Positions 1 through 64,000 of a stretch of 64,000 nucleotides of DNA are shown here, piece after piece. The notes under the pieces were generated by a model. It made no database searches and had not been told where the DNA came from. It saw only the letters and a list, made by a program, of their open reading frames with translations. The translations under genes and the position numbers were made by a program. The DNA is taken from positions 149,821 through 213,820 of the forward strand of contig NZ_LR027855.1 of NCBI RefSeq assembly GCF_900607235.1, given 5' to 3'. Position 1 is the first letter of the stretch; each line of letters begins with the position of its first letter. The stretch is from Olivibacter jilunii (GTDB taxonomy: Bacteria > Bacteroidota > Bacteroidia > Sphingobacteriales > Sphingobacteriaceae).

Positions 1-236
1 GTAGAAATATTTTATTATTATCTATTATGTTTTAATGATTTTAATAAGTAAAAAAATACAATATCAATTCTGTATGTGTATTTGCTTTTTTCACATATTT
101 TTTAGTTTAATTTTTAAATGAAAAACGTAAGAAAAATGATATTTTTAAATTATTTCAATTTTTTTCGGCTTATATTGATATATTTTTATTGCAAATGCGA
201 TTTTATTTGCTTAAAATTAGCAAAAAATAAGAATAT
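1..236. other. AT-rich upstream region
   Basis: Non-coding, very AT-rich stretch before the first operon, with long A and T runs. A short inverted repeat (gcaaat at 191-196, atttgc at 205-210) lies 27 bases before the first ATG. I find no exact TAnnTTTG promoter element, so the promoter of the operon is not located. The region may continue to the left of the window. Confidence 0.5.
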
Positions 237-1682
237 ATGTCAAATGATCATTTTCTGAACGAATATGTGTATCATGAAAATACTTGGGATGAGATGTATG
301 ACTCTAAAAACATCCGTCATCAATATAGTCATGTTTTCTCGATGCTTAAAAACCTTGACGTGGATAGCATGAGCAATCGGCATCGTTTAGCGGGAGAATT
401 GTTCTTAAATCAAGGCATTACTTTTACAGTTTACAACAATAATGAAGGAATTGAGCGCATCTTTCCTTTTGATATTATCCCCAGGATTATCACGGGTGCT
501 GAATGGGAAGAAATTGAAAAGGGCATTATTCAGCGTTTAAAAGTGCTAAATCTATTTCTAAAGGATATTTATCATGAACAACAGATATTACGTGACGGTA
601 TCGTTCCTGCGGAGCTAATTGCCAGTTGCCCACATTATACCAGAGAAGCTTACGGTATCAGGGTCCCTTACGATATCTATGTTCACATTTCCGGGATCGA
701 TTTGATACGCGGAAGCGATGGCAAATTTTATGTATTGGAAGACAATCTTCGTACGCCTTCCGGGGTGAGCTACATGTTAGAAAACCGTGAAGTAACGAAG
801 CGAATTTTTCCTGATATTTTATCCTCATCGAATGTTCGGAGCGTTACCCACTACCCTACGCTCTTACATGAAGTTTTACTTAACTTGATTTCTTCTCAAG
901 TATCTGATCCATATATAGTTATATTAACACCTGGGATTTTTAATTCGGCTTATTACGAACACACCTTCCTGGCAAAACAAATGGGCGTTGATCTTGTAGA
1001 AGGCCGGGATTTGGTAGTCGATAATCATAAAGTATACACGAAAACGACCAAAGGTCTTAAACAGGTAAATGTCATCTATCGAAGAGTGGATGACGAGTTT
1101 TTGGACCCACTCGTATTCAAGCAAGACAGCTTACTTGGCGTGCCTGGTTTACTGAGTACTTACCGGAAAGGCAATGTGGCTATCGTCAATGCAGTGGGAA
1201 ACGGCGTAGCCGACGACAAAGCAGTATATGCTTATGTCCCCGAAATGATTAAATATTACCTGAATGAAGAGCCGATATTAAACAACATTCCTACCTATCA
1301 GCTCAGTGATCCGGAAGTGCTTAAATATGCTATTTCAAATATAGATAACCTCGTTATAAAAAACACCAATCAATCGGGCGGCTATGGTATGATTATGGGA
1401 AACGCGATCAGCGAACGAGAATGGCTAAAAGCCAAAAGCGAGATTGAAAAAAATCCCCGCAATTATGTTGCCCAGCCCATTATTCAATTAAGTACGGTTC
1501 CATGTTTTATTAATGGCAAGATTCAACCTCGCCATGTCGACCTTCGCCCTTATGCCTTATACGGTCCACAGGGAATCAAATTAGTTCCCGGAGGCTTGAC
1601 TCGCGTTGCCTTAACGGAAGGGTCGCTTGTTGTAAATTCGTCGCAAGGTGGAGGTAGTAAAGACACGTGGATTATTGACTAA
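237..1682 (+). CDS. circularly permuted ATP-grasp protein (DUF404/DUF407)
   Basis: 481 residues, matching the circularly permuted ATP-grasp type 2 family (old DUF404 plus DUF407). Seen directly: a glycine-rich nucleotide loop (NQSGGYGMIMG, about residues 380-390), RHVDLRPYALYG with likely metal and substrate residues, and the diagnostic C-terminal block with PGGLTRVAL followed by SSQGGGSKDTWI. ATP-grasp enzymes ligate a carboxylate to an amine through an acyl-phosphate; the substrate of this family is unknown. It is the first gene of a three-gene set with the alpha-E and transglutaminase-like genes (gaps of 13 and 10 bases), the standard arrangement, which suggests that the products make or process a peptide-like molecule. 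No signal peptide, so probably cytoplasmic. Family assignment is firm; function is inferred. Confidence 0.9.
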   Translation: MSNDHFLNEYVYHENTWDEMYDSKNIRHQYSHVFSMLKNLDVDSMSNRHRLAGELFLNQGITFTVYNNNEGIERIFPFDIIPRIITGAEWEEIEKGIIQRLKVLNLFLKDIYHEQQILRDGIVPAELIASCPHYTREAYGIRVPYDIYVHISGIDLIRGSDGKFYVLEDNLRTPSGVSYMLENREVTKRIFPDILSSSNVRSVTHYPTLLHEVLLNLISSQVSDPYIVILTPGIFNSAYYEHTFLAKQMGVDLVEGRDLVVDNHKVYTKTTKGLKQVNVIYRRVDDEFLDPLVFKQDSLLGVPGLLSTYRKGNVAIVNAVGNGVADDKAVYAYVPEMIKYYLNEEPILNNIPTYQLSDPEVLKYAISNIDNLVIKNTNQSGGYGMIMGNAISEREWLKAKSEIEKNPRNYVAQPIIQLSTVPCFINGKIQPRHVDLRPYALYGPQGIKLVPGGLTRVALTEGSLVVNSSQGGGSKDTWIID

Positions 1683-1695
1683 TTAATCATCCGAT

Positions 1696-2631
1696 ATGTT
1701 AAGTCGCATTGCAGATTCATTATTCTGGTTAAGTAGATATATGGAGCGCGTTGAAGAAATGCTTCGTGTTGCCAGAACTCATTATATCTATTCTTTAGAT
1801 AAGAACATCAACAGTGGAACATGGAAACCGATTTTGCAGGTATATACTGATTTACCGGAGGATAAGGCTCAGGTATTTGAAAACGACACCTATGCGGCAC
1901 TTCATTATTTGCTGTTAGATAACAACAACGAAAATTCCGCGAAGAACATCATTCAAAAAGCACGTGAAAATGCCCGTGGTATACAAGACCATATTACTCG
2001 AGAAGTTTGGGAAGAAGTTAATTCCATTTATCATCTTATCAACCGGCCTTTCGTAAAACTAAAACTTGCTAGTGCAGACGCGTTGGAGATTATCGATTTA
2101 TTTTTAAAGCACAGCATGATGTATGCAGGTGTTGCAGATGTAACGATGCAAAGAGGAATCGGATGGAACGTCATGAAGCTCGGCAAATTTGTTGAAAGAG
2201 GAATCGAAACTCTTATATTAACCGATAAACAATGTGCGCTTCATAACTACGATTTATACAAGGAACTTGATATCACCAGTTGGAGATTTCTCCTCTTATC
2301 TCTTGCGGGTTATGAAGCATATCTAAAAACCTATCGAAGCACCAAACACAATCAACAAATTCTCCATCAGGTCATCTTTAATGCGGATTTTCCACATTCG
2401 GTATTGTATTGCCTAAATCAGATTGAACGATCGTTAGCCGTACTTGTGAAGGAAAACACCAATCCTGAAGTACCTGAACTGTTACGAAGTTTCGGGCGAA
2501 TTCACAGTCGCATACGCTTTATGGATCCCGCATCGCTACCATCCACGGATATCCAATCTTTCTTCTTAGAGCTTAAACGTAAGCTACAAGACTTCAACGC
2601 CAAACTCAAACTGTTATTTTTTTCCTATTAA
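1696..2631 (+). CDS. alpha-E domain protein (DUF403)
   Basis: 311 residues, all-helical. It opens with the family signature LSRIADSLFWLSRYMERVEE, containing the conserved W, RY and ER positions. Alpha-E proteins are almost always encoded beside circularly permuted ATP-grasp and transglutaminase-like genes, as here, 13 bases after the ATP-grasp stop and 10 bases before the transglutaminase start. Comparative genomics of amidoligase systems proposed that they take part in forming or handling a peptide product, but no activity is established. No signal peptide or membrane segment is seen. Length is normal for the family. Confidence 0.88.
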   Translation: MLSRIADSLFWLSRYMERVEEMLRVARTHYIYSLDKNINSGTWKPILQVYTDLPEDKAQVFENDTYAALHYLLLDNNNENSAKNIIQKARENARGIQDHITREVWEEVNSIYHLINRPFVKLKLASADALEIIDLFLKHSMMYAGVADVTMQRGIGWNVMKLGKFVERGIETLILTDKQCALHNYDLYKELDITSWRFLLLSLAGYEAYLKTYRSTKHNQQILHQVIFNADFPHSVLYCLNQIERSLAVLVKENTNPEVPELLRSFGRIHSRIRFMDPASLPSTDIQSFFLELKRKLQDFNAKLKLLFFSY

Positions 2632-2641
2632 AAGATTCATC

Positions 2642-3586
2642 ATGGCAATATACACCATTTCCCATATCACCAGGTACACCTACGAAAATCCGGTTATTGA
2701 GAGCATTAATGAGATACGGATCTTTCCTTTCATCTGCAAAGAGCAAGAGCTGTTGAATCAAGAACTCAACATCAGCTTCTCCCCGATCCTTCATATTTAT
2801 ACAGATTATTGGAAAAATAAAGTCGCTACTTTTTCAATCCTACATCCGCATCAGGAGCTTATTATCGAAAATCAGTTAACAGTTCGCACCACTTCATCGA
2901 ATCTAATTCAGGTAAATTTTCATAGCGGTTTTGAACAACTCCATCATGAAACAACTAACAATTTGAATTTAATTGAACTGACAAAACCGGAAAAAATACG
3001 GAATCAACACCTTATCGACGGGATTGTAATTAAATTGACAAACGAAGGTTTAAGTGTTGCTGAAACCATCGAACGATGCAGCAGTTACATTTTTAAACAT
3101 TTCAAATATGTTCAGGGTATTACGGACATTGAGACGACTGTAGACGAAATATTACAGCACAAAGCAGGCGTTTGTCAAGATTTTGCGCACGTAATGCTTC
3201 AAATCTTAAGAACTTTAAAGATCCCTTCCCGATATGTAAGTGGTTACATCTGTCCAAACAAAACCGGGATGCGCGGTGAAGGTGCAACCCATGCTTGGGT
3301 TGAAGCTTATATACCACAGTTTGGATGGGCCGGTATTGACCCAACCAATAACACATGGGTAACCAATTATCACGTTAAATTAGCAATAGGAAGAAACTTC
3401 AAAGATTGCTCACCGGTTAAAGGTACTTTCCGTGGTAATTGCCATCAATCGCTTTCCGTTCGTGTATCCATTCACTATGAAGACGGAAAGCTATTCGAGC
3501 AAACGAACGCAGTAAAAAGACGCGATCCCCTGTTTATAGCCGGCTATGAAGATACCAACTTGATGGGAAACCAGCAACAACAATAG
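2642..3586 (+). CDS. transglutaminase-like cysteine protease-fold protein
   Basis: 314 residues. The N-terminal part (about 1-160) is the bacterial transglutaminase-like N domain. The catalytic core follows, with the Cys in HKAGVCQDFAHV (about residue 179), the His in GATHAWVEAY and the Asp in GIDPTNN, a complete Cys-His-Asp triad. In this context such enzymes are thought to cleave or transfer an amide bond in the product made by the neighbouring ATP-grasp enzyme. No signal peptide. It closes the three-gene operon. Its TAG (3584-3586) directly touches the stop codon of kdsA on the other strand (3587-3589), so no room is left for a terminator outside coding sequence. Confidence 0.88.
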   Translation: MAIYTISHITRYTYENPVIESINEIRIFPFICKEQELLNQELNISFSPILHIYTDYWKNKVATFSILHPHQELIIENQLTVRTTSSNLIQVNFHSGFEQLHHETTNNLNLIELTKPEKIRNQHLIDGIVIKLTNEGLSVAETIERCSSYIFKHFKYVQGITDIETTVDEILQHKAGVCQDFAHVMLQILRTLKIPSRYVSGYICPNKTGMRGEGATHAWVEAYIPQFGWAGIDPTNNTWVTNYHVKLAIGRNFKDCSPVKGTFRGNCHQSLSVRVSIHYEDGKLFEQTNAVKRRDPLFIAGYEDTNLMGNQQQQ

Positions 3587-4402
3587 CTACCTAATCGCCT
3601 CCCTGATTCGGGTCAGTTGTATTAACAAATCTTCCAGATAATTCAGGTGCAGCATATTAGCTCCATCCGACTTAGCGTTAGCAGGATCGGGATGCGTTTC
3701 AATAAACAAGCCATCGGCGCCTACCGCTACGGCCGCTTTGGCTATGGTGCCAATCAGTTCCGGCTTTCCTCCCGTTACGCCGGATGCTTGATTCGGCTGT
3801 TGCAATGAATGCGTACAATCCATCACTACGGGAACGTTAAACGATCGCATTGTAGGGATTCCTCTGAAATCTACAATCAAATCCTGATAGCCAAAGGTAT
3901 TCCCTCTATCAGTTAATATTACTTGTTGATTACCGGTTTCGATAACCTTGTCAACCGCAAACCGCATGGAATCAGCTGATAAAAACTGTCCTTTTTTAAT
4001 ATTAACCACTTTACCCGTTTTTCCGGCAGCGACTAACAATTCCGTTTGTCTACATAGAAAAGCAGGAATTTGCAAGACATCCACATACTCGGCGGCCATC
4101 GCGGCCTCATGTGTTTCATGAATATCAGTAACAACCGGAACGCCAAACGTATCCCGTACCTTTTTTAGGATTTTTAATGCCTTTTCATCACCTATTCCTG
4201 TGAAAGAATCAGATTTGGAACGGTTTGCCTTTCTATAGGAACCTTTGAAAATATAAGGAATTTTCAGTTTGTCAGTAATGCCTACAATTTTGTCTGCTAT
4301 CGACAAAGCCATGTCTTCTCCCTCGATGGCGCATGGGCCTGCCATTAGAAAAAAATTGCCGGAATCCGTATGCTTGATCCCAGCTATTGTGTTTATTGTC
4401 AT
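3587..4402 (-). CDS. kdsA: 3-deoxy-8-phosphooctulonate synthase (Kdo-8-P synthase)
   Basis: 271 residues. Condenses phosphoenolpyruvate with arabinose 5-phosphate to Kdo 8-phosphate, for the lipopolysaccharide inner core; cytoplasmic. Seen: AGPCAIE near the N terminus, KGSYRKANRS, the LTDRGNTFGY block, and DCTHSLQQPN. The Cys at residue 24 in GPCAIE is the position that binds metal in the metal-dependent class (as in Aquifex), where E. coli KdsA has Asn, so this is probably the metal-dependent form. The next enzyme upstream in the pathway, kdsD, lies at 6831-7796 on the other side of recQ. Its stop codon abuts that of the convergent transglutaminase gene. Confidence 0.96.
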   Translation of the reverse strand: MTINTIAGIKHTDSGNFFLMAGPCAIEGEDMALSIADKIVGITDKLKIPYIFKGSYRKANRSKSDSFTGIGDEKALKILKKVRDTFGVPVVTDIHETHEAAMAAEYVDVLQIPAFLCRQTELLVAAGKTGKVVNIKKGQFLSADSMRFAVDKVIETGNQQVILTDRGNTFGYQDLIVDFRGIPTMRSFNVPVVMDCTHSLQQPNQASGVTGGKPELIGTIAKAAVAVGADGLFIETHPDPANAKSDGANMLHLNYLEDLLIQLTRIREAIR

Positions 4403-4438
4403 TTCTTTCGTTTTAAGTTTTAAGTTGTCAGTTGCACA

Positions 4439-4530
4439 AGACGCAAGCTAGCTGTAGGCTATAAGCTGTAAGCTCGCACGAGGCTAATCCTTACTCGCTA
4501 ACTATATCAATCTACTATTCAACCACTCGA
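4439..4530 (+). repeat. composite intergenic repeat, family I (copy 1)
   Basis: Lies between the kdsA start and the recQ stop. On the plus strand it shows the TAAGC part (gctataagctgtaagct near 4458) and then the 'ctactattcaaccactcgac' type part next to the recQ stop. Short member; the 'cattggctaat' part is missing. The plus-strand order defines orientation X used for the other copies. Confidence 0.6.
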
Positions 4531-4544
4531 CTTTTTACTATCGA

Positions 4545-6734
4545 CTAATTCCCCAACTCAGACATAAATTTAATTCGCATGAGTTGTATTTCCTCAAAAG
4601 TATAGTCTTCGGTTCCTAAATCCTTTAGTGCTACGTCAATAGAGTCAACTTCAGCTGTACGGAAATAGTCGAAAACCTCATCTTGACGGTCAAGATCAAT
4701 CATTTCATCGATAAAGTAGTTTAAATTCAATTTGGTACCCGAATTAACAATGGATTCCACCTCCTTTAATACATCTTCGTATGACAGCCCTTTAGCAGAA
4801 GCAATATCATCCAAACCGATCTTTCTATCAATATTTTGAATAATGGAAACCTTTAAAGCCGACTTATTAGCCGTTCCTTTAATAACCAAGTCTACCGGAC
4901 GATCAATATCATTCTCCTCAACATAGCTTTTGATTAGCGAAACAAACTGACTCCCGAATTTAGCAGCCTTTCCCGCCCCTACTCCATGGATCTGTTTCAA
5001 TTCGTCTAAAGTTATCGGATAATGCGTACACATTTCTTCCAGCGATGGATCTTGAAAAATAACGAATGGAGGAAGTCCCTTACTTTTTGCAATTTTCTTT
5101 CGCAGGTCCTTAAGCATCTGCAAGAGCTGTGTATCCAAAGCACCTCCACTCTGTGCCGGTGTCTCATCCCCTTCTTCGTCTGCTTTCTCCATTGGATTAT
5201 TCAAGTAAAACTTAACACTATAGGGGTTTTCAATATAGTCTGCCCCCGTTTTGGTTAACTTTAGCAATCCATAATTGTCAATATCCTTGTATAAATAGTT
5301 ATTCAATACCGCCTGCCTAAGCAAAGACTTCCAATAGATCACCCCTTGCTCTTTTCCAGTACCAAAAAAAGGATGAATATCATGTTTGTAAGAAGACACA
5401 GGCTGGTTATTTTGACCGATCATCACATTCGTAATATGAAAGTCATCAAATTTTTCTCCCTGTTCTTTGATAAAGGATAAAGTCTTATGCAACGATTCTT
5501 CAGCATCAAATTGCGTACGATGGCTATTACAATTATCGCACATGTTATTGCAGCCGGCCTCATTGAAGTTCTCGCCAAAGTAATGTAATATCTGCTTTCT
5601 CCTACACACAGAGGATTCGGAGTAATCGATCACCTCCTTCAATATTTGGGTACCGATTTCCCTTTCAGAAACCGGTTTATCCTTCATGAATTTAGTTAAT
5701 TTTTCGATATCCTTTTCCGAATAAAAGGCAATACAAACGCCTTCCCCTCCGTCGCGTCCGGCACGGCCTGTCTCTTGGTAATAACCTTCCATGCTTTTTG
5801 GAATATCATGGTGAATAACATAACGGACATCCGGCTTGTCAATTCCCATACCAAAAGCAATGGTTGCTACAATAACTTCGACATCCTCCATCAGGAATTT
5901 ATCTTGTGTCTCAGCTCTTGTCTTTGCATCCAAACCCGCGTGATAAGGAAGAGCGGAAATACCATTAATATTAAGCACTTCGGCGATCTCTTCCACCTTT
6001 TTACGACTTAAACAATAGATGATACCGGATTTGGAAGGGTTATTTTTTATAAATTTTACAATTTCCTTAACGACATTTTTCTTAGGTCGTACCTCGTAAT
6101 ATAAATTAGGCCGATTGAATGAGGACTTGAATAAGGTCGCATCATTCATTTGCAAATTTTTCCGTATATCAGATTGTACCTTCGGGGTGGCTGTAGCCGT
6201 CAAAGCAATAATCGGGATATTCTCCCCTATCCCGTTGATTACCTGCCTTATCTTGCGATACTCAGGTCTGAAATCATGTCCCCACTCCGAAATACAGTGT
6301 GCCTCGTCGACAGCAACAAACGAAACGGTAATTAATTTCAGGAATTCAATATTGTCTGTTTTTGCGAGGGATTCAGGTGCTACGTATAGAAGTTTTGTCT
6401 TCCCATCCAGTACATCCTGTTTAACCCTTGTAATTTCACTTTTATTGAGCGATGAATTTAGAAAATGAGCAATGCTATCTGCACCTCCAAATGCCCTTAA
6501 TTGATCTACTTGATTCTTCATCAGTGCAATCAATGGGGATATAACAACAGCGGTTCCCTCACTCATTAACGCCGGTAACTGATAACATATTGATTTTCCG
6601 CCACCGGTTGGCATTATTACAAACGTGTCCTTCTTTTGCAGAATATTGGTTATTATCGCCTCTTGATCTCCCTTGAAAGTATCAAAACCAAAAAAATTCT
6701 GCAAATTGTCAAATAATGTTTTTTCTATCTCCAT
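4545..6734 (-). CDS. recQ: ATP-dependent DNA helicase RecQ
   Basis: 729 residues. 3'-5' DNA helicase of recombination and repair. Seen: Walker A PTGGGKS (residues 42-48), DEAH box (143-146) followed by the aromatic-rich loop CISEWGHDFRPEYR, helicase motifs V-VI ending in YYQETGRAGRDG, the zinc-binding Cys set (CRRKQ...CNNMCDNC), and an HRDC domain around 530-610. It is about 120 residues longer than E. coli RecQ; the extra C-terminal part (610-729) looks helical and is, from memory, usual in Bacteroidota RecQ. It starts 96 bases from the divergent kdsD and stands between the two Kdo genes without an obvious functional link. Confidence 0.96.
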   Translation of the reverse strand: MEIEKTLFDNLQNFFGFDTFKGDQEAIITNILQKKDTFVIMPTGGGKSICYQLPALMSEGTAVVISPLIALMKNQVDQLRAFGGADSIAHFLNSSLNKSEITRVKQDVLDGKTKLLYVAPESLAKTDNIEFLKLITVSFVAVDEAHCISEWGHDFRPEYRKIRQVINGIGENIPIIALTATATPKVQSDIRKNLQMNDATLFKSSFNRPNLYYEVRPKKNVVKEIVKFIKNNPSKSGIIYCLSRKKVEEIAEVLNINGISALPYHAGLDAKTRAETQDKFLMEDVEVIVATIAFGMGIDKPDVRYVIHHDIPKSMEGYYQETGRAGRDGGEGVCIAFYSEKDIEKLTKFMKDKPVSEREIGTQILKEVIDYSESSVCRRKQILHYFGENFNEAGCNNMCDNCNSHRTQFDAEESLHKTLSFIKEQGEKFDDFHITNVMIGQNNQPVSSYKHDIHPFFGTGKEQGVIYWKSLLRQAVLNNYLYKDIDNYGLLKLTKTGADYIENPYSVKFYLNNPMEKADEEGDETPAQSGGALDTQLLQMLKDLRKKIAKSKGLPPFVIFQDPSLEEMCTHYPITLDELKQIHGVGAGKAAKFGSQFVSLIKSYVEENDIDRPVDLVIKGTANKSALKVSIIQNIDRKIGLDDIASAKGLSYEDVLKEVESIVNSGTKLNLNYFIDEMIDLDRQDEVFDYFRTAEVDSIDVALKDLGTEDYTFEEIQLMRIKFMSELGN

Positions 6735-6788
6735 TGTCCTTCCGAAAAATTAAAGAAAGGCTTATGTCTATTAATGTTTAAAATAACA

Positions 6789-6796
6789 TAAATTTG
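6789..6796 (+). promoter_or_regulatory. promoter -7 element for kdsD
   Basis: TAAATTTG matches the Bacteroidota -7 consensus TAnnTTTG exactly and ends 34 bases before the GTG start of kdsD, in the divergent recQ-kdsD gap. No good TTG is present 17-23 bases upstream, so the -33 part is weak. Confidence 0.45.
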
Positions 6797-6830
6797 CCTT
6801 AATTCTTACTAAAATTAATAAAAAATATCC

Positions 6831-7796
6831 GTGAAAACCAAATCCGACATTGAAAATATTGCCATTTCCGCACTTACATTAGAAGCCGAAGCGATCAGTA
6901 AACTGACAAAAAATATCAACGAAGATTTTATCAACACCGTACATGCCATACTCGATATAAAGGGCCGCGTAATTATTACAGGAATAGGTAAAAGTGCTAT
7001 CATCGCACAGAAAATTGTTGCCACCATGAACTCTACAGGAACACCGGCAATTTTCATGCATGCGGCAGACGCCATTCACGGAGATTTAGGGATGCTACAA
7101 CAAGAAGATATTGTAATAGCCATCTCTAAGAGCGGAAATACTCCGGAAATTAAAGTGCTTGTACCACTGCTTAAAAATTCCAACGCAAAGATAATCGCAA
7201 TGGTTGGAAATACAAAATCATATTTGGCTGAACAAGCCGATTTTATACTGGACACGACCGTGTCCAGAGAGGCTTGTCCCTTGAACCTGGCACCAACTAC
7301 CAGCACAACGGCCCAGCTGGCTATGGGCGATGCGCTCGCTATTTGTCTTCTGGAATGTCGATCTTTCACAAATGACGACTTTGCTAAGTATCATCCGGGG
7401 GGTGCGCTAGGGAAACGCTTATATCTCAAAGTAACCGATTTAGCGCGCCAGAATGCAAAGCCCGAGGTGAAAAGTGATACGCCTATTAAAGCTGTCCTGG
7501 TGGAAATAACCAAAAATCGATTAGGTGCTGTTGCCGTCGTGAACGATAAAAAAATAAGTGGGATTATCACCGATGGCGATATCCGTAGAATGCTCGAGTC
7601 GAATCAGGATATCGGGAAATTAAAGGCCGAAGATATCATGGGCAATAACCCCAAGGTGATTCAATACGATGAGCTGGCCGTTCATGCACTCAATATGATG
7701 CGAAACAATCATATCACCCAATTACTGGTAGTCCGCAATAATCAATATGATGGTATTGTCCATTTACATGATCTTTTGAATGAGGGGATTATTTAG
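6831..7796 (+). CDS. kdsD: arabinose-5-phosphate isomerase (KpsF/GutQ family)
   Basis: 321 residues, starting at GTG 6831. Interconverts ribulose 5-phosphate and arabinose 5-phosphate, the first step of Kdo synthesis. Order of domains: SIS sugar isomerase domain (about 40-175) with TGIGKSA and the AISKSGNTPE loop, then two CBS domains (about 205-320). The HPGGALGKRL block linking the domains is typical. Together with kdsA it provides Kdo 8-phosphate from ribulose 5-phosphate. An exact -7 promoter element lies upstream, and transcription can end at the 23-bp inverted repeat at 7917-7968. Confidence 0.94.
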   Translation: MKTKSDIENIAISALTLEAEAISKLTKNINEDFINTVHAILDIKGRVIITGIGKSAIIAQKIVATMNSTGTPAIFMHAADAIHGDLGMLQQEDIVIAISKSGNTPEIKVLVPLLKNSNAKIIAMVGNTKSYLAEQADFILDTTVSREACPLNLAPTTSTTAQLAMGDALAICLLECRSFTNDDFAKYHPGGALGKRLYLKVTDLARQNAKPEVKSDTPIKAVLVEITKNRLGAVAVVNDKKISGIITDGDIRRMLESNQDIGKLKAEDIMGNNPKVIQYDELAVHALNMMRNNHITQLLVVRNNQYDGIVHLHDLLNEGII

Positions 7797-7799
7797 TTT

Positions 7800-7916
7800 G
7801 TAGATGAGTGATGAATTACGCGATGTTAGACATCGGACGTAAAACATAAGATAGGAAGTCCTGATACCTGATACTTACCTGCCCGCCGGTAGGCAGGTGT
7901 CCTGATACTTGATACT
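7800..7916 (+). repeat. intergenic repeat, family II (copy 1)
   Basis: Follows the kdsD stop. Contains 'gttagacatcgga', 'ataagataggaagtc', two runs of 'cctgatac(c/t)tgatac', and between them a CCTGCC...GGCAGG palindrome (about 7878-7898). The same words recur, in part on the opposite strand, at 30436, 31130 and 33776. Confidence 0.6.
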
Positions 7917-7968
7917 TTAATCACAAAAAAAGCTGTTCCTGATGGGGAACAGCTTTTTTTGTGATTAA
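7917..7968. terminator. bidirectional terminator
   Basis: Perfect 23-bp inverted repeat (arms 7917-7939 and 7946-7968) with a 6-base loop. Each arm holds a run of seven A or T, so the hairpin gives a U-tract in both directions. It lies between the convergent kdsD and the TPR gene at 7978 and serves both. Confidence 0.9.
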
Positions 7969-7977
7969 TGCAGCTTC

Positions 7978-9165
7978 TTAAAGCGCATTTAATTTATCCG
8001 TAATTTCCTTCGTTTTAGCCTCATCACCTTTTAACTGGTAATAAAAACGCATATTTTCCCAATAACCTTTCGTTTTTGGATCTAGCGTAGTAGCCTTTTC
8101 CAAATAAGGTACCGCTGTATCAGCTAAAGTATAGGCTTCTTGTAATTTGGCTTTGTATTCCGCCTCTTTATTTGTTGGAATGCTGCTGGCTGCGTTGTAT
8201 ATATCACGTGCCTTATTTAAAATAATAGCTGCCGCTGCACCATAGTTACGCGCGTCATCCGGTTTCGCTTCAATACCTTTCTTATACGCTTCCAATGCTT
8301 TATCAGGCTGTTTTGTGGATTCGTATGCATAACCTAAGAAGAAAGGAAGCTCCCCATTGGACGGATCCGCAGCCATTTGAGATTCAATATCCTTAATTAC
8401 TTTCTCGCTATTGCCGGTAGTGATATTCAACACAATTTTCTGATTGATAATCTTTGCACTATCCGGAAACTTCGTAGCTGCCTCATCGATGTATTTAACC
8501 GCCGATGCTGTATCGCCTTTCTTTAGGTATGCATCTGATAAATTGAGGTAAGCATCCGAGCTTTTTGGAATTAACGTCTTAAATTTACTGATCGCATCAT
8601 CGTATTGTTGATTATTTTGAGCAGCAATACCGGCATATAAAGTTAAAATAGAATCCCCCGGCATATATTTCAATCCATTGTTAAAGGCTGTGTAAGCAGA
8701 AGCAAAATCATTTGTTTCAAATGCTTTTACACCGTTACCTATTTCGTAATTGGCCAATAAGCTTCCAGCTCTGTCCATATTTCCCTTCAATTCCTTATCA
8801 TCACTTCCTTCGTTTAAACTCTTTGCTTTTAAGAAAGCATCACCCGCTGCCTTATAAGAGGCCTCCCCTTCTGCCGCCTTTCCTGACTTTTGATTGATCA
8901 TGGCATACTCTGAGTTGATCAAAGCCAAGTAAGTCCATGTTTCCGGCAAATCCTTCGTCTTTTCATGCGTGGCGGCTTTATCAATAGCTTCCTTAGCTTC
9001 ACCCAGTTCTTTCATTGCCAATTCCGGCACATTCTCCACAGCACCACCGGTAAGGGTAGCAAATGAACTGTATTTACTTTTTGCTTTATTAAGCTCTCCT
9101 TTCTGCGCAAAGGCAACGGTTGAGCCCAATAAAAGTGTAGCTAATAAAATTGATTTAATTTTCAT
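7978..9165 (-). CDS. secreted tetratricopeptide repeat protein
   Basis: 395 residues. N-terminal signal peptide (MKIKSILLATLLLGSTVAFA, cleavage likely before QKG), so periplasmic or envelope. The rest is a series of TPR-like helix pairs, with clear units such as 'PFFLGYAYESTKQPDKALEAYKKGIEAKPDD' near residues 275-305 (shown only as a position; the A, G, Y, A and P spacing is typical). No enzymatic motif. TPR proteins hold protein complexes; the partner is unknown. It is the second of two tandem TPR genes (gap 97 bases) behind gyrA, and ends at the shared terminator at 7917-7968. Confidence 0.85.
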   Translation of the reverse strand: MKIKSILLATLLLGSTVAFAQKGELNKAKSKYSSFATLTGGAVENVPELAMKELGEAKEAIDKAATHEKTKDLPETWTYLALINSEYAMINQKSGKAAEGEASYKAAGDAFLKAKSLNEGSDDKELKGNMDRAGSLLANYEIGNGVKAFETNDFASAYTAFNNGLKYMPGDSILTLYAGIAAQNNQQYDDAISKFKTLIPKSSDAYLNLSDAYLKKGDTASAVKYIDEAATKFPDSAKIINQKIVLNITTGNSEKVIKDIESQMAADPSNGELPFFLGYAYESTKQPDKALEAYKKGIEAKPDDARNYGAAAAIILNKARDIYNAASSIPTNKEAEYKAKLQEAYTLADTAVPYLEKATTLDPKTKGYWENMRFYYQLKGDEAKTKEITDKLNAL

Positions 9166-9262
9166 TTTTCTATAATTTGTGTTCTTAGTGATTATTATTT
9201 GTTAAGCTTCAAAGCCTCTTCCCAGGTCAGCTTATTTTAGGCGCTTCATTAGGCAATAAGCT

Positions 9263-10384
9263 TTAGTTCATATTCATTTGATTCAACTGACTGTTCACCC
9301 GTTCGAGCTGAACACTGTTTCCTGATTTATCAAATAGCACAGCTAAAGACTTTAAAGCATTAACAGCATTCGGGTCTATTTCGTTTGCTTTTAATAAATA
9401 TTGTTGCGCTTCATACTGCTTTTCCAAATCGGAGGGGTCTTTTACAAAATCTCTTAAATACAGCAAACCGAGCTCATAATTGCTATTATAATCATCGGGG
9501 TCAAGCTCTAACGTCCGCTTATAATAACTTTCGGCCTTCTCGCGGTCGCCCGTAATTTCATAAGCATACCCGATCAGATAGTTCAGATTAACGCTTTCGG
9601 GCTCCATAGCAATCGCCTCATCGGCTAATACTACAATGGCATCATAAGCACCGTTACCGGCATAAAGATTCAATAAAGCAAAAAGAATATCCTTATTGGT
9701 AGGAAAATATTCCCGTCCTTTCAGTAATACATTTTGTGCGGCATTATTATCGCCTTTATTTAGATGTATTTTAGCCAAAGTCAGAATATAGCTAGGTTTA
9801 GCAGATGACTTATTCTCAATAAAATCACTGTATAACTTAACAGCGTCATCCGGCCGATCCAAACGCTCACTTAATAAAGCCAAATTATGTCTTGTATTCG
9901 GCGTACTGTTATAGGCATTGACCTTTTCAAAAAGATCATAAGCCTCTTCGTAATTATTATTCGTCAGCGCACGGTTGGCTCGGATCAAATAAGCCGCCGC
10001 CAACCGTTTTTTCAAATAATTGATCTGTGCCTCATTTTCGTAATTCAGCTGTTCATCATTCAACCTGCTTAGCATGAACTCGGCTTCTTCAATGGGGTCT
10101 TTCACATACTTCTGTGTTCGGTTTGAATCAGCTACCGCCAAGCTGCTGTAAACAAGGCCCCTTAGCAAGGTGTTATTATAAGAAGCAGAATCTCTACGTT
10201 CTTTATAAGCAAGATCAGCAAACTTTCTGGCCTCTAACAAATCCTTAATATCGCCCGATTTCGTATACCGGGCAAAATTATTGTTCCCCTCTTTAAGGTT
10301 AGACTGAGCCCAGCTCAGTTGCGTACAGAAGAGAACAAGTAGCACAGTACTAGTGATGATATGTTTATATAGATCACTTTTCAT
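9263..10384 (-). CDS. secreted tetratricopeptide repeat protein
   Basis: About 373 residues from the ATG at 10384. A start nine codons earlier (10411) is open, but the later start gives a proper signal peptide (MKSDLYKHI, hydrophobic core, cleavage near SWAQ). Multiple TPR units follow, for example around residues 260-315, where 'LNYLIGYAYEITGDREKAES' is a full helix pair. Probably periplasmic or lipid-free envelope scaffold; no catalytic motif. It has the same architecture as the next gene downstream (7978-9165), and the two look like relatives in tandem. An exact -7 element lies at 10442-10449 on the minus strand. Confidence 0.84.
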   Translation of the reverse strand: MKSDLYKHIITSTVLLVLFCTQLSWAQSNLKEGNNNFARYTKSGDIKDLLEARKFADLAYKERRDSASYNNTLLRGLVYSSLAVADSNRTQKYVKDPIEEAEFMLSRLNDEQLNYENEAQINYLKKRLAAAYLIRANRALTNNNYEEAYDLFEKVNAYNSTPNTRHNLALLSERLDRPDDAVKLYSDFIENKSSAKPSYILTLAKIHLNKGDNNAAQNVLLKGREYFPTNKDILFALLNLYAGNGAYDAIVVLADEAIAMEPESVNLNYLIGYAYEITGDREKAESYYKRTLELDPDDYNSNYELGLLYLRDFVKDPSDLEKQYEAQQYLLKANEIDPNAVNALKSLAVLFDKSGNSVQLERVNSQLNQMNMN

Positions 10385-10441
10385 TAATATGTTCTTTTTT
10401 AAAGCTCGCATCGCTTGTCAATCAGGATGTTTGCCGCTACT

Positions 10442-10449
10442 CAAATTTA
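10442..10449 (-). promoter_or_regulatory. promoter -7 element for the TPR pair
   Basis: TAAATTTG on the minus strand, an exact TAnnTTTG match, 57 bases before the ATG at 10384. No TTG at the right distance upstream, so the call rests on the -7 alone. Confidence 0.35.
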
Positions 10450-10505
10450 AGGTTTACATTTGCCTTGGTTATCCTTTCTCACTTATCCGTCACTAAACAC
10501 TTCAA

Positions 10506-10539
10506 TTTCAGGCAATATGTTATTCCATATTACCTGAAA
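10506..10539. terminator. hairpin after gyrA
   Basis: Inverted repeat with 14-base arms (10506-10519 and 10526-10539), one G-U pair and a 6-base loop, just beyond the gyrA stop. There is no U-tract on the minus strand, so it may act as an RNA 3'-end stabiliser rather than a full intrinsic terminator. Confidence 0.5.
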
Positions 10540-10554
10540 CCTCGCTAAACAGGC

Positions 10555-13143
10555 CTATTCGTTTGTCTCGTCTTGGCCTTTATCGCTTGTAGAATTATCG
10601 ACTTCTCCCTCGTTTTCTGTCGACGCATCATTCCCTACACTAGTTTCTGTGACATCAAGACCTTCTACTTCATCGTGGTCAACTTTTGTAATGGATGCAA
10701 TCTGATCATTCTCTTTCAAATTAATCAAGCGAACACCTTGCGTAGCTCTTCCCATCACGCGAAGCTGACTAACTGCAATACGAATTACAATTCCAGACCG
10801 ATTAATAATCATTAAGTCGTCATTATCGGTCACATCCTTGATCGCCACCAGCACCCCTGTCTTTTCAGTTACATTAAGGGTCTTAACCCCCTTACCGCCT
10901 CTATTTGTTACGCGATAATCGTCAATATCCGTCCGCTTTCCGTAACCCTTTTCAGAAACAACCAATATCGTCGCATCATTTGTATTAACACTAATCATGC
11001 CAACAACTTCATCATCCAGCCCCGCAAGCGTTACGCCACGCACGCCCGTAGCTGTTCTTCCCATTGGACGCACCGTCGACTCATTAAAGCGAATAGCTCG
11101 GCCTGATTTTAACGCCATTACGATTTCACTGTTACCGTTTGTCAAACATGCCTCCAAAAGTTGATCACCCTCATTAATATTGATAGCGTTAATACCATTT
11201 GCTCTTGGCCGCGAGTACGCTTCTAATGATGTCTTTTTAATAGTGCCGCCTTTTGTACACATAATGATGAAATTATTCTCCAGATAATCCTGATCTTTCA
11301 AATTTTTCACCTTGATATAGGCTTTAATTTTCTCTTCTTTCGGGATATTGATGATATTCTGTATCGCTCTTCCTCTAGACGTACGGGTACCTTCCGGGAT
11401 TTCGAATGCCCGCAACCAGAAACAACGACCTGCCTCAGTAAAAAAGAGCATGTAGTTATGGGCAGAAGCAGTAATGATATGCTCCGTAAAATCCTCTTCC
11501 TTCGTTGTAGACCCCAAAGAGCCCTTTCCTCCCCTCGCCTGCAAGCGGTATTCCGTTAATGGTGTACGCTTCACGTACCCCTCATGTGATATGGTGATCA
11601 CGATTTCCTCATCATCGATAAAATCTTCCATCCGCATATCTTCTGCGGAGTGTACAATCTGCGAACGACGTTCGTCACCAAATTTCTCTTTGACTTCCAG
11701 CAATTCGTCCTTGATGATTTTCATTCTCAGTCCTTCATCCGCCAGTACGGATTTCAAATACTCAATGGTTTTCATCAATTCCGCATATTCCTCTTTGATT
11801 TTGTCACGTTCCAGTCCGGTTAACCTTCTGAGCGTCATATCAAGGATTGCTCGCGCTTGGATATCAGATAAACCGAATTTTTCCATTAAACCAACGCGTG
11901 CATCTTCCGGTGTTTCGGAAGAACGTATCAATTGGATAACTTCGTCCAAATGGTCAAGAGCAATCAATAAACCCTCTAATATATGTGCCCGTTTCTCGGC
12001 TTCAGCCAGCTCGAATTTGGTACGCCGTATAATCACTTCATGACGATGCTCCACGAAATGATGAATCATATCTTTAAGATTCAACAACATCGGTCGCCCG
12101 TGCACCAGTGCTATATTGTTTACACTAAAGGAAGTCTGTAAGGCAGTATATTTGAAAAGATTATTTAATACAATAGAGGCATTTGCATCTCTTTTTATAT
12201 CATACACGATGCGCATACCATCTCTATCCGATTCATCCCGGATAGCAGATATTCCTTCAATTTTTTTCTCGTTAACAAGATCTGCGGTCCGTTTAATCAT
12301 TTCCGCTTTGTTAACCTGGTAAGGAATTTCGGTTACGATAATGGTTTCTTTATCGTTCTTGGAAACCTCTATCTCCGCCTTAGCGCGCATGACAACTCGT
12401 CCTCTCCCCGTTTCGAAGGCATCTTGTACTCCTGCATAGCCGTATATAACGCCTCCCGTAGGAAAATCAGGCGCTTTAATATGCTGCATAAGCTCGGCAA
12501 CGGTAATGTCACGATTGTCAATGTAAGCGACTGTCCCATCAATTACCTCGCTCAGATTGTGAGGTGCCATATTGGTTGCCATACCAACGGCAATACCTGA
12601 TGCACCATTCACCAATAGATTCGGAATTTTGGTCGGCAGAACCGTTGGTTCCTGAAGCGAATCGTCAAAGTTTAATTGGTAATCAATGGTATCTTTATTT
12701 ATATCAGCCAGCATTTCCTCGGCAATCCGCTTTAACCTGGCTTCCGTATAACGCATCGCTGCGGGGCTATCTCCGTCAATGGATCCAAAGTTTCCCTGGC
12801 CGTCTACCAGTGGATAACGGAGACTCCACTCCTGGGCCATCCGTACCATTGTATCATAAACAGACGAGTCGCCATGTGGGTGATACTTACCCAATACATC
12901 CCCTACAATACGAGCTGATTTTTTATAAGGTTTTCCACTGGTAACCCCTAAGTCCAACATCCCATATAAAACCCTTCTATGGACGGGTTTCAAGCCGTCC
13001 CGAACATCTGGTAGGGCTCTTGAAACAATAACCGACATCGAGTAATCGATGTAGGCAGATTTCATTTCCTCTTCTATACTAATAGGTATGATCCGGTCGT
13101 TAGCCGGCACCAAATTATCGTCATTTTCTGTTTCGTCAGCCAT
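10555..13143 (-). CDS. gyrA: DNA gyrase subunit A
   Basis: 862 residues. Breakage-reunion subunit of gyrase. Seen: [15 protein letters not shown], the [13 protein letters not shown] block and the catalytic Tyr132 in [10 protein letters not shown]. At the quinolone positions (E. coli 83 and 87) it has Ser93 and Asp97, the susceptible-type residues. The C-terminal beta-propeller begins with the GyrA-box variant QARGGKG (E. coli QRRGGKG), which supports GyrA over ParC, and the protein ends in a long acidic tail. The TPR genes follow on the same strand. A hairpin lies just after the stop. On the minus strand upstream, TATTTTCG (one mismatch to TAnnTTTG) may be part of its promoter. Confidence 0.97.
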
Positions 13144-13321
13144 ACTTGTTTAGTCCGTTAAAAAAAAGTTTCGCTTTAGTGCTTGCGAAAATAATAAAAA
13201 TCTTTGAGAATTGACCACCGTGACACGGGGGTGTCAATAACGAAGATTGCCGTTTTTCCGTTTATTCCGTCTCGCCTTGTATTTGGTAAGTGGCATTCCT
13301 TTCTTTCCTATTGCCATGCTA

Positions 13322-14227
13322 CTAATGGCTTCCTACCCAGTCAATATCCTTTTTTAAAAGCCTTAGTGTTTTCTCCTCTTCGGAACCTGTCTTTGGCTGG
13401 AAATTGTAAACCCAATTTGCCTGAGGCGGTAAACTCATAAGAATAGATTCAATCCGTCCATTGGTCTCCAAACCAAACTTGGTACCGGAATCATACACTA
13501 AGTTAAACTCAACATACCTGCTTCTCCGGATAAACTGCCAATCTTTTTCGTTTGGGGTAAAAGCTTTGTTTTGATTTCGTTTGATCAGTTCCGCATAAAT
13601 AGGTACGAAACCTTCGCCGAGTCTTTTGGAAAATTCGAAGAGTTGATCATAGCTTAGCTTGCTATTATCGGGTTGCAAACGATCATAGAAAATGCCACCA
13701 ATACCACGTGTTTCATTGCGGTGCTTTATAAAGAAATAATCATCTGCCCATTTTTTGAACCGAGCATAAAAATCCGTTTGAAATTGATCACAGATATCTT
13801 TTAATCGTTTATGAAAAAACGCAGCATCTTCGGGAATCACATAATGCGGTGTTAGGTCTATCCCCCCTCCAAACCACCTTGTTTGCTCATTTAGTTCGAA
13901 GTAACGGATATTCATATGGATAATAGGAACCCAAGGATTTTTGGGATGAATGACAATAGAAACACCCGTTGCAAAAAAATCGTCTTCCTGCACATCAAAA
14001 GCAGCCTTTATTTTCTCCGGCAACTTACCGTGCACCGCGGAGAAATTCACTCCTCCCCGTTCGATTACGTTTCCATCCTGTATGATGCGGGTGCGTCCGC
14101 CACCCCCACCCTCTCGTGTCCAACGTTCTTCTTCAAAAAATGCTTTCCCATCCGCTTCCTCTAAGCCCTTACAGATAGTATCTTGAAGCTGTTGGTAGGA
14201 AGCGACAATTTCTTCTTTACTAAACAT
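13322..14227 (-). CDS. hemF: oxygen-dependent coproporphyrinogen III oxidase
   Basis: About 301 residues from ATG 14227. Converts coproporphyrinogen III to protoporphyrinogen IX with O2; cytoplasmic. Seen: WTREGGGGGRTRII, ERGGVNFSAVHG, IRYFELNEQTRWFGGGIDLTPHY and RRSRYVEFNLVYDSGTKFGL, all standard for HemF. A start 13 codons earlier (14266) would overlap the upstream DUF6266 gene; the chosen start begins MFSKEEI, as is usual. An exact -7 element (TATCTTTG, minus strand 14232-14239) lies only four bases before this ATG, which also argues for it and suggests a leaderless or near-leaderless message. Confidence 0.95.
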   Translation of the reverse strand: MFSKEEIVASYQQLQDTICKGLEEADGKAFFEEERWTREGGGGGRTRIIQDGNVIERGGVNFSAVHGKLPEKIKAAFDVQEDDFFATGVSIVIHPKNPWVPIIHMNIRYFELNEQTRWFGGGIDLTPHYVIPEDAAFFHKRLKDICDQFQTDFYARFKKWADDYFFIKHRNETRGIGGIFYDRLQPDNSKLSYDQLFEFSKRLGEGFVPIYAELIKRNQNKAFTPNEKDWQFIRRSRYVEFNLVYDSGTKFGLETNGRIESILMSLPPQANWVYNFQPKTGSEEEKTLRLLKKDIDWVGSH

Positions 14228-14231
14228 GCGG

Positions 14232-14239
14232 CAAAGATA
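14232..14239 (-). promoter_or_regulatory. possible hemF promoter -7 element
   Basis: TATCTTTG on the minus strand, exact TAnnTTTG match, ending four bases before the hemF ATG. A TTG is present 24 bases upstream, one base beyond the usual spacer range. If used, transcription would start at or next to the ATG. Confidence 0.4.
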
Positions 14240-14244
14240 AGGAT

Positions 14245-14886
14245 TTAGCTTTCTATTACGCCACAATAAACGCTATTGGATATGGCATCGTTCATCACAT
14301 TTATAAATGCGATATACGAATGAATTCTTACCGCATTCGGATAATTTGATTCAGATAAATCAAACTCCAACAAGTCTTCTCCTGAATCGCCATAAACAAG
14401 ACCGTAGCTGGCATTCATATACTCCCGATCTTCTGTGAAGGCAAATAAAAGTGTACGTACTTTAGTAGGCGCAGCCACCGCATCCCACTTAAAATGAAGC
14501 GTACCTTCGACGTAGGCAACGGATGGATTGGTTGGGGTAATTAGTAGACCCTTTGAAACAAGAAGTTTCTCATAATCGATCTTGAGATCAGGATAGCTAC
14601 CTGTTATTGCGTACTTTTTATTATAACTCATCGCGGCATTAAATGCAGACATATTCCTTGCTTTCGCTTCAAGTTGAAAACCTAAATCAATAAAATTTTT
14701 GCTATCCTGAAGGAATTTCTGCATGATACGCATGCGCTCACGATTCGCTAATTCCTTTTCTGAGGGAGGCGATGTACGCTTTTTGGGCAAACCTCGCATT
14801 ACGGGTATCCCTCTCCATTCGTAACCAATAACACTGCCTACTTTGCCAAAAAAAGAACCGTTTATGCCATTTTTTATAATCGCCAT
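14245..14886 (-). CDS. DUF6266 family protein
   Basis: 213 residues from ATG 14886 (a second ATG two codons earlier is possible). The N terminus MAIIKNGINGSFFGKVGSVIGYEWRG is the hallmark of DUF6266, a family of unknown function common in Sphingobacteria (named here by recognition of this block; key residues K, NGIxG, GKVGSVxGY). The second half is predicted beta-rich, possibly two immunoglobulin-like folds. No signal peptide. On the minus strand TATATTCG, one mismatch to the promoter -7 consensus, lies some 40 bases upstream. It ends 17 bases before the hemF start on the same strand. Confidence 0.75.
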   Translation of the reverse strand: MAIIKNGINGSFFGKVGSVIGYEWRGIPVMRGLPKKRTSPPSEKELANRERMRIMQKFLQDSKNFIDLGFQLEAKARNMSAFNAAMSYNKKYAITGSYPDLKIDYEKLLVSKGLLITPTNPSVAYVEGTLHFKWDAVAAPTKVRTLLFAFTEDREYMNASYGLVYGDSGEDLLEFDLSESNYPNAVRIHSYIAFINVMNDAISNSVYCGVIES

Positions 14887-15218
14887 AATCATTTGATTTA
14901 TAGTTGTTCCTACGAATATACCTATTTTTACCCAGTGTTTATCATAAAAAAATAAATAGCTATTATTTCATAGATATATTTTAAGGAATTTTCCCTATAA
15001 AGTCCCTATTATGTCCCTATTATTTTCTTATTATGTTATAGTTAATATGGATTCGAAATTTACCCCTTAAGATCCCTTTGTGGAGTCGTTAAAGAACGAT
15101 TTCACTATACATTGATATAACGTTTATCATTTCCAGTCAAAGTTTATCACCGATATGTAGCAAATGACTGAAAATCAAGATATAATTAATTCAAGAAACA
15201 AAAGACGATCGGCACGAC
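14887..15218. other. non-coding stretch, no gene seen
   Basis: AT-rich gap upstream of the DUF6266 gene. It has two close copies of 'gtccctattatgtccctatta' words (15002-15030) and no open frame with family support. The next recognisable signals are the promoter and terminator at 15219-15318. Confidence 0.4.
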
Positions 15219-15249
15219 TTGTAATTCATTATGAATCAGTTTACCTTTG
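15219..15249 (+). promoter_or_regulatory. promoter of a candidate small RNA
   Basis: TTG at 15219-15221, exactly 20 bases, then TACCTTTG at 15242-15249: a full match to the Bacteroidota promoter. No coding frame follows; a terminator lies 40 bases downstream. Confidence 0.65.
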
Positions 15250-15255
15250 TGTCAT

Positions 15256-15318
15256 CATAATTTAGGTTTATAATTGGTTAGTAAAAGTCCCTCAATCTCC
15301 CCGATTGAGGGCTTTTTT
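15256..15318 (+). ncRNA. candidate small RNA, about 63 nt
   Basis: Defined by the promoter at 15219-15249 and a strong intrinsic terminator at its 3' end (arms 15289-15297 and 15303-15311, then six T). The start is estimated as about 7 bases after the -7 element. The 5' half is AT-rich and unstructured (contains 'aatttaggtttataattgg'), and no ATG-led frame fits. The family is not recognised. It could be a regulatory RNA or the leftover of a lost gene. Confidence 0.5.
15289..15318 (+). terminator. intrinsic terminator
   Basis: Perfect 9-bp stem (ccctcaatc / gattgaggg), 5-base loop, then C and six T. No gene ends upstream on the plus strand; it ends the candidate small RNA. Confidence 0.85.
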
Positions 15319-15740
15319 GTTATAAGCTGTAAGTCATAGACCCTGAGCTTTTAGCTCCCACGACATTATTATTTACTCTCTGTTTATTTCGGAGGTATTC
15401 TGAACTCTCTTTGTTCGGTTATCAAATTGGCTAATTGTCAAGTTATAAGCCATAGGCAATAAGCCTTAAGCTGTCAGCAATCAGCTTTCGGATATCAACT
15501 TTGGTTAGTGCCAATGCAAAACTACTGTTACTAATATGGCCGTACACTATAAGCTGCGGGCATTAGGTCGCACCAGCCCATCATCACATCGGTTCATCAT
15601 CACATTGGCTAATTGATAACTCCCCTACTCAACTACTCCTCTACTCGCCCATTTAACCAATCTCACAGACACAACCCAAAATTCATCATTCAACACGAAT
15701 AAAACCTACTCAACGATTCAGCAACTCAACTATTCACAAA
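15319..15740 (+). repeat. composite intergenic repeat, family I (copy 2)
   Basis: Longest block, in orientation X, filling the gap before the response regulator. It has TAAGC words (ataagctgtaagtc, gcaataagccttaagctgtc), the 'cagcaatcagctttcgg' word, then 'catcatcacattggctaattg', then 'ctactcaactactcctctac' and further 'ctcaac' words. Parts are repeated within the block. Confidence 0.65.
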
Positions 15741-15782
15741 TCCAAATTTTAGTTAAGTTTGTAACGAATAAACCCCGGGATA

Positions 15783-16463
15783 ATGCATATTCTTATCATT
15801 GAAGACGAATCGCGTATTGCTCAATTACTTCAACGCGGGTTGGAGGAACTGGGATACAAAACTACCGTGGCCTATGATGGTATACTGGGTAAAAAGCTGG
15901 TATGGCAACAGGCTTACGACCTGATTATTATGGACATTATCCTTCCTAAAATCAACGGCATAGATCTATGCCGCGAGATTAAAGAAAGCTACCCGGATTT
16001 GCCTATTATTATGCTCACAGCCTTAGGAACAACAGACGATAAATTGGAAGGTTTTGATGCAGGGGCTGACGATTACCTGGTTAAGCCGTTTGATTTTAGA
16101 GAATTGGAGGCCAGAATCAGGGTTTTGCTTAAAAGGGGCTCCGCTAGCAATTCAGCAAGTACTGCTATATTAAAGGCGGGCGAACTGGAAATGAATTTAC
16201 ATACGCGGATCGTAAAACGGGGCAACGTTGAGATCAATCTCACGCCGAAAGAGTTCAAACTGTTAGAGTATATGATCCGCAACAAAGGAAGAGTTCTCCC
16301 GCGCGTTGAAATAGCAGAAAAAGTATGGGATACCACTTTTGACACGGGGACTAATTTTATTGATGTATACATCAACTATTTGCGTAACAAAATTGACAAA
16401 GCTTTTGAAGAAAAATATATACATACCAAACCGGGAATGGGGTTTATTTTCAAGACTGAATAA
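15783..16463 (+). CDS. OmpR-family response regulator
   Basis: 226 residues. Receiver domain 1-115 with acidic pocket E8/D9, phosphoacceptor D51 and K101; DNA-binding winged helix in the C-terminal 100 residues (NLTPKEFKLLEYMIRNKG ... YINYLRNKID). It is followed after 8 bases by its histidine kinase and then by a metal efflux operon, so it is probably a CusR/CzcR-like activator of those genes. This rests on context; the metal cannot be read from the sequence. Confidence 0.93.
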   Translation: MHILIIEDESRIAQLLQRGLEELGYKTTVAYDGILGKKLVWQQAYDLIIMDIILPKINGIDLCREIKESYPDLPIIMLTALGTTDDKLEGFDAGADDYLVKPFDFRELEARIRVLLKRGSASNSASTAILKAGELEMNLHTRIVKRGNVEINLTPKEFKLLEYMIRNKGRVLPRVEIAEKVWDTTFDTGTNFIDVYINYLRNKIDKAFEEKYIHTKPGMGFIFKTE

Positions 16464-16471
16464 GCATCGAG

Positions 16472-17839
16472 ATGAAAATCAGGAATAAATTAACCCTCTT
16501 ATATTCGCTTCTGTCGGCCGGCGTCCTTTTAGTCTTCGCTTTGTTCTTTTACCTTTCCTTTGCAAATGATCAAAAAGACGAGTTTTACAATCAGATCAAA
16601 CAGCACGCCATTACAAAAGTTTATTTTCTGTTCGATCTGAATATCAAACCGGAAGTGCTGCAAACGATATATGCTAATAATACCCGAAGGGTAATTAACG
16701 AAGAGGTGGCTATTTATGATGAATCGTATCGACTCATCTATCACGATGCCGAGAACAAAGACATTGTAAAAGAAACACCCCAATTGCTCGACTCAATTGT
16801 TAAAAATAGCGAAATCAGGTACAAATACAATAACTACTATGTTACGGCTTTTACACTTACACACAGCAATAAAACCTATATCATTACAGCGGCCGCAATC
16901 GATCGTTATGGCGAAGAAAAGCTGAACACGATACTGGAATATTTAGCTATTGCCTTCTGCCTCTCCCTGTTGTTGATCGTCGTTGCCGGTCGCTTTTCAG
17001 CAGAACAAGCGTTAAAACCCGTTTCAGATATGGTGGAGAATGTGGAGGAAATTACAGCCAGCAATTTAGATTCCAGAATCAACGTTGGCAGCGGCAAAGA
17101 TGAATTAGCAGAATTAGCGATCACTTTTAACGAAATGCTTAATCGATTGGAGAAATCCTTCAACGCCCAGAAAGAGTTTGTATCCAATATTGCTCATGAA
17201 GTGAGAACGCCCTTATCAACGATCATCACAGAACTGGAACTATCCTCCAACAAACCAAGAAGCATTGAACAATATCAACAGACTATTCGACTAACTCTTA
17301 AAGATGCACAAACACTAGCTAAGCTGACAACAAGCTTACTGGATCTTGCAAAAGCAAGTTACGATCCCACCCAAATATCCTTCAAAGCCCTTCGGATCGA
17401 CGAGATTCTATTGGACGCAAAGCATCAATTGGAAAAACAGGCTCCTTCCTATCATATTACAATTGATTTCACGGAGATTCCGGACGGCGAAGACGAAATC
17501 ACCATTAGTGGAAACAACTATCTTCTACAGGTCGCTTTTACGAATGTCATGGAAAATGCATGTAAATTTTCGGAAGATCAAAGTTGCGAGGTGAAGATCT
17601 CCTACCAAAATAATCATGCAATCATTGATTTTATTGATCACGGCACCGGTATTTCCGACGAAGACCTGCATAAAATTTTTATCCCTTTTTATAGAGGGCA
17701 GAATAAAAATCACTCCAGCGGTCATGGTATTGGCATGGCGCTCTCTCAACGGATTATTAATCTTCACCATGGAGAAATAAGTGTATTTTCAATCTTAGGT
17801 AGCGGCACTCGGTTCGAGGTTAAGTTACCGCATGTTTAA
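16472..17839 (+). CDS. membrane sensor histidine kinase
   Basis: 455 residues. Membrane segments at about 8-30 and 155-173 flank a periplasmic sensor of about 120 residues. HAMP follows (about 175-230), then HisKA with phosphoacceptor His242 (SNIAHEVRTPLSTI), and an ATPase domain with the N box (NVMENACKFS), DHGTGI and SSGHGIGMALSQRI. Pairs with the response regulator just upstream. The sensor region has no obvious His-rich metal motif. The stop is followed at once by a family I repeat. Confidence 0.93.
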   Translation: MKIRNKLTLLYSLLSAGVLLVFALFFYLSFANDQKDEFYNQIKQHAITKVYFLFDLNIKPEVLQTIYANNTRRVINEEVAIYDESYRLIYHDAENKDIVKETPQLLDSIVKNSEIRYKYNNYYVTAFTLTHSNKTYIITAAAIDRYGEEKLNTILEYLAIAFCLSLLLIVVAGRFSAEQALKPVSDMVENVEEITASNLDSRINVGSGKDELAELAITFNEMLNRLEKSFNAQKEFVSNIAHEVRTPLSTIITELELSSNKPRSIEQYQQTIRLTLKDAQTLAKLTTSLLDLAKASYDPTQISFKALRIDEILLDAKHQLEKQAPSYHITIDFTEIPDGEDEITISGNNYLLQVAFTNVMENACKFSEDQSCEVKISYQNNHAIIDFIDHGTGISDEDLHKIFIPFYRGQNKNHSSGHGIGMALSQRIINLHHGEISVFSILGSGTRFEVKLPHV

Positions 17840-18015
17840 TAGGCTATAGGCTTTAAGCAGTACGCTTGAGGCATGAGCCAGTGCCACTACAACTTTTTAG
17901 CCATCGGAAATCAGCAATCAGCTTTCGACTTTATAGTAAGCATTAAGCTATACGCAGTATGCTTTAAGCCCGCACGGGACTTTTCCTACTCAACTATTTA
18001 ACTACTTAACCCCTT
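17840..18015 (+). repeat. composite intergenic repeat, family I (copy 3)
   Basis: Orientation X. Starts one base after the kinase stop with 'ggctataggctttaagcagt', then the 'aatcagcaatcagctttcg' word, a second TAAGC stretch, and ends with 'cctactcaactatttaac' before the efflux operon. It separates the two-component genes from their probable targets. Confidence 0.65.
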
Positions 18016-18098
18016 CTAATATTTTTCTAATAAAAATATAAAAGCTTTCTAACCGCTCGTCAGACACACGTTTTCCAACTTTGCATGGAAATAATATC

Positions 18099-19355
18099 AT
18101 GATTATGCAAAGATTTTTTTGGATGATTGGAGTTTTGTGCTTTTATGGTTTAGGTGCAGCCAATGCGCAAAGCATTAGCTTAAGGGAGGCACTTTATATT
18201 GCGAAAACGCAAAACCCAAATTTAAAAACCGAGCTTTATCAAATTAAGGCAGCGCAGGCAGACAGCACCACTGCCGCATTACGGCCTAATCCATCCTTTC
18301 ACAATGAAACCATTCAGCTCACGCAAGGCAAAAACTTTGCACCCCGTACCTCGTGGTCTGATCCGTTGAATCGTCAATCGCTTTTTACACTTACCAAACC
18401 CTTTCAGTTGGCAGGTCAGCGCCAAAAAAAAATTGATTTAGCAAAAGAGCAAATTGATTTATCGAATAAGAATTATCAGGAAACAGAACGAGGGGTATTT
18501 GCGGAGGTTGCTTCCAAATGGATGGAAGTTTACACCGCTCATAAGCAATTAGATATTCTGAAAATAGCCAAAAGTAATATCGATTCGCTCAGTGATATTA
18601 ACAAGGTGCGACTTAAAAACCAGGTGATAACGCAAACCGATTTTATGCGCACGCAACTCTTGGCAAAAGAATATGAACTAAAGGTTAAAAGCGCTGAACA
18701 GGACCTGAGCAACCGACTGATGGAACTCAGTTATTTAATCGGATCGCAAGTTAATGATATCGATATTTCAGATCAATTTGCTTTAAAGGGCGATCTAGGC
18801 TTGGACTCACTACTGCAAGAGGCACTTGCTAATCGATCCGACATAAGAGCCGCGCAGTCATTGATTAATGTGTCTAATAAGAATATTTCCCTGCAACGAA
18901 GCCTCGCGGTACCCGTTCCTGAATTTGGATTTATGTGGAACCCACAAAACACGATTAATTATGCAGGCTTTACCGTAACCTTTGACCTTCCCTTGTTTTC
19001 CCGAAATCAGGGTGAAATCAAAAAGGCATATATCCTTAAGGATCAGTCAGAACAACAATATGCAGCGATAAAAAGTAAAGCGCAAACAGAATTGATGACA
19101 GCCTATGCCAGTTATCAAACACAACGACAAAACACGCATAAATTTACGGATGGACTGCTTAAACAAGCAGAGCATATATTAGCCAACGTTAAATATGCCT
19201 ATCTCCGAGGAGGTACCACGCTGATCGACTTTTTAGAAGCACAACGTAGCTGGCTCGAAACACAACAACAATATTATGATGCCTTGCAACTCTACAGGCA
19301 AAGTTACATTCAATTACTGTATGCAAGTGGCTTAATCGGTCAGTTGGCTGGCTGA
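18099..19355 (+). CDS. TolC-family outer-membrane efflux protein (CzcC-like)
   Basis: About 418 residues from ATG 18099 (ATG 18105 is also possible; a TTG at 18081 is less likely). Signal peptide with cleavage near GAANAQ, then two outer-membrane efflux repeats of long coiled-coil helices (SLREALYIAKTQNPNL; LANRSDIRAAQSLI; AQTELMTAYASYQTQR). Forms the outer-membrane channel of the tripartite pump with the adaptor and RND genes that follow. An imperfect -7 element (CAACTTTG) overlaps 18076-18083. Confidence 0.9.
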   Translation: MIMQRFFWMIGVLCFYGLGAANAQSISLREALYIAKTQNPNLKTELYQIKAAQADSTTAALRPNPSFHNETIQLTQGKNFAPRTSWSDPLNRQSLFTLTKPFQLAGQRQKKIDLAKEQIDLSNKNYQETERGVFAEVASKWMEVYTAHKQLDILKIAKSNIDSLSDINKVRLKNQVITQTDFMRTQLLAKEYELKVKSAEQDLSNRLMELSYLIGSQVNDIDISDQFALKGDLGLDSLLQEALANRSDIRAAQSLINVSNKNISLQRSLAVPVPEFGFMWNPQNTINYAGFTVTFDLPLFSRNQGEIKKAYILKDQSEQQYAAIKSKAQTELMTAYASYQTQRQNTHKFTDGLLKQAEHILANVKYAYLRGGTTLIDFLEAQRSWLETQQQYYDALQLYRQSYIQLLYASGLIGQLAG

Positions 19356-19413
19356 TTTGATCATTCAACGAAAAAACAAGCCGAAATAAAATAAACAAAC
19401 GAATTATTTAGCG

Positions 19414-20421
19414 ATGAAACCGATTTTATATGTAATAGTATCCACCTTCTTGTGGACAGCATGCGCTTCGCATGAAGACAGTAAACTGGAACGTATTGAA
19501 GCACCCATTTTAAGTAATAATGGGCAAACGATCAGCTTTAAGGATAGTACAATGAGGCACTTCTTTCAAACAGAGCCGGTTTATGATGGTTCTGTAACCG
19601 CCTCGTATACTGCTCCGGGAAAAATTGCCGCCACCGTCGTAGCTTCTGTAGCCGGTGCATCCCAAAATGTGGTACTTTTTGACAATCCCGACTTAGCCGC
19701 TAGTTATACGGCGTTAGCACAACACCAAACCAATATTCATCAGATTCAGCAAATTAATCTGAAACAGAAAGAAATCGAATTGGACCGAGCTTCAGATTTA
19801 TTGAACCACGGGGCGGCAACGGGCCGTGATGTATTGGAAGCGCAGACAGCACTTTCCCTCGAAAAAAGCAACCTCGCTAATGAAAAAGCATCACTCATTC
19901 AGTATGAAGCAAACTTGAAACAAGGCGGTTTTGATCCGACTGCGCTTCGAAAAGCACCGGCCGGTAAAGCATACGTGATATGCGATATTCCGGAAAACCA
20001 AATTAGCAATATTCATGAGGGAGCCGCTTGCGAGGTGTTGTTTTCTGCCTATCCGGATAAAACTTTCAAAGGACAGGTAGAAGACATTGCAGATGTGGTT
20101 GATAACGCCACGCGAATGGTTAAGCTGCGCATAAGCTTGCTTGATAATAGTAGCTTACTGAAAGCTGGCATGTTTGCACAGGTGCTGTTCGATCTGAAGA
20201 ATGTTGGAAACCATATGACCGTCAGCAAAGAATCCTTAGTAACAGTAGATGGCAAAGATTATGTTTTTATCGTTGCAGGTAATGGTGTATTCAAAAGACA
20301 AACTATAACTACAGGACAACAGATAGGCGAACGCCTGGTCGTCTTGCAAGGCTTAGAAAAAAATGACCAGGTAGTAACAAAAGGAGCGATCCAACTTAAG
20401 GGGCTTTCCTTCGGATATTAA
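19414..20421 (+). CDS. periplasmic adaptor lipoprotein of RND efflux (CzcB/CusB-like)
   Basis: 335 residues. N-terminal lipobox (TFLWTAC, Cys17), then barrel-sandwich and alpha-hairpin regions (about 100-175, KQKEIELDRASDLLNHGAATGRDVLEAQTAL), and a C-terminal beta-barrel and membrane-proximal part. Membrane fusion protein that joins the inner-membrane RND pump to the outer-membrane channel. Second gene of the efflux operon; 46 bases separate it from the DUF190 gene. No His-rich metal-binding N terminus, unlike some CzcB proteins. Confidence 0.9.
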   Translation: MKPILYVIVSTFLWTACASHEDSKLERIEAPILSNNGQTISFKDSTMRHFFQTEPVYDGSVTASYTAPGKIAATVVASVAGASQNVVLFDNPDLAASYTALAQHQTNIHQIQQINLKQKEIELDRASDLLNHGAATGRDVLEAQTALSLEKSNLANEKASLIQYEANLKQGGFDPTALRKAPAGKAYVICDIPENQISNIHEGAACEVLFSAYPDKTFKGQVEDIADVVDNATRMVKLRISLLDNSSLLKAGMFAQVLFDLKNVGNHMTVSKESLVTVDGKDYVFIVAGNGVFKRQTITTGQQIGERLVVLQGLEKNDQVVTKGAIQLKGLSFGY

Positions 20422-20467
20422 TGGTTATTCCTGACAACCGTAACAATGAATAACTAATAACAAAAGC

Positions 20468-20773
20468 ATGGTACAGGCACAGATTTTCATTAACAAAAAC
20501 GAATTTTTAGGAGGTCAACCTCTTTATGAATTTATTATGCAATTTCTAATCAAACATCAGGTAAAAAGCGCTACTGCTTTTAACGGAAGTTTGGGTTATC
20601 TACAGGGCAGTCACCTAAGTAGGCCTAATGATCTTTTCAGTTTTGACGAGGTGCCCTTGCTCATCACTTTTATTGACAGCGAAGAAAAGATTAAAGAAGT
20701 ACTTAAGTCATTGCGCACCGTTACTCAATCGGGCTATGTGATCGTTCATGATGTGAAAGAATGGTCAGAATAA
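20468..20773 (+). CDS. DUF190 (PII-like) protein in the efflux operon
   Basis: 101 residues. Fits DUF190, a PII-like (ferredoxin-type) fold: short N-terminal strand, the GQPLYEFIMQFLIKHQVKSATAF block (helix with conserved P, L, Y and A), SxHL loop, LPLLITFIDSEEKI-type third strand and helix, and a final VxxHDVKEW strand. PII-like proteins usually form trimers that bind small ligands. Sitting between the adaptor and RND pump genes suggests that it senses metal or nucleotide and modulates the pump. This role is inferred. Confidence 0.75.
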   Translation: MVQAQIFINKNEFLGGQPLYEFIMQFLIKHQVKSATAFNGSLGYLQGSHLSRPNDLFSFDEVPLLITFIDSEEKIKEVLKSLRTVTQSGYVIVHDVKEWSE

Positions 20774-20852
20774 TAGTTTATGATCTAGCTATCAACACCA
20801 TGAAAGTAATTGAGCAATCAGGTTGCAACTAAAGGCCAACAAAGACAGAAAA

Positions 20853-23800
20853 ATGATCAGGAATTTATTAATATTCTCATTAAAAAACCGTTGGACCGTA
20901 GTCGCCATCGGTATCATACTCATGGCAGTAGGATACTACTGCTTTACGCAACTTAAAATAGAAGCGTACCCAGATATTGCTGATACCAACGTAATTGTGG
21001 TTGCCCCATTCCCGGGAAGAGCGGCGGAGGAGGTAGAACAGCAAGTAACCGTTCCAATTGAACGCGCTTTGCAAAACACTCCCAATGTGCTGGATCGGAG
21101 AAGTAGAACTATCTTCGGATTGAGTGTAGTACAGCTCACCTTTAAAGATGGTACGGACGACTACTTCGCCCGTCAACAGGTGATGGAACGCTTGGGTTCT
21201 ATTGAGTTACCTGATGGCGTCACCCCCGAGCTGGCACCACTCTCCACTGCCGTTGGTGAGATCATGCGCTACGTTGTAGAAGCGCCGCCGAGTTTTACGC
21301 CAACGCAACTACGCGACTTACAGGATTGGGTTATTAAACCGGCTTTATTACAAACGCCAGGCATTGCTGATGTCACCACTTTCGGTGGTCCGATGAAACA
21401 GTTCCATATTTTTGCTTCTCCTGAAAAACTGCGTAAATACGATCTAAGTATAGCAGACATTGAAACAGCCGTTGATAATAATAATCAAAACACCGGCGGA
21501 AATATTATAAACCGTGGTGGCCAAGGTTTTGCCGTACGAGGCCTAGGGGCTATCAAATCGGAGAATGACATCTTAAACATCGTATTGAAATCAGTAAATG
21601 GTATGCCCATTTTTGTACGGGATGTCGCCAATGTTGAGGTTGGTCCTCCTCCCCCCAATGGTGTTTTAGGTTATACCGTCACAACAGGCAGTTTAGATGT
21701 AAGCAATGGCGTAGAAGGTGTTGTGCTTTTACGTCGCTATGAAAATCCAAGTGATGCTTTGGCGCTTTTGAAGCAAAAAATGGCGGAGGTACAGGCGCAT
21801 GATCTACCCGAGGGCGTCCGTATTAGGCCGCTCTATGACCGAAGCTTTCTCATCAATCACTCGCTGGAGACGGTAGCACATACACTTTTTGAAGGGATAA
21901 GCATTGTAATCATCCTCCTCATCTTTTTTCTTGGGAGTGTGCGTAGCGCGTTGGTAGTAGCCTTAACAATTCCTTTTTCTCTTTTGTTCGCCTTCATTCT
22001 GATGCGCCTAACCGGTATTCCTGCGAACTTACTTTCGCTCGGAGCGATTGATTTTGGAATTATTGTGGATGGAGCTTGCGTCATGGTGGAGCATCTCATT
22101 CGAAAGTATCGAACCGCCACAGCTGAAGAAAAGAAGGAAGGAATCATTAAAATCACCCTTTCTTCGGCACAGGAAGTAGGTAGGGAAATTTTCTTTTCGG
22201 TTACCATTATTATTTTGGCTTACATGCCCATCCTATTAATGACAAGGGTTGAAGGAAAGCTGTTTTCACCAATGGCCCTAACCTTGGCGTTTGCAGTAAT
22301 AGGCTCCATGTTGGCAGCGCTCACAATTATCCCAGTGTTGATTTCCTTTGTTTACCACAAAGCGCTGAACAACGAAGAGAAACCATTGAAAGAACATCGT
22401 AACAAACTATTGGAGTTTCTGGAGAAGTTATATGGCAAAACCTTGCAAAAGTTTATTTCGCAATATAAGCGCACCGTAATCGTAGGCTTTTTCCTGGTTG
22501 CTATTTGTATTCTAGCTGGTGCTAAATTAGGCTCAGAGTTTCTACCTTCGTTAGACGAAGGCTCCATCTTTTTAAGAGGTAATTTTCCATCCGGTATTAA
22601 TATTCAGGAAAATGCGAAATATGCACCACTCATTAGAAAGGTAATTTCCAGGTATCCGCAAGTTGCTTTTGTTATTACGCAAACAGGGCGCAACGACGAC
22701 GGAACCGATCCGTTCCCCGCTAATAGAAATGAAATTCTGGTCGGGCTCAAAGACTATAAGCTTTGGAGTGATACCATAGCGAAGTCGACCTTGGTTAACA
22801 ACATCAAGGCTGATCTATCCAAAGCTTTGCCAAGCGTTAGTTTTTCCAGCGGCCAACCCATTATTGATCAGGTAATGGAAATTGTTACCGGCTCGGCGGC
22901 GGATCTCGCGGTATCCATCGTTGGAAACGATCTGCATCTTATGCGGCAAAAGGCGGATAGTATCGCAAATATTGCAAGAAATATGCAAGGCAGCGAATCC
23001 GTTAATATCGAACAAGAGGGACCGCAGGAGCAAATTGCCGTTAATATAAACCGCGAGAATGCTGCAAGGTTTGGCATTAATATTTCCGATATCCAAAACA
23101 TGATCGAGGCCGCAATCGGCGGCAAAACCATTTCTGAAATATACGATGGTACGAAACGCTATGATATTGTTGTTCGCTATTTACCCCAGTATAGAGATAA
23201 CATTGATGCGTTAAAAAATCTATTGGTCACTTCAGCAACCGGTAACTTGGTCCCGATGAGCCAGCTTGCTGAAATCGGTTTTATCGAAGGGCAAACCAAT
23301 ATTTATCATTATGGAAGCAAACGCATGATCACCGTTAGAACGAATATTGAAGGAAGAGACCAGGTGAGTTTTGTAAAAGAACTACAGAAAAAAATTGGTG
23401 CACAAGTGCATATTCCAAAAGGATACGACCTTATTTATGGAGGACAATACGAGAATCTGGAAAGAGCCGGTAAACAGTTGTTGTTTACCATTCCGTTGAC
23501 CATTGGACTCGTATTTGCTTTTCTATATCTGCTTTACAGAAACTTCAAGGATACCTTGCTCACGATGAGTTGTATTCTGTTTGCCTTAGGCGGTGGCATT
23601 GTAGCGCTATTGCTGAGGGGTTACTACTTTAATGTCTCGGCAGGTGTAGGCTTTGTCAGTATCTTCGGAATCTCTGTAATGGCAGGCGTATTGATCGTGT
23701 CGGCACTCAATAGAAACTTTAGTAACCTCTCTACTTATGCGTTGCCTATTGAAGAACAAAAGGCCGTCATATTGACTACTTCAAAGGGACAGCTGCGGGC

Positions 23801-24011
23801 GGTATTGACCATTCTGGTGGTCGCAATCATTGGCTTGTTTCCGGCAGCCACTTCCAGCGGTATTGGATCGGACGTTCAACGTCCATTGGCAACTGTCATC
23901 ATTGGTGGCTTAACCAGTACCCTTGTATTTGCTCCGCTCTTGATTCCTCCCTTATTTTGGTGGACAAGCCGTAGGAAGTTTGGTTCAAAGCACAAGTTGG
24001 AAAATAGTTGA
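20853..24011 (+). CDS. heavy-metal RND efflux pump (CzcA family)
   Basis: 1052 residues from ATG 20853; a TTG ten codons earlier is less likely. Twelve membrane segments with two large periplasmic loops. In TM4 the motif AIDFGIIVDGACVMVEH holds D400, D406 and E413, which match CzcA D402, D408 and E415 of the proton relay typical of divalent-cation exporters; CusA-type Cu/Ag pumps lack the first Asp. This favours Zn/Co/Cd/Ni-type export, though specificity is inferred. It is the last gene of the efflux operon (channel, adaptor, DUF190, pump). The stop codon lies within the first words of a family I repeat. Confidence 0.94.
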   Translation: MIRNLLIFSLKNRWTVVAIGIILMAVGYYCFTQLKIEAYPDIADTNVIVVAPFPGRAAEEVEQQVTVPIERALQNTPNVLDRRSRTIFGLSVVQLTFKDGTDDYFARQQVMERLGSIELPDGVTPELAPLSTAVGEIMRYVVEAPPSFTPTQLRDLQDWVIKPALLQTPGIADVTTFGGPMKQFHIFASPEKLRKYDLSIADIETAVDNNNQNTGGNIINRGGQGFAVRGLGAIKSENDILNIVLKSVNGMPIFVRDVANVEVGPPPPNGVLGYTVTTGSLDVSNGVEGVVLLRRYENPSDALALLKQKMAEVQAHDLPEGVRIRPLYDRSFLINHSLETVAHTLFEGISIVIILLIFFLGSVRSALVVALTIPFSLLFAFILMRLTGIPANLLSLGAIDFGIIVDGACVMVEHLIRKYRTATAEEKKEGIIKITLSSAQEVGREIFFSVTIIILAYMPILLMTRVEGKLFSPMALTLAFAVIGSMLAALTIIPVLISFVYHKALNNEEKPLKEHRNKLLEFLEKLYGKTLQKFISQYKRTVIVGFFLVAICILAGAKLGSEFLPSLDEGSIFLRGNFPSGINIQENAKYAPLIRKVISRYPQVAFVITQTGRNDDGTDPFPANRNEILVGLKDYKLWSDTIAKSTLVNNIKADLSKALPSVSFSSGQPIIDQVMEIVTGSAADLAVSIVGNDLHLMRQKADSIANIARNMQGSESVNIEQEGPQEQIAVNINRENAARFGINISDIQNMIEAAIGGKTISEIYDGTKRYDIVVRYLPQYRDNIDALKNLLVTSATGNLVPMSQLAEIGFIEGQTNIYHYGSKRMITVRTNIEGRDQVSFVKELQKKIGAQVHIPKGYDLIYGGQYENLERAGKQLLFTIPLTIGLVFAFLYLLYRNFKDTLLTMSCILFALGGGIVALLLRGYYFNVSAGVGFVSIFGISVMAGVLIVSALNRNFSNLSTYALPIEEQKAVILTTSKGQLRAVLTILVVAIIGLFPAATSSGIGSDVQRPLATVIIGGLTSTLVFAPLLIPPLFWWTSRRKFGSKHKLENS

Positions 24012-24153
24012 ATAGTTAAGTGGTTGAGTCGTTGAGTTGTTGAATAATAGCAGTTGCAATGAGAGTGGGCACTGGCCTAAGTCTAACACACCCTAAACCT
24101 TACACCCTAAAACCTGTCGATAGGCTGATAGCTGACAGCCTATCGGCTATAAG
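24004..24153 (-). repeat. composite intergenic repeat, family I (copy 4)
   Basis: Orientation opposite to X. It begins over the pump stop codon with 'gttgaatagttaagtggttg' type words and ends with 'gctgatagctgacagcc' and 'cggctataagct' beside the MFS gene stop. Middle part carries a diverged insert ('ccctaaaccttacaccctaa'). Confidence 0.65.
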
Positions 24154-25389
24154 CTATTCTTCCAAATAATTCAAATCCTTATCGAAGCTCTCTTTCAATT
24201 GGCTTAGTGCGAACATGGCAATGGCGCTCAATAAAACAACCATAATGGTTGCCGCAATGATAATATCGAAGCGATGGACAAACCATTCAAATAAAAAAGT
24301 GCTTGGAACGAGTGCGCCACGGACAAAGTTAGGTGCCGTGGTAGCAACCGTTGCTCTTAAATTAGTGCCAAACTGTTCGGAGGCTATCGTAACAAAAGTA
24401 GCCCAATATCCGACCGAGAAACCCATAAAAAAGGCTAACCAAACGAATTTTTGAGCGGTAATACCACTGCTCATTAAATACCACAGCGAACTGATGATGA
24501 TCAATAGTTGGAAGAAAAATACCGCCTTCTTTCTCGACTTTGTCAGCTGGGCATATAACCCGGCGAAGATGTCACCGAGTGAAATACCAATGTAAGCGTA
24601 CATAATTCCCTTACCCGCACTAAGTGTTTCCGTAGCACCCAAGGCAACGCCAAATTCGGGCGCCTGCGTAATCAGTATACCTACTACAAACCAAATAGGT
24701 AACCCGATAAGCATGCAATAAAGATACCGCAAGAAGCGCTCTCTATTCTCAAAAAGCATGAAGAATTTTCCCTTTAAAACATTTTTTTGTGCGGTATCGG
24801 TAAACATTCCTGATTCGAAAGTTCCAACACGCATCAGCAATAGCAATAGCCCCATACCACCACCAACCAAATAAGCATTTCGCCAGTTGAAATGTTCAGC
24901 AACATAAAAGGCTGCTATGGCTCCTAATACACCGATACCGGCTATAAGCATCGTCCCATATCCCCTTTTGTCCCTTGGCATACTCTCACTAACTAAGGTG
25001 ACTCCGGCTCCCAGCTCACCTGCCAAGCCAATGCCTGCGATAAAACGAATCCAGGCGTAGCTATGTATATCGTTCACAAAGCTATTGGCCATATTGGCCA
25101 GTGAATAAAGCAAAATTGACCCGAACAATACCCTTACTCTGCCAAATTTATCACCGATAATTCCCCACAGTAAGCCTCCCAGCAATAATCCGATCATTTG
25201 CATATTAAGAACGTATTCACCGTCTGTACGCATATTTTCCAATGGCACCCCTATATCCTTAAAACTTTGTACTCTAACGATTGAAAAAATAACTAGATCG
25301 TAGATGTCTACAAAATAACCCAGGGAAGCTACCAAAACCAACAACCAAACTTTAGTGGTTTGTTGTTTATTATGCTGTTCTATCATCAA
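24154..25389 (-). CDS. MFS transporter
   Basis: 411 residues (second ATG one codon in). Twelve predicted membrane segments. The loop between TM2 and TM3 has GDKFGRVRVL, the major facilitator signature, with a second, weaker copy after TM8. The layout (FVDIYDLVIFS; GIGLAGELGAGVTLVSESMPRDKRG) resembles metabolite:H+ symporters of the sugar/organic acid group. Substrate cannot be assigned. It is convergent with the metal pump and separated from it by a repeat, so not part of that operon. Confidence 0.88.
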   Translation of the reverse strand: MMIEQHNKQQTTKVWLLVLVASLGYFVDIYDLVIFSIVRVQSFKDIGVPLENMRTDGEYVLNMQMIGLLLGGLLWGIIGDKFGRVRVLFGSILLYSLANMANSFVNDIHSYAWIRFIAGIGLAGELGAGVTLVSESMPRDKRGYGTMLIAGIGVLGAIAAFYVAEHFNWRNAYLVGGGMGLLLLLMRVGTFESGMFTDTAQKNVLKGKFFMLFENRERFLRYLYCMLIGLPIWFVVGILITQAPEFGVALGATETLSAGKGIMYAYIGISLGDIFAGLYAQLTKSRKKAVFFFQLLIIISSLWYLMSSGITAQKFVWLAFFMGFSVGYWATFVTIASEQFGTNLRATVATTAPNFVRGALVPSTFLFEWFVHRFDIIIAATIMVVLLSAIAMFALSQLKESFDKDLNYLEE

Positions 25390-25617
25390 GAATGGTCTAT
25401 TGAAAATACGGGGCTAAAATATAAATTTTATTGAATTAAAATTTGCTTAGACTTTTATTTACCCCCGATTTCACCTTGCCCGAGACAGAACGAAAACCCT
25501 CATTTTATACAACTCCTCCTAGATAGTTTATTTAAAATTATGGCTAATGTAAAATTCTTTTTATCTTAGCCTCAAGCTACTTCCGCTAGCGATGTCAAAC
25601 ACGCATTTAGCTAATAC

Positions 25618-26106
25618 ATGAAGGTCTCAGAGCGTACATTAAAATGGGTAATGCGTTTATATCCCCCCCTCCTTTTTCAACGAATTTGGGTTCAGAGATT
25701 TCATAGAGATTTTAAAGGTGTTGATGTAAAGATTCTATATAGCATACTGAACAAAAATTATAATTCCTCTATATTTGGGGGAACGATTTATGCGGCCGCC
25801 GATCCTTTTTTTGCGTTGTTGTTCGATCAGATTTTTCGACGTAAAGGGTACAAAACACGGGTATGGCTAAAGAGTGCTTCTATTGATTACATAAAACCCG
25901 GTCGCGGAACGCTTTATTTCCAAATCCAGCTAACTGATGATGCAATCGAAGAGGCGCAGCAAACACTGGATATGACCGGTAAATTTATACAGAAATTTAT
26001 GCTGGATATCGTCGATAAAAATGGGGAGCTTTGTGCAAAGGTGATGAATGAAGTTTATGTGAGAAATCTAAAATATAATAGGGAACAACCTACGGTTGCA
26101 TACTAA
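25618..26106 (+). CDS. DUF4442 hot-dog fold protein
   Basis: 162 residues. Matches the DUF4442 family of thioesterase-like hot-dog proteins: N-terminal helices (LYPPLLFQRIWVQRF), GGTIYAAADPFFALLF as the central helix, and strands with VWLKSASIDYIKPGRG. Probably acts on a thioester, but no substrate is known and no clear catalytic residue can be named. It stands alone, 75 bases ahead of the AlbA_2 gene. Confidence 0.75.
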   Translation: MKVSERTLKWVMRLYPPLLFQRIWVQRFHRDFKGVDVKILYSILNKNYNSSIFGGTIYAAADPFFALLFDQIFRRKGYKTRVWLKSASIDYIKPGRGTLYFQIQLTDDAIEEAQQTLDMTGKFIQKFMLDIVDKNGELCAKVMNEVYVRNLKYNREQPTVAY

Positions 26107-26180
26107 TGCCTATGTTTTAGCATCTGAAAATCCTATATGAGCATTGAAATTCCGTTTTTTAATCAATTTACATTACTAAA

Positions 26181-26810
26181 ATGAGGCTAAAGGCAACAAT
26201 ACTACAAGGTGAAGGTGAACAACTCGATTTTAAGAATAAAATCAGCAATGAAAACAAAATCGCAAAGACATTGGTTGCTTTTGCTAATAATAAAGGTGGA
26301 AAATTGCTTATCGGCGTTGCTGATGACGGCCATATAATCGGTGTAAAAAACGAAGACGAAGAGCGATTTATCTTAGAGCGCGCAGCTTATCGATATTGTA
26401 AACCGGCGGTCGAAATCAAATTTGATGAAACATTTGTTGACGACAAGCTGGTTCTTATCGCCGAAATACCTGAAAGCGACGTAAAACCACATTACGCCTT
26501 GGGAGATGATGGCAAATGGTGGGTTTACATACGTGTAAAAGATAAAAGTATACTAGCAGGAAAAGTAGTAGTGGATGTATTGAAAAGACATGGAGAATCA
26601 GAAGGGGTACTGATTACGTATACCGATAAAGAAAAACAGTTACTCACTTTTCTGAATGAAAAACAAAAGGTTGCACTGATAGATATTTGTAAACATCTAA
26701 AATTATCGCGAAGAAAAACGCAACGACTGTTAGTGAACATGATATTGGCAGGCATTGTCAAGGTTGATACCACAAAAGAAGCGGAATTCTATATGCCCAC
26801 AGCTATTTAA
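26181..26810 (+). CDS. AlbA_2 (Schlafen-type) domain protein with winged helix
   Basis: 209 residues. Residues 10-120 fit the AlbA_2 'putative DNA-binding' domain: EGEQLDFK, the N/KIAKTLVAFANNKGGKLLIGVADDG core and a conserved IxGV. The C-terminal 60 residues form a winged helix (KVALIDICKHLKLSRRKTQRLLVNM). No ATPase or nuclease motif. Such proteins are usually called transcription regulators or ATP-binding proteins without proof. Could also be linked to RNA or defence functions, as other Schlafen-like proteins are. Confidence 0.78.
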   Translation: MRLKATILQGEGEQLDFKNKISNENKIAKTLVAFANNKGGKLLIGVADDGHIIGVKNEDEERFILERAAYRYCKPAVEIKFDETFVDDKLVLIAEIPESDVKPHYALGDDGKWWVYIRVKDKSILAGKVVVDVLKRHGESEGVLITYTDKEKQLLTFLNEKQKVALIDICKHLKLSRRKTQRLLVNMILAGIVKVDTTKEAEFYMPTAI

Positions 26811-26858
26811 TAGGAAACTTAATTCACGGATTTGTCAGAACTAAACAACATATAACAA

Positions 26859-27299
26859 ATGAAATTATATATATTCCTCTCACTAACATTAGGTGTTGTC
26901 ACGTCGTCATGCAATAACGCCGGCAACAAAAATTTACAGTTACAAGAAGAAGTGATCGCTGTTCATGATTCAATTATGCCAAAAATGGGCGCATTAGTGC
27001 GCGACAATTTAAAAGTAGGCATTCTACTCACAAAAATGGATAGTCTAAAACAGGTAAATCCAGCACTTGATACTGCACAAGAGAAAGATAAATTGCTTAA
27101 GTTACAATCAAAACTGACCGAAGCAAACGAAGAAATGACCGATTGGATGCATAATTTTGAGCCCGCTCAGGAGGACAAAAAAGCGGAAGAGATGGCATCC
27201 TATTTACAAAACGAACTGGCAAAAATAAAGGCGCTTAAAGAGAAGTTTGCAACGGCCGAAAGTGAAAGCCGTGAGATTCTTTCCAAGTACAAACCTTAA
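26859..27299 (+). CDS. coiled-coil lipoprotein, function unknown
   Basis: 146 residues. Lipobox at VVTSSC (Cys17) marks it as a lipoprotein. The mature part is almost all helix, charged and rich in E and K, consistent with a coiled coil (LTEANEEMTDWMHNF; KALKEKFATAESESREI). No known domain. It is the first gene of a probable set with a SCO protein and a cytochrome c (68 bases to the SCO start, which hold a nested hairpin), so it may assist their assembly or copper handling; this is from context only. Confidence 0.72.
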   Translation: MKLYIFLSLTLGVVTSSCNNAGNKNLQLQEEVIAVHDSIMPKMGALVRDNLKVGILLTKMDSLKQVNPALDTAQEKDKLLKLQSKLTEANEEMTDWMHNFEPAQEDKKAEEMASYLQNELAKIKALKEKFATAESESREILSKYKP

Positions 27300-27306
27300 C
27301 AACAAG

Positions 27307-27350
27307 TAGGCAATAAACCTACCATGAAGCGGTAGGCTATCCATTGCCTA
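27307..27350 (+). promoter_or_regulatory. nested hairpin between lipoprotein and SCO genes
   Basis: Outer arms taggcaat (27307-27314) and attgccta (27343-27350) enclose inner arms cctacc (27318-27323) and ggtagg (27331-27336). It starts 8 bases after the lipoprotein stop and has no U-tract, so it may set mRNA stability between the two genes. Confidence 0.5.
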
Positions 27351-27367
27351 AAAATAATCATAACAGT

Positions 27368-28015
27368 ATGAACAAGTATTTAATTTTTGTCCTTAGTTTA
27401 CTCGTATGGGGGTGTGGTCAAAAAGGACAGCAACGTTTACCTATTCTTGGTGAACGGGAACCGGTGACGAAAGAAGTAGATGGAAAAACTGTAACGGATA
27501 CGCTATATCAAACCATTCCTACATTTTCTTTTATTAATCAAGACAGTACGATCGTAACAGATAAAGATTTTGACAACAGCATATATGTAGCTGATTTCTT
27601 TTTCACCTCATGCCCCAGCATTTGTCCGGTGATGAGCAAAAACTTATTAAAGGTACTGAATAAGTATCAAGGAAATGAGGAAGTAAAAATTCTCTCACAT
27701 AGTATTGACACAAAATATGATACGCCTTGGGTTTTAAAAAGATATGCCAATAAACTAGGTGTAAAAGGAAATCAATGGCAATTTGTGCATGGTACTCAGC
27801 GAGACATTTATGGCATTGCCGATAAGTATATGGTTTATGCAAAGGAAGACGCGCAAGCTCCGGGAGGCTTTGAACACCAGGGATGGCTTATTTTGGTTGA
27901 CAAAGAAAAGCGAATACGTGGAGCTTATGACGGAACGGACGATAATCAAGTGGCCCAATTGATGCAGGACATGGATATATTACTAGGCGAGTATAAAGGT
28001 GGGCATGAGAAATAG
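27368..28015 (+). CDS. SCO1/SenC family lipoprotein
   Basis: 215 residues from ATG 27368 (a TTG eight codons earlier lies inside a hairpin and is unlikely). Lipobox LLVWGC (Cys16), thioredoxin fold with the copper-binding Cys pair C82 and C86 (TSCPSICPVM) and the distant His170 (GGFEHQGW), the full SCO ligand set. SCO proteins deliver copper to, or reduce thiols of, the CuA site of cytochrome oxidase. The next gene encodes a c-type cytochrome that overlaps it by 11 bases, so both are probably translated together. Confidence 0.92.
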   Translation: MNKYLIFVLSLLVWGCGQKGQQRLPILGEREPVTKEVDGKTVTDTLYQTIPTFSFINQDSTIVTDKDFDNSIYVADFFFTSCPSICPVMSKNLLKVLNKYQGNEEVKILSHSIDTKYDTPWVLKRYANKLGVKGNQWQFVHGTQRDIYGIADKYMVYAKEDAQAPGGFEHQGWLILVDKEKRIRGAYDGTDDNQVAQLMQDMDILLGEYKGGHEK

Positions 28016-28439
28016 CTTTTTGTGGGCGGGCTTCTTGGTGGCCTTGATTGCTTCCGTCATGAATGCTTGTCAGGGGGAGCAAGAAATAAAAAAGGCGCAA
28101 TTTTTCACGAATGGGAAATCCCTATTTGCCACAAAATGTGCAAATTGTCACGGATCAGAAGGTGAAGGTCTCGGCAATCTATATCCGCCCCTAACAGATA
28201 CCACCTTTTTATATACGATGCGAAAGGAATTACCTTGTATCGTGAAATACGGTTTACACGAAGAACTAACCATTGAGAATCGGAAATTTGACACAGAAAT
28301 GCCGGCCAACCCTACTTTAACAGATCAGGAAATCGCTTATATATTAACCTATGTTGGAAATTCTTTTGGCAATGACTTGGGATTTGTAAGCACGGAAGAA
28401 GTGGCTGTTCATTTAAAAAATTGCGCTGCGACAAATTAG
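28005..28439 (+). CDS. lipoprotein c-type cytochrome
   Basis: 144 residues from ATG 28005 (GTG 27999 is also open). N-terminal hydrophobic stretch with lipobox VMNAC (Cys22), one heme site CANCH (C45, C48, H49) and probable axial Met99 in TEMPANP. Monohaem, membrane-anchored on the periplasmic side; electron donor or acceptor for respiration. Start overlaps the SCO stop by 11 bases, so translation is coupled. No oxidase subunit lies in the window. Confidence 0.9.
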   Translation: MRNSFLWAGFLVALIASVMNACQGEQEIKKAQFFTNGKSLFATKCANCHGSEGEGLGNLYPPLTDTTFLYTMRKELPCIVKYGLHEELTIENRKFDTEMPANPTLTDQEIAYILTYVGNSFGNDLGFVSTEEVAVHLKNCAATN

Positions 28440-28556
28440 GCCATCACACTGGAGGAAGTACGAAAGAAATAGGCTGGATAGGTTCAAGATCGTAAATACA
28501 GCATGATTTTGTACTAAATACTGGTCAATCCATTTCTTATTTTGAGATTTTTATAG

Positions 28557-28564
28557 TAGGTTTG
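28557..28564 (+). promoter_or_regulatory. rnpB promoter -7 element
   Basis: TAGGTTTG, exact match, ends 6 bases before the 5' arm of P1 of RNase P RNA. A TTTC at 28533-28536, 20 bases upstream, is a near -33. Confidence 0.6.
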
Positions 28565-28570
28565 CATGAT

Positions 28571-28944
28571 GCAAGCCGTTCTATCGCCGCACTTTGTGAG
28601 GAGGAAAGTCCGGGCAATATAGAGCATCTCGCTTCCTAACGGGAAGGTCCCGGTTAAACCCGGGAACGGAAAGTGCCACAGAAAATAAACCGTCTCGATT
28701 GCTATCGAGATAAGGGTGAAAACGTGAGGTAAGAGCTCACGGCCTTGTATGGCGACATACATTGCGGTAAACCCCGGGAATTGAAAGACCAAATAGGTTC
28801 TGAACGTAGGGTTGCTCGCTCTCTTCGCCTTTTAGGCGGATTCAGAATGGGTAGGTCGTTAGACCTTACAAGTGATTGTAAGGCTAGATAAATGATAGAA
28901 GCTCAACTTCGGTTGAGGACAGAACCCGGCTTATAGGCTTGCTT
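28571..28944 (+). ncRNA. rnpB: RNase P RNA (bacterial type A)
   Basis: Catalytic RNA of RNase P, which trims the 5' end of tRNA precursors. Seen: the universal gaggaaagtccgggc block (28600-28614), the acagaacccggcttata block near the 3' end (28919-28935) that pairs with it as P4, and P1 arms gcaagcc (28571-28577) and ggcttgc (28936-28942). A run of eight T follows P1, giving termination. Length of about 374 is normal. Open frames read through this region are not genes. Confidence 0.96.
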
Positions 28945-28996
28945 TTTTTTAGAACTTAAACAGCATAAAATTGCGATTTTGACGCAATAGACACTT

Positions 28997-30433
28997 ATGG
29001 CTAAAATATTAATCATTGATGATGAACGGGCGATTAGAAGCACGTTGCGGGAGATTTTAGAATACGAAGATTATCAGGTCACCGATGTTGATAATGGCCT
29101 CGATGGTCTCGAAATCATCAAAAGAGACAACATCAACCTGGTATTATGTGATATCAAAATGGGGAGAATGGACGGAATGGAAGTGCTTACAGAAGCACAA
29201 TCTATTAAGCCGGACCTTCCGTTTATTATGATATCGGGGCATGGTACGGTTGAAACAGCCGTTGAAGCGAGCAAAAAAGGGGCTTATGACTTTATATCGA
29301 AACCACCCGATTTAAACAGGCTGCTTATCACAGTAAGGAATGCACTGGAACGTGGAACGCTGGTCACCGAAACAAAAGTATTAAAACGCAGGGTAAGTAA
29401 AACCAGGGAGATACTTGGTGAATCAGAGGCTATTACGAAGATAAAAGAAACGATCGATCGTGTGGCACCAACAGATGCCCGAGTTCTGATTACCGGTGCC
29501 AATGGAAGCGGTAAAGAACTGGTGGCTAGATGGCTTCATGAAAAATCAAATCGAGCCAACTCTCCCCTGATTGAAGTGAATTGTGCGGCAATCCCCTCGG
29601 AATTAATCGAAAGTGAGTTATTCGGACATGAAAAAGGATCGTTTACATCTGCTGTTAAGCAACGGATCGGTAAATTTGAGCAAGCGGATCGAGGTACATT
29701 ATTTTTGGATGAGATTGGTGATATGAGTTTATCTGCTCAGGCAAAAGTATTGCGAGCCTTGCAGGAAAATAAAATAACACGGGTGGGTGGCGATAAGGAA
29801 ATCGAAGTAAATGTCCGTGTAATAGCGGCAACAAATAAAGATCTATTAAGGGAAATCGAATCAGGTAATTTCCGTATGGACCTTTACCACCGCCTAAGTG
29901 TCATCCTAATACACGTCCCTCCTCTTTCAGAGAGACGATCGGATATCCCCATCATTGCGGAACAGTTTTGTGAAGAAATCTGTACAGATTATGGCATGCC
30001 TATTAAAAAGATAACGAGCAGTGCTATTGATGCGTTAAAATCGCTTCCTTGGACCGGGAATATTCGTGAATTGAGAAATATGGTAGAGCGACTTATCATT
30101 TTAAGCGATAAATCGATTACCGACAAAGACGTGTATGCTTATGCCAATCCCGGCGGGCCTGTTTTGGAAAGCGCGGAAGTAACCACCAGCATAGGTAACG
30201 GTGCAACTATTTCGTCGCCGGAGCCAAACCATCACGGAAGTATTAATGGATTAAATCATTTTGATCAATTCTCTTCTTTTCAAGAATATAAGGACTATGC
30301 GGAAAGAGAATATATCAAATACAAACTAGAAAATAATGCCTGGAATGTATCGAAAACAGCCGATGATATTGAAATTCAGCGCAGCCATCTCTATAGCAAA
30401 ATCGAAAAATATGGCTTGAAGCGGGAGAATTGA
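28997..30433 (+). CDS. sigma-54 dependent response regulator (NtrC family)
   Basis: 478 residues. Receiver domain with D52 as phosphoacceptor; AAA+ domain with Walker A (GANGSGKE, 167-174), Walker B (LFLDEIGD, 235-242) and R-fingers; C-terminal Fis-type helix-turn-helix (NNAWNVSKTADDIEIQRSHLYSKIEKYGL). The sigma-54 contact loop reads GSFTSA (214-219) where GAFTGA is usual: Phe and Thr are kept, both small residues changed. From memory this form is common in this Bacteroidota lineage. The cognate kinase is not next to it. It follows rnpB after about 50 bases. Confidence 0.93.
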   Translation: MAKILIIDDERAIRSTLREILEYEDYQVTDVDNGLDGLEIIKRDNINLVLCDIKMGRMDGMEVLTEAQSIKPDLPFIMISGHGTVETAVEASKKGAYDFISKPPDLNRLLITVRNALERGTLVTETKVLKRRVSKTREILGESEAITKIKETIDRVAPTDARVLITGANGSGKELVARWLHEKSNRANSPLIEVNCAAIPSELIESELFGHEKGSFTSAVKQRIGKFEQADRGTLFLDEIGDMSLSAQAKVLRALQENKITRVGGDKEIEVNVRVIAATNKDLLREIESGNFRMDLYHRLSVILIHVPPLSERRSDIPIIAEQFCEEICTDYGMPIKKITSSAIDALKSLPWTGNIRELRNMVERLIILSDKSITDKDVYAYANPGGPVLESAEVTTSIGNGATISSPEPNHHGSINGLNHFDQFSSFQEYKDYAEREYIKYKLENNAWNVSKTADDIEIQRSHLYSKIEKYGLKREN

Positions 30434-30435
30434 TT

Positions 30436-30495
30436 AGAGACGTAGGTAGCGAGACACCTGCCTACATCTTATATCTTACTCTCCTATGTCTTATA
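30436..30495 (-). repeat. intergenic repeat, family II (copy 2)
   Basis: Short member directly after the regulator stop: 'gtaggtag...ctgcctac' palindrome at about 30442-30465, then 'atcttatatcttactctcct' and 'atgtctta' words. Confidence 0.5.
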
Positions 30496-30499
30496 AAAA

Positions 30500-31066
30500 C
30501 TAATTCCACATGGGGTTCTGAGGGAAACCTGCTACATGGGCATACCTTGGTCCTAAACTAATAACAGCCTCTTTCCATAAATTTTCTTCATCATTAACAA
30601 ACACAATGTCGGGATCAAAGCTATTCCCTATCATCCACGTGTTTTCCTTCAGCTCTTTATTTAACTGACCACCTGACCAACCGGAGTATCCAATAAAAAA
30701 CTTTATCTCCTCCAATCCTATGGCACGATCGTTTATCAGTAGCTTCAACGCCTCAAAATTTCCACCCCAAAATAAATTTTCTTTTATTTCGATGCCACTG
30801 TTTAAACGATCATAACATTTGTGAATGAATTGTATACTATCTTGCCCCACAGGCCCACCTACGAACAGTTGATATTCAGCGTTTGGCATATCGGACATTA
30901 CATCCTTCAATAAAAGGGAGCTGGGTTGGTTTAATACCAAACCTACCGATCCGTCTTCGTCACTATGTTCACACAATAAAACAACAGAGCGCTGAAAATT
31001 TGGATCTAGCATGAAAGGTTCGGAAAGTAATAAACTACCTTGTTGCGGATTGAAATTGCTAAGCAT
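30500..31066 (-). CDS. YqgE/AlgH family protein (UPF0301)
   Basis: 188 residues. Matches UPF0301/YqgE: LLLSEPFMLDPNFQRSVVLLCEH near the N terminus, GSVGLVLNQPSS, FVGGPVGQDSIQF, and the GYSGWSGGQLNKEL block. The Pseudomonas homologue AlgH has been linked to alginate regulation, but the biochemical role is not established; probably cytoplasmic. Divergent from pdxH across a gap that holds a family II repeat. An exact -7 element lies at 31107-31114. Confidence 0.9.
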   Translation of the reverse strand: MLSNFNPQQGSLLLSEPFMLDPNFQRSVVLLCEHSDEDGSVGLVLNQPSSLLLKDVMSDMPNAEYQLFVGGPVGQDSIQFIHKCYDRLNSGIEIKENLFWGGNFEALKLLINDRAIGLEEIKFFIGYSGWSGGQLNKELKENTWMIGNSFDPDIVFVNDEENLWKEAVISLGPRYAHVAGFPQNPMWN

Positions 31067-31106
31067 GAGAAATAAATTTCTATTCGTAAAATCAATATAA
31101 TCCTAT

Positions 31107-31114
31107 CAAATATA
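31107..31114 (-). promoter_or_regulatory. promoter -7 element for the AlgH-like gene
   Basis: TATATTTG on the minus strand, exact TAnnTTTG match, 40 bases before the ATG at 31066. No clear TTG at the -33 distance. Confidence 0.4.
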
Positions 31115-31129
31115 GGGCCGAAATTTAGC

Positions 31130-31245
31130 TTTGAGGTATTAGGTGTTAGATGTTAGATTTTAGGTGTTAGCTTTTAGGTATTAGGTGTCTATTGGTGTCC
31201 GATGTCTTACGAGTTGCCTGCCAGTAGGCAGGTGTCTCTTATCCC
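31130..31245 (-). repeat. intergenic repeat, family II (copy 3)
   Basis: Lies in the AlgH-pdxH divergent gap. Words 'ggtattaggtgttagatgtt' repeated with small changes, then 'gtccgatgtcttacg' (reverse complement of a word in copy 1) and the palindrome gcctgccagtaggcagg (31215-31231). Confidence 0.55.
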
Positions 31246-31350
31246 CTGGTTTGATATATATCTTATATTGGCATTCCATTTTCCCTCATCTAATTCTCAT
31301 ATAAAAGAAAGTTTATGTATGTTTAGGTGAATAAATGGCTACGTTTTTTT

Positions 31351-31358
31351 TAAGTTTG
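31351..31358 (+). promoter_or_regulatory. pdxH promoter -7 element
   Basis: TAAGTTTG, exact match, 17 bases before the pdxH ATG. The -33 region has no exact TTG. Confidence 0.45.
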
Positions 31359-31375
31359 TAAAAGAACTATAAGCT

Positions 31376-32029
31376 ATGGATAAGGAATTACATATTGAAG
31401 ATATTAGAACGGATTATAGACTGGCATCCTTAACTGAAGATAGCATTGACAAAGACCCCATTCGCCAATTTGAGCAATGGTTTGAACAGGCTATCAACGC
31501 CCAAGTAATAGAGGTCAATGCTATGACACTAGCAACAGTAGATGCTGATGGTTCACCTAGCGCTCGTATCGTATTGCTGAAAGATATTGAAGATGGCGCC
31601 TTCGTTTTCTACACCAACTATAATAGTCAAAAAGCCAAAGAGATCGCCACTCATCCGATGGTCTCCCTTGTGTTTTTTTGGCCCGATCTACAAAGGCAGG
31701 TGCGTATCAAGGGAACCGTAGAAAAAGTGGATAAAGCCAATTCGGAAGCTTATTTCCATAGTAGACCGGTCGGCAGTCAATTGGGAGCCTGGGCTTCGCC
31801 TCAAAGCGATGTTATTCCGAGCAGGGTATTCCTGGAAGAAAATCTTAAAGAGGTTTCCGAAAAATATAAAAACCAGGTTGTACCAAAACCTCCACACTGG
31901 GGCGGCTATAAGGTAACACCTTCTACAATAGAATTCTGGCAAGGTAGAACAAACCGGTTACACGACCGAATTCTATACAGCAAAAATACCTCGAGTGCGG
32001 GATGGGCGATTAATCGTTTAGCACCTTGA
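31376..32029 (+). CDS. pdxH: pyridoxamine 5'-phosphate oxidase
   Basis: 217 residues. FMN enzyme that oxidises pyridoxine or pyridoxamine 5'-phosphate to pyridoxal phosphate. Seen: ARIVLLKDIEDGAFVFYTNYNSQKA (FMN-binding), SLVFFWPDLQRQVRIKGTVEKV, SRPVGSQLGAWAS and the C-terminal WQGRTNRLHDRI ... INRLAP. Complete and of normal length. It lies 7 bases before nuoC, so all three genes are probably on one message although the functions differ; its PLP product serves BioA, BioF and the MocR regulator found further along the window. Confidence 0.96.
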   Translation: MDKELHIEDIRTDYRLASLTEDSIDKDPIRQFEQWFEQAINAQVIEVNAMTLATVDADGSPSARIVLLKDIEDGAFVFYTNYNSQKAKEIATHPMVSLVFFWPDLQRQVRIKGTVEKVDKANSEAYFHSRPVGSQLGAWASPQSDVIPSRVFLEENLKEVSEKYKNQVVPKPPHWGGYKVTPSTIEFWQGRTNRLHDRILYSKNTSSAGWAINRLAP

Positions 32030-32036
32030 TAAACAA

Positions 32037-32531
32037 ATGGATCTTACGAAAATAAAAAACATACTCACGTCCCGCTTCGGCAATGAATGTATTGTGGACG
32101 AAGAATTGCAAGGATTACAACCTGCTTTGGTGATTCATCGGGACTTTCTGCGGGCTGTCTGTAAAGAACTCAAAGAGAACCAGGACACTTGGTTCGACTT
32201 TCTATCCTGCATTTCAGGAGTCGACTATGGCGTTAATGAGGGCTTCGGTGTTGTATATCATCTTGCGTCAATTCCTTATAAAACGCAGTTAACGCTAAAG
32301 GTAAAATTGGATAACGTTCGTGAAGGATCGACATTGCCTTCGATTGACAGCGTTAGCACAATTTGGCGTACAGCTGATTGGCACGAAAGAGAAGCATATG
32401 ACCTGGTAGGTATTTTCTTTAATGACCATCCCGATTTAAGACGTATTCTACTGCCTGACGATTGGAGTGGGTATCCGCTACGGAAAGATTACCAAGACGC
32501 GGAAAGCTACCATGGCATTCCAATAAATTGA
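32037..32531 (+). CDS. nuoC: NADH-quinone oxidoreductase subunit C
   Basis: 164 residues. 30-kDa subunit of complex I, peripheral arm. Seen: the family signature [28 protein letters not shown] and GYPLRKDY. Separate from NuoD (not fused). The usual neighbours nuoA and nuoB are absent upstream, where pdxH lies instead. Confidence 0.95.
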
Positions 32532-32568
32532 ATCAAAAAATTTAACCTTCTTTCGAAACAACAAATTA

Positions 32569-33765
32569 GTGAATAATACGGATACACAAGCTGCTTTAAA
32601 CGCTTACGAAAAAAGAATGTCTGAATTAGGCCCGGAGGAAATGATTATTAACATCGGCCCCCAACACCCGTCTACACATGGCGTTCTACGTTTGGAAGTT
32701 ATTTCAGATGGTGAAATTGTTAAGGAGGTTGTTCCCCACATGGGCTATCTTCATCGTTGCTTTGAAAAACATGCCGAGTCGATGAATTATGGAAAAACCA
32801 TTCCTTTTACCGATCGCATGGACTACTTAGCTTCTATGAATAATAGTCATGCTTTTGTAATGGGCGTCGAAAGGATGCTTGGTTTAGACAAGGAGATTCC
32901 TAAACGAATTGAATATATCCGTGTTTTGGTCTGCGAATTAAACAGGATTGCATCGCACCTGATTGCAATTGGCACCTATGGCATTGACATTGGCGCCTTC
33001 ACTCCTTTTATGTGGTGTTTTAGAGACCGCGAGCATATTATGAATATGCTGGAATGGGCATCAGGATCAAGGATGCTCTACAATTATATTTGGATCGGCG
33101 GGTTGTTTTACGACTTACCTGTCGGTTTTGAAGAAAGATGCAAAGAATTTGTTCACTATTTTAAACCAAAATTAGTTGAACTGGATGAGCTTTTAACAAA
33201 CAATCAGATCTTTATCTCACGCACCGCTAATATTGGCGCTTTGCCGCTGGAAGTAGCAATCAATTATGGTTGCTCAGGACCAATGCTCCGTGCTTCAGGC
33301 TTAAAATGGGATCTTAGGAGAGTAGACGAGTATTCGGTATATCCGGAGATCGATTTTGATATTCCCATTGGAAAAGGTGAAATGGGCAAGAAAGGCGACT
33401 GCTGGGATCGATATAAAGTGAGGGTTGATGAAATCGTTGAGTCGGTTAAGATTATTGAACAATGTCTGGAAAGATTACAGAAAGATTTAAAAAGAACACC
33501 TGATTTTGATCCCCGTGGCTTAGTCCCTAAAAAAGTATCTCCAAAAGCGCAAGACTATTATGTAAGGGCTGAAAATCCCAAGGGAGAGCTCGGCTTCTAT
33601 TTTATAACCGATGGCAAGTTGGACATTCCGAGACGTGTAAAAGCCAGGGGGCCTAGTTTTAATAACTTATCTGTTCTACCGGAGCTATCAAAAAACATTC
33701 TCATCGCCGACCTTATTGCCATATTAGGATCTATTGACATCGTTTTGGGCGAAGTTGATCGATAG
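32569..33765 (+). CDS. nuoD: NADH-quinone oxidoreductase subunit D
   Basis: 398 residues from GTG 32569; ATG 32620 (MSELGPEE) is an equally possible start. 49-kDa subunit of complex I, forms the quinone site with NuoB. Seen: [50 protein letters not shown], and the C-terminal VLGEVDR. The gene is 37 bases after nuoC. No nuoE, nuoF or other complex I gene follows; a family II repeat and an unrelated HD gene come next, so the nuo genes of this genome are split. Confidence 0.95.
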
Positions 33766-33775
33766 CAGTTGGAAA

Positions 33776-33917
33776 CAAGAATCAGGGCAAAGGTATGAGG
33801 TATCAGGATTTATATCCTATGTCTAACTTCTATGTCCTATGTCAAGTATCAAGTATCAAGACTTTCTATCCTATGTCTTACTTCCTATGTCCTATGTCTT
33901 ATATCCTATATCCTAAA
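33776..33917 (-). repeat. intergenic repeat, family II (copy 4)
   Basis: Follows nuoD. Contains 'cctatgtc' and close variants at least seven times ('tatcctatgtctta', 'ctatgtcctatgtc') and 'aagtatcaagtatcaagac', the reverse complement of the 'tgatacttgatac' word of copy 1. No palindrome core in this copy. Confidence 0.65.
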
Positions 33918-33925
33918 TTAACGAC

Positions 33926-33955
33926 TTGATTATACTAAAAATATTAGTATATTTG
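33926..33955 (+). promoter_or_regulatory. promoter of the HD-domain gene
   Basis: TTG at 33926-33928, 19 bases, TATATTTG at 33948-33955: complete match. Because the TTG is promoter DNA, it cannot be the start codon of the HD gene although the frame is open from there. Confidence 0.7.
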
Positions 33956-33988
33956 TCAATCATAAATAGTTTTTTTAGCATCGAAAAA

Positions 33989-34837
33989 ATGGAAGTGATT
34001 GACAAAATCTATGGGAATATCAAGGTATCGCCGCTTAAAGAGGAATTATTGAAAACAGACGTTTTGCAACGGTTGAACTTCATTCATCAAAGTGGTGCCA
34101 TCTTCCTTATAAATCCCCAAGCACACCATAAACGGTTGGAACATTCCATTGGTGTTATGTATCTGATTCAATTATTGGGAGGATCGGAATTGGAGCAAGT
34201 GGCAGGTTTGTTACATGATTTATCTCATACGGCCTTTTCCCATGTGGGCGATTATGTTATGGAAGATGATACGGAAAGTTACCATGAACGTTTATTCGAA
34301 ACTGTTTTAACACAATCGGATATCCCTCAAATTCTGAAGAAACATGGCTATCAAGTGGAAGACCTATTAGATACTAAATTTGATATTTTAGAACAGCCCC
34401 TTCCCTATCTATGTGCTGATCGCATAGACTATACACTACGAGATGCCCATCAGTATGGCATGATAAAACGTCAGGAAGCCATCCACTTTATCAAACATTT
34501 ACAAGTAAGAGATAATAAGATTATTGTTATCGGTGATGAACAAGCACTATGGATCAACAGCTTGTCAAAAAAGGTCAATGAAGAAATTTACAATTATCCT
34601 TTATACGTTTATACGAATCAGCAACTCGCAAACCTTATAAAAAAATATTTACAAGATGGCCGTTTAATCCTAAGCGATTTACTCCAAAACGACACTTTTT
34701 TATTGAATAAGATTAGAAGCCATTATGACGGAGTAGAAGCTATTAAGGCAATAAAAACAGCAATAGGCTACAAAAACTTTCTAAAGAAACCGGAGTCCGT
34801 TAAAATTAAAAAACGTTATATTGATGCTTTTTTGTAA
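33989..34837 (+). CDS. HD-domain phosphohydrolase (SAMHD1/dGTPase-like)
   Basis: 282 residues from ATG 33989; the open frame begins at 33926, but that TTG is the -33 of its promoter. Metal-binding HD residues are seen: H52 (RLEHSIGV), H76-D77 (GLLHDLSHTAFSH) and D144 (CADRIDYTLRD). The C-terminal 130 residues are helical. The family hydrolyses nucleoside triphosphates or other phosphoesters; this short type may act in dNTP control, phage defence or an unknown pathway. Single-gene unit between two repeat blocks. Confidence 0.86.
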   Translation: MEVIDKIYGNIKVSPLKEELLKTDVLQRLNFIHQSGAIFLINPQAHHKRLEHSIGVMYLIQLLGGSELEQVAGLLHDLSHTAFSHVGDYVMEDDTESYHERLFETVLTQSDIPQILKKHGYQVEDLLDTKFDILEQPLPYLCADRIDYTLRDAHQYGMIKRQEAIHFIKHLQVRDNKIIVIGDEQALWINSLSKKVNEEIYNYPLYVYTNQQLANLIKKYLQDGRLILSDLLQNDTFLLNKIRSHYDGVEAIKAIKTAIGYKNFLKKPESVKIKKRYIDAFL

Positions 34838-35090
34838 GAAAAGTAAAAAGTCAAAATTAAAAAGTCAAAAGCCTGCCGTAAGCTTTAAGCAGTAGGCTTT
34901 AAGCTTGACGATTCAACTACTCCATCACTCAATCTACACTTCAAGTTCCTTGCAACCGGCAACGCAAAAAAATTATTCATCGCTCATCATCACATTGGCT
35001 CATCCGCTAATTGTCACATTGGCTAATTTAAAATCTTCCTTACTCAACAACTCCACCACTCAACTACTCCTCTACTCCACAATTAAACTT
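34838..35090 (+). repeat. composite intergenic repeat, family I (copy 5)
   Basis: Fills the 324-base gap to sucC. Orientation X, with the fullest order: 'aaaaagtcaaaattaaaaag', 'gcctgcc', TAAGC part ('gtaagctttaagcagtaggc'), 'ttcaactactccatcactca', 'catcacattggctc', 'gtcacattggctaattt', and 'caactccaccactcaactac'. An open frame at 34905-35099 is only a translation of these words. Confidence 0.75.
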
Positions 35091-35111
35091 CCATTTTAGC
35101 CCGTTATTCCA

Positions 35112-35142
35112 TTGTTATATACAATATAAAATACTATTTTTA
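35112..35142 (+). promoter_or_regulatory. sucC promoter
   Basis: TTG at 35112-35114, 20 bases, TATTTTTA at 35135-35142 (one mismatch to TAnnTTTG), 19 bases before the sucC ATG. Confidence 0.5.
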
Positions 35143-35161
35143 CAGCAAAATTCTTTAAATA

Positions 35162-36352
35162 ATGAACATTCACGAATATCAAGGTAAAGCTATACTGAAG
35201 AGTTTCGGAGTTCGCATTCAGGAAGGTATCGTTGCCGATAACCCTGAACAAGCGGTAGAAGCTGCGAAAAAGTTAAAACAAGATTATAATTCTGATTGGG
35301 TTGTGGTAAAAGCACAGATCCACGCAGGAGGCCGCGGAAAGGGCGGCGGTGTTAAACTTGCAAAGAATATTGATGAGGTTAGAGAAAAAGCTAAAGAAAT
35401 CATCGGTATGCAACTAGTAACTCCTCAAACTGGTCCTGCCGGAAAAAAGGTAAATAAAGTACTTATCGCACAAGATGTTTACTATCCGGGAGCTAGCGAA
35501 ACCAAGGAATTCTATATGAGTGTTTTGTTGGATAGATCACGCGGACGCAACATTATCATGTATTCTACTGAAGGTGGTATGGATATTGAGGAAGTAGCTG
35601 AAAAGACACCTCATCTTATTCAAAAAGAAGAAATAGACCCTTCCATTGGACTTCAAGGATTTCAAGCAAGAAAAATTGCTTTCAATCTGGGACTAAGCGG
35701 TGCGGCTTTTAAAGATATGACTAAATTTGTAGCAGCTCTTTACAAAGCTTACGAAGCGACAGACTCTTCTCAATTCGAAATCAACCCGGTTTTAAAAACT
35801 TCCGATGACAAAATATTAGCAGTTGATGCTAAAGTCAATTTGGATGAAAATGCATTATACCGTCACGCTGATTATGCTGAATTGCGTGATTTATCAGAAG
35901 AAGATCCGACAGAAGTAGAAGCCGGACGCTCCAATTTGAATTACGTTAAACTTGATGGAAATGTCGGTTGTATGGTAAACGGTGCCGGTTTGGCAATGGC
36001 TACCATGGATATTATTAAAATTGCCGGTGGAGAACCTGCGAACTTTTTAGATGTTGGTGGTACTGCCAACGCTGAAACAGTCAAAGCCGGATTCAATATT
36101 ATTTTAAAAGATCCTAATGTAAAGGCTATTCTCATCAATATTTTCGGAGGCATCGTTCGTTGCGATCGTGTAGCTCAGGGCGTCATTGATGCTTATCAGG
36201 AAATTGGCAATATTCCTGTGCCTATTATTGTTCGTTTACAGGGCACGAATGCAGAAGAAGCTAAAAAACTTATTGACGAATCAGGACTTGAGGTATTCTC
36301 AGCAATTCAGCTGAAGGAAGCGGCTGATTTAGTAACTAAAGTACTTTCTTAG
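35162..36352 (+). CDS. sucC: succinyl-CoA synthetase beta subunit
   Basis: 396 residues. ADP- or GDP-forming succinate-CoA ligase, TCA cycle. ATP-grasp fold with [19 protein letters not shown] near residue 53-71, the ADP-binding region, and the C-terminal [38 protein letters not shown] and RLQGTNAEE blocks. Complete. The alpha subunit gene sucD is not in the window, so the two subunits are unlinked here. A terminator hairpin follows at 36385-36412. Confidence 0.97.
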
Positions 36353-36384
36353 TGCTTGGTTACTGACAACGTATTTCATATGAT

Positions 36385-36412
36385 AAACCTCCGGAAGCGA
36401 TTTCGGAGGTTT
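36385..36412 (+). terminator. terminator after sucC
   Basis: Perfect 9-bp stem (aaacctccg 36385-36393, cggaggttt 36404-36412), 10-base loop, followed by 'attgtt'. Lies between sucC and asnS on the plus strand. Confidence 0.75.
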
Positions 36413-36445
36413 ATTGTTAAAGTACCTATTATTTGAATTAGAAAC

Positions 36446-37891
36446 ATGATACACACAAGGATAAAAGAACTTTTAAACAGCACAGATTTTGGAAAAACGG
36501 TTATTGTAAAGGGATGGATTAAAACCTTTAGAAACAATCAATTTTTGGCTATTAACGATGGTTCTTGTTTAGGTAATATTCAGGTTGTTATAGATTATGA
36601 AAACACGGACGAGCGTACATTAAAGCGTCTTACGACAGGGGCGGCCGTCTCAGTAGAAGGTGTTTTGATCGAATCGCTTGGAAAAGGACAACGCGTAGAA
36701 GTGAAAGCAAGCCAAATAAGCATCCTAGGTGATAGCGATCCCGAAAAGTTTCCGCTACAGCCTAAAAAACACAGTTTAGAGTTTCTTCGGGAAATCGCTC
36801 ATCTCCGTTTCAGAACCAATACCTTTAATGCTGTTTTTAAGGTCAGAAATGCGCTGTCCTTTGCTGTTCATCGTTTTTTTAACGAGCGAGGTTTTGTCTA
36901 TATTCATACCCCTATTATTACCGGATCAGATGCTGAAGGGGCCGGTGAGATGTTCAAAGTTACTACCTTAGATCTTGATAATCCACCACGTAACGACGAT
37001 GGATCAATCAATTTCAAAGAAGATTTCTTCGGAAAGTCGACCAATCTTACCGTCTCCGGACAATTGGAAGGTGAACTAGCTGCCTTGGCTTTCGGAAACA
37101 TTTACACCTTTGGTCCTACTTTTCGGGCAGAAAATTCAAACACAACAAGACACCTTGCTGAATTTTGGATGATAGAACCGGAGATGGCCTTTTATGAGCT
37201 TAAAGACAACATGGATTTGGCAGAAGAATTACTAAAGCATGTAATTCGTTATGCTTTAGACACTTGCAGCGAAGAGTTGGATTTTTTGAAAAATCGTCTG
37301 CAGGAAGAAGAAAAATCAAAACCACAGACGGAGCGTTCCGAGCTCGATTTACTTGCTAAATTGAACTTCTGTTTAGATAATGATTTTGAGCGACTTACAT
37401 ATACAGAGGCAATTGATATATTGAGACGCTCCAAACCCAATCAGAAAAAACAATTTAAGTATTTAATAGAAGAATGGGGAGCTGACCTTCAATCAGAGCA
37501 CGAGAGGTATTTAGTGGAAAAGCATTTCAAGAAACCGGTTATTCTCACTGATTATCCGGCAGACATCAAAGCTTTCTATATGCGAATGAACGAGCCGGAC
37601 GAACAAGGAAGGAAGACCGTAAGAGCTATGGACATTCTATTCCCTGGAATTGGAGAAATTGTTGGCGGTTCACAACGGGAGGAAAGATACGATCTGCTGG
37701 TAAACAGAATGAAAGAAATGCATATCCCAATAGAGGATATGAATTGGTTTTTGGATACCCGCCGATTCGGATCTGTACCTCATTCCGGTTTTGGTTTAGG
37801 CTTTGAAAGGCTGGTGCTGTTTGTAACAGGCATGACCAATATACGGGATGTAATTCCTTTCCCAAGAACACCAAATAACGCAGAATTTTAG
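36446..37891 (+). CDS. asnS: asparaginyl-tRNA synthetase
   Basis: 481 residues. Charges tRNA-Asn. N-terminal OB-fold anticodon domain ([22 protein letters not shown]), then the class II core: motif 1 region with [16 protein letters not shown], motif 2 with [26 protein letters not shown], and motif 3 with [15 protein letters not shown]. Class II fold with the AsnRS-type insert. An intrinsic terminator follows at 37905-37946. Confidence 0.97.
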
Positions 37892-37904
37892 ACAGTTAGT
37901 TATT

Positions 37905-37946
37905 TACACGTTATAAGTTACTGCGAAATCCAACTTATAACGTGTA
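37905..37946 (+). terminator. terminator after asnS
   Basis: Perfect 15-bp inverted repeat (37905-37919 and 37932-37946), 12-base loop, followed by ttttaatttt. Confidence 0.8.
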
Positions 37947-38004
37947 TTTTAATTTTCCTGGGCCCCGACATTAAAACTTTTTTCTTCAACGGAGGTTATA
38001 TATT

Positions 38005-38206
38005 CATGTTGAGTAGTTAAGTAGTTGAATGGTTGAGTCGTTGATTAGCCAATGTGACAATGGCATAGACTGTGTAGGCTTAAAGCTTATGCTTATAGCT
38101 TAAAGCTTACTGCCTATAGCTTATGGCTGAAAGTGACGGTAGTAGTAGCAGTAGCACCTACTGGCAGGTACGCTTTCGACTTTTTAATTTTGAATTTTTA
38201 CTTTTT
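38005..38206 (-). repeat. composite intergenic repeat, family I (copy 6)
   Basis: Reverse of X: 'gttgagtagttaagtagttg', 'attagccaatgtgacaatgg', TAAGC complement ('gcttaaagcttatgcttata'), 'agtagtagcagtagcacc', 'cctactggcagg', then 'gactttttaattttgaattt'. Same part order as copy 5 read backwards. Its last bases run into the start region of the Sua5-like gene. Confidence 0.75.
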
Positions 38207-38209
38207 AAC

Positions 38210-38830
38210 ATGCTTATAAGAATATATCCCGAAAACCCGAACGAACGTGCGATAGAGCAAGTTGTTGCCGTGCTTAAAAAAGGTGGGATTATTATTTATC
38301 CTACAGATACCGTCTATGGTATTGGATGCGATATAACGAATCAAAAGGCGATTGAAACGCTCTGTCGGATTAGAGGAATCAAGCCGGAAAAAGCAAATCT
38401 ATCTTTCATCTGTTATGATTTAACGGATATCGCTCAATACACCAAGCCCATCGATACAGCGACCTTTCGATTGCTTAAGAAATCCTTACCCGGTCCTTTT
38501 ACCTATATCTTCAATGCAAGTAATCAAGTTCCTAAATTGATGAGTTCAAACAAGAAAACCGTCGGTATACGGGTACCCGACAATAACATCGCCAGGGAAA
38601 TTGTAAGGCAATTGGGAAATCCAATCGTTTCGGCTTCTATTCATGATGAGGATGAAATTCTAGAATATTCAACTGATCCTGAACTTATCCATGAAAAATT
38701 CCAAAATTTAGTAGATTTGGTCATTGATGGCGGTTATGGCGGCAACGAAGCTTCAACTGTGGTTGATTGTACTTCGGGCGAGTTTGATGTCATCCGGCAG
38801 GGAAAGGGCGATTTAAGCTTCTATTTATAG
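38210..38830 (+). CDS. L-threonylcarbamoyladenylate synthase (Sua5/YrdC family)
   Basis: 206 residues from ATG 38210. Makes threonylcarbamoyl-AMP for the t6A37 modification of tRNA. Seen: GGIIIYPTDTVYGIGCDI, LSFICYDL, LPGPFTYIF, KKTVGIRVPDN and NPIVSASIH, the YrdC fold without a C-terminal Sua5 domain. The frame is open back to 38123, but those 29 codons are family I repeat sequence and look nothing like the family, so the inner ATG is the start. Confidence 0.93.
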   Translation: MLIRIYPENPNERAIEQVVAVLKKGGIIIYPTDTVYGIGCDITNQKAIETLCRIRGIKPEKANLSFICYDLTDIAQYTKPIDTATFRLLKKSLPGPFTYIFNASNQVPKLMSSNKKTVGIRVPDNNIAREIVRQLGNPIVSASIHDEDEILEYSTDPELIHEKFQNLVDLVIDGGYGGNEASTVVDCTSGEFDVIRQGKGDLSFYL

Positions 38831-38863
38831 TATAAGTACCTGCTTTCTTCTTCCGCTTTACTA

Positions 38864-39871
38864 TTACTTTGCAAGAAATTCTATTAAAGGATCAATAAAC
38901 CGATCGTAAGCTTCTATATGCGGTAAATGTCCTATCCCCTCTAGTTCAACTAAAGTTGCGTTTTTAATAACTTTTGAGGTTTTTTTGCCAAGTTCGGGAT
39001 AGTTGCCGAGATTTTGTTGGGCCTCCTTCGGTGCTTTTGCTTTTCCAAGAGCTGTGCGATCTCTTTGTCCGATAATCAGAAGAGTAGATGCTTTTATATT
39101 TGCAAATTCATAACATACCGGTTGGGTAAAAATCATATCGTACAGTAAGGCAGAATTCCAAGCTAAACGTGGATAATCGATGTTGTTTGTAACGCCTGCA
39201 AGCATGTCAACCCAAGGGTCGTATTCCTTCTTCCATTTGTTATCATAATAAAATTGTAATTGATAAGCTTTTATGCGCTCATAATTTTGCTTTAATTCGT
39301 CGTGGTACCATTCTTCTATACTTATATATGGAACAACCGTTTTCCAGTCTTCTAAACCAATTGGATTCTCCAATATCAGCTTGTCAACCAAATCGGGATA
39401 CATAAGTGTAAACCTAGTAGCCAACATTCCTCCCATGGAATGACCCAATAAAAAGATTTTAGAGATGCCAAGACTATCTAAAAGAGCCTTGGTGTTTTTT
39501 GCAAGTAGTTGGAAACTGTATTGTATCCGTTGAGGCTTGGATGACTTTCCAAAGCCTGTTTGATCCGGAATCACTACACGATATCCATTATCGGCCAACG
39601 TCTTTGCTGTTTGTTCCCAATACGCACCGTTAAAGTTCTTTCCGTGTAGCAGTACTACAACTTTGCCATTAGCCTGTGCAGGTTTTACATCCATATACTC
39701 CATACGCAGTTGCTCCCCCTGATTAACAAGCGAAATGTAGTGCTCAGCAAAGGGGTAAGTAATCCCTTCTAAATTTAGCCCTACGTCCACTTGTCTATGC
39801 TGGGCATGGACAGAGCTAGTGCCTATCAATAAAAAAAGAAGGGTAATACGATAGAAATTATTTACAGTCAT
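38864..39871 (-). CDS. secreted alpha/beta hydrolase
   Basis: 335 residues. Signal peptide (cleavage near VHAQHRQ), then an alpha/beta hydrolase core: VVLLHGKNFNGAYWE (oxyanion HG), nucleophile elbow GHSMGG, and C-terminal GIGHLPHIEAYDRF with the catalytic His; the Asp is probably in LIIGQRDRTALG. Periplasmic esterase or lipase-like enzyme, substrate unknown. Its ATG overlaps the stop of the DUF1684 gene (39868-39871, ATGA), so the two are translationally coupled. Confidence 0.87.
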   Translation of the reverse strand: MTVNNFYRITLLFLLIGTSSVHAQHRQVDVGLNLEGITYPFAEHYISLVNQGEQLRMEYMDVKPAQANGKVVVLLHGKNFNGAYWEQTAKTLADNGYRVVIPDQTGFGKSSKPQRIQYSFQLLAKNTKALLDSLGISKIFLLGHSMGGMLATRFTLMYPDLVDKLILENPIGLEDWKTVVPYISIEEWYHDELKQNYERIKAYQLQFYYDNKWKKEYDPWVDMLAGVTNNIDYPRLAWNSALLYDMIFTQPVCYEFANIKASTLLIIGQRDRTALGKAKAPKEAQQNLGNYPELGKKTSKVIKNATLVELEGIGHLPHIEAYDRFIDPLIEFLAK

Positions 39872-40503
39872 TTTAGAGTTTCTTTTTTCTTATGCGTTCC
39901 CACAAACCTTTTTTCACCGGCTTTTATCGGAATTAAAAGCGCATTTTCTGACGGTGGAATCGGACAATTATACCCTTCACTATAAGCACAATAAGGGTTA
40001 TAAGCTAAATTAAAATCGATCGTTAGCTGATTGCCCTTAATGTCACTTCGCTTTAAATCCAGATACCTTCCGCCTCCGTATGTCTCCTCATCATTTGTAG
40101 GATCGGTAAATGGGAGAAAAAGGTAATCGGCATACTTCGGATTATCCATTAAAGCCACACTTTTAAACAACGTGAGTTTTACTGGCGTACCATTGATTTT
40201 AAAATGAGCTTCAGCAAAACGTAAATACTTTTTCTCCTTACCGCTATAGGTGGGTATAATAAACGGTTGGTCATCATAGATAAAAGTAAGCACCGCAGTC
40301 ACTTTGTATAAACTGTCCGGTCCAAAAAAACGGAGATCCTTCAAATCCTTCTCCTTCAAAGGGGCATGTTCATCTGTCAGAAAAGCTTGTTTATAAACTT
40401 CTCTTTGCGCCAAGGTCTGTTCAGTGTAGTTCTGCGCTAAAGCATTCGTTACAAAGAAAGATAAAACCACTGCAAAAAAATAGGTAGCAAAGCCTTTATT
40501 CAT
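39868..40503 (-). CDS. DUF1684 family secreted protein
   Basis: 211 residues with a signal peptide (cleavage near ALAQNYTE). Matches DUF1684: KEKDLKDLRFFGPDSLYKV, EAHFKINGTPVKLTLFKS, GGGRYLDLKR, and the C-terminal NPYCAYSEGYNCPIPPSENALLIPI block with conserved Cys pair. Function of the family is not known. Beta-rich, envelope-located. First gene of a two-gene unit with the alpha/beta hydrolase. An exact -7 element lies at 40522-40529. Confidence 0.85.
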   Translation of the reverse strand: MNKGFATYFFAVVLSFFVTNALAQNYTEQTLAQREVYKQAFLTDEHAPLKEKDLKDLRFFGPDSLYKVTAVLTFIYDDQPFIIPTYSGKEKKYLRFAEAHFKINGTPVKLTLFKSVALMDNPKYADYLFLPFTDPTNDEETYGGGRYLDLKRSDIKGNQLTIDFNLAYNPYCAYSEGYNCPIPPSENALLIPIKAGEKRFVGTHKKKETLK

Positions 40504-40521
40504 TTTTCAATTTATGTATCA

Positions 40522-40529
40522 CAAACCTA
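40522..40529 (-). promoter_or_regulatory. promoter -7 element of the DUF1684-hydrolase pair
   Basis: TAGGTTTG on the minus strand, exact match, 18 bases before the ATG at 40503, with TGG 19 bases upstream in place of TTG. Confidence 0.5.
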
Positions 40530-40555
40530 GTCAAAATCTTTTTATTAACCAGCGA

Positions 40556-40739
40556 TTATGTTGGCATTAGCCATAGGGCTTTAGGCTATAAGCGGTAAGC
40601 CGTAAGCTTTAGGCTATAAGCAGTAAGCTTTAAGCTTGTGCTACTGCGACTGCTAATGCAACTAGCTCACTTTGCCGGTTATTACATCGGCAAATTAGCT
40701 CATCGGCTAATTTAAAATATTCCCTACCCAACTACTCTA
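40556..40739 (+). repeat. composite intergenic repeat, family I (copy 7)
   Basis: Orientation X: several TAAGC words ('ggctataagcggtaagccg', 'ggctataagcagtaagc'), 'gtgctactgcgactgct', 'attagctcatcggctaattt', then 'ctacccaactactctactac', which runs up to the stop of the TonB gene. Confidence 0.75.
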
Positions 40740-41567
40740 CTACTCCCGTATCTGCAAAGCGATAGGTAATTGATATCGAACACGCACAGGTCGTCCATTT
40801 TGAATCCCAGGTTTCCATTTAGGTGCTTGTTCCAATAGTCTAACCGCTTCCGGTCCAGTGCCAAATCCTAAGTCCTTCAATACCTGTATATCAGTAAGGG
40901 AACCATCCTTCTCTACAATAAAACTTAAAAATAATTTTCCATTAATACCGTGAGATTTAGCCTCTTCAGGAAATTTGTAATTTCTAGCCACGTATTCCAT
41001 AAATGCTTTTATCCCACCCGGAAATGTAGGGCTTACTTCTACATTTACAAAAACTGCTTGCGTCTCCCCTCCTTCTGTGATGGCGGTCATTTCATCTATA
41101 GCTCCTACTTTTGTATCGATAGTTATTGCTGCAGTTGGATCGCCAGTAATCGTTGTCGGTCCGGGATTGGCGCTTTTTAACATTTCCATAGTGGGAGGTT
41201 CTTCCGCCGCTTGCGTATGTGGTACCACTTTAGGTGCCGTCATTTTTACCTGGTCTGTCCGCGAACGCCGTTGGGATTCTCTCGGCAACAGAGGTACAAC
41301 TTCCACCTTTTTTTCGAGCGGTACCTCCTGTAAAACCAATTCGTCATTATCTGAAATCAATTGAAAGGTGGCGTCCTTTTTAAAATGAGCAATTCCGACA
41401 ACAACGCCTACTGTTATTAAGAAAGATAAGATGCCAAATAGCAGCGCTTTCGACAGATCGTGATGTGCCTTCTTACGAATTACGTAAGCACCATATAACT
41501 TATTTCTGCCTTCAAAAACAAGATCTAACCAAGAACCTGTCAGGATACTTAATTTAGGGTTTAACAT
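40740..41567 (-). CDS. TonB family protein
   Basis: 275 residues from ATG 41567; the frame is open to 41657, but the family usually begins as MLxPKLSILTGSWLDLVFEGRNKLYGAYVIRK, so the inner start is preferred. One membrane segment (about 42-64), a periplasmic linker, and a C-terminal TonB domain (about 185-275: FPGGIKAFMEYVARNYKFPEEAKSHGINGKLFLSFIVEKDG). Passes energy from an ExbB/ExbD complex to outer-membrane transporters, or acts in a signalling role; no exbBD or TonB-dependent receptor lies in the window. Confidence 0.87.
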   Translation of the reverse strand: MLNPKLSILTGSWLDLVFEGRNKLYGAYVIRKKAHHDLSKALLFGILSFLITVGVVVGIAHFKKDATFQLISDNDELVLQEVPLEKKVEVVPLLPRESQRRSRTDQVKMTAPKVVPHTQAAEEPPTMEMLKSANPGPTTITGDPTAAITIDTKVGAIDEMTAITEGGETQAVFVNVEVSPTFPGGIKAFMEYVARNYKFPEEAKSHGINGKLFLSFIVEKDGSLTDIQVLKDLGFGTGPEAVRLLEQAPKWKPGIQNGRPVRVRYQLPIALQIRE

Positions 41568-41813
41568 AGCTTGAGCGATTAAATTCGACAATTTACATTT
41601 ATCTATAAGATCACTGTAATGACAGTTTTCCATAAGTAGTTTTAAGCAGACAAACACTTATACCTGAAAATCAATAGATTATATTTACTATTTTTTTATA
41701 CCTTTGTCAAAATTTTTAATAAAACTCTTTTTGCATTTGCTTAAGGCGCATACCAAAAGAACGAAAGATAACGTTTAAGGTATAGTGAAAAGACAAGACA
41801 AGAAGTAGCATAA

Positions 41814-43127
41814 ATGAACTATATATTATTTTTATATCTTCTATCGATTTCGGCAGGAGCAATTGAGACTGCAAATCAGCCAAGAGCGAACAAGATATCA
41901 ACCACCACCATTCATAATTTAGTTTTAAAAAGGTTACCAACCCAACGATATAATGAATCCTTTAATTTCATCAACCCTGCAAAGGATACCATTACAAATG
42001 TCGAAGGTTTATCTTCGTTTTATCAGAAACTCCTAGCCTTGAGGGCTGGCCAAAGACATCGTGTCAATATTGTACAAATCGGCGATTCCCATATACAGCC
42101 GGATATTATTTCTCGAGAAGTACGGGCGGGGCTACAGGATTTTTTTGGTGATGCCGGACGAGGTTTGGTTTTTCCTTATCAAGTCGCTCGGACCAACGGT
42201 CCACTGGATATTACCAGTTCAACTTCTACCCGGTGGTTACCAAGTAAAATAAGTCATCAACGTACACCGGCGGCTAGTGGCATCTCCGGATTTGGCTTAA
42301 GAAAAATCCATAGTCAGGGCTTGATTAGGTTGTCACTAAAACCTGACTTACAGGCAAAACAACAATCTTTTGACTATATTAAACTCTTCGTGAGTCAAGG
42401 ATCATGGAATATTCGTGCCATAGGTAACGATGCGAATACCTACACCATTGATCAATCGACGCCAGACGGCTTAGAAACCAAGGAAATCTTACTGAAGGAC
42501 TTTGCTACGGGCTTTAATATAAGCCCCTTAGCATCGACTCCCAGCTTCTTCGGTGCTTCACTGGAGAAGCGAAATAATCCGGGTGTGCTATTTCATACCA
42601 TCGGTGTAAATGGCGCACGCTACGAGCAATACAATAAGGAACCTTTATTTTGGAAGCAGCTTCCTGCGCTAAATGCCGATCTATATATCTTATCCATGGG
42701 AACGAATGAGGCTTTTTACAATGGAATGACGGAAGAAATTTACATTAATCAAGTTGCTGAAACCGTAGCCAAAATACAAACGATCGACCCACGCGCGTCC
42801 ATACTTATTACAACAACGGCTGAATCATTCAAGAATGGCCGTAGTAATCCCATGATTGAACGACTCAATTTGGCCTTAAAATTTTATTGTAACAAAATGG
42901 GCATTCCCCTTTGGGATTTGTTTGACATTACCGGGGGGGCAGGTTCTTCCCTTGCTTGGTTGAAAAATAATTTATTGCAAGCTGATAAAATTCATTATCA
43001 GCAAAAAGCATATAGCATGCAAGGAGCTCTTCTGTTCGATGCAATGGCCAAAGGTTATAATGAGTACCTTTCGACCGCATCGGAACCTTCTCTGTCTAAA
43101 TTAGCGACTAAAACTGCAGATAGATAG
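41814..43127 (+). CDS. secreted SGNH/GDSL-type protein
   Basis: 437 residues with an N-terminal hydrophobic signal. SGNH hydrolase blocks are visible: GDSHIQPD (Ser92, block I), GVNGAR (block II), SMGTNEAFY (block III, the N) and ADKIHYQ (Asp and His, block V). Such proteins add or remove acetyl groups on cell-wall or exopolysaccharide sugars. It is convergent with the MBOAT gene and overlaps it by 20 bases. A second SGNH gene lies on the other strand, so the locus has two. Confidence 0.85.
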   Translation: MNYILFLYLLSISAGAIETANQPRANKISTTTIHNLVLKRLPTQRYNESFNFINPAKDTITNVEGLSSFYQKLLALRAGQRHRVNIVQIGDSHIQPDIISREVRAGLQDFFGDAGRGLVFPYQVARTNGPLDITSSTSTRWLPSKISHQRTPAASGISGFGLRKIHSQGLIRLSLKPDLQAKQQSFDYIKLFVSQGSWNIRAIGNDANTYTIDQSTPDGLETKEILLKDFATGFNISPLASTPSFFGASLEKRNNPGVLFHTIGVNGARYEQYNKEPLFWKQLPALNADLYILSMGTNEAFYNGMTEEIYINQVAETVAKIQTIDPRASILITTTAESFKNGRSNPMIERLNLALKFYCNKMGIPLWDLFDITGGAGSSLAWLKNNLLQADKIHYQQKAYSMQGALLFDAMAKGYNEYLSTASEPSLSKLATKTADR

Positions 43128-44781
43128 GCATAACCGGTTCTGCGGATTTGAAGAGGCCATACAATATTAAAAAGCAAAAGAAAACGATCAGGTAGGTTAC
43201 CAATGAGATAGGGCCGAATCCCTCCACAACCTCATCTGCAAAATTATCAGGGATAAAGTGAATACTTAAGGCCAGCAACATCATCGCCAAAACGGTTTTA
43301 TAGTTAGCGTAAAAGCCTTGCCAGACGTCGAAACTAACTTCATTAGCGATTTTTGAAATCATAACTACTGATGTGTCATAATCAGGAGCCTTAAAGAATA
43401 TCCAGCAAAAGCATACCAAATGAAAGGTAACAAGTACTGCCAGCGTTTGATAGAGCCAAGTATTCTTTAGCCCGTCCATCCATTTTCCCGTTATCAGCAT
43501 CCAAATCTTATGTAAAGCCAAAGCTAAGCCATGTAAGGCTCCCCAAATTAAGAAGTTAAAGCTTGCTCCATGCCAGAATCCGCCCAACAACATCGTGGTT
43601 AATAAGTTCATATTGGCTGCTACACCAGACATTTTCCATTTTATTAAGCCAGGAATCAGTAATACGATTGAAATACCTGCACATAAAATGCCGGCGTACT
43701 GATTGTTTAGGCCTAATAGATGTTTGCTACCAAAAAATACAGCAACGAAAAACAACAGACAGAATAAATAGGTGCTAAAAGTGCTTTTCCTGTTGCCACC
43801 CAAAGGAATATACAAATAATCGCGTAACCAGGACGAGAGTGAAATATGCCATCGTCTCCAGAACTCTGTTATATCGCTACTTTGGTAAGGAGACAGAAAA
43901 TTAGGTGGAATACTGAAGCCAAGCCACTTAGCAATTCCAATTGCAATATCGCTATAGCCGCTGAAATCACAATAAATAACGATAGCATATCCATAAACGG
44001 CAAAGAGATTCTCCAGTCCGGTATAACGGGACGGGTCATCAAAGACATAGTCGACAAAATTCAGGGTAATATAATCCGAAATGATTAACTTTTTTATTAA
44101 GCCCGAAATGATCAAATAAAAACCTTTAGCAAAATCTTCATCCCGTAAAAAATAAGGCTTATTTATTTGTGGCACAAAATCGTGCGCCCTTACGATCGGG
44201 CCCATCATTAACTTTGGAAAAAAAGACAAAAACAACAGATATTCACTGAATTTCTTTGCAGGCTTAAAATCCCTTCGATATACATCGATGTTATAACTGA
44301 GGTTCTCAAAAGTATAGAAAGAGATTCCAATAGGCAATAAAATATTCAATGCACTAAAGTCAGTATGAAAGAATTGGTTGCTAATGGATAAGAAAAAATT
44401 CGTATACTTAAAGTAAAACAACAATCCTAAATTGAAAAAAATGCAGCAGACAAGCAAGGAAAGCCGATACCGGCGACTTCGGCGTTTATAAATCGCATGT
44501 GAAAGCCAATAATTGACAATTGCAGAAATGACAACTAAGCTAACGAAATAGCCACTTGCTTTATAAAAGAAGTAAAGCGAGAAGCCACAAAAAATATAAC
44601 GGCGAATGGCATAACGATTTCTAAAAATGTAATATAGTATAATAAATAGCGCAAAGAAAAAAACAAAGAAACCATTGTTAAAGAGCAAGGGATTTTTCGG
44701 ATCATACAGAAACGATTTTGCAAGCGCAGAAAAATCAATTTCAATGGGCGCTAATTTCCAATCCATATTAATCAGTTCCAT
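43108..44781 (-). CDS. MBOAT family O-acyltransferase (AlgI/PatA-like)
   Basis: 557 residues, about 12 membrane segments. Family blocks: LLPIGISFYTFENLSYNIDVYR, FPKLMMGPIVR, YCDFSGYSDIAIGIAKWLGF, EFWRRWHISLSSWLRDYLYIPLGG, and GGFWHGASFNFLIWGALHG with the catalytic His. Transfers acyl (usually acetyl) groups across the inner membrane for polysaccharide or peptidoglycan O-acetylation, with an SGNH partner outside. Start overlaps the upstream SGNH gene by 14 bases (translational coupling); the end overlaps the convergent SGNH gene by 20 bases. Confidence 0.94.
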   Translation of the reverse strand: MELINMDWKLAPIEIDFSALAKSFLYDPKNPLLFNNGFFVFFFALFIILYYIFRNRYAIRRYIFCGFSLYFFYKASGYFVSLVVISAIVNYWLSHAIYKRRSRRYRLSLLVCCIFFNLGLLFYFKYTNFFLSISNQFFHTDFSALNILLPIGISFYTFENLSYNIDVYRRDFKPAKKFSEYLLFLSFFPKLMMGPIVRAHDFVPQINKPYFLRDEDFAKGFYLIISGLIKKLIISDYITLNFVDYVFDDPSRYTGLENLFAVYGYAIVIYCDFSGYSDIAIGIAKWLGFSIPPNFLSPYQSSDITEFWRRWHISLSSWLRDYLYIPLGGNRKSTFSTYLFCLLFFVAVFFGSKHLLGLNNQYAGILCAGISIVLLIPGLIKWKMSGVAANMNLLTTMLLGGFWHGASFNFLIWGALHGLALALHKIWMLITGKWMDGLKNTWLYQTLAVLVTFHLVCFCWIFFKAPDYDTSVVMISKIANEVSFDVWQGFYANYKTVLAMMLLALSIHFIPDNFADEVVEGFGPISLVTYLIVFFCFLILYGLFKSAEPVMPIYLQF

Positions 44782-46234
44782 TTAAATTTGTGTTTTCAGA
44801 TTTCTTCACTTGCTTATTAATTGCCTCAAATAGATGCTTCGCCAACAATTTAGCGCCCAACGCATTGGGATGCACGTAATCTTTATTCGCTAAACTGGGA
44901 TTTTGCGTAGCCCAATTTACCATCGAATTTTTGCCTCCCATTGCTGCATATAGACTAAAGAAAGCACAATCCGTTTGTTTCGCCAGTGCGGCCTGTTCCT
45001 TGATAAGTGCTTCAATACCTACCGCTGACTGATAGCCCTCGGGATACCTAAAAGCACGGTCGCCAGTTCCTACGATAAGCACATCGGCCTTAGAAAAACA
45101 TGCCTTCATTTTTTTAACAACTGGAATCGCTGCTCGCTTGTACCAAGTAAAATTGGTGTCATCCGGCTTATATAAGACGTTTACACCGTACTGAAAAATA
45201 ATTAAATCATAAGGGTTTTGCTCGTTGATTTCCTTGAGCAAATCTGCATTAATCTTCCCTAATTCCAAACCTGAAATGCCTCTAAATGAAAAGTTGTCTA
45301 CGATAACACCTTGATCTGATTCGAAGCTCAAGCCAAATAGTGGGAGTTTCCGGTCAGCAGAGGAAACAACAATGGATTTATCTTTATTATGGGCTACGAG
45401 TGTACGGTTAAATAGTGATGTCCGTTCCAGCATCATCGTTTTTTTATTAACAACCACCGATGCGCTGTCTGTTGCCGGTCCGTGTAACAGATACTTACCT
45501 AGCACTATTGAGGTATCTTTACTGGTATTATCTTTGATTTTAACCCAATCGTTTCCAGATGAAAAAAACACATGGCCGGAAATAAATAAATCTTGCTTTT
45601 TAGTATTTTTAAAGTTGAAATCCCTCCAGTTAGCGGAAGACGACGCGATAGCCGTGCGTCTAAATTGGGCAACCTGCGATGCTATAGGAACAAAACCGAC
45701 ACCACTTCCCCCATAAGCCTGTTGCAGTAAACTTCTCAACGTTTGGGATAACAAGTCGCCTTCAATCATACTGTCACCTAAATAAGCGATTCTCACCTTC
45801 GTCTTTTTGCCATTTTTCAAGGCAATGAGTTTTTTTATAAATCGTGATAAGGCAACACTTTCGGAGTCTATGTTAAAGGAAATAATGTCAGATTGATTCA
45901 GGTTTAGGGGAAGTGCTTCGGCAGACACAATTACCTTTTCCTTGGAGCTATCACTTGCGGTCATAAATGCTTCATCTATTGAAGCATTTGAATGCATTGT
46001 AAGGGAGTCATTCTTTTTCTCGTCGTTGTTTTGCTTCACCTTCTTGCTTCCTGACGTGTATCTATTTTGGTGAAGCGCATCATTCTCTCGTGGCTTTACA
46101 ATTACATCGGAAATTAAATTAATACGATCAAAGGGTTCCCACTTTTTACGATAGGCAATATTGATATATGAAAATACTAGATAAAGAAGTAGGCTAAAGA
46201 AAATAAACTGAAATACACGTTTATTAGCATTCAT
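44768..46234 (-). CDS. membrane-anchored SGNH/GDSL protein
   Basis: 488 residues. One N-terminal membrane segment (about 9-27), a low-complexity linker rich in K, N, D and S (about 45-110), then an SGNH domain: IAYLGDSMIEGD (Ser, block I), FSFRGISG (block II), FQYGVNVLYK (block III, the N) and DYVHPNALG (Asp-His, block V). Likely partner of the MBOAT protein, placing the acyl group on a periplasmic glycan, as PatB or AlgX/AlgJ do. Coupled to the MBOAT gene by a 14-base overlap and lying 16 bases after the glucosaminidase gene. Confidence 0.88.
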   Translation of the reverse strand: MNANKRVFQFIFFSLLLYLVFSYINIAYRKKWEPFDRINLISDVIVKPRENDALHQNRYTSGSKKVKQNNDEKKNDSLTMHSNASIDEAFMTASDSSKEKVIVSAEALPLNLNQSDIISFNIDSESVALSRFIKKLIALKNGKKTKVRIAYLGDSMIEGDLLSQTLRSLLQQAYGGSGVGFVPIASQVAQFRRTAIASSSANWRDFNFKNTKKQDLFISGHVFFSSGNDWVKIKDNTSKDTSIVLGKYLLHGPATDSASVVVNKKTMMLERTSLFNRTLVAHNKDKSIVVSSADRKLPLFGLSFESDQGVIVDNFSFRGISGLELGKINADLLKEINEQNPYDLIIFQYGVNVLYKPDDTNFTWYKRAAIPVVKKMKACFSKADVLIVGTGDRAFRYPEGYQSAVGIEALIKEQAALAKQTDCAFFSLYAAMGGKNSMVNWATQNPSLANKDYVHPNALGAKLLAKHLFEAINKQVKKSENTNLNGTD

Positions 46235-46250
46235 AAAGACATCTAATATA

Positions 46251-46742
46251 TCATAAGTTATATCTTGAGATGGTCTTTAGAATACGTGTTTTCCATGTTT
46301 GAGGATGGGTGGAATATCCTGATTTACTTATAGCATCGACCCACTTGGAGGCATCGTCCGTACCTTTTAATCGGGAATAAAAATACTTACCGGAAATCAG
46401 TTTACAAAAATGTATAAATGACCCCATTGCCGAACTATATTGTCTGTATCGACTTTTGATACCGTGCGTTTGCTTTAGTTTATTAGAGCCTACGATACCA
46501 AAATGATTATGCAATAATTTAGAATTCCTACTTTGCCCGTTTCCGGACTCCAGGATAGCAATACCTAAAATTACCGACGAAGGTATCCCGTAAGCTTTTG
46601 AAAGCGAATCTGCTATCGATTTATGATTGTTTATATATTTTGTTTGCGCAAAACTTATATTTACACAACCTAAGTACAAAAGTGCCAGAAATAAAACTTT
46701 AGATCCGACTGAACGTATTGTTCGAATGTTTTTTCCTATCAT
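46251..46742 (-). CDS. secreted glucosaminidase (GH73 family)
   Basis: 163 residues. Signal peptide (cleavage near ISFAQTKY), then a GH73 / FlgJ-type domain: IPSSVILGIAILESGNGQS with the catalytic Glu, NHFGIVG, YSSAMGSFIHFCKLIS and WVDAISKSGYSTHPQTWKTRIL. Cuts the glycan chain of peptidoglycan. First gene of the cluster with SGNH and MBOAT genes, which suggests that the polymer modified is peptidoglycan or that wall opening is needed for the export of the modified glycan. Confidence 0.9.
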   Translation of the reverse strand: MIGKNIRTIRSVGSKVLFLALLYLGCVNISFAQTKYINNHKSIADSLSKAYGIPSSVILGIAILESGNGQSRNSKLLHNHFGIVGSNKLKQTHGIKSRYRQYSSAMGSFIHFCKLISGKYFYSRLKGTDDASKWVDAISKSGYSTHPQTWKTRILKTISRYNL

Positions 46743-47108
46743 ATTTCTATTTTAAGAATACACAATCGTTCTTTACATTTACAATGCGACTAAGTTAGTT
46801 CAGCATTTTCCCCCGCTAGTAAGAACATTCCACTCTAATTCAGCTACCTTTCTCAGAGATTGTGCGAAAATAAGTGTTTAATTTTTCTTTTGAAACACAA
46901 ATCAACTAACTCACTGATTATAAGACATAAAAAAAAAACAAACCAGTTGTAGTTATTAAACACTAACATATCATTAACTCTATTTTTTTGATTTTATTAT
47001 ATTCGTTCGAAAAAATCTCATCAAGACGAGTGGATTAGGGGTCAGTCGTATCATCCTTATGTTTAATAGATACCCCATATAGAAGATTAATTGAAAATAA
47101 AAAAATAT
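46743..47108. other. divergent gap, no gene seen
   Basis: 366 bases between the glucosaminidase gene and the SelT/W/H gene. AT-rich, with an A9 run near 46930 and T runs near 46981. No exact TAnnTTTG element with a TTG partner was found on either strand, and no repeat of family I or II. 'ggggtcag...gatacccc' near 47038-47077 could pair weakly. Confidence 0.4.
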
Positions 47109-47384
47109 ATGAAACCTAGGATAATCATCGAATATTGCCCTAAATGTGGGTGGCTTTTGCGTGCGGCTTATATGGCTCAGGAAATTCTTACCACCTTCAC
47201 CGAAGACCTCGAGGGTGTACTTCTAAAACCGAGTGATGTCAGTGGACGCTATACAATACGAATTGACGATCAGGAAATTTTCGACCGCAAGCGGGCAGGT
47301 GGTTTCCCTGAGGTGAAATCGCTGAAACAAGTCATTCGGGATCATGTTAATCCGGGTAAAGATCTAGGGCATTCAGATCGTTGA
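47109..47384 (+). CDS. SelT/SelW/SelH (Rdx) family protein
   Basis: 91 residues from ATG 47109 (TTG 47091 is open but less likely). Thioredoxin-like Rdx fold with the redox motif CPKCGW (Cys at the selenocysteine position of animal homologues), LRAAYMAQEIL helix, and FPEVKSLKQVIRDHVNP at the end. Probably a small thiol oxidoreductase. The stop is followed at once by a reversed family I repeat. Confidence 0.87.
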   Translation: MKPRIIIEYCPKCGWLLRAAYMAQEILTTFTEDLEGVLLKPSDVSGRYTIRIDDQEIFDRKRAGGFPEVKSLKQVIRDHVNPGKDLGHSDR

Positions 47385-47535
47385 GAATGTTGAGTGGTTA
47401 AATTGTTGATTAGCCAATGAGCCGATTAGCCAATGTGACAATGTGACAATGGCGTGGACCCTGCGAGCTTAAAGCATACCGCGTATAGCTTAAGGCTTAC
47501 TATAAAACCGAAAGCTGGTTGCTGAAAACTGACCA
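47385..47535 (-). repeat. composite intergenic repeat, family I (copy 8)
   Basis: Reverse of X: 'gttgagtggttaaattgttg', 'attagccaatgagccgatta' with a second 'gccaatgtgacaatg', TAAGC complement ('gcgtatagcttaaggcttac'), and 'ccgaaagctggttgctg'. Begins at the stop of the SelT/W/H gene. Confidence 0.75.
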
Positions 47536-47566
47536 TTGCACACCGATTTAAATTTTACTAAGTTTG
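47536..47566 (+). promoter_or_regulatory. promoter of the SMP-30-like gene
   Basis: TTG at 47536-47538, 20 bases, TAAGTTTG at 47559-47566: full match, 27 bases before the ATG at 47594. Confidence 0.65.
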
Positions 47567-47593
47567 TTAAACGATTACCAACAATAAATTGTG

Positions 47594-48418
47594 ATGATAA
47601 AGACCTTATTTAGCTTCGTATACTTTCTTTCAGTCAGTTCTTACTTACTAGCTCAACCTGCTTTAAAGAAACTATGGCAAACAGATCATCTGGACGTTCC
47701 TGAATCTGTTTTGATTGCAGAAGAAAGTAACACCCTGTATGCAAGCTTAATAGGCCCCGGCAATCACACAGCAACAGACGGCAATGGGTCCATCGCAAAA
47801 TTAGATCGTAACGGAAAAATTATAAATGCGCAATGGATTACCGGCCTCAATTCACCTAAAGGATTAGGCGAATTTAAAGACAAACTTTATGTGGCAGATT
47901 TAAAAGAACTGGTAATTATCGACATACCCGACAATAAAGTGTTAAAAAAAATTGAAATCCCCCAAGTTGGTATGCTAAACGATATTACAATCGATCCACA
48001 CGGAATCGTCTATGTATCCGATTCAAAGGGTGGAAAAATTTACTGCTATAAGAATGGCAAAGTTGAAGTTTTTCTGGACGGTCTCGTAAACCCCAATGGC
48101 CTCTTTGCGGCAGACAACGGTTTATATTTTTTAGATAGCGGTTCGCTTTTCTATTTAAATAAAAACAAACAAGCCGATAAAATTGCAGAGGGAATGGAAA
48201 AATCTACTGACGGCTTGCAAAAAGACGGCGACAACTTTTTGGTGAGCGCATGGATTGGTGTCCTCTACTATGTCACGAAAGATGGAAAAGTAACTACACT
48301 TCTTGATACTAAAGCCGAAAAAATGAATACAGCAGACTTCGCTTTTGATCGCGCGTCGCGCCAGCTGTATCTTCCTACTTTCTTTAAGAATCACATTATC
48401 GCCTACCAGGTTCAATAA
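47594..48418 (+). CDS. secreted beta-propeller protein (SMP-30/gluconolactonase-like)
   Basis: 274 residues from ATG 47594 (GTG 47591 just before). Signal peptide with cleavage near LLAQPAL. Six-bladed propeller repeats, each with a D or N-rich turn (LNDITIDPHGIVYVSDSKGGKIYCY; LVNPNGLFAADNGLYFLDSG). Resembles SMP-30/gluconolactonase and NHL proteins; the Glu and Asn/Asp of the SMP-30 metal site cannot be placed with confidence, so it could also be a binding protein. Monocistronic, with a good promoter. Confidence 0.78.
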   Translation: MIKTLFSFVYFLSVSSYLLAQPALKKLWQTDHLDVPESVLIAEESNTLYASLIGPGNHTATDGNGSIAKLDRNGKIINAQWITGLNSPKGLGEFKDKLYVADLKELVIIDIPDNKVLKKIEIPQVGMLNDITIDPHGIVYVSDSKGGKIYCYKNGKVEVFLDGLVNPNGLFAADNGLYFLDSGSLFYLNKNKQADKIAEGMEKSTDGLQKDGDNFLVSAWIGVLYYVTKDGKVTTLLDTKAEKMNTADFAFDRASRQLYLPTFFKNHIIAYQVQ

Positions 48419-48473
48419 ATTGACGGGGCCGGTGAAGGTAGCACGTAAAGCTTCGGCCTAAAGCTAAATTTAG

Positions 48474-48481
48474 TACCTTTG
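48474..48481 (+). promoter_or_regulatory. promoter -7 element of the CvfB-like operon
   Basis: TACCTTTG, exact match, 25 bases before the ATG at 48507; a TTCG stands 18 bases upstream in place of TTG. Confidence 0.45.
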
Positions 48482-48506
48482 CGATCTAAAGGCTAAAGAA
48501 TTGGAC

Positions 48507-49346
48507 ATGATCAAGGTTGGAAAACTAAATACGCTTAAAATTGTAGGCTCTGACAATTTACAATATACACTTTCGGATGACGAATCGAACATCGTCTCCT
48601 TACCCCACACAAACACCTTATCACCGATTTCCAAAGATGCGGAGGAAATTACGGTATTTGTATATACCAATAAACAAGGGGCATTAACCGCAACTACCAA
48701 GAAACCTTATGCAGAAGTAGGCGATTATGCCTTATTAAAGGTCGTCGCCGAAGCTCCAAATGGTGTATTTATGGATCTGGGCATTGAAAAGGACCTCTTC
48801 GTCCCAAAAAAAGAACAAAGATGGCCTATGGTTAAGGGAAAAAGTTATCTTATTCACATTTATCTAGATCCATTGAACAACCACATGGTGGGTTCTTCAA
48901 GATTGAACAAATACATTGATAGAGATGAACTTAGTGTCGAAGTTGGAGATGAGGTGGAGTTGATTATCTCAGAAGAAACAGATTTGGGATATAATGCAAT
49001 TATAAATAATCGGCATATAGGGCTCTTATATGCGAATGAAGTGTTTGAAAATCTCCGTATCGGAAATAAACGAAAGGGCTGGATTAAAAAAATATACCCC
49101 GATGGAAAAATAGACTTATCCTTACAACCTTTGGGGTATGAACATATTCTTAATAGCAGAGAGATGATTATCGATTTGCTGAAAAAACGAAATGGACGTA
49201 TACCGCTAGGAGACAAAAGTTCGCCGGAAGAAGTATATAAGATTCTTAAGATAAGTAAAAAAACCTTCAAAAAAGCTATTGGTGCTCTTTATAAAGAACG
49301 GCTGATCGAGATCAGTGATGAGGAAATAAAAGAAACAAAACAATAA
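48507..49346 (+). CDS. CvfB/YitL family S1-like RNA-binding protein
   Basis: 279 residues from ATG 48507 (TTG 48501 less likely). Tandem S1-like beta-barrels: the first about 65-135 (GDYALLKVVAEAPNGVFMDLGIEKDLFVPKKEQ), another about 145-210 (GDEVELIISEETDLGYNAIINNRHIGLLYANEVF), then a C-terminal winged helix (about 235-275). CvfB-type proteins bind RNA and affect virulence gene expression in Gram-positive bacteria; the role here is unknown. TAATG overlap couples it to the FemAB-like gene. Confidence 0.88.
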   Translation: MIKVGKLNTLKIVGSDNLQYTLSDDESNIVSLPHTNTLSPISKDAEEITVFVYTNKQGALTATTKKPYAEVGDYALLKVVAEAPNGVFMDLGIEKDLFVPKKEQRWPMVKGKSYLIHIYLDPLNNHMVGSSRLNKYIDRDELSVEVGDEVELIISEETDLGYNAIINNRHIGLLYANEVFENLRIGNKRKGWIKKIYPDGKIDLSLQPLGYEHILNSREMIIDLLKKRNGRIPLGDKSSPEEVYKILKISKKTFKKAIGALYKERLIEISDEEIKETKQ

Positions 49347-50473
49347 TGGTATTCGGACTGGAGAAAAAAGAAATCAAGCACGTTTATAAAACCTCAATCA
49401 TTCAGCAGACAGCATTTTGGTCAGAAGTAAAACAACAACAAGGGATCGCTAGTTTAGCTATTAACTTCAAAGTGAATAAACCATCTATTTTCAATGGTTC
49501 ACCCACCGGAAAATCAGCCTATATAGAAACAGACGTCCTTATTTTACTTCAACATATCGATAATGAGCATACAATTGCTTATATTCCCTATGGGCCTGAA
49601 ATTGAGCCTCACGAAGAAAACCAAGGAAAATTTCTGGAAGAATTTTCTGAATCATTACGTTCTTATTTGCCGAAGAATTGCATTACGATACGTTACGATC
49701 TTGCCTGGCAATCGCAATGGGCAACAGACCCGGAACATTTCGATAAGTATGGTAATTGGAATGGTCCTCCGGAAAAGAGATATCAAGAATTTAGGTTAAA
49801 CATTAGTACACAACACTGGAATCTCAAAAAGTCTAATTCAGACATTTTGCCATCAAATACAATATTTCTTGACCTCAGAAAAGAACCGAAGGCGCTGCTG
49901 GCGGCCATGAAGCCAAAAACCCGTTACAATATTAATCTGTCTGGTAGAAAGGGTGTGCATATTCGAGAAGTAGGTTTAGATAAACTTGATGTATGGTATG
50001 CTTTATATCGGGAAACTGCAATCAGAAATAATATTCATCTGAACAGTATTGAATATTTTCGTTCTGTGTTGAAGGCTAGGGCCGAAAATAGTGCATCCCC
50101 TGCCGAAGTGCAACTTTTGGTAGCAGAAGTAGATGGGATACCCCTAGCGGCCATGTTTTTAGTTCTTAGTAACAAGCGCGGAACTTATCTGTATGGTGCG
50201 TCATCGTCTATCAAACGGAACTATATGGCCACCTATGCACTACAATGGAGGGCTATGCAAATTGCCAAAAGCAGGGGTTGTGAAGAATATGACTTTTTCG
50301 GTGTATCACCACGACCCGATCCCGCGCATCCGATGTATGGCCTCTTCAAGTTCAAATCGGGTTTTGGAGGTAACCTACATCACCGAATGGGGTGCTGGGA
50401 TTATCCACTGGATCAAGATAGGTATATACTGTTTAAAGCATCCGAAATGAAGAGCCAGGGATACCACCTTTAA
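49346..50473 (+). CDS. FemAB/GNAT-type peptidyltransferase
   Basis: 375 residues. Two GNAT-like lobes: the second holds the FemAB core (LKAMKPKTRYNINLSGRKGV; VAEVDGIPLAAMFLVLSNKRGTYLYGASSSIKRNYMATYALQWRAMQIAKSRGCEEYDFFGV). FemAB enzymes move amino acids from aminoacyl-tRNA to lipid II, but many homologues in Bacteroidota have no known substrate. Starts on the last base of the CvfB-like stop (TAATG), so the two are translated together. It ends 8 bases from the convergent AraC gene. Confidence 0.86.
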   Translation: MVFGLEKKEIKHVYKTSIIQQTAFWSEVKQQQGIASLAINFKVNKPSIFNGSPTGKSAYIETDVLILLQHIDNEHTIAYIPYGPEIEPHEENQGKFLEEFSESLRSYLPKNCITIRYDLAWQSQWATDPEHFDKYGNWNGPPEKRYQEFRLNISTQHWNLKKSNSDILPSNTIFLDLRKEPKALLAAMKPKTRYNINLSGRKGVHIREVGLDKLDVWYALYRETAIRNNIHLNSIEYFRSVLKARAENSASPAEVQLLVAEVDGIPLAAMFLVLSNKRGTYLYGASSSIKRNYMATYALQWRAMQIAKSRGCEEYDFFGVSPRPDPAHPMYGLFKFKSGFGGNLHHRMGCWDYPLDQDRYILFKASEMKSQGYHL

Positions 50474-50481
50474 GCTGTACC

Positions 50482-51399
50482 TTATAATTGGCTCGGTAGG
50501 TAACCAAAATATCGCTTAAACGCTTTTGTAAAGTTATAAGGATCGGCGTATCCTAAGGTGTAAGCAACTTCTGCAATGGTGCTATGGGTGTCTAATAGGA
50601 TTTGCCTTGCATATTCCATTCTGCATTGCATTAAATAATCAAAAACGGTACATCCGAAAAGCTGCTTGAATCCCTTTTTTAGTTTGAAATCGTTCAAGCC
50701 TATTTCCCGAGCTATTTGTTTTAATGTCAGCGGATCAAATATATGTTGCTGAACGAATAGCTTGGCTGCATGCAGGCGTTCTATATCAGCAGGCTTTATA
50801 AACAAAAAAGGCTGTTCAGGCATTGACTCGGCTTGCTGTGCCTGTAAAAAAAATAGCTCCGTCACTTTGGATTCCAAGTACAGTCTACGCATTTGACCGA
50901 CATAAGGACATGCTAGAATCTCGTTAATGACCGTGTGTTGTTGATGGGTTATTGGCATGGGCCCACGGGAGATATCCGCTTCCCTCCCTGCGTGCACCTC
51001 GTTCCAAAAACGCTCAAGGCATGGCAAGTCCGTTGCTATCAAACGCTCGAAATAAGGTTCTTGCATACAAATCCCAAATGTTTCCACCCGATTTCCGCGT
51101 AACGAATAATCCCCCTCAAAGTTAGGCATATAACCCAATATATGCCGATTCGGCTCGACGTGATATTCCTGTCCGGAAGATATGGGTTTGGCAGAAGAGA
51201 TTCCTTGCAGCGAAAAATACATATTAAGGCTAGGTTCCTCTTGGCAGTCGCTGATAGTAAGCTCCAATTCTTTCAATCCCTTCAGCGAAAAAATCTCAAT
51301 GCCCGCTGACTTAAATAGAATATTTTCCGACAATTCATCCGCGCTTATGAGGTAATTGTCTTTTAGTGAAAAGGAGGATGGTGCTACTATTTCTTCCAT
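50482..51399 (-). CDS. AraC family regulator (PchR-like)
   Basis: 305 residues. N-terminal region (about 1-195) without a known fold; C-terminal double helix-turn-helix (about 205-305: LTLKQIAREIGLNDFKLKKGFKQLFG, then STIAEVAYTLGYADPYNFTKAFKRYFGYLPSQL). Resembles PchR-like regulators, which answer to siderophores, but no siderophore gene is near. A 21-base-spaced direct repeat upstream (51527-51565) is a probable operator. Nearest target is the 92-residue gene at 51687 or its own gene. Confidence 0.88.
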   Translation of the reverse strand: MEEIVAPSSFSLKDNYLISADELSENILFKSAGIEIFSLKGLKELELTISDCQEEPSLNMYFSLQGISSAKPISSGQEYHVEPNRHILGYMPNFEGDYSLRGNRVETFGICMQEPYFERLIATDLPCLERFWNEVHAGREADISRGPMPITHQQHTVINEILACPYVGQMRRLYLESKVTELFFLQAQQAESMPEQPFLFIKPADIERLHAAKLFVQQHIFDPLTLKQIAREIGLNDFKLKKGFKQLFGCTVFDYLMQCRMEYARQILLDTHSTIAEVAYTLGYADPYNFTKAFKRYFGYLPSQL

Positions 51400-51526
51400 A
51401 AAAAACGCGTCTCGAAAGACTTGAAAAGGGTAATACCATTACCACAAGATACCATCAAACTTAGAAAATTTAAATTTGAAATCCAACCTATTTAGCAAGG
51501 AAAACGTTATTGCTACCCTGACTAAT

Positions 51527-51565
51527 AAATCCGTTTTGAAGGGATAAAAATCCGTTTAGGAAGGG
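51527..51565. promoter_or_regulatory. direct repeat, likely AraC operator
   Basis: AAATCCGTTTTGAAGGG (51527-51543) and AAATCCGTTTAGGAAGGG (51548-51565) start 21 bases apart, two helical turns, as expected for the two half-sites of an AraC-type regulator on one DNA face. Lies between the AraC gene and the 92-residue gene. Confidence 0.55.
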
Positions 51566-51686
51566 CTGTCCAGGATTATTTCAAGCAATTTTGAAATTAA
51601 ATGAAATAGGTGGGATTCAATTGTTAAAATCGGGTCTCGACCTTATAACAGAAAAGCTAAGGCATTCCATTTAACAACATTTTATA

Positions 51687-51965
51687 ATGAAAGCATTTAC
51701 ACTAGGAAAATTTAAACCCGTCATTAATCTTCCTTCATCGGCAACGCCTCACAACTTAATTTCTGTATTTAGAACGGATGTAACCAATAAAAAAGATGCT
51801 GACCATATTATTAAGCTTCTTAAAAAGCAATACCCTGATGGCAGATTTAATTTTGATCTCGAAGACAGCGATAAGGTGTTCCGGATTGAATATAAACGTG
51901 ATATTATTGTTGACGTCATAAGAATGTTCAGAATAAAACGATTCACCTGCGAAACGCTCATCTAA
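51687..51965 (+). CDS. small protein, possibly ferredoxin-like fold
   Basis: 92 residues, not recognised. The second part (FRTDVTNKKDADHIIKLLKKQYPDGRFNFDLEDSDKVFRIEYKRDIIVDVIRMF) has the strand-helix-strand-strand-helix pattern of heavy-metal-associated (HMA) domains, but no CxxC; a lone Cys lies near the C terminus. It may be a degenerate HMA-like domain. It sits next to an AraC regulator and 9 bases before the convergent lipid kinase stop. Codon use matches its neighbours. Confidence 0.6.
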   Translation: MKAFTLGKFKPVINLPSSATPHNLISVFRTDVTNKKDADHIIKLLKKQYPDGRFNFDLEDSDKVFRIEYKRDIIVDVIRMFRIKRFTCETLI

Positions 51966-51974
51966 ATAGCGGGA

Positions 51975-52871
51975 TTAGCTCAGAAAATCCAATATTTGCG
52001 GACGGGCCTCCACGAGGAGGTCTGTTTTGTCTTTTAATTGAACATATTCATCATCTACGTGTATCCACGTTCCATCCCATTGTATTTGAATATCTCGCCC
52101 CCTTATAATTTTCCAGGGCCCTTTTTTTGTCTTTCCCAATGCCACATTTTTTACATATTCGATAAAAACGTCTCGTTGGCCCTCCTCCAGTAAGACGACT
52201 TCAAACAGGCCGTCGGTCATATCCGCCTCAGGTGCCAGCTTCAAATTGGGGCCTATTGAACAAATGTTGAGCACTTCTATAAGTAAGTATTTCCCTGTTA
52301 TTTTTTTTCCGTCAATAGTGATATGAGCTTGTCTTGCTTCGTAACTTAAACTAATCGTCAACAGCGTATGTAATGCCAGACTAATTTCATCTTCTTTGCT
52401 TTCCAGATTATCAGTTTTTATCTTTTCCATTTCTCGCATGAGTTTAGGTAGCAAACCAACACCGAGGCTTTCCAAAAAGAAATTTTGCTCAACGCCTAAA
52501 TCAACCGCGCCCACATCTACTTTTTTGATATTCTTTTTTGCCAGACGGTTTAGTAATTTTTTTATGTTATCCGGACTACCTAATGTTAAGGCGACATTAT
52601 TAGCTGTACCCATTGGCAAAAGACTTAATAATAGCTTCTTATCCAACCATGTTCGTTTAAGTAAAACACTAGCCACTTTCCGCACCGTTCCATCACCCCC
52701 CACGATTAGGATGATATCAATAGCCTTATCGATTTTCTGCCATTTTTTTTGTCGTATCGAGCTATAAATCGCATTATATCCCGCTTCTTTTATTGCATTT
52801 ACCAATTCATTTTTTTGGTGGTCTTTATCACCCGCTTTAGGGTTATGCAAAATCAATATGGTTTCCTTCAT
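51975..52871 (-). CDS. diacylglycerol kinase-type lipid kinase (YegS/BmrU family)
   Basis: 298 residues. Catalytic domain with ILHNPKAGDK, the VGGDGTVRKVASVLL loop and PLGTANNVALTLG, the substrate and ATP-binding core. C-terminal part carries the beta-sandwich of the family (IEVLNICSIGPNLKLAPEADMTDGLFEVVL). Phosphorylates a lipid (diacylglycerol, or another sphingolipid-like base in Bacteroidota), membrane-associated. The exact lipid is not fixed. Divergent from surE. Confidence 0.9.
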   Translation of the reverse strand: MKETILILHNPKAGDKDHQKNELVNAIKEAGYNAIYSSIRQKKWQKIDKAIDIILIVGGDGTVRKVASVLLKRTWLDKKLLLSLLPMGTANNVALTLGSPDNIKKLLNRLAKKNIKKVDVGAVDLGVEQNFFLESLGVGLLPKLMREMEKIKTDNLESKEDEISLALHTLLTISLSYEARQAHITIDGKKITGKYLLIEVLNICSIGPNLKLAPEADMTDGLFEVVLLEEGQRDVFIEYVKNVALGKTKKGPWKIIRGRDIQIQWDGTWIHVDDEYVQLKDKTDLLVEARPQILDFLS

Positions 52872-52954
52872 ATAGTATTAGTGCATCAATGGCACATTTT
52901 AAAAACATTAAAGAGCCTTAGATGTTTGCTAATTAAGAATAAGAGGAATTAGCT

Positions 52955-53707
52955 ATGAGAATATTGGTAACGAACGACGATGGGATATACAGTCCGGGCA
53001 TTGCGGCCCTAGCGAAAATTGCAGCCAACTTTGGAGAAGTAACCGTAGTAGCCCCTGATGTGGAACAATCCTCCATGGGACATGCAGTAACTCACTCAAG
53101 ACCCTTATCTTACAAAAAATCACCTGTTGAATTCCCTGGGATTAACGCCTATCGCGTCAATGGAACACCGGCAGACTGTGTTGCACTTGGAACACATTTA
53201 TATCACCACATTGATGTTGTTTTATCAGGCATTAATATGGGGACCAATTTGGGAAATGCGATGTGGCATTCAGGGACCCTTGCAGCGGCTAAGCAAGCTG
53301 TCTTATTAGGCATTAAAGGAATTGCCTTAAGTACACCGGTAGGCAAATCAGAACCTGATTTTGATTTATTAGCTCCTCATGTACACCAAGTGCTTGAGCA
53401 GTTGTTACAACGTACAACCTTAAGCCTTTATAATGTTAACTTTCCGAGTAATCCCCAAGGGATCGCCTGGACAAAACAATCAGTGCGGCTTTACGACGGA
53501 ACGATTATACCCGGGACGGATCCTTTGGGAAGAAAACACTACTGGTTTACCGTTACCCCCTTAGAACCTGCGGAAAAAGGAACGGATCGCTGGGCTGTCG
53601 AAAATAATTATACCTCTGTCACTCCGCTGAGGCTCGACTTAACAGACGAAATAAAGTTGCGGCAACTCGAAGAGACTTGTCCATGGCAAGTATCGGCTTC
53701 TTCCTGA
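52955..53707 (+). CDS. surE: 5'/3'-nucleotidase SurE
   Basis: 250 residues. Metal-dependent nucleotidase and exopolyphosphatase. Seen: ILVTNDDGIYSPGI with the metal-binding Asp pair, VVAPDVEQSSMGHAVT (metal-binding Ser), NGTPADCVALGTH, VLSGINMGTNLG (metal-binding Asn) and YSGTLAAA-type block (WHSGTLAAAKQAVLLG). Complete and of normal length. Followed by a small membrane protein. Confidence 0.96.
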   Translation: MRILVTNDDGIYSPGIAALAKIAANFGEVTVVAPDVEQSSMGHAVTHSRPLSYKKSPVEFPGINAYRVNGTPADCVALGTHLYHHIDVVLSGINMGTNLGNAMWHSGTLAAAKQAVLLGIKGIALSTPVGKSEPDFDLLAPHVHQVLEQLLQRTTLSLYNVNFPSNPQGIAWTKQSVRLYDGTIIPGTDPLGRKHYWFTVTPLEPAEKGTDRWAVENNYTSVTPLRLDLTDEIKLRQLEETCPWQVSASS

Positions 53708-53751
53708 ATATTTCTTAATATTCACTTAACATAAAATTTACAGCATTACTG

Positions 53752-53759
53752 TATTTTTG
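53752..53759 (+). promoter_or_regulatory. -7 element before the small membrane protein
   Basis: TATTTTTG, exact match to TAnnTTTG, ending four bases before the ATG at 53764. No TTG at the right distance. If used, the message is leaderless. Confidence 0.3.
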
Positions 53760-53763
53760 ATAC

Positions 53764-53970
53764 ATGATCATTTTTTGGATTGCTGCACCGATTTACATAT
53801 TAGCACTTATTGTATCAGTAAGTATGGGCATAAAACGAGGTGCTCTTTTTATTGGGTTTCTCTTATTAATTACGCTCCTATTGTATCTCATGTTTTTCCA
53901 TTCGACAGAGTCGGCGTTAGGGGTTGTAATAATTGGTGTCATTACTTATTTAATGAGTAGTAAGCGCTAG
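53764..53970 (+). CDS. small membrane protein
   Basis: 68 residues with two predicted membrane segments (about 3-20 and 29-45, perhaps a third at 50-64), small loops and a basic C-terminal SSKR. No known family. Starts 56 bases after surE. Its TAG (53968-53970) touches the stop of the EcsC gene on the other strand (53971-53973). Confidence 0.6.
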   Translation: MIIFWIAAPIYILALIVSVSMGIKRGALFIGFLLLITLLLYLMFFHSTESALGVVIIGVITYLMSSKR

Positions 53971-54717
53971 TTAAGTCCCCGCTTCCAGTCGATCTATTTG
54001 CTTAAAGTAACGCAGTCGATAACTGTTCATAGCCACTGTCATCAGTTGCTCGGTTAATTTATTGTTAGCAACAGCTCCTACAACAGCCCCTATAATAGGA
54101 ATTAGCTGTGCTAATTTTGCCAAATCAAGATAATCTCTATATTCCTGCTGAAAATCCCGCCAGTCGAAATGATCCACATCGGATGGAAGTGTTTGTATAA
54201 ATGTTGTCCAATTCTCCATTCTTGATAAGATCTCTTTTCGTTTCTGCTGGCTGCAGAAAGTAATTTTGAAAACATATAAGATAAATAAGCGCTCCTTGTA
54301 GTCTTTTACATTGAATCCGTAAATAGATGCGATCTCAAACAACAGCTTTATTTTGATTGCCAGAAAAGCGGGAAAATCTGCAAGTCCCATTAAAATCCCC
54401 CCTGCTCCCGTCACGGCACCTTCGATGGTCGCCGCATTTTTATAATGTCTACCTACCCGTTTTACATATGCTTCCTGCAACTGCAATGACCTTCCCTTTT
54501 TTATGGTAGAGCTTGTATACTGTGAGCCGAACAATACCGCTTTCACCATTTTCTCGATTGTTACCGTGATAACTTGATGGATCTTTTCGGGAATGAGCGC
54601 ATTCATTTTTGTCTGAATCCCTTTTGTCAGTTTGCTGCTAACCGAAGGGGCTTTTAACATACGCTGCTTCCAATCCTGCATTTCCCGATAGGCTTTTTCT
54701 TCATAGCTGTTTAACAT
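53971..54717 (-). CDS. EcsC family protein
   Basis: 248 residues. Matches the EcsC family: YEEKAYREMQDWKQ, a glycine-rich membrane-like stretch GAVTGAGGILMGLADFPAFLAIKIKLLFEIASIYGF (key G and D residues), and LIPIIGAVVGAVANNKLTEQL at the C terminus. In Bacillus, EcsC goes with the EcsAB transporter, but no ABC genes are near here. Function unknown. Confidence 0.85.
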   Translation of the reverse strand: MLNSYEEKAYREMQDWKQRMLKAPSVSSKLTKGIQTKMNALIPEKIHQVITVTIEKMVKAVLFGSQYTSSTIKKGRSLQLQEAYVKRVGRHYKNAATIEGAVTGAGGILMGLADFPAFLAIKIKLLFEIASIYGFNVKDYKERLFILYVFKITFCSQQKRKEILSRMENWTTFIQTLPSDVDHFDWRDFQQEYRDYLDLAKLAQLIPIIGAVVGAVANNKLTEQLMTVAMNSYRLRYFKQIDRLEAGT

Positions 54718-54812
54718 TGCATCGCGTGTTTAATCAAACATTTTATCTTTTCAAAGGTTAATATAAAAAAACCTTATGAATCCTACACTTAGGAACAGCA
54801 ATATAGAGATTC

Positions 54813-55124
54813 GTGAAGGTTATTGAAGATGAATATACATATTTTCAAAAAAAACCGATTATGGAACAGTTACTTAGCATAGATTTACTCAGAAGGCTGA
54901 AGCTCAACGGGTATACCGCATTGATACCAAAAGCTAAGAGGAATAACACCCAGGTTTTTGCTATTTCAAACTATCCTGTTGAAGAACTAAAAAGTAATGC
55001 AAAAGAAGCTCCTTTGCATGAAGATAACGTATTGGCAATTGAAGATTTGCTACTGCACGAAGATGAATTAACACTTGAGGGAATTGTTGTATTACCGGAT
55101 GAAGACTTATCCTCCGCTTTATAA
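54813..55124 (+). CDS. hypothetical protein
   Basis: 103 residues from GTG 54813, or 85 from ATG 54867. Not recognised. Rich in Leu, Glu and Asp; the C-terminal half is acidic (EDNVLAIEDLLLHEDELTLE). No signal peptide or membrane segment. It lies alone between the divergent EcsC gene and the convergent HMA-AraC gene. Could be a real short gene or chance; codon use looks like its neighbours. Confidence 0.5.
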   Translation: MKVIEDEYTYFQKKPIMEQLLSIDLLRRLKLNGYTALIPKAKRNNTQVFAISNYPVEELKSNAKEAPLHEDNVLAIEDLLLHEDELTLEGIVVLPDEDLSSAL

Positions 55125-55216
55125 AAGGAATCAGGATAGCATACTTAATTTGCATCAAACAAGCGGACGGTTTGAGTAATCAAAACTTAAGCCCCTTCAC
55201 TTTCATATGCCGAACC

Positions 55217-55813
55217 CTATACCTGATCTAAAGGTTTTCTTTTCCGGTCCTTAATTTGCTTAAAATGAGAGGGTGTTAACCCGGTGATTTTTTTAAACTG
55301 CGTAGATAGATGTTGAACGCTACTATAACCCAGTTTATACGCGATCTCACTCAATGTCAGCTCATTATATACAAGTAGTTCTTTAGCTCTTTCAATACGT
55401 TGCAAAATAATAAATTGCTCAATCGTAAGCCCTTCTGTCTGCGAGAATAAAGTACTAAGATAGTTATAGTCAATCGTTAGCTGTTGCTGGAGAAAAACGG
55501 AGAAGTTCACTTTCATGTTAATTTCGTCAACGTTGTGTATCCGTTCGATCAACAAGGTCTTCACCTTTTCAACCAATTTTTGCCTCTTATCATCAAGAAG
55601 TTCGAATCCAACCGCAGTCAATTCCTCTCTCAACATGTGATACCGTTCTTTAGGTAGGGCCTCCTTTAATGCGATCTCGCCTAAACTTACCGATACGGGT
55701 TGAATGCCCATCGTGTCCAAAATTTGTCTGACCACCATCACACAGCGATTGCATACCATATTTTTAACGAATAATCTCATGTCAGCGATATCCATTGTTA
55801 TTAGCGATTTCAC
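55217..55813 (-). CDS. AraC-type regulator with N-terminal HMA-like domain
   Basis: 198 residues (starts at 55795 and 55780 are also possible). N-terminal part (about 12-78) is a heavy-metal-associated-like ferredoxin fold with a CxxC-type site (MVCNRC), as in copper chaperones; C-terminal part (about 95-198) is an AraC double helix-turn-helix (LTIEQFIILQRIERAKELL; LTLSEIAYKLGYSSVQHLSTQFKKITGLTPSHF). The fusion suggests direct metal sensing. It lies just downstream of the biotin operon on the same strand (69 bases), but that may be chance. Confidence 0.85.
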   Translation of the reverse strand: MKSLITMDIADMRLFVKNMVCNRCVMVVRQILDTMGIQPVSVSLGEIALKEALPKERYHMLREELTAVGFELLDDKRQKLVEKVKTLLIERIHNVDEINMKVNFSVFLQQQLTIDYNYLSTLFSQTEGLTIEQFIILQRIERAKELLVYNELTLSEIAYKLGYSSVQHLSTQFKKITGLTPSHFKQIKDRKRKPLDQV

Positions 55814-55882
55814 ACAAAGTTCGGTAAAGAAAATGAAGAAGACATTATATAATTTCTTAAATTTTTTACAAGTTCCACGCCT

Positions 55883-57163
55883 CTACCCTACCTCTTCCAG
55901 CGCCAAGCGAATCGTAGCATAAATATAATCAAGTTCTTCATCCTTTATGCAATATGGGGGTAATAGATAAATCACATTGCCCAATGGTCGCATTAGGATC
56001 CCTTTTTGCAAAAAGTAATCGTAGAGTTGATCTCTTAAGGGGTTAAAATAGTTCGTTACATCGTCCGAACGCCATTCAATAGCCAGAATTGTTCCTAAAA
56101 AGCGGGTTGTCTGTACGTTGCGATGCCCTCTAATGGATCGCGCAAAATCGATATGGCGTGTTGTTATCCTTTGTATACAAAGCCGGGTTTCCTCTTTAAG
56201 CAGCAGGTCTAAACTTGCCAATGCAGCAACACATGCTAGTGGGTTCGCTGTATAAGAATGACCATGGAACAACGTTTTCGTTCGATCATTTGATAAAAAA
56301 GCGTGATAAATCGGTTCCGTGCACGATGTGACACCTAAGGGAAGTGTACCGCCGGTTAAGCCTTTCGATAAACACATGATATCCGGTTGTGTGTGCAAAT
56401 AATCAGCAGCAAAGAGCTTTCCGGTTCGTCCGAAGCCCGTAAATACTTCATCTTGTATAAGTAAAATACCGAGTTCTTTGCAGAAACACAACAGCTCACT
56501 CAAGTGACTAGCTTCATACATTTTCATGCCTGCCGATCCTTGCACAAGCGGTTCATAAATAAAACAAGCAACCTCCTGCCGAATAGCATACAATTTTTCT
56601 TTAATTGTTTTTAGACTGAGTTCGTTTGGTACTTCCAGGAAGATAACTTCAAAGAGATAATTTTCAAAGGGTTTTGTCCAATTACTTCTTGCACTCACCG
56701 ACATGGTGCCAAAGGTATCACCGTGGTAAGCGTCTTTCAGCGCAATAATTTTCTTTTTACATTGTCCAGTGTTATGCCAATACTGCAAGCACATTTTTAA
56801 TGCTATTTCAACCGCAGTAGACCCATTATCGGAATAAAATATCTTACGCTGGTTGTCCGGTAAAATGCTCAATAAGCGCTCGGCTAGCGCGATAGCAGGC
56901 GAATGCGTAAAACCGGCGAATATCACATGCTCCAACTTGTGCAATTGCTTATAAAGTTGCTCCGCAATATAAGGATGCGCATGTCCATGTAAATTAACCC
57001 ACCAAGAAGATATCGCATCGATATAGGAACGCCCATCTTCTGCATAAAGGTAGACGCCCTTTCCTTCAACAATAGCGATGGGAGGCCCATCTATCGGCAG
57101 CTGTGAATAGGGATGCCAAACAGCCGCTACATCACGCTGTGAGAGTGTTGTCTCATGATTCAT
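55883..57163 (-). CDS. bioA: adenosylmethionine-8-amino-7-oxononanoate aminotransferase
   Basis: 426 residues. Converts KAPA to DAPA with SAM as amino donor; PLP enzyme. Seen: AVWHPYSQLP (BioA-specific), DAISSWWVNLHGHAHPYI, YSDNGSTAVEIALKM, LKDAYHGDTFGTMSVSAR, LIQDEVFTGFGRTGKLFA and LSKGLTGG with the PLP Lys. Last gene of the biotin operon; 3 bases after bioB. Complete. Confidence 0.97.
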   Translation of the reverse strand: MNHETTLSQRDVAAVWHPYSQLPIDGPPIAIVEGKGVYLYAEDGRSYIDAISSWWVNLHGHAHPYIAEQLYKQLHKLEHVIFAGFTHSPAIALAERLLSILPDNQRKIFYSDNGSTAVEIALKMCLQYWHNTGQCKKKIIALKDAYHGDTFGTMSVSARSNWTKPFENYLFEVIFLEVPNELSLKTIKEKLYAIRQEVACFIYEPLVQGSAGMKMYEASHLSELLCFCKELGILLIQDEVFTGFGRTGKLFAADYLHTQPDIMCLSKGLTGGTLPLGVTSCTEPIYHAFLSNDRTKTLFHGHSYTANPLACVAALASLDLLLKEETRLCIQRITTRHIDFARSIRGHRNVQTTRFLGTILAIEWRSDDVTNYFNPLRDQLYDYFLQKGILMRPLGNVIYLLPPYCIKDEELDYIYATIRLALEEVG

Positions 57164-57166
57164 AAG

Positions 57167-58162
57167 TTAACCTAAATCTAATTTTTGATTTTCTTTTAAG
57201 GAGAATGGATGAAGCCCCAGCAACTCAAACATTGCTCTATCCTCCGTCAGCTTCGGGTTCGGTGTTACTAACAATTCCTCGCTTTCACTTGTAAAAATAG
57301 AATTAGCACCTGCCAGAAAGCACCAGGCTTGTTCGATTGTAGACATTTCGGATCGACCTGCACTGAGCCGTACCATCGCTTTTGGCATTAAAATACGAGC
57401 TGTTCCAATCATTCGTACCATTTCCCATATCTGCACCTTTGGCAAATCTGCCAATGGCGTACCACTGACGCGAGCTAAGGCATTAATCGGCACCGATTCT
57501 GGATGGCTCGGCATAGTGGCCAGTTTGTGAAGCATGGCGATCCGATCCTCTGCTGATTCTCCTAGACCAATAATTCCACCACAACAGACCGATATGCCAG
57601 CTCGCCTGACATACTCCAAGGTATTCAATCGGTCGTTAAAATTACGCGTGCTTATGATCTCCTGATAATAATTTTCTGAAGAATCGAGGTTGTGATTATA
57701 AGCCGACAAGCCAGCTTCCCGCAAGCGTTTTGCTTGATCAGCCGTTAGCATCCCCAAGGTACAGCAGACTTCCAGCCCTAAGGCGTACACACCTTTAACC
57801 ATTTCCAATACGTTATCAAAATCACGGTTATTCCGTACTTCACGCCATGCCGCCGCCATACAGAAGCGTGTTGATCCAGACTCTTTTGCCCTTTTAGCAC
57901 AAGCTATCACTTCGCCTACGTCCATTAATGGTTTAACCTTAATATTGGTGTGGTACCTGGCGGCCTGTCCGCAATATGCACAATCTTCCGGGCACCCTCC
58001 TGTTTTTATTGATAGTAAGGTGCAAACCTGAACTGTAGACGGATCATGCCACTGGCGATGAATGTGTGCCGCCTCGTAAGTTAAAGTCAACAAACTCATA
58101 TGGTAGATACGGCGTACTTCTTCGATCGACCAATCGTTGCGAATTTTATTTTGCTGATTCAT
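57167..58162 (-). CDS. bioB: biotin synthase
   Basis: 331 residues. Radical SAM enzyme that inserts sulphur into dethiobiotin. Radical SAM cluster C57, C61, C64 (GGCPEDCAYCGQ), and the [2Fe-2S] ligands in the usual later blocks (ARYHTN; FCMAAAWR; CCTLGMLTADQAKRLREAGLSAYNHNLDSS). C-terminal SAGRSEMS...CFLAGANSIF. Overlaps bioD by 17 bases and is followed by bioA after 3 bases. Confidence 0.98.
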   Translation of the reverse strand: MNQQNKIRNDWSIEEVRRIYHMSLLTLTYEAAHIHRQWHDPSTVQVCTLLSIKTGGCPEDCAYCGQAARYHTNIKVKPLMDVGEVIACAKRAKESGSTRFCMAAAWREVRNNRDFDNVLEMVKGVYALGLEVCCTLGMLTADQAKRLREAGLSAYNHNLDSSENYYQEIISTRNFNDRLNTLEYVRRAGISVCCGGIIGLGESAEDRIAMLHKLATMPSHPESVPINALARVSGTPLADLPKVQIWEMVRMIGTARILMPKAMVRLSAGRSEMSTIEQAWCFLAGANSIFTSESEELLVTPNPKLTEDRAMFELLGLHPFSLKENQKLDLG

Positions 58163-58796
58163 TTTTTTTTATTTTACTATTTATCGATAAGTGTAAGCTA
58201 CTGTAACGGATCGCTTCGTTATTTATTGAACTCAATTCAGGAACATGGATGATAGGAATCTCCTCGGAAACGTGACTCTCTATCGCCTCTTGGGAAGCTT
58301 TATTCATATTGCCATTAAATACCAGCGCCCCTATACGAACTTCTTTTCTACGTAAAACTTCATAGGAAAGAAGACTGTGGTTAATGCAGCCCAAGTAGTC
58401 TCTTATCACCAATATGGCTGTTGCACCAAGTTGCTTTATTAAATCAATCATAAAGAAATCACCTGATAAAGGCACGAGCAAGCCACCTGCCCCTTCAATA
58501 ATCAACCGATTGGCAGTAAAAGGTGGTTGAAAATCATCTGGGTGAATAGCAATGTTCTCCGCAGCAGCCGCCTCATGTGGCGAAGCCGCCAATTGCAGCC
58601 GAAATCGCTCTTGATGAATGTGTGTCGATTCCGCATTTACCAAATGCTTGACTCGTTCACTGTCTGTATTGTCTAAGTCTCCGCACTGAATTGGCTTCCA
58701 ATAGTCGGCTTTCCAATAAGATGCCAATACCGCTGAGACAATCGTTTTTCCCACCCCGGTGCCGATTCCCGTGATGAAGATATTTTTTTCATTCAT
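58146..58796 (-). CDS. bioD: dethiobiotin synthetase
   Basis: 216 residues from ATG 58796, which gives the usual MNEKNIFITGIGTGVGKT start; an earlier ATG at 58826 is open. P-loop GTGVGKT, then YWKPIQCGD, IIEGAGGLLVPLS and the carboxylating loop. Closes the ureido ring of DAPA with CO2 and ATP. Third in the operon; overlaps bioB by 17 bases and is 52 bases after bioF. Confidence 0.96.
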   Translation of the reverse strand: MNEKNIFITGIGTGVGKTIVSAVLASYWKADYWKPIQCGDLDNTDSERVKHLVNAESTHIHQERFRLQLAASPHEAAAAENIAIHPDDFQPPFTANRLIIEGAGGLLVPLSGDFFMIDLIKQLGATAILVIRDYLGCINHSLLSYEVLRRKEVRIGALVFNGNMNKASQEAIESHVSEEIPIIHVPELSSINNEAIRYSSLHLSINSKIKKNESAK

Positions 58797-58848
58797 TTTC
58801 TTAAAATAGGTTATTGTGTATACCATACTTTAACCGCATTAAATGCCG

Positions 58849-59970
58849 TTATTCATTTTTAATTAGCTGTTTCAGACGGAAGACAAGGCGTATGATATCC
58901 TCATCTTTATTATAACTGTGGAGGCAAACCCGTAAGCATTCGCGGCCTGGTTTCACGGTAGGGCTTTTTATTGCAGAAACATCGAAACCATGATGCTGCA
59001 GTATTTCGCTCCATTGCTCTACTTCCTGGTTACTTTTACCATAGATAATTTGTATTGGACTGAGAAAAGGGCCTCGCACTTCCCTTCCCAATGCTTGGTT
59101 AAAAAGCAAGCATTTTGCTTGAAGTAAAGCTTGATCGCATGCTGCCCTCGCCAAACGCTGATAAGCTAGTCGCACGGCTAATAATTGCCAATAGGATGCG
59201 GCCGTACTATAAATGAAGGGACGGCAGTAATTAATAAGATAGTCCTGCAATATCTTGCTTCCCAAAATAGCAGCTCCCTGTACTCCCAGTGCTTTCCCGA
59301 ACGTAACGACGCGTGCAAAAACACGTTTTTCCAATCCCAGCAATTGTATCAATCCGCCTCCAAATACACCAATTGCATGCGCTTCGTCAACGATCAGCAA
59401 CGCATTGTACCGATCACATACGTCAATTAAATCGCTAAGAGGTGCAAAGTCGCCGTTCATGGAGTAAAGGCTCTCCACTAACACAAAACACTTTCCACTG
59501 CGATATTTTTCCAACTTCCTGCGTAGATCGCTTATCTGGTTGTGCTTGAAATGAAGGGTGGTTGCCAAACTGAGACGACAACCATCAACAGCAGATGCAT
59601 GTACACATTCATCTCTAACAATGAAGTCGCCTCGTTTAGCGAGCGCTGATATAAGTCCTAGATTAGCCAAGTAGCCTGTGTTTAAGAGAAGAGCCGATTC
59701 TGCTTGATGAAACCGGGCAATCTGGCCCTCTACCTCTTCTGCCAGCAAACTATTACCGGAGATTAGGCGTGAGCCAGTGGATCCTATAATAAATGATCCA
59801 TCGCATTGTAAGCAGTCGACAAACGCTCTATTAGCCAGCGATCTCGACCAGCCAAAATAATCATTGGAGCAAAAGTCAATCAAACCATTGGGAACCCTTA
59901 GTTGCCGGAGACAACCTTCGTCCTTCCTTTTTGATAAAGCTTTAAGCATGTACAGATCCATCGCTTTCAT
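58849..59970 (-). CDS. bioF: 8-amino-7-oxononanoate synthase
   Basis: 373 residues from ATG 59970; ATG 59961 or 59949 also fit. PLP enzyme that joins pimeloyl thioester and alanine to KAPA. Seen: LIDFCSNDYFGWSRS, GSTGSRLISGNS, SLYSMNGDFAPLSDLIDVCDRYNALLIVDEAHAIGVFG, and the PLP Lys in FGKALGVQGAAIL. A bit short at the N terminus, but complete. The start overlaps the upstream diiron gene by up to 29 bases. Confidence 0.96.
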   Translation of the reverse strand: MKAMDLYMLKALSKRKDEGCLRQLRVPNGLIDFCSNDYFGWSRSLANRAFVDCLQCDGSFIIGSTGSRLISGNSLLAEEVEGQIARFHQAESALLLNTGYLANLGLISALAKRGDFIVRDECVHASAVDGCRLSLATTLHFKHNQISDLRRKLEKYRSGKCFVLVESLYSMNGDFAPLSDLIDVCDRYNALLIVDEAHAIGVFGGGLIQLLGLEKRVFARVVTFGKALGVQGAAILGSKILQDYLINYCRPFIYSTAASYWQLLAVRLAYQRLARAACDQALLQAKCLLFNQALGREVRGPFLSPIQIIYGKSNQEVEQWSEILQHHGFDVSAIKSPTVKPGRECLRVCLHSYNKDEDIIRLVFRLKQLIKNE

Positions 59971-60565
59971 ACAAATCTTGCTTTATCCGGTTGATCCAAT
60001 CTGAAAAAATACGCCGCTCCTTTATGATGAGGTAAGATGCATGTTGTCGCCATTCTCCATCGTATTCGGTAAGCTGGTTGACCATTTCTTCTAAATGCCC
60101 CTTTTCTTCCTGTATAATCGCCTTGACATTAACTTTGCTTCCATGACGCAGGAGCACTTCCTGATAGAGTGGGTACAACTCATCCGCCCGTAACTCAATG
60201 ATGTAAGTCACCATTAGGTAGGCATAAAAGCGTAAACGATCAGGAGAAACGGCTAAGACGTCCTTAAAGTATCGATATACGTCTAAATTTAGCCTATCAA
60301 GATATTGTTTGCTCACTATGGGCGCCAACAGTTCATGTGTCTGATAAGTATTGCAATAAGTCCCTAACTTACGACTCTGCCTTTTTAGATGATAAGCGTG
60401 CCTATGCTCTTCGGCTGCATGTTTGAGTAGGGTTAAATTGAGTAACGCGTTGTCCTTAATTGCTGATATTTTGCAGGCGCCACTGTTTTCCATTAGCGAT
60501 AACGTGTTTAGAAATTTGGCATGAGCGCAATCGTCTGCTACGATATCGTATAATAAATCTTTCAT
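59942..60565 (-). CDS. ferritin-like diiron protein heading the biotin operon
   Basis: 207 residues, all-helical, not a known biotin enzyme. A full set of ferritin-type iron ligands can be read by eye: E26 (helix A), E53xxH56 in AEEHRHAY (helix B), E124 in YIIELRADE (helix C, or E129), and E154xxH157 in EEKGHLEEM (helix D). Two ExxH motifs 101 residues apart and A-B, C-D spacings of 27 and 30 resemble those of diiron oxygenases such as aldehyde deformylating oxygenase. No signal peptide. It is first in the operon and overlaps bioF, so it is produced with the biotin enzymes. Candidate for making or releasing the pimeloyl precursor, since no bioC, bioH, bioG or bioI is in view. Other options: a hydroxylase (MiaE-like), or iron-sulphur support for BioB. 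Function is inferred. Confidence 0.75.
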   Translation of the reverse strand: MKDLLYDIVADDCAHAKFLNTLSLMENSGACKISAIKDNALLNLTLLKHAAEEHRHAYHLKRQSRKLGTYCNTYQTHELLAPIVSKQYLDRLNLDVYRYFKDVLAVSPDRLRFYAYLMVTYIIELRADELYPLYQEVLLRHGSKVNVKAIIQEEKGHLEEMVNQLTEYDGEWRQHASYLIIKERRIFSDWINRIKQDLYESDGSVHA

Positions 60566-60582
60566 TGCTATTGAATTTTAGC

Positions 60583-60590
60583 CAAAAGTA
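60583..60590 (-). promoter_or_regulatory. biotin operon promoter -7 element
   Basis: TACTTTTG on the minus strand, exact TAnnTTTG match, 17 bases before the ATG at 60565. ATG stands 18 bases upstream in place of TTG. One of the half-sites (60599-60605) lies in the spacer. Confidence 0.55.
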
Positions 60591-60598
60591 GTATCTTG

Positions 60599-60643
60599 CC
60601 GGACGATACATATAGTCCAGTTTTAACTTCATGAGTAGTCCGG
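60599..60643. promoter_or_regulatory. candidate MocR operator half-sites
   Basis: Three related 7-mers in the divergent gap: CCGGACG at 60599-60605 (inverted), AGTCCAG at 60614-60620 and AGTCCGG at 60637-60643 (direct, 23 bases apart). The last overlaps codons 3-5 of the regulator gene; the first lies in the spacer of the biotin promoter. MocR-type regulators often bind such mixed direct and inverted sites. Confidence 0.45.
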
Positions 60644-62118
60644 TTAAAATTCCTTTTAAAAGTCTTATTGTGTTGAGCAAGCAAGGCAATACACCCATAT
60701 ACCTACAGATTGCACGGCAACTTATCAATGCTATTCAACGCGGCGTTTTAATTACCGACACACAACTACCTGGAAGTCGGGCGCTTAGCGAAGATCTTGG
60801 TGTGCATAGAAAAACGGTTATTGCAGCTTATGACGAACTGTATACGCAAGGTTGGACGCAGAGCATTCCGAATAAAGGCACCTTTATTCGAAACCGTCTT
60901 AACAACGACTTGCCTGATCCTATAAAATATGACAGTGATTATTTAGCCAGCTATCCAAAAAAAACCGGCTTCTCGTTTAAACAGCGCATCCTGTTGGATC
61001 GACCGATCGCATTATCGACTTGCCACTTAGCCTTCAGCGATGGTCTACCTGATACGCGAATAGCTCCTTTAGATCGTTTGGCGAAAATTTACGGAGGTGT
61101 ACTAAGAAGAAAAACGAGTGTAAGACATTTAGGGTATTCTCATTTGGAAGGCAACGAATATTATCGCGATAGTTTGGCATACTATCTGAACAATTCACGC
61201 GGCCTTCCCATAAAAAAAGAGAATATATTGACGACACGCGGTATACACATGGGCATTTATTTGGCATCCAGCGTCCTCATTAATACCGGTGAGCGGGTTG
61301 TTGTAGGAAACCTCAGCTATTATATCGCCAATATGATTTTTCAACAGGCTGGTGCAAAACTACATGCTGTGCCGGTAGACAAGGAGGGTATCTCTGTAGA
61401 AGCCATCCGAGCGCTTTGTGAAAAAGAAACTGTACGGATGGTATATATAACACCACACCATCATTATCCGACTACGGTTACGTTAAGTGCTGAACGACGA
61501 ATCGAATTGCTCAATTTGGCGAGTAAATATGGCTTTATCATTCTTGAAGACGATTACGATTACGATTTTCATTATACGAGCAGTCCGGTATTACCCCTCG
61601 CCAGTGCTGACAGTCAAGGCATGGTTGTATATATCGGCTCGTTTTGCAAAACGCTCGCACCGGGTTTGCGAACCGGTTACATCATTGCCCCGCAAAACCT
61701 GATAGAAGAAATCGGACGTTTCAGACGAATCGTTGACAGACAAAGCGATATGTTAATGGAACAAGCACTGGGCGAGTTATTAACGGAAGGAGAAATTCAT
61801 AGACACCTAAAAAAAGCGATTAAAGTTTACGAACAGCGTTGTACCCATCTGTCTACCTTATTAAAGAATGAACTGAGTGATTACACCTCCTTCAAATCTC
61901 CACCGGGAGGATTAGCATTATGGTCTTTGTGGAAAAAAGAATTGAATCTGATGCGAATTAGCAAAAACTGTGCAAAATACGGCCTTCATTTGCCGCAAAC
62001 CTTACTTTACCAAAATGAATTGACAACGGCTATGCGATTAGGCTTTGGAGACCTCAACACGAATGAGCTCACAGAAGCAGTTCACATACTAAAGCAGTCG
62101 GTGACGGAATCGCTATGA
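60631..62118 (+). CDS. MocR-type regulator (GntR winged helix plus aminotransferase domain)
   Basis: 495 residues. N-terminal GntR winged helix (about 20-95: PIYLQIARQLINAIQRGVL; QLPGSRALSEDLGVHRKTVIAAYDEL), linker, then a class I aminotransferase-like domain from about 130 with the PLP Lys in GSFCKTLAPGLRTGYI and ILEDDYDYDF. Related to PdxR and GabR, which sense PLP or its adducts. Divergent from the biotin operon by 65 bases, so its likely target is that operon; BioF and BioA are themselves PLP enzymes with amine or ketone substrates that could be ligands. Ends 6 bases into the convergent hydrolase gene. Confidence 0.9.
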   Translation: MSSPVKIPFKSLIVLSKQGNTPIYLQIARQLINAIQRGVLITDTQLPGSRALSEDLGVHRKTVIAAYDELYTQGWTQSIPNKGTFIRNRLNNDLPDPIKYDSDYLASYPKKTGFSFKQRILLDRPIALSTCHLAFSDGLPDTRIAPLDRLAKIYGGVLRRKTSVRHLGYSHLEGNEYYRDSLAYYLNNSRGLPIKKENILTTRGIHMGIYLASSVLINTGERVVVGNLSYYIANMIFQQAGAKLHAVPVDKEGISVEAIRALCEKETVRMVYITPHHHYPTTVTLSAERRIELLNLASKYGFIILEDDYDYDFHYTSSPVLPLASADSQGMVVYIGSFCKTLAPGLRTGYIIAPQNLIEEIGRFRRIVDRQSDMLMEQALGELLTEGEIHRHLKKAIKVYEQRCTHLSTLLKNELSDYTSFKSPPGGLALWSLWKKELNLMRISKNCAKYGLHLPQTLLYQNELTTAMRLGFGDLNTNELTEAVHILKQSVTESL

Positions 62119-62979
62119 TAACAAAAGTCTGTTCATTTGTTCAAGCAGTTCGTTAATTAGGGCTTCGCTCTTAACCATATGATGGTGACCGGTCCCATCA
62201 TAGGCTTTATGTTTGATATCGCCATGTTTTTGCAGAAATCCCTGCATAAAGCTAAATGGTGAGATTTCGTCAAGACGATCGTAAAAAAGCAAGTGGTTTT
62301 CACAGGCGTAATTGTAAAGGTTATTCAGGTTGAAATAACTAACCTCAATATCAAACGACTTTTTAAAATCGCGGAAAAATTGTCGCTGCACATCAATTGG
62401 CACATTAGCTGTTGTCATTTGGGTGATAAAGTAGCTTTCGAGATCAATTAACGGAGCTAGGCTGACCAACAATGTTGGTTTTACGACGAAATCTTTGTAA
62501 GCGATGATATTGGCCATTGCACCTAGAGAGTGACCAATTAAAACGCTTGGGATACCAAAATGCCTGGTTATTTTTCGAATACTTTCAACATATAATAAGA
62601 GATTAGTCAACCTTCCTTGCGAAGAACCATTACCAGGAGCATCAAATGCGATTACTGTAAAGCGTGAACTGGACAAAAGACGTTCAATTAGATAATAGAA
62701 ATCAGCTGCTTTAGAAGCCCAACCATGCGTTAGTAGTACAAGTTGATCACCATTTCCCCAAGCAAATGCATTAACCAAAAGCTCCTGATGATCAAAATAG
62801 GAATCGAAAACCGAAAACTCGATTTGTCTGGAACGTGCCAATAGCTCCTGCTGACTTGAACGTAAGGGAAATTTCGGAGAATAAAACAAGTAATCAAACA
62901 TATATTGACAAACTGCATCAAATACTTGCTCTTTCACCAATGCTTGTATTTCCGAGGTCATCTGTTTAACCTTCCTCAT
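62113..62979 (-). CDS. alpha/beta hydrolase
   Basis: 288 residues from ATG 62979. The frame is open from ATG 62997, but that ATG overlaps an exact promoter -7 element (62995-63002), so the inner start is more likely. Core: LLTHGWASKAADFY (oxyanion region), FDAPGNGSS, nucleophile elbow GHSLGAM, GTGHHHMV with the catalytic His. Cytoplasmic, no signal peptide. Could be a BioH-like esterase in view of the nearby biotin genes, but it has no feature specific for that and may be an unrelated hydrolase. Confidence 0.84.
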   Translation of the reverse strand: MRKVKQMTSEIQALVKEQVFDAVCQYMFDYLFYSPKFPLRSSQQELLARSRQIEFSVFDSYFDHQELLVNAFAWGNGDQLVLLTHGWASKAADFYYLIERLLSSSRFTVIAFDAPGNGSSQGRLTNLLLYVESIRKITRHFGIPSVLIGHSLGAMANIIAYKDFVVKPTLLVSLAPLIDLESYFITQMTTANVPIDVQRQFFRDFKKSFDIEVSYFNLNNLYNYACENHLLFYDRLDEISPFSFMQGFLQKHGDIKHKAYDGTGHHHMVKSEALINELLEQMNRLLLS

Positions 62980-62994
62980 AGTGTGTTTATTAAA

Positions 62995-63002
62995 CAAAGA
63001 TA
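62995..63002 (-). promoter_or_regulatory. promoter -7 element of the alpha/beta hydrolase gene
   Basis: TATCTTTG on the minus strand, exact match, covering the ATG at 62997 and 15 bases before ATG 62979. No TTG at the -33 distance. Confidence 0.4.
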
Positions 63003-63114
63003 AACTTTAACGGTTAGCGTATGTAATATCTGTGTCAAACAAAAGGCGCATTACAGCAGTAAGATATCAAAGGCATTTTATATCTTTATTTTCAGAATTC
63101 AGTAAAATCAATAT

Positions 63115-63621
63115 ATGAAAACATTAATTACGCAACTGGGCTTAGGCATCATTTCAGTAAGCATCTTTTTAACGGCATGTAACCAGGCACCTGAAGGAAA
63201 AAAACATGCTAATTGGGCCGACAGCAGTTTTCGGAGCGATACAACGGTTGTAGATACAAGTCATAGACCGACAGAACTATGTTTCTTCCGGTTAGAAGGG
63301 ACATCCTCAAAAGACTCAACGTTTATCAATCTGTCCATTTTAGGTAATAGGGTAACCGGAAAATACAGTTGGATTCCTTTTGAAAAAGACAGTAGAACGG
63401 GCACCCTCACCGGTATAAAACGTGGAGACACCGTAGATGTGGTCTGGCACTTTGCACAAGAAGGAATAAAGGACACGCTGCGTACGGTGTTTCTTTTGCA
63501 GGGTGAACAACTTAAACAGAAGCCATTTAGTGTAAACCAGCAAACAGGAAGGCAATTCACCGACGACAAGTCTGCTTTTTCAATTTCTTATCAGAAAACC
63601 GATTGCTCCCTGCAACGATAA
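63115..63621 (+). CDS. lipoprotein, function unknown
   Basis: 168 residues. Lipobox SIFLTAC (Cys22) after a hydrophobic signal. Mature part is beta-rich with several conserved-looking turns (GNRVTGKYSWIPFEKDSRTGTLTGIKRGDTVDVVWHF), like a small lipocalin or META-type domain. Function not known. One more Cys lies in PTELCFFRLEG and one near the C terminus. Monocistronic by spacing. Confidence 0.78.
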   Translation: MKTLITQLGLGIISVSIFLTACNQAPEGKKHANWADSSFRSDTTVVDTSHRPTELCFFRLEGTSSKDSTFINLSILGNRVTGKYSWIPFEKDSRTGTLTGIKRGDTVDVVWHFAQEGIKDTLRTVFLLQGEQLKQKPFSVNQQTGRQFTDDKSAFSISYQKTDCSLQR

Positions 63622-63700
63622 ATGGTCCCGATATTGCCCTTTTGAGCAAATTTTTCATTGCCTATGCGTGAATGACAAGCATTTTATCTATGTTTGCGTT

Positions 63701-63729
63701 TTGTTATAAACTTAGATAAGTTACATTTA
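63701..63729 (+). promoter_or_regulatory. promoter of the acyl-CoA synthetase gene
   Basis: TTG at 63701-63703, 18 bases, TACATTTA at 63722-63729 (one mismatch), 23 bases before the ATG at 63753. Confidence 0.55.
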
Positions 63730-63752
63730 GACACAATTATTCCGAAGAATAA

Positions 63753-64000
63753 ATGAATCCTATCACTAAAGATATGACGGTTCCGGGCTTGCTCAGAAAT
63801 GTAGTGGAGCATATTCATCCCGACACACAGACTTTTCTAATTCATCATGAAGACAATCAGTGGAAAGAAATCTCTTATCGAGCAGCTCTTGATCATATTC
63901 AGGCGGTATCAGCATACTTACTCTCTATCGGTCTTAAAAAGGGCGATCGGGCGGCTCTCTTACTTGAAAATGGTCCTGACTATGTCTATTTTGATCAAGG
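63753..64000 (+). CDS. AMP-binding acyl-CoA synthetase, 5' part
   Basis: Runs off the right edge; 82 complete codons are seen. The N-terminal part (VPGLLRNVVEHIHPDTQTFLIHHEDNQWKEISYRAALDHI, then LSIGLKKGDRAALLLENGPDYVYFDQ) has the layout of long-chain fatty acid:CoA ligases (W-EISY, GLKKGDRVALLLENGPDYV). The ATP and AMP motifs lie beyond the window. Probably an acyl-CoA synthetase. Confidence 0.8.
   Translation, partial: MNPITKDMTVPGLLRNVVEHIHPDTQTFLIHHEDNQWKEISYRAALDHIQAVSAYLLSIGLKKGDRAALLLENGPDYVYFDQ

Follow-up and report, generated by a model that had tools for sequence, protein, structure and literature searches.

A BioE orthologue heads the biotin operon of Olivibacter jilunii and is predicted to supply its pimeloyl thioester

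BioE is a ferritin-like diiron oxygenase described from Elizabethkingia and Chlamydia, which breaks long-chain acyl-ACP or acyl-CoA at the C7-C8 bond, giving a pimeloyl thioester (PMC12915131). The same report describes BioE orthologues that contain iron, require O2 and a reductant, yield pimeloyl-ACP, and rescue E. coli bioC and bioH mutants. It terms the route newly identified, citing PNAS 2025 122:e2501226122 for the first description, applies a search rule of >40 % identity and 85 % coverage to the Elizabethkingia meningoseptica protein (EmBioE), and names Sphingobacteriaceae and Chitinophagaceae among the bioE-bearing families. In Elizabethkingia, according to this source, the bioE and bioB promoters are repressed by BioL, a MocR-type protein with residues R50 and K340, for which 8-amino-7-oxononanoate, made by BioF, is the reported signal. 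The BioF of E. meningoseptica (EmBioF) reportedly accepts pimeloyl-CoA alone in vivo. The orthologue from Chlamydia psittaci (CpBioE) is reported to be a monomer that acts on acyl-ACP only (PMC12915131).

Here, we compare these systems with a biotin operon located within a 64,000-nucleotide stretch of the Olivibacter jilunii genome (hereafter, the window). Five genes lie on the minus strand in the order bioE (59942-60565), bioF (58849-59970), bioD (58146-58826), bioB (57167-58162) and bioA (55883-57163). The ORF coordinates bear out the gene order proposed in the first-pass annotation of this DNA, with its overlaps of 29 bases between bioE and bioF and 17 bases between bioD and bioB, and its gap of 3 bases between bioB and bioA; a further 22 bases separate bioF from bioD. 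The assignments of bioD (dethiobiotin synthase; TIGR00347, 108.5 bits, cut-off 83.3), bioB (biotin synthase; TIGR00433, 379.6 bits, cut-off 225) and bioA (adenosylmethionine-8-amino-7-oxononanoate transaminase; TIGR00508, 540.9 bits, cut-off 405) all pass curated cut-offs. For bioF (8-amino-7-oxononanoate synthase), the best model, TIGR00858, scores 303.8 bits, below the curated cut-off of 426.45 that none of 201 same-family genomes passed, and the name therefore rests on the best model together with the operon. The first gene encodes a protein of 207 aa, which we identify as a ferritin-like diiron oxygenase from its ligands, its predicted fold and the published EmBioE ligands. A MocR-type gene encoding 495 aa (60631-62118, plus strand), absent from the first-pass annotation, diverges from bioE across a 65 bp spacer (60566-60630).

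Two further genes flank this cluster. Just downstream of bioA, the minus strand encodes a regulator of the AraC type (55217-55813), which has a weak match to a heavy-metal domain, and a homologue of it (70-80 %) stands beside bio genes in all three same-genus loci (L045, L077 and L078). At the other end, a minus-strand gene for an alpha/beta hydrolase (62113-62997) overlaps the end of the MocR gene; L045 and L078 also have homologues of this hydrolase next to their MocR gene. We rejected this hydrolase as a BioH candidate, as it scored 32.5 bits against the BioH equivalog cut-off of 206.95.

The bioE-bioF-bioD order matches the arrangement described for Elizabethkingia, as does the divergent MocR gene, the product of which has R50 and K340. 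Unlike in that system, where PMC12915131 treats bioEFD and bioBA as having separate promoters, bioB and bioA belong to the window's own cluster. Chlamydia differs in another respect, having no BioL, whereas the window has a MocR gene.

The window protein, as read in translation, carries the residues E26, E53, H56, E124, E154 and H157, at nearly the same positions as the published ligands of EmBioE (E26, E53, H56, E125, E155 and H158), and corresponding to the same ligand set in CpBioE, numbered there E41, E68, H71, E140, E170 and H173 (PMC12915131). All six are invariant in an alignment of 83 non-identical BioE sequences, comprising the window protein and 82 others that are 35-55 % identical to it; the repeat proteins from 15 of 97 BioE-hit loci and a below-threshold remnant in genome G089 stand outside these 83 rows. 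Because the ligands are invariant in 83/83 sequences, the six-ligand set is not a matter of chance, and the complete ferritin-type diiron set recognized in the first-pass annotation stands, in the homologues as well as in the window protein itself. The published pocket contacts of EmBioE, L22, M25, K32, Y117, I124 and L131 (PMC12915131), have identical counterparts in six of six cases (L22, M25, K32, Y116, I123 and L130), when the window numbering is offset by -1 from that of EmBioE beyond residue 100. Judged by its sequence, the window protein is a BioE orthologue, and the function is already in print for other orthologues; by analogy with these, it would itself cleave the C7-C8 bond.

An AlphaFold2 model built from a 29-row alignment (pLDDT 94.0, pTM 0.90) predicts a ferritin-like helix bundle, with the ligands lying within helices 12-34, 44-65, 108-140 and 148-168, in line with the diiron site that had been suggested from the sequence. 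A Foldseek search of the PDB with this model gave no match at E <= 0.001. Among the 50 matches listed, the highest probability belonged to cyanobacterial aldehyde deformylating oxygenase (ADO; 5ux1_A, probability 0.99, TM 0.59, E 0.57), whilst the lowest E-values belonged to BAR domains, which we set aside at a TM of about 0.26. ADO takes fatty aldehydes as substrate and releases formate (PMC12915131). It may resemble the window protein in its diiron helix bundle, but the two share 15 % identity, and sequence searches of the PDB up to E 10 recovered no ADO, whether they used the single sequence or the family profile.

Matches by sequence were sparse overall. The single window sequence found nothing in the PDB at E <= 10 and nothing in Pfam at E <= 1, no NCBIfam model matched it significantly, and the BioE family profile found one bacterioferritin chain in the PDB (E 0.055). 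The only recurring significant hit was a rubrerythrin match in 8 of 29 relatives (best 1.6e-5). As there is no Pfam or NCBIfam match and the rubrerythrin match is weak, bioE genes are easily missed in annotation. The ferritin-like fold, the rubrerythrin and bacterioferritin matches, and the operon shared with bioB would also suit a protein that serves BioB, by repair or protection of its Fe-S clusters or by supply of iron, and makes no pimeloyl thioester; repair of BioB had been raised as the alternative in the first-pass annotation.

The distribution of bioE argues against a role tied to BioB. Across 201 same-family genomes, in which bioB and bioA were scored over their cut-offs, a bioE match at E <= 0.001 was found in 116, nearly full length in 115 and as a fragment in one (G089). 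All three genes occurred together in 114 genomes, bioE with bioA alone in one (G142, contamination 7 %), and bioE with neither in one, the G089 remnant; the genomes with no bioE comprised 21 with both bioA and bioB, one with bioA only, 10 with bioB only and 53 with neither. Accordingly, bioE tracks bioA (both present in 115, the bioE remnant alone in one, bioA alone in 22, neither in 63; Fisher p 6e-32, in a test that ignores kinship). It does not track bioB, being missing from 10/10 genomes that have bioB without bioA, two of which (the incomplete G148 and G156) do carry bioF, and from 31 of the 145 bioB-bearing genomes in all. Two bioE-bearing genomes, G034 (93 % complete) and G152 (82 %), gave no bioF match at E <= 1e-50, a threshold that also misses the bioF of G016, which is seen in locus L111. 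The expected co-occurrence with the late genes is thus seen, with bioA present in 115 of 116 bioE-bearing genomes, the exception being a remnant, and with bioC and bioG in a bioE-less operon (G177, below). This pattern supports placing the BioE step upstream of BioF.

The layouts of the loci point the same way. In the 62 wide loci available for the 115 intact family cases, besides the window, bioE lies beside bioA and not bioB in 35. The full E-F-D-B-A order occurs in 20, and in 15 of these the MocR gene is divergent; at least one other bio gene accompanies bioE in 55, and none is found within the stretch in the remaining 7. Two genomes record losses: G015, from the same genus, retains bioL and bioB at the locus, from which bioE, bioF, bioD and bioA have gone, and in G089 (L076:7624-7950) residues 1-52 of bioE run directly into residues 268-323 of bioB, the remnant of a deletion. 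With bioE absent from so many bioB-bearing genomes, with bioB kept where bioE is lost, with bioE so often adjoining bioA, and with pimeloyl-ACP reported as the product of BioE orthologues (PMC12915131), we regard repair of BioB as extremely unlikely, and pimeloyl supply as the preferred reading.

Beyond the family, a phylum-wide draw of 395 genomes gave 14 with BioE at E <= 1e-10, of which 7 were outside the family. In all seven, the six ligands are retained and the genes run bioL (divergent), bioE, bioF, bioD, and their proteins are 46-51 % identical to the window's. A different arrangement was found at loci on six named contigs (three from Cyclobacteriaceae, two from Chlamydiia and one from Verrucomicrobia), where bioE directly follows bioA in 6/6, the order being B-F-D-A-E in four and cut by the contig end in two. 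A natural exchange was seen in G177 (L073:5651-13178), in which bioC and bioG have taken the place of bioE in an operon that reads bioB-A-F-G-C-D. Its BioC (233 bits) is over the cut-off, its BioG scores 130 bits, and a profile search found no bioE in this genome, whilst bioE is present in 15 of the 16 bioA-bearing genomes of its genus. From this swap, it appears that the bioE and bioC-bioG modules replace each other, as would be expected if both supply a pimeloyl thioester. The G177 locus also has a distant MocR gene, of the 35-37 % class, divergent from bioB.

No functional bioC set came to light elsewhere in the window genome, in agreement with the earlier proposal that the diiron protein takes the place of these genes. 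The best BioC candidate there, with 12 of 22 candidates scored, reached 80.6 bits, where the cut-off is 184.95, and was rejected, as weak matches occur in 201/201 genomes. The cut-off is a strict one, passed in 1 of 14 controls with at most 12 candidates scored per genome, and in 1 of the 201 genomes, namely G177. BioW was found neither in the window genome nor in any of the 201 same-family genomes, in a search that gave a signal in 2 of 14 controls. The genome search for BioG matched nothing, but detected 0 of 14 controls; a protein scan with the same model recognizes the BioG of G177. Two P450 genes are present in the window genome.

These P450 genes, the strictness of the BioC cut-off, and the existence of relatives that have the late genes and no bioE, and must use another source or scavenge, leave some room for BioE being redundant in this organism, with a P450 of the BioI type, BioZ or a divergent BioC supplying most of the pimeloyl thioester. 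We consider this quite unlikely, given a best BioC match that is below the cut-off and of a kind that occurs in every genome, the lack of BioW, the location of the P450 genes on contigs other than the operon's, and the position of bioE at the head of the operon. BioI of Bacillus subtilis is a haem enzyme unrelated to the non-haem diiron protein of the window.

The relatives in question number 19 of the 201, having bioF, bioA and bioB, and no BioE by sequence or profile, BioC over the cut-off or BioW (G004, G007, G020, G021, G032, G046, G055, G076, G084, G085, G097, G102, G108, G113, G115, G117, G128, G143 and G147); 15 of them are at least 97 % complete. BioE is, therefore, not the sole route in the family. 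No divergent BioE was found by profile among 26 genomes, the G089 remnant aside, and five genomes, including G117 and G128 of the 19, gave weak matches to the BioE profile (E 0.005 to 0.2) that we judged to be chance. Among the examined loci, no gene neighbouring bioA was restricted to bioE-less genomes; NUDIX-, cation-efflux- and aminotransferase-like neighbours, as judged from their sequences, were discarded as a replacement on the bioA side, as they also occur in the bioE-bearing loci L160-L162. Likewise, none of the bioF neighbours was specific to bioE-less genomes in a comparison of 14 bioE-less and 6 bioE-bearing loci. The BioE-less relatives may rely on an early gene that is divergent or of another kind, or may scavenge. 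A divergent BioC, a P450, BioZ or scavenging would be the ordinary answers, and we hold it unlikely that this bacterial family has an additional, undescribed source of pimeloyl units.

The window protein may differ from EmBioE in its preference between thioesters. The EmBioE surface proposed for CoA binding comprises F24, R31, K32, K46, R87, Q88 and H91 (PMC12915131), for which the window protein has L24, C31, K32, L46, K86, Q87 and D90, where we infer the pairing of window residues 86-90 with EmBioE residues 87-91. It, thus, differs from EmBioE in having C31 and D90 in place of R31 and H91. The cysteine is unique to the window protein, position 31 being R in 75, K in 7 and C in 1 of the 83 sequences, and D90 resembles a residue of CpBioE, the acyl-ACP-specific enzyme, in which D106 likewise stands where EmBioE has H91. 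Because C31 is unique and D90 resembles the CpBioE residue, it is plausible that the window BioE makes weaker use of acyl-CoA. Across the alignment, H was found at BioE position 90 in 10 of 16 MocR-linked rows and in 13 of 67 others, in a comparison that ignores kinship. This enrichment would possibly fit the idea, put forward in PMC12915131, that a CoA-active BioE needs BioL.

The divergent MocR protein has a GntR-type HTH and an aminotransferase domain (GntR and Aminotran_1_2), with R50 and K340 at the published EmBioL positions, and is probably BioL. PMC12915131 describes both residues as common to the MocR class, and PdxR is the closest NCBIfam model, narrowly missing its cut-off (315.9 bits, cut-off 320); the name BioL, thus, rests mainly on gene position. 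The same model and the same general residues would fit a PdxR that regulates vitamin B6 genes and stands beside bioE by chance, with the operon outside BioL control. The divergent arrangement with bioE, however, recurs in 15 of 20 full-operon family loci and in 7/7 loci outside the family, the bioL-bioE spacer is conserved, and the MocR gene stays beside bioB, divergent from it, where bioE has been lost (L045, L052, L066 and L075). A chance neighbour of the PdxR type is, on these grounds, very unlikely, and we retain the assignment as probable BioL.

The spacer at 60566-60630 is conserved in relatives and is the putative BioL operator; for comparison, the gel-shift probes in PMC12915131 were palindromic sequences of about 50 bp. 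Once 2 of 18 rows are dropped as identical copies, 16 non-identical rows are left. With start codons placed by alignment, the spacer spans 64-70 nt in 14 of them, and reaches 110 and 123 nt in the other two, which come from relatives in the same genus. Identity is at least 90 % in 23 of 50 intergenic columns across these 16 rows, with two blocks standing out, AAAACTGG and TCCGGCAAGRTAnTA. In the window, the conserved block TCCGGCAAGATACTA, followed by CTTTTG, lies on the minus strand at 60589-60603, its only exact match there; two further window sites match the second block at two mismatches, where 0.8 would be expected by chance. The -7 element of Bacteroidota is TAnnTTTG, which TACTTTTG at 60583-60590 fits. 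A sigma-70 and terminator scan returned site counts about equal to those in shuffled sequence. The blocks recur with a few changes before bioB in L045, L052, L066 and L075, and the second block was not seen in L067 and L073, the MocR genes of which are 35-37 % identical.

Our data are consistent with a model, to which we would assign a probability of roughly 0.9, where the gene is bioE, its product replaces BioC and BioH through C7-C8 cleavage of an acyl thioester, and the operon is repressed by the MocR protein, which is probably BioL. In this model, BioE would bind a long-chain acyl thioester, namely acyl-ACP and perhaps also acyl-CoA, and its diiron centre would activate O2 using electrons from a donor; no ferredoxin gene is present in the operon. 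The C7-C8 bond would be broken and a pimeloyl thioester released, which BioF, encoded by the overlapping next gene, would condense with alanine. BioE would in this way stand in for BioC and BioH, with the divergent regulator repressing the bio operon. The pimeloyl-supply role is supported by the ligands, the six pocket contacts, the operon context and the divergent MocR gene, all as in published BioE. The proposal made from sequence alone, that a diiron oxygenase cuts an acyl chain to give the C7 unit in place of BioC-BioH, much as the P450 BioI does, has, therefore, gained support, and matches the biochemistry reported for BioE orthologues (PMC12915131).

Overall, our survey indicates that the BioE route is the usual entry into biotin synthesis in this family, with bioE present in 115 of 137 bioA-bearing genomes. 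It also adds natural cases of replacement and loss, in which bioC and bioG stand for bioE, or bioE has been lost together with bioF, bioD and bioA whilst bioB is kept. Lastly, the relatives in which the late pathway is present but no early gene was detected represent a concrete place in which to seek another route.
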